The notes beneath the pieces were generated by a model, which saw only the letters and a list, made by a program, of their open reading frames with translations, was not told the DNA's origin and did not search any database. Shown piece by piece: positions 1 through 38,032 of a DNA stretch of 38,032 nt. The DNA is from Candidatus Uhrbacteria bacterium (GTDB lineage: Bacteria; Patescibacteriota; Patescibacteriia; 2-12-FULL-60-25). The stretch lies in assembly GCA_903918235.1 (NCBI GenBank), contig CAIXDN010000070.1, positions 1 to 38,032 on the forward strand, in the 5' to 3' direction. Each line of letters opens with the position of its first letter. The first letter of the stretch is position 1. The position numbers were made by a program, and so were the translations under genes.

Positions 1-293
1 CAAAAAAGAAGATTGTTTTAGCAGATGCTGGTTCTAAACGGTTGGTGCTGGCGAATGCTCGTAAGGCACAGACGCAACTTGCGAATGTCGTCCGCATGCT
101 TGAGGATGATTGTTATTGTATCGATGTTTTACAGCAGGCATTAGCTGTTCAGGGTCTCTGGAAGGGTGTGATACGGCGTATTTTTAGCAATCATATGAAT
201 ACGTGTTTTACCTCTTCTATGAACGAAAACTCTCAGGATAAACAACAGGCCGTTCAAGAAGTTATTCGCGTGATGGAATTAGCTGATCGATAA
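1..293 (+). CDS. csoR: Metal-sensing transcriptional regulator, CsoR/RcnR (DUF156) family; frame open to the left edge, so 5' partial or TTG start at 42
   Basis: CsoR-like C / H-x3-C pattern (DCYCIDVLQQ ... NHMNTCF); directly upstream of copper genes. Confidence 0.8.
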   Translation, partial: KKKIVLADAGSKRLVLANARKAQTQLANVVRMLEDDCYCIDVLQQALAVQGLWKGVIRRIFSNHMNTCFTSSMNENSQDKQQAVQEVIRVMELADR

Positions 294-294
294 T

Positions 295-1404
295 ATGACG
301 ACTCCTCAAACTCCTCAGGCTTGCGACGTCGCAACAAAACAGTCTTTTGGCTCCAGACTTTGGCAAGCGGTTTTGGCTGTCGCTTTGGTTTGGTTTGCAT
401 GGCGCTTCATGATCTCGCCATTCCTGTTTTTGTTGCCGAGTGCATCCGTTAGTCCTTCTTATGTCGCGATGTTTGTCCTTGGTTTTGTTGCAAGCGTTTC
501 CACGTGTTTAGCATCGACTGGTGCGTTTTTAATTGCGTTTAGCGGAAAGGATGCCAAGAGTGTTGCGATGACGCATGCGGGGCGATTAATTGCTTTTGCG
601 GTTGGAGGTGCTTTGCTTGGTGGTATTGGTCAGAGCATTTCTGTTTCTTCTGGAGTGTATGGTGTGGTTGGGATTGTGCTCGGATTGGTTCTTATCGGCG
701 TTGCGCTTTATCTTTTGGATTTGTTGCCACGTAGCAAGATGCATTTGCCTATGGCTTTTGGACGATTTGCTTATAACGTGGCTGGGAAGCGTGGTAAGGC
801 ACTTCCTCCGCTTGTCGGAGCAGTGACATTCTTATTGCCATGCGGATTTACGCAGGCAGCTCAGGCGATGGCTTTGGCTTCCGGTTCTGCACAGACGGGA
901 GCATTGATGATGGGTGCTTTTGCACTCGGAACATTTCCGGTTCTTGTTGGTTTGAGTTTTTTTGGATCTGTCGTGTCGATGAAGAGTAAGAATTTACAGC
1001 TCGCGACTGGAGGCATGCTTGTGTTGTTTGCTGTTGCACAGATTGATGGCGGACTTACGGTGCTTGGATCGCGTGTGACATTAGATGGTGCGCTCGCTTC
1101 TGTTGGAGGGGCTTTTACGGTGTCGACGGTTGAAGCGGAAGAACAGGTAATTAGTATGAAAGTCGCTTATGGAGCATTTTCTCCAAGTCGATTTACGTTA
1201 AAGCGTGGCGTGCCGGTGCGATGGGATATTGATGGCGTCGATGTTTCCGGTTGTGCGAGTTCTATCGTCGTGCCAACGATGGGGATTAGTCAGGGTTTGG
1301 TTTTGGGAAAAAATCAGATTCGATTTACGCCATCACGCAATGGAACGATTCCTTTTTCCTGCTCGATGGGTATGATTCGCGGTTCATTCCAAGTTGTTGA
1401 TTAA
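295..1404 (+). CDS. TauE/SafE (DsbD/UreH-like) multi-TM protein with C-terminal cupredoxin-like domain
   Basis: Multi-TM with [20 protein letters not shown]-terminal [15 protein letters not shown]...[18 protein letters not shown]. Confidence 0.75.
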
Positions 1405-1408
1405 GTTT

Positions 1409-3553
1409 ATGAAGACGACATTGAAGATTCTTGGAATGCATTGTGCGAGTTGTGCGCTTACGACGGAGCAGGCATTGAAAAAAGTTCATGGCGTGAAAGA
1501 GGCACGTGTGAATTTTGCGAGCGAGCGTGCGACGATTGAGCATGATGAGCATGTTCACTCGGACATGTTGGTGAAAGCGGTTAAGGACAATGGTTATGAT
1601 GCGATGACGGAACATGAAATGCATGAATCCCATACATCGCATCTTTCTCATGCGGGATATATTGATACACGTGGCCTCGTCATTGCTGGAACGCTCGCTT
1701 TGCCATTGGTTGTGAGTATGTTTGTGATGTTGCCGACGATTCTCCTTGCTGTTTGCGCTTGGATTTTGGTCGTTATTATTGGTTGGAAATTTCATGTTGG
1801 CACGTGGAGTGATTTGAAGCATTTTCGTGCGAGCATGGATACGCTTGTGACCGTTGGTACGGGATCGGCTTTGCTTTGGAGTACGTATGCGATGTTTGCG
1901 GGTGGGGATGTGTATTTTGAGATTTCTGGAATCGTTGTGTTCTTTTTGTTGTTAGGGAAGTGGCTTGAGGCACGTCAGCGCATGAAGGCGGGAGAATCGA
2001 TCGAGAAACTGCTCTCGTTGAATACAAAGACAGCGCATCGTTTATTGGAAGATGGAACAACGGAGGAAGTTGATTCTGTAAAACTCAAAATTGGCGATTA
2101 TTGCTTGGTCAAAAGCGGTGAGCGTATTCCGATGGATGGCGTAGTTGTGAAGGGTAATTCCTCCGTTGATGAGTCGATGCTGACGGGAGAATCGGTGCCG
2201 GTTGAGAAGCGTGTGAATGATATTGTGTATGGTGCAACGGTTAATAGCACAGGCTCGTTTACGATGAAGGTGACGGTGAAGCCGGGTGAGTCTGTTTTGG
2301 ATGCAATCGTATCAACGGTTCAACATGCACTTGCCACAAAATCGCCAGTGGAAACGTTCGTTGATCGTGTGTCTGGAATCTTTGTTCCGATTGTTATCGT
2401 TCTTGCGATTGTTACGTTTTGCATTTGGTTGTTTTACATGCAGGTTCCGATGGGAGAGGCGATACGTTATGCCGTTGCCGTGTTAGTTGTTGCTTGTCCT
2501 TGCGCATTGGGACTTGCGACTCCAGCGGCGATTATGGTTGGTACGGGTGCTGGTGCCAAGCGTGGCATTCTTGTGAAGGATGGCTCTGCTCTTGAAGCTG
2601 CGCGGCATGTGAATTTAGTGATCTTTGATAAGACAGGAACGCTTACAGAAGGGAAGCCGACGGTCACGGATGTGATTCCGGCAGAAGGAGTGTTGGAGAA
2701 GGATTTGCTTTCTATTGCTGCTGGTTTGGAGTTGGCATCGGAGCATCCATTAGCGAGTGCGGTTTTATCGGCGGCGACGGAGCGTGGTGCTTTTGTTGCA
2801 TCGGTTGAAGGATTTGAGGTGGTTGTGGGTCAGGGTGTACATGCGATGTATGAGGGTGAAGATATTCGTTTAGGTACAGAGCTGTTTTTGAAGGAGGCAG
2901 GAGTGACATTGCTTGCGATTGATGCGAATCATCTCTCGGTGCTGCGTCATGAAGGAAAGACGGTGATTTTGGTTGCAAAGGGCGGTTTGTATCTTGGGGC
3001 GATTGCGGTACGTGATCGGTTGAAGCCAGATGCAAAGGCTGCGATCAAGGCTTTGCATGATCGAGGAATCCAGACGGGGTTAATTACGGGGGATCATCGT
3101 ATGACAGCAGAGGCGGTTGCAAAGGAGCTTGGTATTGATATGGTCCTTGCGGAAGTATCTCCAATGGAGAAGTCAGATGAGGTAAAGCGTTTACAGCAAG
3201 AAGGGAAAAAGATTGCATTTGTTGGCGATGGTATGAATGATGCGCCGGCTCTTGCGCAGGCAGATCTTGGGATTGCGATGGGAACGGGAACGGATGTTGC
3301 GATTGCAACGGGGCAGATTGTGCTGATGGGTGGTTCACCGCTTAAGGCGTCGGATGCTCTTTGGCTTGCGCGGAGAACGTTTGTCGCGATACGGCAGAAT
3401 TTATTTTGGGCTTTTGCGTATAATGCTGTATTGATTCCTCTTGCGATGCTTGGTGTTGTGAATCCGATCTTTGCTGGACTTGCCATGGCGTTTTCAAGTG
3501 TTAGTGTATTAGCGAATAGTTTGCGCATTTCACGATCATTACGCTCCGTGTAA
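1409..3553 (+). CDS. copA: Copper-translocating P1B-type ATPase
   Basis: N-terminal HMA GMHCASC, TGES, CPC in [33 protein letters not shown]. Confidence 0.95.
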
Positions 3554-3573
3554 GGGCACAATATATTGTGCCC
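3554..3573. repeat. Perfect 20-bp palindrome GGGCACAATATATTGTGCCC
   Basis: Exact self-complementarity; extends with one mismatch to GTA...TAC. Confidence 0.8.
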
Positions 3574-3590
3574 CTACGATAAAATATCCT

Positions 3591-4031
3591 ATGCTTAAAA
3601 AAATTCCTCCTTATCTCTATCCGCTGACATTTTTAATCTCGATGGCTTCCATGGTTGGGAGCTTGTATGCGAGTGATGTGATGCATTTGGCGCCTTGTGT
3701 TTTGTGTTGGTATCAACGCATCACGATGTATCCGATTGTCGTTTTGAGTTTGATTCCGATGGTGAGAAAAGATGAAAAGGCGTATCGCTATATTATCCCG
3801 TTTGCGATTATTGGTGCGGTTATTTCTGCGTATCATACGGTTTTGTACTATGCGGTGAATTGGGGCTTTCGACCTGAATGGACGGGTCCTTGTGTTGCGG
3901 GAGTCTCATGTACGACACGATATTTTGAGTTGTTTGGATGGGTGAGTATTCCTCTGATGTCGTTTTTGTCTCATATCGCTGTGCTTGCTTTGGCAGTGTT
4001 GGCGAGGAAGTTGGGGAAGAAGACTTCTTGA
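3591..4031 (+). CDS. dsbB: Disulfide bond formation protein DsbB/BdbC family
   Basis: Four-TM protein with CVLCWYQR motif and second Cys pair (CVAGVSCTTRYFE). Confidence 0.9.
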   Translation: MLKKIPPYLYPLTFLISMASMVGSLYASDVMHLAPCVLCWYQRITMYPIVVLSLIPMVRKDEKAYRYIIPFAIIGAVISAYHTVLYYAVNWGFRPEWTGPCVAGVSCTTRYFELFGWVSIPLMSFLSHIAVLALAVLARKLGKKTS

Positions 4032-4056
4032 CAGGTTAGTCACTTAACCGTAAATT
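4028..4056 (+). promoter_or_regulatory. Putative sigma70-type promoter TTGACA-N17-TAAATT with inverted repeat GGTTA-N6-TAACC in the spacer
   Basis: -35 at 4028-4033, -10 at 4051-4056, IR arms 4034-4038 and 4045-4049. Confidence 0.6.
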
Positions 4057-4085
4057 CCCAGTTACGAGCTGGGAATTTAGTTTTG
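4051..4085 (+). other. Stem-loop AAATTCCCAG-TTACGA-(G)CTGGGAATTT followed by a short T run
   Basis: Perfect stem between dsbB stop and the Rrf2 gene; terminator or operator/leader element. Confidence 0.55.
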
Positions 4086-4097
4086 GCTCAATTTTCA

Positions 4098-4499
4098 ATG
4101 AATTCATTGTTTCGCGTTTCCGAGCGCAATCATTTTGGGATGATTTTTATGACTCAGCTTGCGGCTTTGGCCGAAGGTGAGTTTTTGAGTGTGAAGGATG
4201 CGGCAAAGGGGATGGGCATGGCGGAGGGGTATTTGGAGGAGGTTTCTGGGAGTTTGAAGAAGGCGGGATTGGTGGCGGGGCGGCAGGGGCCGGGGGGTGG
4301 GTATCGGTTGGCGAAGGGGGCGGGGGAGATATCGGCGGAGGATATTGTGGTGGCTTTGGAGGGGCCGGTGGTGCTTGTGTCTTGTTTGGAATCGCATGGA
4401 TGCCCGGTGCAGGAAAAGTGTCAGAGTAAGAATTTGTGGGGATTTTTGCAAAAAGATGTGTTGGCGACTTTGCGAAAGACAAAGCTTTCTGATTTATGA
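4098..4499 (+). CDS. Rrf2-family (IscR-like) transcriptional regulator
   Basis: wHTH with GPGGGYRLAK; three-Cys motif CLESHGCPVQEKC; upstream of Fe-S genes. Confidence 0.85.
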   Translation: MNSLFRVSERNHFGMIFMTQLAALAEGEFLSVKDAAKGMGMAEGYLEEVSGSLKKAGLVAGRQGPGGGYRLAKGAGEISAEDIVVALEGPVVLVSCLESHGCPVQEKCQSKNLWGFLQKDVLATLRKTKLSDL

Positions 4500-5710
4500 A
4501 GACAAATAAAATCATCTATTTAGATCATGCGGCGACGACGCCACTTGATCCACGTGTATTGGAAGCGATGCAGCCGTATTTTACGGAGGATTTTGGTAAT
4601 CCTTCTTCTTTCCACTCTGTTGGAATGCGGGCAAAAGACGCCGTTGCGGAAGCGCGTGGAACGGTTGCGCGTTTGCTGGGTGGTCATGAGGATGAGATTC
4701 TTTTTACTTCTGGTGGAACAGAGTCGGATAATTTGGCGGTGATGGGTGTGCCGAGATATTGGCATGAGAAGAATGGAGTGTTACCGCATGTGATCACGAG
4801 CGCGGTAGAGCATTATGCTGTGTTGGAACCGTTGATAGCGATGGATCGGAAGAAGGAAATTGAATTGACGATTGTTGGAGTGAGTCGTGAGGGACAAATT
4901 TCTGTTGAGGAGGTGATGAGCGCGATCAAATCGAATACGGTTTTGATTTCCATCATGACGGCTAATAATGAAATAGGTACCATTCAGCCGATTGCGGAGC
5001 TTGGTCGAGAGATTTTAAAATATCGTAAGTTGCATGCGACGACGTTTCCTTATCTGCATACGGATGCTTGTCAGGCGACGGGATTTTTGGATTTAAATGT
5101 AGAGAAAACGCATGTAGATTTGTTGACGTTGAATGGTTCAAAAATGTATGGACCAAAGGGTGTTGGTGTTTTGTATGTGCGTCGTGGCGTGAAGGTACAG
5201 CCCATGTTTATTGGTGGAGGTCAGGAAAAGAATTTGCGATCCGGAACAGAGAATGTGCCCGGAATTATTGGGCTTGCGAAGGCTTTTGAGTTGGTTCAGG
5301 CGGAGCGTGAAGTAGAGAGTGCTCGATTGAGTACGCTTCGTGATCGGCTTGCGCAGGGTTTGTTATCGATTCCAAAAACCATCTTGAATGGTCATCCAAA
5401 AGAGCGATTGCCAAATAGCGTGAATATTTCTTTTATCGATATTGAGGGTGAAGCGGCGGTGCTTTATCTTGATGCGCAGGGGATTATGGTTTCAACGGGA
5501 TCCGCATGTGCATCGACGTCACTTGATCCTTCTCATGTGATTCTTGCAACCGGACTTTCTTATGAAGCGGCGCATGGATCCATTCGATTTACGCTCGGAC
5601 ATTCTACAACGGAGGAAGATGTCGATTTTGTTCTACGGGTGATGCCGGCGATTGTTGAGCGTTTGCGTTTGATGAGCCCGGCGAATTTAGATATGAAATA
5701 TTTTGCTTAA
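4496..5710 (+). CDS. Cysteine desulfurase (NifS/IscS family)
   Basis: YLDHAATTPLDPRV, LFTSGGTESDNLAV, NGSKMYGPKGVGVLYVRRG, GSACASTS. Confidence 0.95.
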   Translation: MKTNKIIYLDHAATTPLDPRVLEAMQPYFTEDFGNPSSFHSVGMRAKDAVAEARGTVARLLGGHEDEILFTSGGTESDNLAVMGVPRYWHEKNGVLPHVITSAVEHYAVLEPLIAMDRKKEIELTIVGVSREGQISVEEVMSAIKSNTVLISIMTANNEIGTIQPIAELGREILKYRKLHATTFPYLHTDACQATGFLDLNVEKTHVDLLTLNGSKMYGPKGVGVLYVRRGVKVQPMFIGGGQEKNLRSGTENVPGIIGLAKAFELVQAEREVESARLSTLRDRLAQGLLSIPKTILNGHPKERLPNSVNISFIDIEGEAAVLYLDAQGIMVSTGSACASTSLDPSHVILATGLSYEAAHGSIRFTLGHSTTEEDVDFVLRVMPAIVERLRLMSPANLDMKYFA

Positions 5711-5711
5711 T

Positions 5712-6362
5712 ATGCAAGGAGATGTTATCGCAAAAAAAGAAGATAAAGGGTGGTTCTATACTGATACGGTAAAAGAGCATTTTTTTCATCCAAAGAATTT
5801 TTTGGAGGATGAAGCTGCTTATGGTGATGCGTATCTTGGTATGGTTGGATCTCCGGCTTGTGGTGATGCGATGAAGGTTTATCTCAAGATTGAAAAAGAC
5901 GCGGATGGGCTTGAGCGCATCAAGGATTTTAAGTGGAAAACGTTTGGTTGCGCCTCAGCTATTGCGGCGACGTCAATGCTATCGGTGATGGTAACGGAAC
6001 ATGGTGGAATGTTGCTTGAAGAGGCGTTGAAATTGCGTCCTCAGGACATTATGTTGCGACTTGGTGGATTGCCGGCTCGCAAGATTCATTGTTCAGTGCT
6101 TGGTGATAAAGCGTTGCGTAGCGCGGTGAATGATTATTATCGAAAGAGTGGTCAGATCGATAAGATTTCATTGGAAGCGGGACGTGTGATCGACCATGTC
6201 TTAAAGATTACGGATCACGACATTGAGGAGGCGGTTCTTGAAGGAGCGGATACATTAGAAAAGGTTCAAGCTCGGACAAAGGTTGGAACAGGGGATCCTT
6301 CTTGTATTCCAGAAGTCGAGAATCTTATTCGGTTTTACAAAGAGAAGTATTTTGGGGCATAA
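5712..6362 (+). CDS. NifU/IscU-type Fe-S scaffold with C-terminal degenerate BFD-like region
   Basis: GSPACGD, TFGCASAIA, KIHCSVLG; C-term ITDHDIEEAVLEGADTLEKVQARTKVGTGDPSCIPEVENLI. Confidence 0.88.
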   Translation: MQGDVIAKKEDKGWFYTDTVKEHFFHPKNFLEDEAAYGDAYLGMVGSPACGDAMKVYLKIEKDADGLERIKDFKWKTFGCASAIAATSMLSVMVTEHGGMLLEEALKLRPQDIMLRLGGLPARKIHCSVLGDKALRSAVNDYYRKSGQIDKISLEAGRVIDHVLKITDHDIEEAVLEGADTLEKVQARTKVGTGDPSCIPEVENLIRFYKEKYFGA

Positions 6363-6369
6363 TCGTTTT

Positions 6370-6588
6370 ATGAAAATTGCTAAAATTGTTGTTGATCGCG
6401 ATCTTTGCATCGGAGCTGCGCCGTGCGTGACAATTGCACCAGGTGTCTTTCAACTCGATGAAGAGAATAAGGCTTACGTTGTTGATCCAAAGGCGGCGGA
6501 TGATGAGACGATTTTGCTCGCAGCGCAATCGTGTCCTGTGCAGGCCGTGCTTTTATATGATGAGGAAGGTAAACAGATTTATCCTTAA
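6370..6588 (+). CDS. Small ferredoxin, C-x5-C...CP type (three Cys)
   Basis: VDRDLCIGAAPCVTIAPGVFQLDEENKAYV...AAQSCPVQAV. Confidence 0.85.
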   Translation: MKIAKIVVDRDLCIGAAPCVTIAPGVFQLDEENKAYVVDPKAADDETILLAAQSCPVQAVLLYDEEGKQIYP

Positions 6589-6602
6589 GAAATAAAGAAG
6601 TA

Positions 6603-6640
6603 CGCCCCGGTCCGATGTAAATCAGACCGGGGCGTTTTTT
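6603..6640. terminator. Terminator between convergent genes
   Basis: CGCCCCGGTC...GACCGGGGCG TTTTTT. Confidence 0.85.
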
Positions 6641-6642
6641 GA

Positions 6643-7431
6643 TCAGGGTTTGCGCTTGATACGCATTTTGTAGCTGTGAAACTCATCCAGTATTTTTACG
6701 GCCAGTTGCAGACTGCTTTGAGAGTCTGAGGAAAAGAGCGCCGTGATTGCTGGGTTTAGCAGCTCGATGATCTTTAGACGTTCAAGGTTGAAGCGTTCTA
6801 GCTCCTCGCCTTGTTCCTCGAGGATGATCCGTTGAGAGAGGATTTCTTTGCGCTGGCGCAAAACCTCACGAGACAGTTGTCGTCCTTGCGTCTGATGCTG
6901 TTGGACTTCTTCGCGAATTGTTTTTGCGTATTCTTGTGATCGAATGAATCGATCTCGGTTTACGCTGTTTAACGATATTGCCGCTTCTCGAATCAAGGTG
7001 TTTGCAAAGGTCTCGAGAAGAGCGTCACGTTCTTTTTTTATTGCAACAAAGTCGATGACGCGCACGGTGAGATCGGTTTGTGTGACGACGCGCGCGCAGC
7101 GTGTGAGGCCGATGATGTCTGAAACGTTAAGGATGCGTTCGTCGGCGGTAGGTTCTCCGTTCCTTGTGAGCGCAAACTCTACAGCACGGCCAGCCTCGAT
7201 GACGTAGTAGATATTGGAAACGTCTTGTTCGCTGATGACGATTTCTCCGCGAGCAAACCGTTTGATTGGAAGTAGGCGGAGAAGTTTGTCTTCTACTGTA
7301 ATTCCTTGGACTGGAATCTCTACTTTTTTTGTTGGTACTCCTTCAGCTTCAAAGGAGGATGTTTCATCTACTCGTGGTTTTTTTTTGCCTGAAACTACGC
7401 TAAGGTATGATGGTTTTGGCGTATGGCCCAT
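6643..7431 (-). CDS. Cyclic nucleotide-binding-domain protein with C-terminal coiled coil
   Basis: LLPIKRFARGEIVISEQDVSNIYYVIEAGRAVEF...; AGGAGA upstream of ATG at 7431. Confidence 0.65.
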   Translation of the reverse strand: MGHTPKPSYLSVVSGKKKPRVDETSSFEAEGVPTKKVEIPVQGITVEDKLLRLLPIKRFARGEIVISEQDVSNIYYVIEAGRAVEFALTRNGEPTADERILNVSDIIGLTRCARVVTQTDLTVRVIDFVAIKKERDALLETFANTLIREAAISLNSVNRDRFIRSQEYAKTIREEVQQHQTQGRQLSREVLRQRKEILSQRIILEEQGEELERFNLERLKIIELLNPAITALFSSDSQSSLQLAVKILDEFHSYKMRIKRKP

Positions 7432-7479
7432 TGTTTCTCCTATAGGTGTGTTTCTGGTTTTTTCTCCAGAGAACATCAA

Positions 7480-7508
7480 AATATACAGGAAAACACCTAT
7501 TTTGTCAA
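7480..7508 (-). promoter_or_regulatory. Putative promoter TTGACA-N17-TATATT
   Basis: -35 complement at 7503-7508, -10 complement at 7480-7485. Confidence 0.65.
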
Positions 7509-7519
7509 TGGATTTGTTT

Positions 7520-8677
7520 TTATCTTTTGATGAGGATTACGATTTTGCGATGCACGTGCTGGTCTGGTCTGGCGTAGGTGAGCGGTTTGCCGACCATGGA
7601 ATAGCCCGCCTTTTCTGCGGCTTGGATTGGATTTACGGAAAATGTTCCGTGTGGCGTGATAAAGTCAGGCCAGACAGCGACAAGACGGCCGCCAACAGGT
7701 TGCATTGCGGATAAGATGGGGAGCGTTTCATTCCAGAGTTTTTCTACAATGAGGCGTTCTTTTTCTAAGATGGACTCTGTTTCACGTCCGGAGAGCGGTG
7801 TTCCTAAAAAACCTTCTGTCACGATTGCATCGAATGTTTTTCCGGTGAGATGTTTGTTGATGGTTTGCGCTGGGCAGACTTTCCAGTCAATGCGTTTGAG
7901 GTCATTTGGCTTAAGGATGTCTTCATTGACTAGCCATGTTGTATTTTCTCTTGAGCCTGCAATTTGTCTTGCGTCGATATCGGAGCCGACGATCGTGAGA
8001 TCACGATGTAAGAGAGCTGCTTCCATGGCAACGGTACCGCCGCCGCAGAATGGATCGAGTAATGCGTTTTTTGGCATCGCTAAGTTCACCATCATGCGCG
8101 CTAGCTTTGGTGGAAGCATGCCAGTTTTTGTGTCGCGGAATGGGCGACCATAGTCTCGTTTGCTCCAGGCATCGATGTTTTGGACTTGTGTTGTGAGGCA
8201 GATGTAAGCTGTTTTTCCGTGGATAGCGATGACAAAGTCATAGCCCTTGGTAGTGAGATCGAGTTTTGAGATCGCAGCGGGCGTGAGATTTCCGTTGTCT
8301 CCTGTTACCCAGCGCACGGATTTGCCACGCTCTTGAAGCTCGCGTTTTAACCGAATTGGGAGGTGTTTTAGCTCTTGACGGTCTTTGGCTGAGCCTCCAA
8401 CAATCGTTATTCCAAAGAGGATTCGGTCTCCGCGAGGGCGGGCTTCTACGTGATCAGCGAGGATTTTTCCGTCAATTGCATCGAGAGCTCTTTCATCGAT
8501 GACGTCGCCAAGTTTTACGATGCCGGCTAGACGATCTTGAAGATCTGCAGAGTCCCAGTTTTCTGCCTCGATAATCGCAACAGAATCGGACATGATGGGT
8601 TTTACATCGCCAATGACAGCCCGGACCTCAGCGAGTGAGATTTCTGGGTGAGTTCCAAATACAAGAAAACGCTTCAT
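7520..8677 (-). CDS. TRM11-like/THUMP-type RNA or DNA methyltransferase; start placed at 8677, downstream of the tracked ORF start
   Basis: SAM motif LLDPFCGGGTVAMEAALL; VTEGFLGTPL at the (N/D)PPY position. Confidence 0.75.
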   Translation of the reverse strand: MKRFLVFGTHPEISLAEVRAVIGDVKPIMSDSVAIIEAENWDSADLQDRLAGIVKLGDVIDERALDAIDGKILADHVEARPRGDRILFGITIVGGSAKDRQELKHLPIRLKRELQERGKSVRWVTGDNGNLTPAAISKLDLTTKGYDFVIAIHGKTAYICLTTQVQNIDAWSKRDYGRPFRDTKTGMLPPKLARMMVNLAMPKNALLDPFCGGGTVAMEAALLHRDLTIVGSDIDARQIAGSRENTTWLVNEDILKPNDLKRIDWKVCPAQTINKHLTGKTFDAIVTEGFLGTPLSGRETESILEKERLIVEKLWNETLPILSAMQPVGGRLVAVWPDFITPHGTFSVNPIQAAEKAGYSMVGKPLTYARPDQHVHRKIVILIKR

Positions 8678-8830
8678 TGAGCGTCTTTTTAACACAGCTA
8701 GCTCGAGATTGCAACCTTGACAGTACTTAGAATGTATGATTAGTTTGATCGTCGCTTGCTGGATTCGCCAGAAGCGATCGGTCTGTTCCTTCAAACCGCG
8801 TAAAGAAGAAGGAAGAGAAAGGAAGTTCGT

Positions 8831-10816
8831 ATGTCGCGTTTTCTTATCGCGATTCTCGTAGTGTCTGTTCTCGTTCTTGTACCGTCCCTTGTGTTGGCGC
8901 AAGATTTGTCTATGCCTGGTCGAGGGGAAATCCTCGAACTTCGGCGCGATGATTCGCGTAATCAAGAAGGATATCGATCCTTCATCTTTGGGCCCTGGGC
9001 CCCTCATATGGGTGGTTTTGGCACGATCCTCAGCCGCGTGAATGCGGATCTTGAGGGCCAAAGGCCTATCACCATGGAGCAGCTCGACGCTGCCAATCGC
9101 TGCCTCGTTATTTATCATCGTCCTGATCGTCGCTCTGGGCGCAACGGAAGTTGCGATACCAATTCTACGAGCGCTAACGTTTCATTTGCTGATTATTGCG
9201 AGGGGGCTGAGTCCTGCTCGCGTTGGCCGATGGTTAATCGTGTGTATCGTATTCCTGCTCGTCCTCGGCTTACGCCGGGGGAGCGTGCAGAGCAGATGGT
9301 TGCTACGCTTGATGGTACGACAGTCACTCATACCGTTCCTGCGCCTGCGCAGCTCGGTGGGTGGATGACGGAGCTCTCTGCTCTGATGGAGGAGCAGCAG
9401 CCTCCGAGTTATGTTCAGGTGCATGATGTTTTGGCAGCATTTGGTCGTACGCTTGAGCGTGCGCCTGCGGGAGCGAATGGTTCGAGCGCTGTTATGGCGC
9501 CTGTTCCCACGGTAATGCCGACGGTTGTTCCTGCCGTCCTTCCCCCCGCCTCTCGCCCGACGAGCGTAGAGAATGGATTTGCTCATCAATCGTCAACGCT
9601 GGATGAAGCCGCCGCCTTCACTCTCGCGCATGCAAAGCTTGTGTGGTCCGTCTTCGCGATCTTGTCCATCGCGTTGATCATTCTTATTCTTAAGGACAAA
9701 TTCGTCGCGTGGTACAGGCCTACGTCGATGACTACTGAATCAGAATCGCCTGAAGCGGAGATCGCGCCTCCGCCTCCTACAAAGGAGCAAGAGCGTGACA
9801 AAAAGTTTTTCGAGTCTCTTGAGAGACTCTGGAAGCACTATGCTCAGAAGGCCCCTCTTTCCGAGGAGTCTCTTGTCCAATTTTTCCTCGCAGCAAATGC
9901 AAATGCGACGCTCGCGCTTGCTTATGGGAATGACCTTCTCAAGCACGCCGATGAAATTGAAGCGTTGAAGAACGTTCCTCCGAAGATTGAATATCGAGAG
10001 GATACGAAGCGCATTGAGGAGCTCGAGACTGCTAATCGTGAGGCTTATGCGCAGGTGCTACAGACTCGTTCTAGTCTCGAGTCGACACAGGAAGCTTTGA
10101 CGAAGGAGCGTGAACAGTGGCATAGCGAGCGTGTTTCATTTGCCTATGAAATGGAAAAGCTCACGAATGAACTTTCACGTTTCAAGGAGAAGGCAAAGTC
10201 GCTGGTTGAGACGCTCTTTCAAGAAGGGTTTGTCAATCTCGATTGCGCCATGGAGCATGCGGCTCATACAGGGGATACTTCCGCGCCTTCGATGATGAAG
10301 GCTGTAGAGCGTATCGCTCTGGCGCATGGTCTGTTCCAGCAGATGGTGCAAGGCGTTTTCAACGACTTGCTCATTTATCTGGATTCGGATCTTGCGACTT
10401 TGGTCAGGCGGTCGGTACGACCGCTTCCGATCGAGTCCACGCAGACGGGGGTTGGTTCCCCAAAATCCGCTGAGCCTGATGACATTCCTTTCCGGATTAG
10501 TCAGCATGCACCAGTGACTGCTCCTACCACGTCAAAACGTGGAAAGAAGCAGGCTGAGCGCGATGAGAGACGTCGTCGAAGGATGACGGAACCCATCGAG
10601 AGGGTACAGAATCCTTTGGAGGAGCTTCCGAATGTCGGGACGCTCGTCATGAAGCCGCCGCCGTTCTTTCCTCCTACTGAGGATTTGGGAACGGAGCCGG
10701 ATTCTGTCCCGCCGGTGCCTGGAGCCTCAAGTATGTATGAGGATTCCAAGCTGCCTGAGGATACCGGAATTACATCGGTCATTCACAAGCTCGTGATAAA
10801 CGAGACGAAAGACTGA
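8831..10816 (+). CDS. Exported membrane protein: signal peptide, LysM-like N-terminal region, single TM, long coiled coil
   Basis: MSRFLIAILVVSVLVLVPSLVLAQ; TM LVWSVFAILSIALIILIL; coiled-coil after TM. Confidence 0.75.
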   Translation: MSRFLIAILVVSVLVLVPSLVLAQDLSMPGRGEILELRRDDSRNQEGYRSFIFGPWAPHMGGFGTILSRVNADLEGQRPITMEQLDAANRCLVIYHRPDRRSGRNGSCDTNSTSANVSFADYCEGAESCSRWPMVNRVYRIPARPRLTPGERAEQMVATLDGTTVTHTVPAPAQLGGWMTELSALMEEQQPPSYVQVHDVLAAFGRTLERAPAGANGSSAVMAPVPTVMPTVVPAVLPPASRPTSVENGFAHQSSTLDEAAAFTLAHAKLVWSVFAILSIALIILILKDKFVAWYRPTSMTTESESPEAEIAPPPPTKEQERDKKFFESLERLWKHYAQKAPLSEESLVQFFLAANANATLALAYGNDLLKHADEIEALKNVPPKIEYREDTKRIEELETANREAYAQVLQTRSSLESTQEALTKEREQWHSERVSFAYEMEKLTNELSRFKEKAKSLVETLFQEGFVNLDCAMEHAAHTGDTSAPSMMKAVERIALAHGLFQQMVQGVFNDLLIYLDSDLATLVRRSVRPLPIESTQTGVGSPKSAEPDDIPFRISQHAPVTAPTTSKRGKKQAERDERRRRRMTEPIERVQNPLEELPNVGTLVMKPPPFFPPTEDLGTEPDSVPPVPGASSMYEDSKLPEDTGITSVIHKLVINETKD

Positions 10817-10827
10817 CCACGCCACTC

Positions 10828-10862
10828 GACCCCGCCCGTAATCTTACGGAGCGGGGTCTTGA
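10828..10862 (+). terminator. Rho-independent-like terminator
   Basis: GACCCCGC CCGTAATCTTACGG AGCGGGGTC. Confidence 0.7.
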
Positions 10863-10920
10863 CTTTTATTCAAATATTTGACCAAATACTTGTGGGTATT
10901 CTTACCCGATAGAGGTTTTT

Positions 10921-12711
10921 ATGGCGCGGTTCTCGTGGATGTTCAGTGGTTTGATCGCATCGGTTTGCGTGATGATCGTTTCTCCCGTGCAAGCGCAAGA
11001 GCGGCCTCAGGTCGAACTTGTCTCGGTGCATCGCGGTGAATCGATTGCGCGAATTCGTGTCAACGAAGGTGGTCGCCTTCGTGATATCAATACTCTGGCT
11101 CGTCGCTATGCGAGGGCACCAGGTCTTCACATCGATATGGAGATGATCGCCGATCGGAATCCGAACGGCATCATCTATGTCTGCTATGACAATGTGCGGG
11201 GTGAACGCCCCATGATGCGACGTGATCCTGCTTTGGTAGGAGCTTGCGTTCATCATCGGATGGCGCGATGGCTTGTGGCGGGGAGGACGTACAACGTGCC
11301 TCTTCAACCGGAAGCAGCTCCTATGCAAGAAGTGACCGCTCCTGTAGCACAGCCTGTTGCTGTGAATCGTAATATGCTCGAATTTACGGGCCAGGCTCGT
11401 ATCATTGAGCTTGAATCGCAATTGGCGAGTTCTCAAAATGAACTTGCTGAGGTCCGTTCGCAAGAGGCGGCCGTACGTCTTGTGGAGAGTGAGCGAGGAA
11501 GCAGTACGCCACTTTGGGTGGCTCTTACGCTCTTTATTCTCGTGGCTATTTCGCTGCTTTATTATCGGCAGCATCAGGATTGGTCCAGGAGGGTGATGTG
11601 GCGTGTGAATGGCATGTATCGAACTTGGGCCGCTTCTCGTGAACGTATGCGCAAGCATATTATCCGAGCGGAGCTCGAAGCGATTATGCACAAAGAAGGA
11701 ATGATTGGAGCTGCAAGAGAGCTCGGACGTGTGACAACGCGGTTTGGACGACTGCGTAAGCGATGTTCTTTTCTTCTTGTCCAGCTGGCGAAGCATCGGA
11801 AGTTGCTTCATCAGTCTCACGCTTCTCTTCAAATCTTCCAACGACAGCAATCTGAGGATATTGCTCGTCGAGAACGTCTTCCAAGACTCCTCAATCTTGT
11901 GGATCAGGCGCGGATTCACCAGACAAATGCTCGTAAGGCGCGTGCTCGTTCTGAGATGATTCTTCACTGGCTTCAGCAACTCCGAAGTGGTGAGAAGCCT
12001 GCCTCTCGAACGATGCGATCTATCCTTGTTTCGACGTATCGGCGCATGCTCTCGGAGTATCGTGCGGATCGTTTGAAGCACGAGGCACTGGTTCAATCGT
12101 GTGAAGAAGCAAAGACGCAAGCGATTGATGATCTGTATGCGATGACTGGTATGCGTACGGATTCCGTTGATCCGCAAGGGCGTCTTGAGCGAGAAATTCA
12201 TACGGCGACGCGCACTGCTGAAGTTTTGCAGGTGCGTACGGAAACCCTGAATGAACTTATTCAGGTCTATCAAGATCTCACGGCTTCCCAAACGCGCGAG
12301 CATGAAGCTCGTGTCGCAAAGTGGAAGAAAGAGCATGAGGCGTCTGAGTCTGTCGCTGTTTGGACGGAGAGTCTTGTTACAACAAGTGCTCTAACCAAAC
12401 TGACGGATGTCGAACGCCGGATGTATGAGCTCGAGGGTCGTACGGCTGGACTCGAGCGCCGTGCCATTACGGCAGAACAAGAACTTGAACAAGTGAATGA
12501 TTTTGTCGGTAAGCTCCAGCCTCAATATAAGATGGCCAAGGAGTTGCTCGATGAGATCAAAAAGGGCCCAAATTATCTGGATGCACGCGTCGTTCAGATG
12601 GCGGAGTATATCCGCAATCTGGAAGATGAACTTGGAATCCAGCGTAAGTCGATCTGGAGCGGACTTCCAGAAGTAGCCTATGGCGCGATTCCTTCTAAGG
12701 GGAATGCTTAG
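10921..12711 (+). CDS. Exported membrane protein with the same layout as the preceding gene
   Basis: Signal peptide ending VQAQ; VHRGESIARI...IADRNPN...LVAGRTYNVP; TM PLWVALTLFILVAISLLYY; coiled coil. Confidence 0.75.
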   Translation: MARFSWMFSGLIASVCVMIVSPVQAQERPQVELVSVHRGESIARIRVNEGGRLRDINTLARRYARAPGLHIDMEMIADRNPNGIIYVCYDNVRGERPMMRRDPALVGACVHHRMARWLVAGRTYNVPLQPEAAPMQEVTAPVAQPVAVNRNMLEFTGQARIIELESQLASSQNELAEVRSQEAAVRLVESERGSSTPLWVALTLFILVAISLLYYRQHQDWSRRVMWRVNGMYRTWAASRERMRKHIIRAELEAIMHKEGMIGAARELGRVTTRFGRLRKRCSFLLVQLAKHRKLLHQSHASLQIFQRQQSEDIARRERLPRLLNLVDQARIHQTNARKARARSEMILHWLQQLRSGEKPASRTMRSILVSTYRRMLSEYRADRLKHEALVQSCEEAKTQAIDDLYAMTGMRTDSVDPQGRLEREIHTATRTAEVLQVRTETLNELIQVYQDLTASQTREHEARVAKWKKEHEASESVAVWTESLVTTSALTKLTDVERRMYELEGRTAGLERRAITAEQELEQVNDFVGKLQPQYKMAKELLDEIKKGPNYLDARVVQMAEYIRNLEDELGIQRKSIWSGLPEVAYGAIPSKGNA

Positions 12712-12731
12712 GCCATCGTCCTTTCTCTCTC

Positions 12732-12779
12732 GCCGCCCGGTCTGTTGCCTTAAAATGGTTGACAGACTGGGCGGTTTTC
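12732..12779 (+). terminator. Rho-independent-like terminator
   Basis: CCGCCCGGTCTGT...ACAGACTGGGCGG TTTT. Confidence 0.7.
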
Positions 12780-12876
12780 GTTAAGGTTTGGCTACTAAAA
12801 AACTAGCGTAACTGGCCAATTTCAACTTCAATTTTGCTTGTTGAGAGCCCCAAATAGGGGACATGTTACAAAATCT

Positions 12877-13362
12877 ATGTCTGACGCTTTGACGTCATCG
12901 CAGTACGAGCTCATGTACATCATTCCTGGTACTCTTTCTGAGGAAGAAGCCGGTGTGGTGGAAACGAAGATCTCGACCTTGGTCACGAAGTACGGTGCAA
13001 CTGTTGAATCGACGAAGCGTCTTGGTAAATTCCGACTTGCTTATCTCATTGATGAACAACGTCACGGTTACTACATGCTTGTTCGCTTTAATGCAGAACG
13101 GACTGCCATGGCTAAGATCGATGAGAACTTGCGCATCTCCACTGATATTGTCCGCCACATGATTTTGCGTGCGGAAGAGGCTGGAGAAGGTAAGTACAAC
13201 CTTGTTGAATATAAAGAGATCAACCTTGACAACAAAGAGGACCGACCACGTCGTCGTACCGATCGTCCTACGGAGGATGTGAAGGCTGTTGAGGGTGAAA
13301 AGACGGAAGAGGGTGAGAAAAAGCCTGAGGCTTCCTTGCCTGAAGTTGCGGCTTCGGTCTAA
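12877..13362 (+). CDS. rpsF: 30S ribosomal protein S6
   Basis: YELMYIIPGTLSEEEA...GATVESTKRLGKFRLAYLIDEQRHGYYMLVRF; followed by ssb and rpsR. Confidence 0.93.
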   Translation: MSDALTSSQYELMYIIPGTLSEEEAGVVETKISTLVTKYGATVESTKRLGKFRLAYLIDEQRHGYYMLVRFNAERTAMAKIDENLRISTDIVRHMILRAEEAGEGKYNLVEYKEINLDNKEDRPRRRTDRPTEDVKAVEGEKTEEGEKKPEASLPEVAASV

Positions 13363-13373
13363 GCTTTGTTTCT

Positions 13374-13838
13374 ATGGATTTGAACCGTGCAATGATTATC
13401 GGTAATGTGACCCGTGACCCAGAGCTTCGGGCCACAGCCGGGGGTCAGAACGTTTGTTCGTTTGGTATTGCTACCAATCAGCAATGGACGGATGCACAGG
13501 GCGCAAAACAGCAACGCGCTGAGTATCACAATATCGTTGCTTGGGGAAAGCTTGCGGAGATTTGCGGACAGTATCTTGGTAAAGGTCGTAAGGTCTATAT
13601 CGAAGGACGTTTGCAGACACGTGAGTGGGAAACGCCAGATGCACAAAAGCGTCAGCGTACGGAGATCGTTGCAGACAACATGATCATTCTCGATCGCAAA
13701 GATGTTGGTGCTCAAGTTGCAAGTCGTGATCCGCAGGCGGCAACAATGCCAACAACTCCATCGGTTGAACCAACGGTTACTCCACTTGATAAGTCGATTG
13801 GAGACAGTGAGATCCGCTTAGAAGACATTCCGTTTTAA
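13374..13838 (+). CDS. ssb: Single-stranded DNA-binding protein
   Basis: MDLNRAMIIGNVTRDPELRATAGGQNVCSFGIATNQ...; acidic tail ending EDIPF. Confidence 0.95.
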   Translation: MDLNRAMIIGNVTRDPELRATAGGQNVCSFGIATNQQWTDAQGAKQQRAEYHNIVAWGKLAEICGQYLGKGRKVYIEGRLQTREWETPDAQKRQRTEIVADNMIILDRKDVGAQVASRDPQAATMPTTPSVEPTVTPLDKSIGDSEIRLEDIPF

Positions 13839-13897
13839 ACCTTATTTATTTCATCCCGCGCATCTCTGGTTGATCCGTTCTCGATGCGCCTACACCT

Positions 13898-14122
13898 ATG
13901 AACAACAAGAAAAAGATGACACCTCGTACGTGTTATTTCTGCCAGCAGAATCTTACAGAAATCAACTATAAGGATACCGATACGCTTCGCCGTTACCTTT
14001 CCTCGTTTGGAAAGATCGTTCCACGCAAGCGCTCCGGCGTCTGCGCATGGCACCAGCGTAAATTGGCTAACGCTATCAAGCGCGCTCGCTTCATGGCTTT
14101 GGTTCCTTACTTGGTTCGCTAA
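13898..14122 (+). CDS. rpsR: 30S ribosomal protein S18
   Basis: CYFCQQNLTEINYKDTDTLRRYLSSFGKIVPRKRSGVCAWHQRKLANAIKRARFMALVPY. Confidence 0.95.
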   Translation: MNNKKKMTPRTCYFCQQNLTEINYKDTDTLRRYLSSFGKIVPRKRSGVCAWHQRKLANAIKRARFMALVPYLVR

Positions 14123-14126
14123 GATA

Positions 14127-14154
14127 AAACTCTCCGCCTCAGGCGGAGAGTTTT
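14127..14154 (+). terminator. Terminator after rpsR
   Basis: AAAACTCTCCGCCTCAGGCGGAGAGTTTT. Confidence 0.85.
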
Positions 14155-14172
14155 GCTGTATCGGCATTCTCT

Positions 14173-15120
14173 ATGAACCCTGAATTTATTCGTGCACGCT
14201 CTACGGTTGTTAAACTTGTACGACGGTTTTTTGATGAACGTGGATATTTGGAAGTGCAGACACCGCGTCTTGTTGGATTACCTGGGCAGGAGCCGTATTT
14301 GAATCCGATGTGGACCGAGGTGGAGGAAGCTGATGGCATGGTTCATCGCACCGCTCTGATCACAAGTCCCGAGTATGCATTGAAGCGCCTGCTCGCGGCG
14401 GGGTTTGATAAGGTTTATGATTTGGGGCCGTGTTTTAGAAATGGGGAGCCTTGGGATGGGACGCATGATCCAGAGTTTATGATGTGTGAGTGGTATCGCA
14501 AAGGAATTGGGATTCACGAACTCATGGATGAGACGGAAGAAATGACGCGTTCTATTTTGACGAACCTTCCAGTATTTCGGCGAATGACGGTTGCAGAAGC
14601 CATGAAGGAATATGCCGACGTTGATTTGGAACCTTTACTAGGAAATAGAGAGGCGATCGCGGAAGTTTGTCGAGCGCATCATCAGACCGTTGTTGATACG
14701 GATACGTGGGATGATTTGTTTTTTAAAATTTTTTTAAGCGAGGTTGAACCAAAGCTTGGAGACGTGCCGACGTTTTTGTGGTGCTATCCGGCTTCTATGG
14801 CTGCGCTCGCACAAAGGGATCCTGATGATATGCGTTATGCGTTACGCGTCGAGCTGTATGTTGGAAACCTTGAGTTGGCAAATGGTTATGTTGAATTGGC
14901 AGACCCTACCGAGTTACGAGCACGCTTTGAGGAAGAGCAAGCTTTGCGCCGGTCTTTAGGAAAGGATGTTTGGCCAATCGATGAACGATTTATGGAGGCG
15001 ATTCCAAAGATGGGACAAGCGGCAGGGATTGCTTTTGGTGTCGATCGGTTGGCGATGTTGCTTGCGGGGACAAAATCTATTAGTGATTTGATGCCGATTC
15101 CAGCGAGGGAAAGGTTTTAA
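14173..15120 (+). CDS. epmA: EF-P lysine ligase-like protein (class II LysRS-like, no OB domain)
   Basis: VQTPRLVGLPGQEPYLNP, ITSPEYALKRLLAAGFDKVYDLGPCFRNGE, HDPEFMMCEWYRKG, GVDRLAMLL; next to efp. Confidence 0.88.
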   Translation: MNPEFIRARSTVVKLVRRFFDERGYLEVQTPRLVGLPGQEPYLNPMWTEVEEADGMVHRTALITSPEYALKRLLAAGFDKVYDLGPCFRNGEPWDGTHDPEFMMCEWYRKGIGIHELMDETEEMTRSILTNLPVFRRMTVAEAMKEYADVDLEPLLGNREAIAEVCRAHHQTVVDTDTWDDLFFKIFLSEVEPKLGDVPTFLWCYPASMAALAQRDPDDMRYALRVELYVGNLELANGYVELADPTELRARFEEEQALRRSLGKDVWPIDERFMEAIPKMGQAAGIAFGVDRLAMLLAGTKSISDLMPIPARERF

Positions 15121-15161
15121 CGGTTGACGAATTATCTTTTTTTCGCCATACTCACGCCATT

Positions 15162-15725
15162 ATGGCTTCTACATCTGAGATCAAAAAAGGCGTTGTTATC
15201 CGAGATCCACAGGGTCTTTGGGTAGTGAATGAGTTTCAGCATATTAACCCGGGTAAGGGCGCGGCTTTTGTGCGTACTCGTATCAAGAACTTGCAGAGTG
15301 GCAAGACATTGGAAACGACGTTTAAGACATCGGAAACGATTGAGCTTGTTGAAGTTGAACATCGAAAGATGCAGTATCTCTATCACGATGCGACGGGTCA
15401 TACGTTTATGGATCAGGGCACATATGAACAGGCGACGATGTCAGATCAGGATGTTGGGGCTGATGGAAAGTATCTACGTGATGGAATGGAGTTGAATGTT
15501 ACAACGTATGAAGGCCAACCAATTGCTTTGGAACTTCCTCGTAAGATGGTATTTAAGGTCACGGAATCCATGGATGCGACAGGTGGTAACACGGTGTCTG
15601 GCGGAAACATGACAAAGGAAGTAACGGTAGAAGGTGGCATCAAGGTACATGTTCCATTATTTATCAAACAGGGTGAAAATATCATTGTTAATACGGAAAA
15701 TGGTGAGTACGTTGAGCGCGCATAA
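15162..15725 (+). CDS. efp: Elongation factor P
   Basis: NPGKGAAFVRTRIKNLQSGKTLETTFK; YLYHDATGHTFMD; VPLFIKQGENIIVNTENGEYVERA. Confidence 0.95.
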   Translation: MASTSEIKKGVVIRDPQGLWVVNEFQHINPGKGAAFVRTRIKNLQSGKTLETTFKTSETIELVEVEHRKMQYLYHDATGHTFMDQGTYEQATMSDQDVGADGKYLRDGMELNVTTYEGQPIALELPRKMVFKVTESMDATGGNTVSGGNMTKEVTVEGGIKVHVPLFIKQGENIIVNTENGEYVERA

Positions 15726-15733
15726 TCAGTATA

Positions 15734-15763
15734 CAAAAAACCCTCCGAGCGGAGGGTTTTTTG
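15734..15763. terminator. Terminator, identical 30 bp copy at 17831-17860
   Basis: CAAAAAACCCTCCGAGCGGAGGGTTTTTTG. Confidence 0.9.
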
Positions 15764-15765
15764 TT

Positions 15766-17796
15766 TTAACGTAGGTTGGCGTCGATGGAGCTGACACCGC
15801 TTGTTTCTGTCGATGGACTGAATGAGGCGGTTGGAGTGACGTCGCTACCAAAGGTGTAGTCCGTGTAGAATGTATCGCTAATGTCGTCAATACGCGTGTT
15901 CCAGGCCGATCCGTAGAGTGAGGTTGCGATCGCTTCTGTTGTGACCCAGCGGAGTGAGCCGTAGCGACCGACAGCGTAGACCTTATTGAGTGTTGTGAAT
16001 TTCACCATGCGTACGCCCGGGCGATAATTTACGTTAGCGCCTAAGACAATGGCTGAGAGATCGGTGCTGTTTAGTTCGATAATTCCATCAAAGTTTGTGT
16101 ACCAAGTGAAAAATACGCGTTCATTTGGAAAAGCGTGGCGTTTGCCGTCCGAGCCGACGAAGTACACGGCCTTACAGGGGTGGTTTACGTCGATGAAACC
16201 GGCTGGGCAGACGAGTTTCACGAGATGGTTTGCATAGAGGCCCGCGGTTCCCGGTGTGGTGACAGTGATGGTGCGGGAAGTGCTTCCGGTATTGCTGGCG
16301 GCGTCTGAACAACGAACTTCAACGACGTAGGTTCCGGCGCTTCCAAATGTGTGGCTGCGTGTTGCTGTGCCGGATGTCGTACCGCTTCGTTCCATAGAAC
16401 CGATAAGCGATCCGCTGATATAGAGATTGCATGTCGTTACGCCGACCGCATCGGAGAAGCTGGCAGAAACGTTGACCGAGGAACCGGCCGTGGCCGTGGA
16501 TGGGTTGACGGAGGTGACGATTGGGCTCGTCGTGTCGCCGGTCGCGATCGGAATGACCGTGATCAAGACGGAACGGAACCCGGAGTTACTGGCTGTATCC
16601 GTACAGATGACTTTTACCGCATTGTCGCCAACGAGAGAAAAGCTAATGGCTTTTGTGGCTAAGCCTGCGGCAACCGTCATGCTGCCTTGGTTCACGCCGT
16701 TGATTTCGAGCGCACACGCGCTAATGGAGATGTTGTCAGAGACGGTCGCTTGGATCATCACCGCCACACCCACGGTTGCCGTTGTCGGTGCGATGGAGCT
16801 AACAACCGGGCTGGTTGTGTCGGCGATAACCGGTGCCGTGACATTGATGGTGATTGTCTTATTGCCCGTGTTTACGGCGGCGTCTGCGCACTGCACGTAG
16901 GCGCTGTGGTTACCGGTGGTGGCAAACGTGTGGGACATGGATGCTTGGGTGCCGGAAAGCATGGTCATGTTTCCCAGACCGACGCCGTCTATCGTCAGTT
17001 TACATCCGGTCACGCCGATATTGTCGCTAAAGGTGGCGGTAATGGTGGTATCGATATTTTGGGTGGCGATGGTCGGTAAGAGAGAGCTGACAACCGGATC
17101 GGTTGTGTCAGGCGGTGCGGAAAAGACCACGGTTTGAGCGCGTGTTCCGAAATTTCCGGATCGGTCATAGCAGTTGGTTGTGAGCGTGTGAGATCCGGCA
17201 TCGGTGACCGTGGTCGAACGGCTGGCTGTGCCCGCCGTTGAGCCGACGCCGCCGGAAAGCGTCATGGATCCACTTCCGACAATGTTCGCGTCTACGACGA
17301 GGTAGCAGGTATTCAAACCGGAACCAAAGTCTGTATCATCGTAGTTTGATTGGATGGTGAAAGATGAGCCGGCGACGGGAATGGCCGGTGTGAGGGTGTA
17401 GGTACCCAAGATCGGAGCGGTCGTATCGGCGGAGACGGTGACCGTAGCTTCACCAAAACCCGTGGATCCACCGCTATTGGTACAGGTGGCACGGACAAGG
17501 TGACTGCCTGCGGCGCTGATGGTTGCGCTTCGTGTCGCTGTTCCACTCAGCGAGCCGGACATTGTCATGCCGCCTTGTGAAACTCCGTCGATGGAGAGCG
17601 TGCATCCATTGATGGCGGTCGCACTGGCAAATGTCGCCGTGTATTCCGTGAGCATCCCGGCGAATGTTGAAACCGGTGTTGGTGCGTTTACGCTGAGTGA
17701 GATGGCGTGGGCTGGGATCATCAGCAGTGCGGCGGCGAAAAAAGGTGAACAGATCGCTGCGGCACGGAGAAAGAGATGTTTCATGTTTACTATCAT
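15766..17796 (-). CDS. Secreted multi-Ig-like repeat protein with C-terminal YAV.R.G-type domain
   Basis: Signal peptide ...MIPAHA; repeats DTT(S/D)PxVxS...; C-term VYFVGSDGKRHAFPNERVFFTWYTNF...VYAVGRYGSLRWVTTEAIATSLYGSAW. Confidence 0.85.
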   Translation of the reverse strand: MIVNMKHLFLRAAAICSPFFAAALLMIPAHAISLSVNAPTPVSTFAGMLTEYTATFASATAINGCTLSIDGVSQGGMTMSGSLSGTATRSATISAAGSHLVRATCTNSGGSTGFGEATVTVSADTTAPILGTYTLTPAIPVAGSSFTIQSNYDDTDFGSGLNTCYLVVDANIVGSGSMTLSGGVGSTAGTASRSTTVTDAGSHTLTTNCYDRSGNFGTRAQTVVFSAPPDTTDPVVSSLLPTIATQNIDTTITATFSDNIGVTGCKLTIDGVGLGNMTMLSGTQASMSHTFATTGNHSAYVQCADAAVNTGNKTITINVTAPVIADTTSPVVSSIAPTTATVGVAVMIQATVSDNISISACALEINGVNQGSMTVAAGLATKAISFSLVGDNAVKVICTDTASNSGFRSVLITVIPIATGDTTSPIVTSVNPSTATAGSSVNVSASFSDAVGVTTCNLYISGSLIGSMERSGTTSGTATRSHTFGSAGTYVVEVRCSDAASNTGSTSRTITVTTPGTAGLYANHLVKLVCPAGFIDVNHPCKAVYFVGSDGKRHAFPNERVFFTWYTNFDGIIELNSTDLSAIVLGANVNYRPGVRMVKFTTLNKVYAVGRYGSLRWVTTEAIATSLYGSAWNTRIDDISDTFYTDYTFGSDVTPTASFSPSTETSGVSSIDANLR

Positions 17797-17830
17797 AATT
17801 GAATGAATTAAATATTGATAGATTGCTTTT

Positions 17831-17860
17831 CAAAAAACCCTCCGAGCGGAGGGTTTTTTG
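17831..17860. terminator. Terminator, identical to 15734-15763
   Basis: CAAAAAACCCTCCGAGCGGAGGGTTTTTTG. Confidence 0.9.
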
Positions 17861-17876
17861 ATTGGTACTTTGTTTT

Positions 17877-19691
17877 CTAGAACTGAGTTACGGAACCAGC
17901 ACCACCTGTGTTGAAATAGAAGTAGGTGTAGTTGGACCATGTTCCGTAGATACCACCATCGGTTATTGCGCGGACACGGGCGCTGTATTGGCTGTCTCCA
18001 TTTAGCTGCACGATGACAGAGTTCTGGTAATTATCTGCCAAGATGATTGCTGGGTTTGTGTTGGCTCCCGTAACTGGGCGACATGTGACGCTGCCGCAAT
18101 TTACGTTGATTTCTACTTGGTGACGACGTGCGGATGAGTTGTTCCACGTAATACTGAGTGTACGTGGGTAGTTTGTGAGAATCTGGCTATCAGCGGGAGT
18201 GGTGATAGTTGGATAGTTGTAGCTTGTCGTACCTGTATTGCTTGGATTGATGTTGATGACCTGGCTTAGCTGTGATCGTAAGAGGCTACTGCTGCTGTTA
18301 TAGATGCGAGCTTCATATTGCGCTGTTGTATTGCTTGTTACGATTGTAAGATCGGCTGCGCAAGAGCTTTGATCATAACAGGTGCGAACAATTGAGCCAG
18401 TTCTGACATCGCTGATATCGATGCGATAGCCTGTAAAGCTTGTACTATACGTGCTGTAGGCATTGGCTGTGAGTCGGACGGTTTCTCCTGAGTTGATCGT
18501 GGTTCTATCAGCAGTGAGAGACAATGAATCGACTTGAGAACCTGTTCCATCAAAGTTGATGGTTGCTCCGTATTGTGTTGCGATTTGTGAGCCGGATGCG
18601 TTGAGTGCAACGGCGTAGTACTGCGTTGATGCGTAACCTGATTGGTAAGGGTAAACCGTTACGTAGCAGGATGATGTGTCGTAGCAGGTTTTTACAACGT
18701 TGCTGGTGCGAGCTTCACGGATTTCAATGCGACCACCGGCAGGAATTGTGGTGTTGTATGTTGCAGAAAGTGTGAGTGCCTGACCATTGGTGATGCTTGT
18801 TCGATCGGCTGTGATGGTTAGCGCACCGGTTTGCGTATAACCGGATGTGTAGATCACTGGTCCAAACTGTGTTGTGATTTGTGTTCCGTTATTATTGTAA
18901 GCTGTTATGTAATATTGGATGGAGCTTTGTGTCGTATCGACTGTTGGATAGGTAGTGACATTACAGATGCTTGTGTCATAACATGTTTTTATTATGTTAT
19001 TGTTGCGCGCATCTTTTATTTCCAAGCGTCCTCCTGATGGAAGTGCTCCATTATAGGTACCTGTGAGATAGATCGCTTGGCCATTTGTTACCAAGGTACG
19101 ATCTGAGGAAAGCGTTAGCGTTCCTGTTTGGGTATATTGTGTGTACACGGCTTGACCCATGCCACGAAGCGCATCTCCTGGGTTTGCAACGCTATTGTAT
19201 TCTGAGTTTGCGTTATACTCAGATGTTGAGTATATCGGCGCTCCAATGGTGTAGTTGGCAAAGTAAGAGTCTGGGACATCGTTTACTTGTTTTGCCCAGT
19301 TTACTCCGTAGAGTTGAATTGCGAGTGTCTCACTTGTTACATGGCGCAAGATGCCGCCACGAGATACGGCGTACACTTTTGGATCGGTTGTAATTTTTAC
19401 GAGCTTTGCTCCTGGGTGATACGTGACGTTTCCTCCGAGTGAAATGGTCGCGAGTTCTGAATCTGAAATCATCTGCACGTTGCTAAATGATGGGTACCAC
19501 GTAAAATAGGTAGCTGGGTTTGGAAACACATAGCGCTTTCCATCGTTCGCATACCAATAGACGGTGTCTACCGACTGACCGCGGATGACTGTGTTGATGG
19601 TCGCGGCGTGCACGGAGGCGACATTGCCAAAGATGGCAAGTGAGCCGGCGATACATACGGCTACGATCACGTTTAAGAAATATTTTTGCAT
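17877..19691 (-). CDS. Secreted protein with N-terminal YAV.R.G-type domain and about three Cys-paired beta repeats
   Basis: VYWYANDGKRYVFPNPATYFTWYPSF...VYAVSRGGILRHVTSETLAIQLYGVNW; repeats with KTCYDTSIC / KTCYDTSSC / RTCYDQSSC. Confidence 0.85.
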   Translation of the reverse strand: MQKYFLNVIVAVCIAGSLAIFGNVASVHAATINTVIRGQSVDTVYWYANDGKRYVFPNPATYFTWYPSFSNVQMISDSELATISLGGNVTYHPGAKLVKITTDPKVYAVSRGGILRHVTSETLAIQLYGVNWAKQVNDVPDSYFANYTIGAPIYSTSEYNANSEYNSVANPGDALRGMGQAVYTQYTQTGTLTLSSDRTLVTNGQAIYLTGTYNGALPSGGRLEIKDARNNNIIKTCYDTSICNVTTYPTVDTTQSSIQYYITAYNNNGTQITTQFGPVIYTSGYTQTGALTITADRTSITNGQALTLSATYNTTIPAGGRIEIREARTSNVVKTCYDTSSCYVTVYPYQSGYASTQYYAVALNASGSQIATQYGATINFDGTGSQVDSLSLTADRTTINSGETVRLTANAYSTYSTSFTGYRIDISDVRTGSIVRTCYDQSSCAADLTIVTSNTTAQYEARIYNSSSSLLRSQLSQVININPSNTGTTSYNYPTITTPADSQILTNYPRTLSITWNNSSARRHQVEINVNCGSVTCRPVTGANTNPAIILADNYQNSVIVQLNGDSQYSARVRAITDGGIYGTWSNYTYFYFNTGGAGSVTQF

Positions 19692-19719
19692 AGAGATAAA
19701 TCGCTTATGCGATGGGCTA

Positions 19720-19748
19720 ACCTTTGCAGTGTTTTATTAAAATGTCAA
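19720..19748 (-). promoter_or_regulatory. Putative promoter TTGACA-N17-AAAGGT
   Basis: -35 complement at 19743-19748, -10 complement at 19720-19725. Confidence 0.5.
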
Positions 19749-19806
19749 TGGCTTTACTCTGATATTCTGACGTGTTTTTCGTTTATTTGGTATGCTGGGT
19801 GAACTT

Positions 19807-20340
19807 ATGAGAAAAATGCCTTTGATTAGCCTTATTTTCATTCTTGCTCTTAGCGGTGCTGGCTGTGCTCGGGATCAAGTATATCTTTTAGGGAATCTGC
19901 CTACGGAGCAGCAGCTGTCGAGGATGGATGATGCATTTAAAATACAGGCGATTGGGTCTGTGGTGAGCAAAACACCCCTAAAGGAACTCTCTGAGGATGA
20001 AAAACATCAGGAGTTAAAGGAGTCTATCGATACGATGATGGGTGGAACAGCTGAGCGTTTAGGGGATTTTACGGGTACGAGTTTTTCGCAAAGTGCTGGT
20101 TCTGCGCGGATTGTGAAGGTCGGAGCGATGTATCGAGTGGTTCTTTCTGAGGAATTTTCCGTAAATCCTGGGCCGTCTTTGATGGTAAAAGTAGGGGATT
20201 TGGAAGTCGCAAAACTTAAGAGCATTAAGGGAACGCAGACATTTGATCTGCCAAAGGGCTTTGATCTTGCAAGGGCGCCGTACGTCTCTATTTATTGTCA
20301 GCCGTTTCAGGTTGAGTTTGCTCGGGCTTCGTTCAATTGA
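19807..20340 (+). CDS. Small predicted lipoprotein
   Basis: MRKMPLISLIFILALSGAGCARD with lipobox LSGAGC. Confidence 0.7.
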   Translation: MRKMPLISLIFILALSGAGCARDQVYLLGNLPTEQQLSRMDDAFKIQAIGSVVSKTPLKELSEDEKHQELKESIDTMMGGTAERLGDFTGTSFSQSAGSARIVKVGAMYRVVLSEEFSVNPGPSLMVKVGDLEVAKLKSIKGTQTFDLPKGFDLARAPYVSIYCQPFQVEFARASFN

Positions 20341-20380
20341 TTTTCTTTTGGTTTTCACGTAGCGTATCGACGTGTCACGG

Positions 20381-20466
20381 GCCGAGGTGGTGAAATGGTA
20401 GACACACCAGCCTTAGGAGCTGGCCTTCGAAAGAAGATGAGAGTTCAAGTCTCTCTCTCGGCACCA
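20381..20466 (+). tRNA. tRNA-Leu(UAG), CCA encoded
   Basis: Acceptor GCCGAGG/TCTCGGC, anticodon arm CCAGC-CTTAGGA-GCTGG, variable arm, T arm GAGAG-TTCAAGT-CTCTC, ACCA. Confidence 0.95.
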
Positions 20467-20468
20467 TG

Positions 20469-20501
20469 AAAAATACTCCGACATCTGTCGGAGTATTTTT
20501 T
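20469..20501. terminator. Terminator after tRNA-Leu
   Basis: AAAATACTCCGACATCTGTCGGAGTATTTTTT. Confidence 0.9.
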
Positions 20502-20790
20502 ATGGTCTGCTGTTTTCTAGGCGGGTGACCCGGCCATTGATTTCGCGGATGTCTTTGCGGAGATCAGAAATGGCTCGGAGGACGCCTTTTGTATCGTTTG
20601 TATAATCTCCTGTTGAGCCTTTGGCTGTTGCGGACAGTGTGATTGCTGTTACAGAGAATGTGATCGAAATTGCTGCGAGCCAGATAACGGTATGCCAGTG
20701 TGCGCCGTGACCATCTCGGCCTTTTGTTGGGTGTGGTTTTGTTGGGATGGGTCTCGCGAGCTTTGGTTTTTTTGGTGCGGTGCGTGGCAT
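20500..20790 (-). CDS. Small membrane protein, basic N-terminus, one TM, C-terminal coiled coil
   Basis: HWHTVIWLAAISITFSVTAITLSAT...ISDLRKDIREINGRVTRLEN. Confidence 0.55.
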   Translation of the reverse strand: MPRTAPKKPKLARPIPTKPHPTKGRDGHGAHWHTVIWLAAISITFSVTAITLSATAKGSTGDYTNDTKGVLRAISDLRKDIREINGRVTRLENSRP

Positions 20791-20859
20791 AGGAAAAGGG
20801 GCGAAAGAGGGGGTTCTTTATTTTGGGTTTTATTATAGCACGTTGAGGCCGGTTTAGGG

Positions 20860-20888
20860 TTGACAAAGAGCAGAAAATCTGCTAAGTT
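20860..20888 (+). promoter_or_regulatory. Putative promoter TTGACA-N17-TAAGTT with AGCAGA-AAA-TCTGCT in the spacer
   Basis: -35 20860-20865; -10 20883-20888; palindrome 20869-20883. Confidence 0.6.
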
Positions 20889-20929
20889 TCGACGTTCGCT
20901 CTTTGACAATAACCAGAAGGAGGTACGGC

Positions 20930-21670
20930 ATGGAATCGTCTACAAGGAAAGCTGTTACACCAAAAGAAGCCTTGAACGATCTGGAAAATAAGATTCTTGT
21001 GATCACGGGTGCTGGTATCTCCGCTGAAAGCGGGGTGCCAACGTTTCGTGGTACCGGTGAGACATGGCAAGGACGTCATTTTACTGAGCTCGCCAATCCT
21101 GTAACGTTTGCGGCGGAACCGCGGCTCATCTGGGATTGGTATCTGTATCGCCGCAATGTTGTGGCGGTACGAGGTCCAAATCCGGCTCATGTGGCGATCG
21201 CGGAACGTGCTCGGCGGGTGCCGGGATCGATCACGCTCGTCACGATGAACGTTGATGATCTTCATGAGCAGGCTGGGTACACGGATCATGTGACTCATTA
21301 TCATGGTTCGCTGTGGCACAATCGGTGTACCGCTTGTGGCTTGGAGCGCGAAGAGCGTTCTCTCGCCTATGCTGACTTGCCTCTTTCTCCGTGCTGTGGG
21401 GCGCTCGAGCGCCCGGCAATCGTGTGGTTCGATGAGAGTGTCTCTACGGAGGCGTTCTGTCGGACGCAGATCGGGCTCATGAGTGCTGATGTCGTGCTCA
21501 TCGTGGGTACGAGTGGCGCCGTTTGGACGGCGGTTCAGTATGCTGGTCTCGCGATGTCGCGTGGCATCCTGACGATCATGGTCAATCTCGAACAGACGAG
21601 GGTCCCCAGTCACTATTTTCTTCAGGGCAAAGCAGGAGAAGTTCTTCCGGAGCTCCTCGGCGGCGCATGA
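20930..21670 (+). CDS. Sirtuin-family NAD-dependent protein deacylase, class III-like
   Basis: GAGISAESGVPTFRG, TMNVDDLHEQAG, HGSLWHNRCTACG, RPAIVWFDE, IVGTSGAV; YxxR; SD AGGAGG upstream. Confidence 0.9.
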   Translation: MESSTRKAVTPKEALNDLENKILVITGAGISAESGVPTFRGTGETWQGRHFTELANPVTFAAEPRLIWDWYLYRRNVVAVRGPNPAHVAIAERARRVPGSITLVTMNVDDLHEQAGYTDHVTHYHGSLWHNRCTACGLEREERSLAYADLPLSPCCGALERPAIVWFDESVSTEAFCRTQIGLMSADVVLIVGTSGAVWTAVQYAGLAMSRGILTIMVNLEQTRVPSHYFLQGKAGEVLPELLGGA

Positions 21671-21675
21671 ACGTA

Positions 21676-21714
21676 AGCGCCCCATCCCGCGATCTGCGGG
21701 ATGGGGCGCTGTTT
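21676..21714 (+). terminator. Terminator after sirtuin gene
   Basis: AGCGCCCCATCCCGC GATCT GCGGGATGGGGCGCT GTTT. Confidence 0.8.
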
Positions 21715-21718
21715 GATA

Positions 21719-22021
21719 TTAGAGTTCTTCCATGCGCTTTTTCCATTGTTCAAAGCGAGGGGAGTTGGGGTGGAGTGCTAGCAGGTCTTCGTAGGATTTG
21801 CGTCCAAGTTTGTTGGAGATCCTTGCGAGCTCTTCCGCTTGGGCTTCGCGGAGATCGTCTAAATGTAGTTCTACAAATGCCGCATCCTCCTGTTCCGCTT
21901 TTGCATTGGTTTTCATTCCGATGCGATGGAACGCCTCGTCTTTAAGAGGTGTTCCATCTGGGGCGAGATCGCGGCCTTCCATAACAGGCGGATGATCGAG
22001 TTTTTTTGGTTGTTCTTTCAT
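21719..22021 (-). CDS. Hypothetical protein, charged
   Basis: Intact 100-aa ORF, co-oriented with the next minus-strand gene. Confidence 0.5.
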   Translation of the reverse strand: MKEQPKKLDHPPVMEGRDLAPDGTPLKDEAFHRIGMKTNAKAEQEDAAFVELHLDDLREAQAEELARISNKLGRKSYEDLLALHPNSPRFEQWKKRMEEL

Positions 22022-22031
22022 ATGTTGCGTA

Positions 22032-23762
22032 TTATGAATTTGTAGATCGTGCCAGCTTTTCTTCCAAGATGCGTCTTGTCGGACTCCCTTGACTTAAGTC
22101 GATTTTTCCGGACCAGCTGAAATCTTCATGCGCCATGCCGAGTTTACCTATATGGAATGCGTTTTGCTCAATTTTTTTCGCTTCTTCCGCATTGATTTCA
22201 CCGGATGAACGACGTTGTTCAAAGACTTGAGCTGTCATCCAAGTCACTTCTTCAGTAAAGCCGGTTCCTTTGACTTGGCGATAAAATCGTAAATTTTTTT
22301 CCTTTGCCCCAATGCGCGCCAGTTCTTGGGGGGTGGCGCCTGTTCCACGTTCGGCTAACGTATCGTAGCTGTCGATTAATCCTTGCAGCTCTTTATTCTC
22401 CGTTTTCCCTGAAGCGTCGAGGACGCTCATCTGTTGTAGACGTTGAATTGCATTGTTTTTTGCGTTTCCGATTTTACGTTTGATGTATATTCGAAGATTC
22501 CTTTCCGCTGCCTCTTGATACTCGTCTTTATTCATGCTTTCACTCGGACGTAAACCTGTGTCGGAAGCGGCTGCTTCCATATCCCAGCTAAATCCGTAGC
22601 TTTGCCAGACGTATCCGCCCATATCGATATTCGCTTCCGTTTTTATTTCTTTGACACCTATCTTGTCATATACTTTGAGCGATTCCGAGAGCATGTCTGC
22701 CGCTAGACCATCGCCCTGAAATTCTGCACCTAGTTTGAATATATAGTGTGTTACGGAAGTTTTCTCGACTGTTCCAGGTGTTGGTGTTTCAGGCTTTATT
22801 TTTAAAAAGCTTCGATTTACATTACCGGCTGCGCTGTTTTGTGCGCTGGCAAAGTTCAGATCAACGACTGCGTGCATGTAGCTTTCTCCGGTATTTTTAT
22901 TTAATGCGTAAGTGACTTCAAGGGCGGGCTTGGTTGATGTTGCTTGGAGTTCCGGATTTTTTCTGCCGAGATCAAATGCTTGTATCATTTCACGCGCATG
23001 AGATCCAAAAATTTCCTGGATTGCTACCAGCTTTTCCAGACTGGATCCTTTGAGTAATACCGGCCCTTTTTCTTTGTCGGATAAAGGCTTGTCTTCCGTT
23101 TCTAGGTTTAGGGTTTTGCTTAGATCCGCTTGAATTTCGTTAAGTTTTTTTCGATACTCGCCATCCGACTCAAGGATTTTTCTCGCCATCGACTCACCAA
23201 GTATTTTTGACAATCCTTCCATAAGAATGCGTTGCACATCGCTATCTTCTGAGTGTGCGATTGCCGTTTCCAGATCTTCGAGACTCGCAGAGCCTTTAAA
23301 TAATTTCTGTATCGCTTCTTCCGTTTGTTTTAGCGTGGCTTCTCGATTTGATCTAAGTGATTCTGTGTAACTTTCCGCATTAAGTAGAGCTTGCTTAGGT
23401 TGCGCTTGCATTTGCTTACGCGCCAACTCTCTCTGTGCTCTCAATTGTTTTTCATTCGCTTCCTCTTGATCAGGATCACCTAGATCAAAGGTAGGGGGGG
23501 TTGGAGAAGGGCGTCTTTCGGAAGCGTTTATTTCTGACGTAAATGCACTAAATTCGGACTGGGCTTGTGTGCTGAGAGCGCTTAGTTCAGCGATGCTCAT
23601 GATGTCGTCTTCCGGAATACTGTCGCGCGTTTGGGAAATGAGTGATTGCAAACTAAAGAGTTCCTCTTCCCCTTGTTGTTTTAAATCAACTATTTGTTCC
23701 AGCGTAGGTGGGGGAGTTTCACGGCCTCTTTCCGCCGGTATTTGATTAACGTGTGGAGGCAT
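22032..23762 (-). CDS. Hypothetical coiled-coil protein with possible GNAT-like segment
   Basis: Long helical regions; FQGDGLAADMLSESLKVYDKIGVKEIKTEANIDMGGYVWQSYGF. Confidence 0.7.
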   Translation of the reverse strand: MPPHVNQIPAERGRETPPPTLEQIVDLKQQGEEELFSLQSLISQTRDSIPEDDIMSIAELSALSTQAQSEFSAFTSEINASERRPSPTPPTFDLGDPDQEEANEKQLRAQRELARKQMQAQPKQALLNAESYTESLRSNREATLKQTEEAIQKLFKGSASLEDLETAIAHSEDSDVQRILMEGLSKILGESMARKILESDGEYRKKLNEIQADLSKTLNLETEDKPLSDKEKGPVLLKGSSLEKLVAIQEIFGSHAREMIQAFDLGRKNPELQATSTKPALEVTYALNKNTGESYMHAVVDLNFASAQNSAAGNVNRSFLKIKPETPTPGTVEKTSVTHYIFKLGAEFQGDGLAADMLSESLKVYDKIGVKEIKTEANIDMGGYVWQSYGFSWDMEAAASDTGLRPSESMNKDEYQEAAERNLRIYIKRKIGNAKNNAIQRLQQMSVLDASGKTENKELQGLIDSYDTLAERGTGATPQELARIGAKEKNLRFYRQVKGTGFTEEVTWMTAQVFEQRRSSGEINAEEAKKIEQNAFHIGKLGMAHEDFSWSGKIDLSQGSPTRRILEEKLARSTNS

Positions 23763-23873
23763 ATTGGCGGAGGATGGTACGCGTTTTGCGTCGGATAGAT
23801 CGCAATCGCTTGAGATAAGTGTTCCAATGTTCTAGATGTTCCGGATGGATGTCGGAAAGACGTTTTGGCATAG

Positions 23874-24020
23874 TCAGGTACGATTGAGTTTATTGCGGAC
23901 ATCGTTCGCTTTTTTTGTATCGGATGATTCCGCGGCCTTGTGCATGATTTTGAGCGTTTTAGCTCGGATGCGTTTTAATTGCGCGTGGAGTTTTTTGTAA
24001 GCCGCGGATGCGTCGGTCAT
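23874..24020 (-). CDS. Short basic protein, about 48 aa
   Basis: MTDASAAYKKLHAQLKRIRAKTLKIMHKAAESSDTKKANDVRNKLNRT. Confidence 0.4.
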   Translation of the reverse strand: MTDASAAYKKLHAQLKRIRAKTLKIMHKAAESSDTKKANDVRNKLNRT

Positions 24021-24046
24021 ATGAACTGGATTATACCTGCGCTTCC

Positions 24047-24520
24047 TTACTTGTGATACTCCTTGCCTCGGCTGATGGTTTCTGCACGATAGAGTTGTTC
24101 TAATAATACGATACGAGCTAGTTGATGGGGGAGTGTTTGTTTTCCGAGGGAGATGATGGCGTTTGCTTGTGAGCGAAGTTCTGGGTCGAGTCCCCAAGAT
24201 CCGCCAATAAGAAAGACGAGTGAACGACCAGACTCGGACCATGTGTCGAGCTTTTTTGAAAACGTGATGGAGTCGAGGTTTGTGCCGGTCTCATCTAGGG
24301 CGATGATGAATGAGTCTTTTGGTTGTCCTTTTATGAGCGACTCGGCTTCACGTGTACGTGTTTTATGCGCGTCAGGCTTTGCGGAACCTTGATTTCCCTC
24401 GCTTATCTCAATGAGTTCAACCTTTGCATATGGCTTTAAACGCGTGAGATACATCGAAATAGCTTCCGATTGCCACGATTCTGTTGGAGATCCTACGGCG
24501 CGTATGTGGATACTTTTCAT
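24047..24520 (-). CDS. rlmH: 23S rRNA (pseudouridine1915-N3)-methyltransferase
   Basis: MKSIHIRAVGSPTESW...FIIALDETGTNLDS..FLIGGSWGLDPELRSQANAIISLGKQTLPHQLARIVLLEQLYRA. Confidence 0.93.
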   Translation of the reverse strand: MKSIHIRAVGSPTESWQSEAISMYLTRLKPYAKVELIEISEGNQGSAKPDAHKTRTREAESLIKGQPKDSFIIALDETGTNLDSITFSKKLDTWSESGRSLVFLIGGSWGLDPELRSQANAIISLGKQTLPHQLARIVLLEQLYRAETISRGKEYHK

Positions 24521-24549
24521 GAGGCATATTTTCCGCTTAAGCAGGGCAC

Positions 24550-24578
24550 TTGACAAGGGGTTAGAGCTTGTATAAAGT
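24550..24578 (+). promoter_or_regulatory. Candidate rRNA promoter TTGACA-N17-TAAAGT (TATAAA at 24571-24576)
   Basis: Upstream of 23S in a gap with no 16S. Confidence 0.6.
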
Positions 24579-24609
24579 ACTGGCACTTCAAGTAACCACG
24601 TCCTTCCAT

Positions 24610-24679
24610 TCAGCGGTCAGTTATCAGCTCTCAGTCGTCAGTTTAAAAAAACTGAAAACTGAAAACTCGAAACTGCCAA
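24610..24679 (+). repeat. Ten-unit heptameric repeat, 5x TCAGnnn then A-rich/CTGAAAA-type units
   Basis: TCAGCGG TCAGTTA TCAGCTC TCAGTCG TCAGTTT AAAAAAA CTGAAAA CTGAAAA CTCGAAA CTGCCAA. Confidence 0.8.
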
Positions 24680-24943
24680 AAGGACCTCTGGAGATTTTCT
24701 TACGAGCTGCTAAACCTACTGCGAACTCATTTCGCGTCATGGCTAAAGCCTCATAGAAACCTCTCCAGGTTTCTCGAGCTTGGCCTAAAGGTCAAGCTCG
24801 TTTTCGTTCTCTTTACACCTCGCTCGAGTCGGACAGAAACAGCATCCTATAATTGATTGGGTCCTATTTCTGTCCGTGTCGCCCCGCACATGCGGTGGAC
24901 GCGGATATGCCTTTTACACAATCTGAGATAGGTACGTATAACG

Positions 24944-24967
24944 ATTCAAACGTGATACGTGCAAGGC
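24944..24967 (+). other. Left arm of pre-23S processing stem
   Basis: ATTCAAACGTGATACGTGCAAGGC pairs with 28393-28416. Confidence 0.75.
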
Positions 24968-25050
24968 ATAGAAACAACACTTGTAATAACGCATAAGTAA
25001 TGAGCATTTGCAAGATCATCATTGATTCCGACTTGTTCGGACATCCGGAT

Positions 25051-28300
<3,250 letters not shown>

Positions 28301-28392
28301 ATCCAGATGTGTAATGCGCGTAAGCGTGTTCATCTAGGATAGGTTGAGCAAATGCGACAAAACAAGTCGCGTGTAGCAAGTGTTTTCCTTTT

Positions 28393-28416
28393 GCCTTGCA
28401 CGTATCACTTTTGAAT
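28393..28416 (+). other. Right arm of pre-23S processing stem
   Basis: GCCTTGCACGTATCACTTTTGAAT, complement of 24944-24967 with one mismatch. Confidence 0.75.
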
Positions 28417-28469
28417 CCGTCAGTGTTTGAGTCATCGATCTTGTTTTTCGAAATCGTCGAAAACCGTGA

Positions 28470-28585
<116 letters not shown>

Positions 28586-28596
28586 ATCATGCAATA

Positions 28597-28620
28597 AACC
28601 AGCCCACAAGGCTGGTTTTT
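28597..28620 (+). terminator. Terminator after 5S
   Basis: AACCAGCC CACAA GGCTGGTTTTT. Confidence 0.85.
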
Positions 28621-28636
28621 GCGTTGTTTTGAAACA

Positions 28637-28665
28637 TTGACAGCCCTTACTTTGATCGGCAAGGT
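28637..28665 (+). promoter_or_regulatory. Putative promoter TTGACA-N17-CAAGGT
   Basis: -35 28637-28642; -10 28660-28665. Confidence 0.45.
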
Positions 28666-28685
28666 TGCGTTTAGGAGTACGTTTC

Positions 28686-29039
28686 ATGAGTAGTCAGCCG
28701 TTTGATGGTGGTTCTGTGGTTGCGACTGCGCTCCAATATTTGGGGCGAGCGTACACCAAATCATTTACCTGTATCGACTTTTTACGTGAAGTCTATCTGG
28801 CTCATGGCTGGAGCGTTCCTCCGCCTACGCTGAATGTCTGCATTGATCAACTTTTTGATAATCCGCCGGTCGGTTACGCATTGTATCTTCGGCTTAAAAC
28901 CTCCGGTCATACGGAAGGTTGGACGCATGTCGCTATCATTGTCTCGGCGGAGGAATGTATTCACTGCTCGTACTTTTTTGGGAAGCGGGTGGTTCTTACA
29001 CCTACTGCTGATCTACTCGCCCTCTACGACGTGGCCTAA
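28686..29039 (+). CDS. NlpC/P60-like cysteine peptidase candidate
   Basis: FTCIDFLREVYLAHGW (Cys) and GWTHVAIIVSAEECIHCS (His). Confidence 0.5.
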   Translation: MSSQPFDGGSVVATALQYLGRAYTKSFTCIDFLREVYLAHGWSVPPPTLNVCIDQLFDNPPVGYALYLRLKTSGHTEGWTHVAIIVSAEECIHCSYFFGKRVVLTPTADLLALYDVA

Positions 29040-29097
29040 GGGTCCGTTGTGGGGGCGTTTTGCTTTGTGTAAGCGTAGTCGGTAGTATTTTGCGCAT

Positions 29098-29391
29098 ATG
29101 AACAAAAATACAAAAGGTTGTTTATGGATTGCGTTGCCGATGGCGGTGTTTCCTTTGATTTTAGGAGCTTGGTCTTTTCTAGCTTTTTTATTTGCGAGCA
29201 TGTCTGATGCAGGCCAACTTGAAGGAACTGGAACTATTGTTGCGAAAATTGTTAATGTTATATTGGGATTTGGCGGTATTGTGAGTTTGTTGATGATTCC
29301 AGTTGGATTAGTGGTAGGTATTATTGTGTTAATGAAGAAGGATGAGGTGGTTGCTGTACCACCGTCGGATACTCCAGAAGTTAAGTTGTAA
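29098..29391 (+). CDS. Small two-TM membrane protein
   Basis: Two hydrophobic segments, short basic N-terminus. Confidence 0.5.
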   Translation: MNKNTKGCLWIALPMAVFPLILGAWSFLAFLFASMSDAGQLEGTGTIVAKIVNVILGFGGIVSLLMIPVGLVVGIIVLMKKDEVVAVPPSDTPEVKL

Positions 29392-29405
29392 TTCTTGAAA
29401 CGTAC

Positions 29406-30047
29406 ATGTCACGCATTGTTCTGATTCATGGTTTTGCGACCGGAATTACTTATTCTGTTTTTCGGCGTGCGCATGGAGCGGATGCGGGGTTTTCTGCGTT
29501 TCGAGGGGATGTTGAAACGGGAGATGCGAAGGCTTTTCGATGGGATGTTCAGGACGAGGCTTCTTTTTTTCAGTCGTTGAACCCTTTTTATTCTTGGAAT
29601 ATTTATCGACGTGAACGAGTGATAGCGAAACATCCGGAAACGCTTAAACGTCTTCATACTTTTTTGTCTGCGGAGCAACCTGAGATTATTTTGTGTCACT
29701 CGATGGGTTCATTTTTGTTTTCTGAATATCTGAAGACGGAGGTGTTGCCTGTATCTGTGAAACGTATTGTTTTTAATCAAGCGGATCTTCCTACGAATGG
29801 AATAGACGTATCAGCCGATGTGTTAACGCGAGTTGGTTCTGATAAATTTTCCATTATCAATAGTCATTGTTTTTGGGATCCGACATTGTGGCTTGCCGTA
29901 GCACTGTCTGGTTCACTGAAAGCTGGTTTGCTTGGAATGAGTAGTACGTTGATCCAAAATACATTTTGGCCACTATGGAGACCGATAAACCTTCATACAT
30001 CGGCGATTCGGAGCAAGCGTTTTCGTGATTTTGTTTTGGATTTATGA
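29406..30047 (+). CDS. Alpha/beta hydrolase-like protein
   Basis: IVLIHGFATG near N-terminus and CHSMGS nucleophile elbow. Confidence 0.7.
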   Translation: MSRIVLIHGFATGITYSVFRRAHGADAGFSAFRGDVETGDAKAFRWDVQDEASFFQSLNPFYSWNIYRRERVIAKHPETLKRLHTFLSAEQPEIILCHSMGSFLFSEYLKTEVLPVSVKRIVFNQADLPTNGIDVSADVLTRVGSDKFSIINSHCFWDPTLWLAVALSGSLKAGLLGMSSTLIQNTFWPLWRPINLHTSAIRSKRFRDFVLDL

Positions 30048-31018
30048 TTGATCGTAAGCGTGTCGTTGTTTTGGGAGGAGGTACGGGAACGTTTACTGTT
30101 TTAACAGGCTTGAAACGTCATCCTATTGATATCTCGGCCATTGTTTCTATTGCTGATAGCGGTGGATCTACGGGGATTTTGCGTGATGAATTAGGCGTTT
30201 TACCACCGGGTGATTTGCGTCAGGCATTGGTTGCACTTGCGAGAGGCGATGACACGTTGCGTCGATTATTTACGTATCGATTTAATGAAGGTTCGCTTGC
30301 GGGACATAATTTTGGCAATCTTTTTTTGTCTGTTTTGGAGAAAGTTGCAGGTGATCCGCTTTCTGCGATACGGGAAGCGCATCGTATTCTTGAGGTGAAG
30401 GGGCGCGTGATCCCTGTGTCTGCGCAAGCGGCGGAATTGTATGCGGAACTTGAAGACGCAACGGTCATTGCGCGTGAACATGCGATTGATGAGACTGTGA
30501 CACAACGTAGTCCTATCAGGCGATGTTTTTTGTCGCCATCTGTTGTGGCTAATCCGGAAGCGTTGGATGCGATTCGTGAAGCGGATTTGATCGTGCTTGG
30601 GCCAGGGGATTTGTTTACGAGTCTTATTCCGGTTTTACTTGTTGAAGGTGTTGTTGAGGCGCTTGCGGAGAGTAGGGGAAAGCGTGTCTTTGTGTTAAAT
30701 CTCACAACAAAACGAGGCCAGACGGATGGTTATACTGCGACCAATTTTTGTCGCATGTTGGCGGCGCATCTTGGGAATGCGCGTATTGACGCAGTGTTGG
30801 CGAATCGAGGCTTGCCTCCGTCGGTTCTTGTCGAGCGTTATGAGCAAGCAGGTGAGCCACTTGTCCTTGATGATCTTGATGAATCGGAATGGGTAAGTGT
30901 GAGGAGATCGCTTTTATCTGATGAAATTCATGAGCAGATTTCAGGAGATAAACTCAAACGAAGCTTGCTGAGACATGATCCGGTGAAGTTGGCGGATGCG
31001 CTTTTGCAATTGATTTAA
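30044..31018 (+). CDS. yvcK: YvcK/CofD-like protein
   Basis: VVVLGGGTGTFTVLTGLKR, VSIADSGGSTGILRDELGVLPPGDLRQALVALA, GPGDLFTSLIPVLLV. Confidence 0.93.
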   Translation: MIDRKRVVVLGGGTGTFTVLTGLKRHPIDISAIVSIADSGGSTGILRDELGVLPPGDLRQALVALARGDDTLRRLFTYRFNEGSLAGHNFGNLFLSVLEKVAGDPLSAIREAHRILEVKGRVIPVSAQAAELYAELEDATVIAREHAIDETVTQRSPIRRCFLSPSVVANPEALDAIREADLIVLGPGDLFTSLIPVLLVEGVVEALAESRGKRVFVLNLTTKRGQTDGYTATNFCRMLAAHLGNARIDAVLANRGLPPSVLVERYEQAGEPLVLDDLDESEWVSVRRSLLSDEIHEQISGDKLKRSLLRHDPVKLADALLQLI

Positions 31019-31088
31019 ATGGGCTTTAGCGTTGACAAACTAGGTATTTCATGATGATCTTGGCTCGGTTCTTTCAGGGAGATCAGCT

Positions 31089-31589
31089 ATGTTCAACGGA
31101 CTCGAATACTTTGTTCCGACGCTTCTTGATCTCGTTAAAGCAAGCGGCATCGATGTCTCTGATTACTTGATGGATCACGTGTGTTATCGCACGGATGATA
31201 TGAGCCATTTTGATGCGATTTTTGCTCGATGGCGAATGTTTGCTTCACGGGTTCATACGAGTGAGGTGAATGGTCGACCGATTCACGCACTTTTTCTTGA
31301 AAAACAGTTCACGATTTCAGGCAGGATCGTTCGCGTGATTGAGCTCCCGGCTCCAAAGCCTGGGCAAACGTATCCTGAAGGCTGGGAGCATGTGGAATTT
31401 GTCGTGGATGAGACGCTTGAGCGTTTCATGTCACGCTATAAGACGCATCAATTTGATACGAAGTCGCTGAATGGAGAATTGAATTCGGCAGTTGGTTTGC
31501 CATTGTCTTTTGGTCTGCGGGCGAAGTTTCATCAATTGCCGCTCGAGCGAATGATAGAGATTGAGCTGGCGCAATTAGCGCAAAAATGA
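31089..31589 (+). CDS. YecM-like VOC-fold protein
   Basis: DYLMDHVCYRTDD...VIELPAPKPGQTYPEGWEHVEFVVDE. Confidence 0.75.
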   Translation: MFNGLEYFVPTLLDLVKASGIDVSDYLMDHVCYRTDDMSHFDAIFARWRMFASRVHTSEVNGRPIHALFLEKQFTISGRIVRVIELPAPKPGQTYPEGWEHVEFVVDETLERFMSRYKTHQFDTKSLNGELNSAVGLPLSFGLRAKFHQLPLERMIEIELAQLAQK

Positions 31590-31595
31590 TACTAA

Positions 31596-31625
31596 GCCCC
31601 GGACCGAAATCTATCGGGACGGGGC
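31596..31625. terminator. Terminator between convergent genes
   Basis: GCCCCGGACCGAAATCTATCGGGACGGGGC. Confidence 0.7.
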
Positions 31626-31632
31626 GTTCTGT

Positions 31633-32778
31633 TTATTTGCTGAGCTCGGTAATTTTTCTTGTTATTGTTGAGAGCTGGTGATCGATCACAGCTAATTCAT
31701 GGGCTAGTGTATCTGGGGCTTCAAGCGTGTTTGTTTCCCCAAAAGGATTCGCTTCTTGAGCTGTTCTTTCACGTGTTGTTCTTTCTATCGTTGTAGCGAG
31801 TGCGAGTCGTTCATCTCGTAGTCTTTGCTCTTGGGCGGCATAGGCTGATCGTATTGTTTCTCGCATGCCTGGACTTAGACGTTCTAGTGCCACAGGGTCT
31901 GCATAGAGTGATGTTCTTTGTATCGCTTCATAGATCGATGTAAGTCCGGTCCGGTCTTCATCAGAGGCTGTTTCTTGTATGCGTTGTAATGATTCTTCGA
32001 TTAAATCCGGTCGATTTGCCCGTTGTGCATAGGCTAAATCGGCGGGGAGTTTGTTTGGATTGATTTCACTTTCTGCTGTCAGTAATTTATGAGTTTCATC
32101 GGGATTTGCGAATTCGTGTTCACGATCAATGTGATGATCTAATGCCCAGCCCGCATCGGTAAGAGCTTCATTTATATCGCAAGATGGCTCAGCGCAGGTC
32201 CCCTCTATTTCACGACGTATTTGTTCTGAAAGTTGTTCTGTGCTCATGGAGCTATTATAGGTTTCCATGGCGTTTTCTACGGCCGTATCTGCAACGAGTT
32301 GAGCTAGTTCTGATGGAGAGATGTTTTTTTGTTGGCGAAGCGCTTGGGCAATCGCAAAAAGGGCTTTTTGCGTGAGTGCCGCCTGACTATCGTAGTATCC
32401 TTCTGTTCTTAAGGAGAGAAATCTTGATGGACGCGATGTTTCCCATTCTATTGATTCTTCTGAAGTTGTTTCTGCCGTGGTTTCTGTCTGTTCGTGTGAC
32501 TTTGGTTTGTACATGTCGCCAATCATTCCCACCGGAAGAGTGAGAGCAAGAGCCGCTGTCAGTTTTACGAGGGTTTGCTGTACCGATTCAATTCTTTTTC
32601 GGATCGCGTTTTTTGATGTTGATGAAATGTTCTCTTCTTGAAGAGCTTTTTTACCTTTTTGTATTTCTGCACCGGCTTGCTCTGCGGATGTTTGTGCTCT
32701 GATGACGTTTTCAAATCTTGTTTCGTTTGGTTTTTGAATTTCAGGAGTTTACTTTACGTGATTTTCTTTGTTGACCAT
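31633..32778 (-). pseudogene. Hypothetical TM protein whose reading frame carries an in-frame TAA at codon 10 (32749-32751)
   Basis: ATG at 32778, 9 codons, TAA, then same frame open to 31633; intact part from GTG at 32532 is the tracked ORF. Confidence 0.55.
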
Positions 32779-32780
32779 AT

Positions 32781-32951
32781 TTAGGATCCAATGTGTTTTC
32801 TTAATTCATTCATTTGATCCATGTCGGTGACGATTGATTTTTCTTGTGCGGCAGTTTGTATTGTTTGGGCAAGGTCTTTGGTTTGTTTTTGTAAATCTAA
32901 TACAAGAGCGCTTATCTGTTCTTGCGTGTCATTTGTTTTTGTATTTACCAT
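32781..32951 (-). CDS. Small coiled-coil protein, 56 aa
   Basis: MVNTKTNDTQEQISALVLDLQKQTKDLAQTIQTAAQEKSIVTDMDQMNELRKHIGS. Confidence 0.5.
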   Translation of the reverse strand: MVNTKTNDTQEQISALVLDLQKQTKDLAQTIQTAAQEKSIVTDMDQMNELRKHIGS

Positions 32952-32989
32952 AAGTATTTTCTGATTATTGCTCATAGCATAGCAGTATC

Positions 32990-33019
32990 TTGACCCAAGT
33001 ACTATGGGGAGCGTAAGGT
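32990..33019 (+). promoter_or_regulatory. Putative promoter TTGACC-N18-TAAGGT
   Basis: -35 32990-32995; -10 33014-33019. Confidence 0.4.
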
Positions 33020-33048
33020 ATTTTTGGTTCATTTTATCGGAGGATTCC

Positions 33049-33828
33049 ATGAGCGTGATGCGATTTCCCGTCATTAAGCCGGAGTATAAGATCGGAACGA
33101 ATGCGGATTACCGTGTTCCTACGCTTCGAGAGATTTCTCCACGGATCAGTTGGACACTGCGTTTGTTCGTTGATCCGAATGTCTCTGTCCATCAGATCTG
33201 GTATCCGATGGTTGAGAACGGCGATGCCGATCTCGTGCAATGCAAAGATCGATTTCAATTCTTTGCGCAATATCTGCGACCTCTTTTTCCTGTCATGAGT
33301 ACGACGGAGCGAGAGAATGAAACGGATTTGCATGTTTCGCTCACGGATATCGGTGCCAAGAATTTTTATGGCGGATGGAAACGGAAGTTTGATAACTCGT
33401 CCAAGCTCCAAGGTCCGCTTTGGGTTGGGTCGAGAGTCTCGTTCCGTTCATCGAGCAAGATTCTTGGTCCTTCGCTCATTGAATCGCATGTGACGATTGG
33501 AACGGCGACTATCGTGAATCGTTCCATCGTGTGTCGAGGGACGGAGATTGATGCGGCGGCACAAGTCGCAGACTCGATCATTGGGCGCAATGTCTATATT
33601 GGGCCTTCTGTCCTTCTTTTGCACAAGACGCTTTCTGGAGAGATGGACCCGATTGCTCCTGGCGTGCGGCTCTCGAATCGAAAGAAGTGTGGCGTGATTG
33701 TTGGCGATGGGTGCCGGATTGGCGCTGGTGCGACGATCGAACCGGGAACAATCTTGATGCCCAAGTGTATCGTGCCGATCGGTATGCATGTGAAGACGGG
33801 ATTTTATCGCCCGGAATCTTTTCTCTGA
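33049..33828 (+). CDS. Left-handed beta-helix (hexapeptide-repeat) protein, nucleotidyltransferase C-domain/acyltransferase-like
   Basis: LIESHVTIGTATIVNRSIVCRGTEIDAAAQVADSIIGRNVYIGPSV...VIVGDGCRIGAGATIEPGTILMP. Confidence 0.75.
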   Translation: MSVMRFPVIKPEYKIGTNADYRVPTLREISPRISWTLRLFVDPNVSVHQIWYPMVENGDADLVQCKDRFQFFAQYLRPLFPVMSTTERENETDLHVSLTDIGAKNFYGGWKRKFDNSSKLQGPLWVGSRVSFRSSSKILGPSLIESHVTIGTATIVNRSIVCRGTEIDAAAQVADSIIGRNVYIGPSVLLLHKTLSGEMDPIAPGVRLSNRKKCGVIVGDGCRIGAGATIEPGTILMPKCIVPIGMHVKTGFYRPESFL

Positions 33829-33834
33829 AATATG

Positions 33835-33864
33835 AAATCCTCCGCTCAGTTGAGCGGAGGATTT
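33835..33864. terminator. Terminator between convergent genes
   Basis: AAATCCTCCGCTCAGTTGAGCGGAGGATTT. Confidence 0.85.
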
Positions 33865-35297
33865 GTCGTTTTTGCTTTGAGGATTTCTTGGAGCGTTTCT
33901 TTCTTTATTCCACCCATTGCATAGAGTGCGGTGCTATATACGAGTGCGCCGCTTATCATTGGAATGATTACGAATTGGTTTTGTAGGATATAGACGACGA
34001 TTGACATGAGGAGAGCGGCTGCAATGGACGTAAAGAATACGCGGGGTTTGAATTCTGTTTTCACGGCTTTATTTGCGACGACAATGGAACCAATTCCGAC
34101 GAGTATTTCTGAGATGACCGTGAGCCATGCGGCTGCCCACATTCCGTATGTTGGTATCCATAACAGATACCCAAGAACAATCGCAATAGCGACTGTGATA
34201 TAGATTGGGATCATTTTGCGCTGACCGTCGATAGCTACAACGATATGTGAAAAAACGGTGTTGATGTAGATGGCGGCTACGGCAATGATGAGAATAGAAA
34301 GGATGCGACCAGATTCTGCGAATTCGCTTCCGGCGACGAGTGTCATGATGCGTTCTCCGAGTAGCCAGGTTCCAGCGATCATCGGCATACAGAAGATCAG
34401 CATGACATCGATAGAATTGGTCACAAGCTTTTTAAATTTTGAAAGATCTTTTTTTGCAAACGCATTTGAGAGAATCGGTAAAAGGATGCCGGCGTACATG
34501 AAGGGGATTGTGATGAGTATTTCTAGTACACGGTAGGCGGCGCCATAGATACCGACCTCTGATTGAGGACGAACAAAGGAGAGGATGAGGGTATCGGCTT
34601 TGAAATACGCGAGGCCAAAGGCGATAGAAAGTCCGATTGGCCATGAGCGGTGTAGCGCCATTTTCCAAAAGGAAGGATCCCAATTCCAGTGGAAATCTGC
34701 GTATTTGCGAGCGGAAATATAGTTTAAGGCAACGTTAAATAAACTGGCAAAAGAGATTATCCACATGATAGGCACAAGTCCCCAGCCTTGTGCCTGTGCA
34801 ATAAGTAAGCCAGTGAGTGCAATGATGCGACCTACGTTTTCTGCGATGGCAGCCATGGTCATTTTGAGATGTCGTTGCTGTGCGCCGATGACGACTTGGT
34901 TGATGCTTGGAAAGATGAAGGAGCCGGTAAGAGCGAGAATGGCCATCTTGAGGGAAAGTGGATATGGCGAGGCAAGTGCTACGGCAGGAGCAATGAGCCC
35001 AAGGATGAACAGTGACATTGTTATGCGCAGGGTAAAGAGAGCGCTTGTACAGCGTTTTTCATATGCGCTGTCTCCGGCATGTTCACCTAGGAGGGCGATA
35101 AGCGTGACGTTTAGTCCCAAATCTAAGAGGAGGGCGAATACCTGGAGAAAGGCATTTGCTGTTGAGTAGGCGCCAAATCCAATCGTACCGAGTTGGCGGG
35201 TCATGAGGCCGATCAGGATGATTCCAATGCCTGTTGATACGACTTTTCCTAGTATTTGCACGCCTGTATTGAGGGCGAGCGCTCGAGTAAGTGACAT
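33846..35297 (-). CDS. Wzx/MATE-superfamily polysaccharide flippase-like protein
   Basis: About 12-14 TM segments; N-term ALNTGVQILGKVVSTGIGIILIGLMTRQLGTIGFGAYSTANAF. Confidence 0.88.
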   Translation of the reverse strand: MSLTRALALNTGVQILGKVVSTGIGIILIGLMTRQLGTIGFGAYSTANAFLQVFALLLDLGLNVTLIALLGEHAGDSAYEKRCTSALFTLRITMSLFILGLIAPAVALASPYPLSLKMAILALTGSFIFPSINQVVIGAQQRHLKMTMAAIAENVGRIIALTGLLIAQAQGWGLVPIMWIISFASLFNVALNYISARKYADFHWNWDPSFWKMALHRSWPIGLSIAFGLAYFKADTLILSFVRPQSEVGIYGAAYRVLEILITIPFMYAGILLPILSNAFAKKDLSKFKKLVTNSIDVMLIFCMPMIAGTWLLGERIMTLVAGSEFAESGRILSILIIAVAAIYINTVFSHIVVAIDGQRKMIPIYITVAIAIVLGYLLWIPTYGMWAAAWLTVISEILVGIGSIVVANKAVKTEFKPRVFFTSIAAALLMSIVVYILQNQFVIIPMISGALVYSTALYAMGGIKKETLQEILKAKTTNPPLN

Positions 35298-35312
35298 AAA
35301 AAATAGTGTACA

Positions 35313-35341
35313 TTGAACGATTGGCCTTGCCCATTTATACT
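35313..35341 (+). promoter_or_regulatory. Putative promoter TTGAAC-N17-TATACT
   Basis: -10 ends 7 nt before ATG at 35348. Confidence 0.6.
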
Positions 35342-35347
35342 AGGTGC

Positions 35348-36082
35348 ATGGCTTTACGTACATTTTTTATATGCTTCACAATTTTATTGTTGTTGCCCGT
35401 TCATTTTGTTGTTGCTCAAACGGCTTCTAGCCCAAACTATAAGAATGTTGATTCATCTATTTTGCCGTTGATTGTGAACGCGCAGTCTGGTCATTATCAG
35501 ATTGATGGTGCAATCGACCCTATTGTTGGTTCTGCGCAAAGCGCTTCTTATAAAACGGAGGGAGGTGCGCAGTCACAAACTGGAGTAGCGCCTGTAACAC
35601 CGACTCCAACGCCAACTCCATCAACGGGTGGTGGGGGAGGTGGAGGATTGCCAATTCTTGTTGTTCCTGCGCTTGATCAGGCACCGACCATCGCTCTGAA
35701 AGATTGGACCTATAAGGCGACATCTGTGATTCAAGGAACGCGCGGAGCTTCGGGTGCAGTTATTTTGGTGAATGGTTCTGATACGGATGTTGTTTATCTT
35801 CATGAGAATTCTTGGCAACGATTGTTGCCATTAGGATTAGGAGACAATACGATTCAGGCACAGGCTCGGGTAGGAGATCGTGTTTCTGCTTTGGTTTTTG
35901 GCACTGTTCATCGACGTTTAGTTGGAGACGTTAATGATGATCGTGTTGTGAATGATGTTGATCTTTCTTTGTTTACTCGTCATTGGAAAACGTTTGATAA
36001 ACGATCCGATTTTAATGAAGATGGTAAGATAGATGATATTGATTTATCCTTGCTTGCTAGCCACTGGGCACGGACCTACTAA
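35348..36082 (+). CDS. Secreted dockerin-domain protein
   Basis: Signal peptide ...FVVAQ; TPTPTPTPSTGGGGGGG linker; DVNDDRVVNDVDLSLFTRHW and DFNEDGKIDDIDLSLLASHW. Confidence 0.88.
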   Translation: MALRTFFICFTILLLLPVHFVVAQTASSPNYKNVDSSILPLIVNAQSGHYQIDGAIDPIVGSAQSASYKTEGGAQSQTGVAPVTPTPTPTPSTGGGGGGGLPILVVPALDQAPTIALKDWTYKATSVIQGTRGASGAVILVNGSDTDVVYLHENSWQRLLPLGLGDNTIQAQARVGDRVSALVFGTVHRRLVGDVNDDRVVNDVDLSLFTRHWKTFDKRSDFNEDGKIDDIDLSLLASHWARTY

Positions 36083-36086
36083 AATT

Positions 36087-37274
36087 ATGAATTATTTTTT
36101 ATCACTTGTAGCCCTTTTTCTCATCGTTCCGCGTGTTGCCTTTGCTGCATCGGCAGGACTTTCTGCGCCTATGGAGGTGCAAGTTGGTCATACGTTTCAG
36201 GTTCGTATGGTTGTGGGTGGAGCAAAGGATATCGATACGGTTCGATTTATTGGTGGCTTTCCTTCTGACATGTTGGAGCTTCAGGGGATGGCGAATGGAT
36301 CGGCTTTGCCGACGCGTTCACCGGGATCTGGGATATCGGGCGGGGCATTTAATTTTGGAGGATTTTCTTTGGGAAACCCTGTGAGTGGGGGAGTTCAGGC
36401 TGGTGTATTAACGTTTAAAGCAAAAAAAGTAGGAAAGGCAATGATTGCATTGCATAATGAGACGCGTATTCTTTCTGCTGGAGAAGATCAGACGACGGGA
36501 AGAGGAGGCGTGAGCGTGAAGATTATTGAGGCTTCTGCGAAGGGTGAAATTTCTACCATTGTTCCTGCACAAGCGGTGATTGACCTCTCCAGTACAACTC
36601 ATCCTGATCAGAATGTCTGGTCAACGGCACGGGCGATGAGGCTTGAGTGGAAATTTAGTGGTCGACAACCAACGTCTTATGCGGTTGGTTTTGACCAAGC
36701 TCCAGAAGGTCCAGCGGAGACAAAGCTTTCAACAGATACGTTTGCTTCTTTTAGCGCGCCAAGTGATGGTGTTTGGTATGGTCATCTTGTCGTTCGGTAT
36801 TCTCCGAGTGAAGTTGTACGAAAGGATTATCGTTTTCTTATAGATGCGACGGTGCCGAGACCATTGGCTGTTGCCGTTGACCAAACAGATGTGCGTCCGA
36901 ACACACCAAATTTCTTACGATTTACGGCACTGGATGAATCCTCTGGTATTGCGCATTACGATGTTTCGATTCAGGGAGATTTTGTGACGTCGACACGTTT
37001 GCCTTATTTGTCTGTCTCTGATTTAGGTGTAGGGGAGTATCGAGCAAATATAAAAGCTGTCGATTATGCTGGAAACTTTTCCGAAGGTGTTGCTTCTTTC
37101 CGTTTAGTGGGGTCATCTCTCGTTGAGCAGAATGTTATAAAGGTTGAGAAAACGCAGGACTTTGTATTACGTTTTGTCCTTCTTGTGTTCATTGTTATTC
37201 TGTTGTTTGTTCTTGGAATTTTCATCGGCCGTCAAACGAGCAAGAAGAGACGTAGTAAAAAGAATAAAAGTTAA
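36087..37274 (+). CDS. Cohesin-like protein with Ig-like region and C-terminal TM anchor
   Basis: Signal peptide ...AFAA; VQVGHTFQVRMVV..DTVRFIGGFPSDMLELQG...GGVQAGVLTFKAKKVGKAMIAL; TM FVLRFVLLVFIVILLFVLGIFIG then KKRRSKKNKS. Confidence 0.82.
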   Translation: MNYFLSLVALFLIVPRVAFAASAGLSAPMEVQVGHTFQVRMVVGGAKDIDTVRFIGGFPSDMLELQGMANGSALPTRSPGSGISGGAFNFGGFSLGNPVSGGVQAGVLTFKAKKVGKAMIALHNETRILSAGEDQTTGRGGVSVKIIEASAKGEISTIVPAQAVIDLSSTTHPDQNVWSTARAMRLEWKFSGRQPTSYAVGFDQAPEGPAETKLSTDTFASFSAPSDGVWYGHLVVRYSPSEVVRKDYRFLIDATVPRPLAVAVDQTDVRPNTPNFLRFTALDESSGIAHYDVSIQGDFVTSTRLPYLSVSDLGVGEYRANIKAVDYAGNFSEGVASFRLVGSSLVEQNVIKVEKTQDFVLRFVLLVFIVILLFVLGIFIGRQTSKKRRSKKNKS

Positions 37275-37339
37275 CCACAGGCTTCCTTATTGTTATTGTA
37301 AAGATGTTGTATACTTAATTTGTTCCATTAAATAATGAT

Positions 37340-38032
37340 ATGAAGCTAGGATTAATATCAAAAATTAATCGAGCCAGTCGAATAATAATAATGTCGATGC
37401 TTTTCTTGACTCAATTGTCAGGAACTGGTCTTTTTGTAGGCGCGTTGCCGGCTCATGCTGCTATCCCTACGACGCTTGGTTACCAGGGACGTTTGAAGAG
37501 TTCTGCGAGTGTCGCGCTTACCGGAAGTTATGGTTTTAAGTTTCGGTTGTATGATTCTCCTGCTGGTGGGGCCGCGCTTTGGACGGAGATTCAGCCGGGT
37601 ATTTCTGTTAGCGATGGATATTTTTCTGTGCGACTTGGTTCTATAACGGCTTTCCCTGCGACGTTTGATTTTAATAAGCCGCTTTATCTTTCAACGGAAG
37701 TAAATGCTGATGGTGAGATGTCGCCTCGTTCTCCTGTTAATACGGTTGCCTATTCTTATACTGCTGGTGGCATTAATTCGCTTGATGCTGTCCCTGTTTC
37801 TGCGACCGGAGGACGAATGTACTATGATACGACGCTTGGTTCTTTGAATTATTATGATGGCGTATCGGGAGTTTGGCGTGACGTTGGTGCTACGCTTGCC
37901 GGTAACTCTATTACAGATGCGATGGTCGTGAATGGCCTTACCATTGATGCGACTGGTTCTATTAACGCCTCCGCTATCAATTCTGGTACGCTTGGAAATG
38001 CCAGCGTGACTTTAGATTTTTCATCATTTGGC
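37340..38032 (+). CDS. Large secreted/surface protein, 3' partial at window edge (absent from ORF track)
   Basis: Frame open from ATG 37340 for 231 codons; signal peptide ...LPAHA then TTLGYQGRLKSSASVALTGSYGFKFRLYDSP. Confidence 0.8.
   Translation, partial: MKLGLISKINRASRIIIMSMLFLTQLSGTGLFVGALPAHAAIPTTLGYQGRLKSSASVALTGSYGFKFRLYDSPAGGAALWTEIQPGISVSDGYFSVRLGSITAFPATFDFNKPLYLSTEVNADGEMSPRSPVNTVAYSYTAGGINSLDAVPVSATGGRMYYDTTLGSLNYYDGVSGVWRDVGATLAGNSITDAMVVNGLTIDATGSINASAINSGTLGNASVTLDFSSFG

Follow-up and report, generated by a model that had tools for sequence, protein, structure and literature searches.

A putative two-gene cohesin-dockerin surface anchor in Candidatus Uhrbacteria with counterparts across the Patescibacteria

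Results

Two adjacent genes encode a dockerin protein and a membrane-anchored cohesin protein

Two adjacent genes near the end of a Candidatus Uhrbacteria contig, here called A and B, probably encode a minimal, non-cellulosomal envelope anchor for surface display, in which a single dockerin plug (A) would fit a single cohesin socket (B), as judged from sequence and predicted structures. Because the pair recurs phylum-wide, these bacteria probably keep proteins at their surface by a stripped-down, non-cellulose form of the cellulosome joint.

The DNA analysed (the window) is the entire contig C70, of 38,032 bases, from an 874 kb genome in 81 contigs with approximately 89% completeness. By a single-protein scan with the gene B product, the closest named relatives are two Candidatus Uhrbacteria (62% identity in B). 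The relevant features are as follows, all on the + strand.

35313..35341, +, promoter-like site TTGAAC-17-TATACT directly before gene A (consensus match only)
35348..36082, +, gene A, secreted Ig-dockerin protein, 244 aa (ORF, Pfam, structure model)
35348..35416, +, A signal peptide, aa 1-23, cleavage after VVA by eye (sequence; model helix 2-14)
35594..35647, +, A TP/G-rich low-complexity linker, aa 83-100 (sequence; low pLDDT)
35681..35914, +, A Ig-like domain, aa 112-189 (model pLDDT >90; Foldseek to Fn3/Ig modules)
35921..36076, +, A dockerin domain, aa 192-243 (Pfam PF00404; Foldseek 2y3n_B)
35927..35962, +, A putative Ca-binding loop 1, DVNDDRVVNDVD, aa 194-205, D at position 10 (sequence; class pattern)
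36008..36043, +, A putative Ca-binding loop 2, DFNEDGKIDDID, aa 221-232, D at position 10 (sequence; class pattern)
36087..37274, +, gene B, membrane-anchored cohesin protein, 395 aa (ORF, family scan, model)
36087..36146, +, B signal peptide, aa 1-20, VAFA-AS by eye (sequence; helix 2-12)
36147..36527, +, B cohesin domain, aa 21-147 (model mostly pLDDT >90; Foldseek; Pfam in relatives)
36576..36842, +, B first Ig-like domain, aa 164-252 (model)
36867..37106, +, B second Ig-like domain, aa 261-340 (model; weak NCBIfam OmpL47-type domain)
37161..37229, +, B transmembrane (TM) helix, aa 359-381 (sequence; model helix 354-391)
37230..37271, +, B short basic cytoplasmic tail, RQTSKKRRSKKNKS (sequence)
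37340..38032, +, large fibre-like surface protein, start only, contig end (weak NCBIfam match; homologues in related loci)

Genes A and B are co-directional, and a divergent polysaccharide flippase gene lies approximately 50 nt from their start. A third co-directional gene begins approximately 65 nt past B and is interrupted by the contig end. The gene coordinates given in a preliminary description (35348-36082 and 36087-37274), with a gap of 4 nt, were confirmed from the ORFs in the sequence. The promoter-like site is weak, since seven such consensus matches were found against 3.7 expected in shuffles.

Elsewhere in the window, consecutive genes at 295-6362 encode a DsbD-like/cupredoxin protein, a heavy-metal P-type ATPase and DsbB and, in the same row, an Rrf2 regulator, a class-V aminotransferase (IscS-like) and a NifU-like protein. 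At 8831-12711, two long ORFs of 661 and 596 aa had no Pfam match. A group I intron (27087-27319) lies within the 23S rRNA gene (25052-28301), and CPR bacteria often carry insertions in their rRNA genes.

The match of protein A to Pfam Dockerin_1 (PF00404) is not a chance one, as it scores 35.4 bits against a curated cut-off of 22.9 (E = 1.2e-8); the best phmmer match among solved dockerins had an E value of 5e-4. The domain consists of two duplicated 12-residue Ca loop-helix repeats (model helices 203-211 and 230-238), with ligand residues at positions 1, 3, 5, 9 and 12 of both loops and 10 of 24 positions identical between the halves. Its model superposes on the solved dockerin 2y3n_B with a TMt of 0.80, an rmsd of 1.5 and 31% identity (Foldseek). 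Both the Ig and dockerin domains were predicted with a pLDDT >90 and the N-terminal part as disordered. Between the signal peptide and the Ig domain lie approximately 80 mostly disordered residues, comprising SSxNF/SxxY-like repeats and the TP/Gly linker, PTPTPTPSTGGGGGGG. The preliminary description had given A a signal peptide, low-complexity linker, Ig-like segment and C-terminal double Ca-loop of type I dockerin pattern; all are present in sequence and model, and the Pfam match and superposition bear out the type I-like assignment.

Taken alone, the sequence of B gave no match above the curated cut-off to Pfam Cohesin (PF00963) and none to PDB sequences by phmmer, nor did the Pfam cohesin model match anything in the genome. 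In a family-level scan, 20 of the 32 proteins of the B family matched Pfam Cohesin at E<=0.1, the lowest E value being 1.5e-9. The predicted structure, built from an alignment with 31 relatives (mean pLDDT 90.4), has a cohesin jelly-roll beta-sandwich as its N-terminal domain. Its best Foldseek match was 2w1n, a cohesin+Fn3 construct, and comparison with single-domain cohesins gave a TMt of 0.83 (2vo8), 0.80 (2jh2) and 0.76 (2xdh) over 132-138 aligned columns. On the grounds of the family matches and the predicted fold, the N-terminal domain of B is treated here as a divergent cohesin. The preliminary description had made its pairing hinge on the fold of this domain, and the structure check returned a cohesin (pLDDT 90, Foldseek TM up to 0.83); the remaining architecture was also as described, with a signal peptide, an Ig-like region (two domains), a C-terminal TM helix and a basic tail.

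Dockerin and cohesin genes co-occur in a fixed order

In genome counts that depend on the HMM cut-offs and include some incomplete genomes, cohesins were detected in 37 of 96 relatives, dockerins in 32 and both in 23 (p = 4e-6, ignoring shared ancestry). No dockerin was detected in 14 of the 37 relatives with a cohesin, and no cohesin in 9 of the 32 with a dockerin. Twenty-one dockerin sites, in 20 of the 96 relatives, lie upstream of a same-strand cohesin, most within approximately 100 nt. Across 152 genomes sampled from the phylum, cohesins were found in 50, dockerins in 57 and both in 38 (p~1e-11, a value that again takes no account of shared ancestry). Thirty of these genomes hold 39 dockerin-then-cohesin combinations within 1 kb, against 5 in the reverse order. 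Outside the family of the source genome (own family, below), one dockerin gene may precede two or three cohesin genes. Within the same genus, G002, which is listed as 100% complete, is without both domains, and G001 encodes one protein of 357 aa in the order TM-dockerin-cohesin (L052:1318-2391), a natural fusion.

Dockerin and cohesin types covary

Distances between dockerins track the distances between their neighbouring cohesins, with a Mantel r of 0.82 (correction for phylogeny incomplete); among the 11 pairs from beyond the own family, r was 0.72 (p = 4e-4). With the Ig domain of the dockerin protein as control, the partial correlation between dockerin and cohesin was 0.62; with the cohesin as control, that between Ig domain and dockerin was 0.21. 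Moreover, the dockerins divide at loop position 10, which with position 11 we take to be the classical type I recognition site. All nine pairs with an 'SPG' cohesin carry Asp here (once Gly), whereas all 11 with a 'W..P' cohesin carry a residue other than Asp, nearly always Leu, Ile or Val; Asp10 is also absent in 11 further W..P pairs. Two genomes break with taxonomy: in G007, of the own family, both domains are of the foreign type, and in G048, from outside it, both are of the own-family type. Thus, the dockerin and cohesin types change together, and not only with taxonomy.

A third gene links the pair to a fibre-like protein

The gene at 37340 is a member of a conserved cluster with A and B; with this gene, and with the additional cohesins of relatives and of the genome itself, the system is larger than two genes. 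The product of the third gene has a weak NCBIfam match to a chimeric trimeric-fibre N-domain, and in six related loci of the own family the pair is followed by homologues of its N-terminus. One of these six encodes a fibre-like protein with Peptidase_S74 chaperone domains, with a LytR_C gene behind. The proximity of the pair to a fibre gene in the own family, and to genes of the CPR 'Pam' pilus system in other families, speaks for a role in the assembly or display of surface structures.

Discussion

A model for surface display

From their signal peptides, A and B would both be secreted. B would then be held in the cytoplasmic membrane by its C-terminal helix, with the predicted cohesin pointing outward on two Ig-like spacers, a topology read from the sequence. 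Protein A, Ig-like and with a long flexible N-terminal part, would dock onto this cohesin through its C-terminal, Ca-dependent dockerin and thereby be displayed on the envelope, as adjacency, co-occurrence, covariation and the natural fusion all suggest. Type I dockerins can bind in either orientation. A may do likewise, because the recognition positions of its two dockerin halves are nearly the same. The preliminary description went no further than saying that A could be tethered by the neighbouring cohesin; the case is now strengthened by the phylum-wide adjacency and fixed order, the domain-specific covariation, the natural TM-dockerin-cohesin fusion and the lack of any other dockerin in the genome. 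More speculatively, the complex so displayed probably acts in surface attachment together with the large downstream fibre protein, and a host or partner cell is a plausible target. Such attachment is a guess, fitting both the lifestyle of cultivated Patescibacteria (PMC12206443) and the adhesion role proposed for cohesins and dockerins in ANME-SRB consortia (PMC9012536, PMC10553843).

Alternative explanations

A search of the assembled genome for further dockerins, as the preliminary description had proposed, found only that of A, an Ig-like protein and not an enzyme. Two single-cohesin proteins are encoded: B and a soluble one on contig C41 (L121:8899-9411), which is free-standing, secreted, 170 aa long and without a TM anchor. 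The cohesin of the latter is 44% identical to that of B and of the same SPG subtype, and no dockerin was found near its gene. B may therefore not be the only partner of A. It is nevertheless unlikely that the dockerin of A mainly binds another cohesin, whether that on C41 or one on another cell, with B binding something else. The similarity of the C41 cohesin to that of B would allow it, as would the partner interaction proposed for adjacent cohesin and dockerin genes in ANME-SRB consortia (PMC10553843), but the conserved A-B adjacency and the covariation of the two domains argue for B. About as unlikely is a non-binding pair, the dockerin-like motif serving only as a terminal domain stabilised by Ca and the cohesin fold only as a spacer. 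The divergence of the B family from known cohesins in sequence is consistent with this, but the covarying residue at position 10, the classical recognition position, speaks against it, as does joint gain and loss, both domains being absent from G002. Adjacency and covariation could in part be explained by co-inheritance of a surface-protein operon. Dockerin and cohesin are also the same two modules as in a cellulosome, yet a cellulosome-like enzyme complex is highly improbable and is refuted for the genome as assembled (approximately 89% complete): the single dockerin sits on a non-enzyme, no multi-cohesin scaffoldin was found in the genome and no glycoside hydrolase family was found among the window proteins scanned. 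With nothing enzymatic attached to the dockerin or the cohesins, this is not a cellulosome, and the earlier observation that no glycoside hydrolase is present holds.

The pair could instead be an accessory of the Pam pilus system, as its anchor, base or tip, and not a free-standing display module; we consider this possible, though the less probable course. Outside the own family, several relatives have Pam pilin-like genes and a gene for a TM protein next to the pair. Pam pilin matches were found in 24 of 42 genomes, which were chosen for carrying the pair or its cohesins, and lie within approximately 8 kb of them in roughly ten. The N-terminus of A also weakly resembles PamT (E = 0.0013). However, most Pam-model matches fall below the cut-off, the own genome gave no match to Pam pilin and has its PamT-like gene on another contig (C52), and the gene linked to the pair in the own family is the fibre protein and not Pam. 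A itself was rejected as a PamT: it scores 18.2 bits against an NCBIfam cut-off of 240, and the similarity is confined to an N-terminal stretch. The C52 locus (L122:3-1803), possibly a Pam-type pilus locus, holds the PamT-like protein beside a TM protein that resembles DUF916-type surface proteins by eye.

Larger sets of dockerin-like sequences were seen elsewhere. Large proteins of G063 (L032) and G066 (L033) contain a dozen or so tandem dockerin-like repeats. They were considered as inverted scaffoldins and rejected, the repeats being internal to large proteins (that of G063 continues into subtilase-like sequence), and are probably separate from the pair system. In the phylum sample, G162, G163, G187 and G226 have 5-11 dockerin matches each, partly gene-clustered in the first three, which suggests larger docking systems elsewhere in the phylum.

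Significance

The cassette consists of small proteins that can be expressed and tested to learn how ultrasmall Patescibacteria construct their surfaces and attach to hosts. About a fifth of the genomes sampled across the phylum carry it, and its specificity pattern is readable. Surface display by the A-B pair would present cohesin-dockerin joints as a general surface-assembly device. It also adds candidate orthogonal protein-joining pairs, and the fusion in G001 is a good target for structure work. A wider proposal, which we put forward only tentatively, is that a portable cassette of one dockerin and one to three cohesins serves Patescibacteria broadly in assembling host-attachment fibres or pili, and that it exists in at least two specificity classes that exclude one another. 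If true, the cassette would be the cellulosome joint repurposed for the symbiosis of episymbionts.

Comparison with known systems

Dockerin and cohesin modules and their non-cellulosomal use are already known. A literature search found no description of a compact, ordered, phylum-wide cassette in Patescibacteria with covarying classes and linkage to fibres or pili. As in cellulosomal type I pairs, the dockerin of A has two Ca loops with putative recognition at loop positions 10/11, the cohesin of B is a predicted beta-sandwich and the cohesin side is membrane- or wall-anchored. Here, however, one enzyme-free dockerin protein faces a single-cohesin anchor with no scaffoldin, and a TM helix takes the place of an SLH or sortase anchor. 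The best structural matches to B are the Clostridium perfringens cohesins of GH84C (2w1n) and a family 33 enzyme (2vo8), which are likewise non-cellulosomal; in 2w1n the cohesin is followed by an Ig/Fn3-like module, as in B. Unlike B, they are appended to secreted glycoside hydrolases.

The WxL/DUF916 clusters of Gram-positives likewise encode surface complexes from several genes, in which partner proteins are Ig-like and anchored by a TM segment (PMC10599100). They are without a cohesin-dockerin joint, and the likeness of the TM neighbour in relatives of the pair is by eye only. Within the Patescibacteria, A has a counterpart in SEML1_0315 of Southlakia epibionticum, a dockerin-domain envelope protein reported to be essential in a transposon screen (PMC10633639); the A-B pair may help to account for this essentiality. 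ANME and syntrophic SRB are reported to have adjacent, non-cellulosomal cohesin and dockerin domains with a proposed role in cell-cell association (PMC9012536, PMC10553843). Those sets are larger and more varied, whereas the unit described here is compact, with only two genes, is conserved throughout a different phylum and has fibre or pilus genes linked to it.
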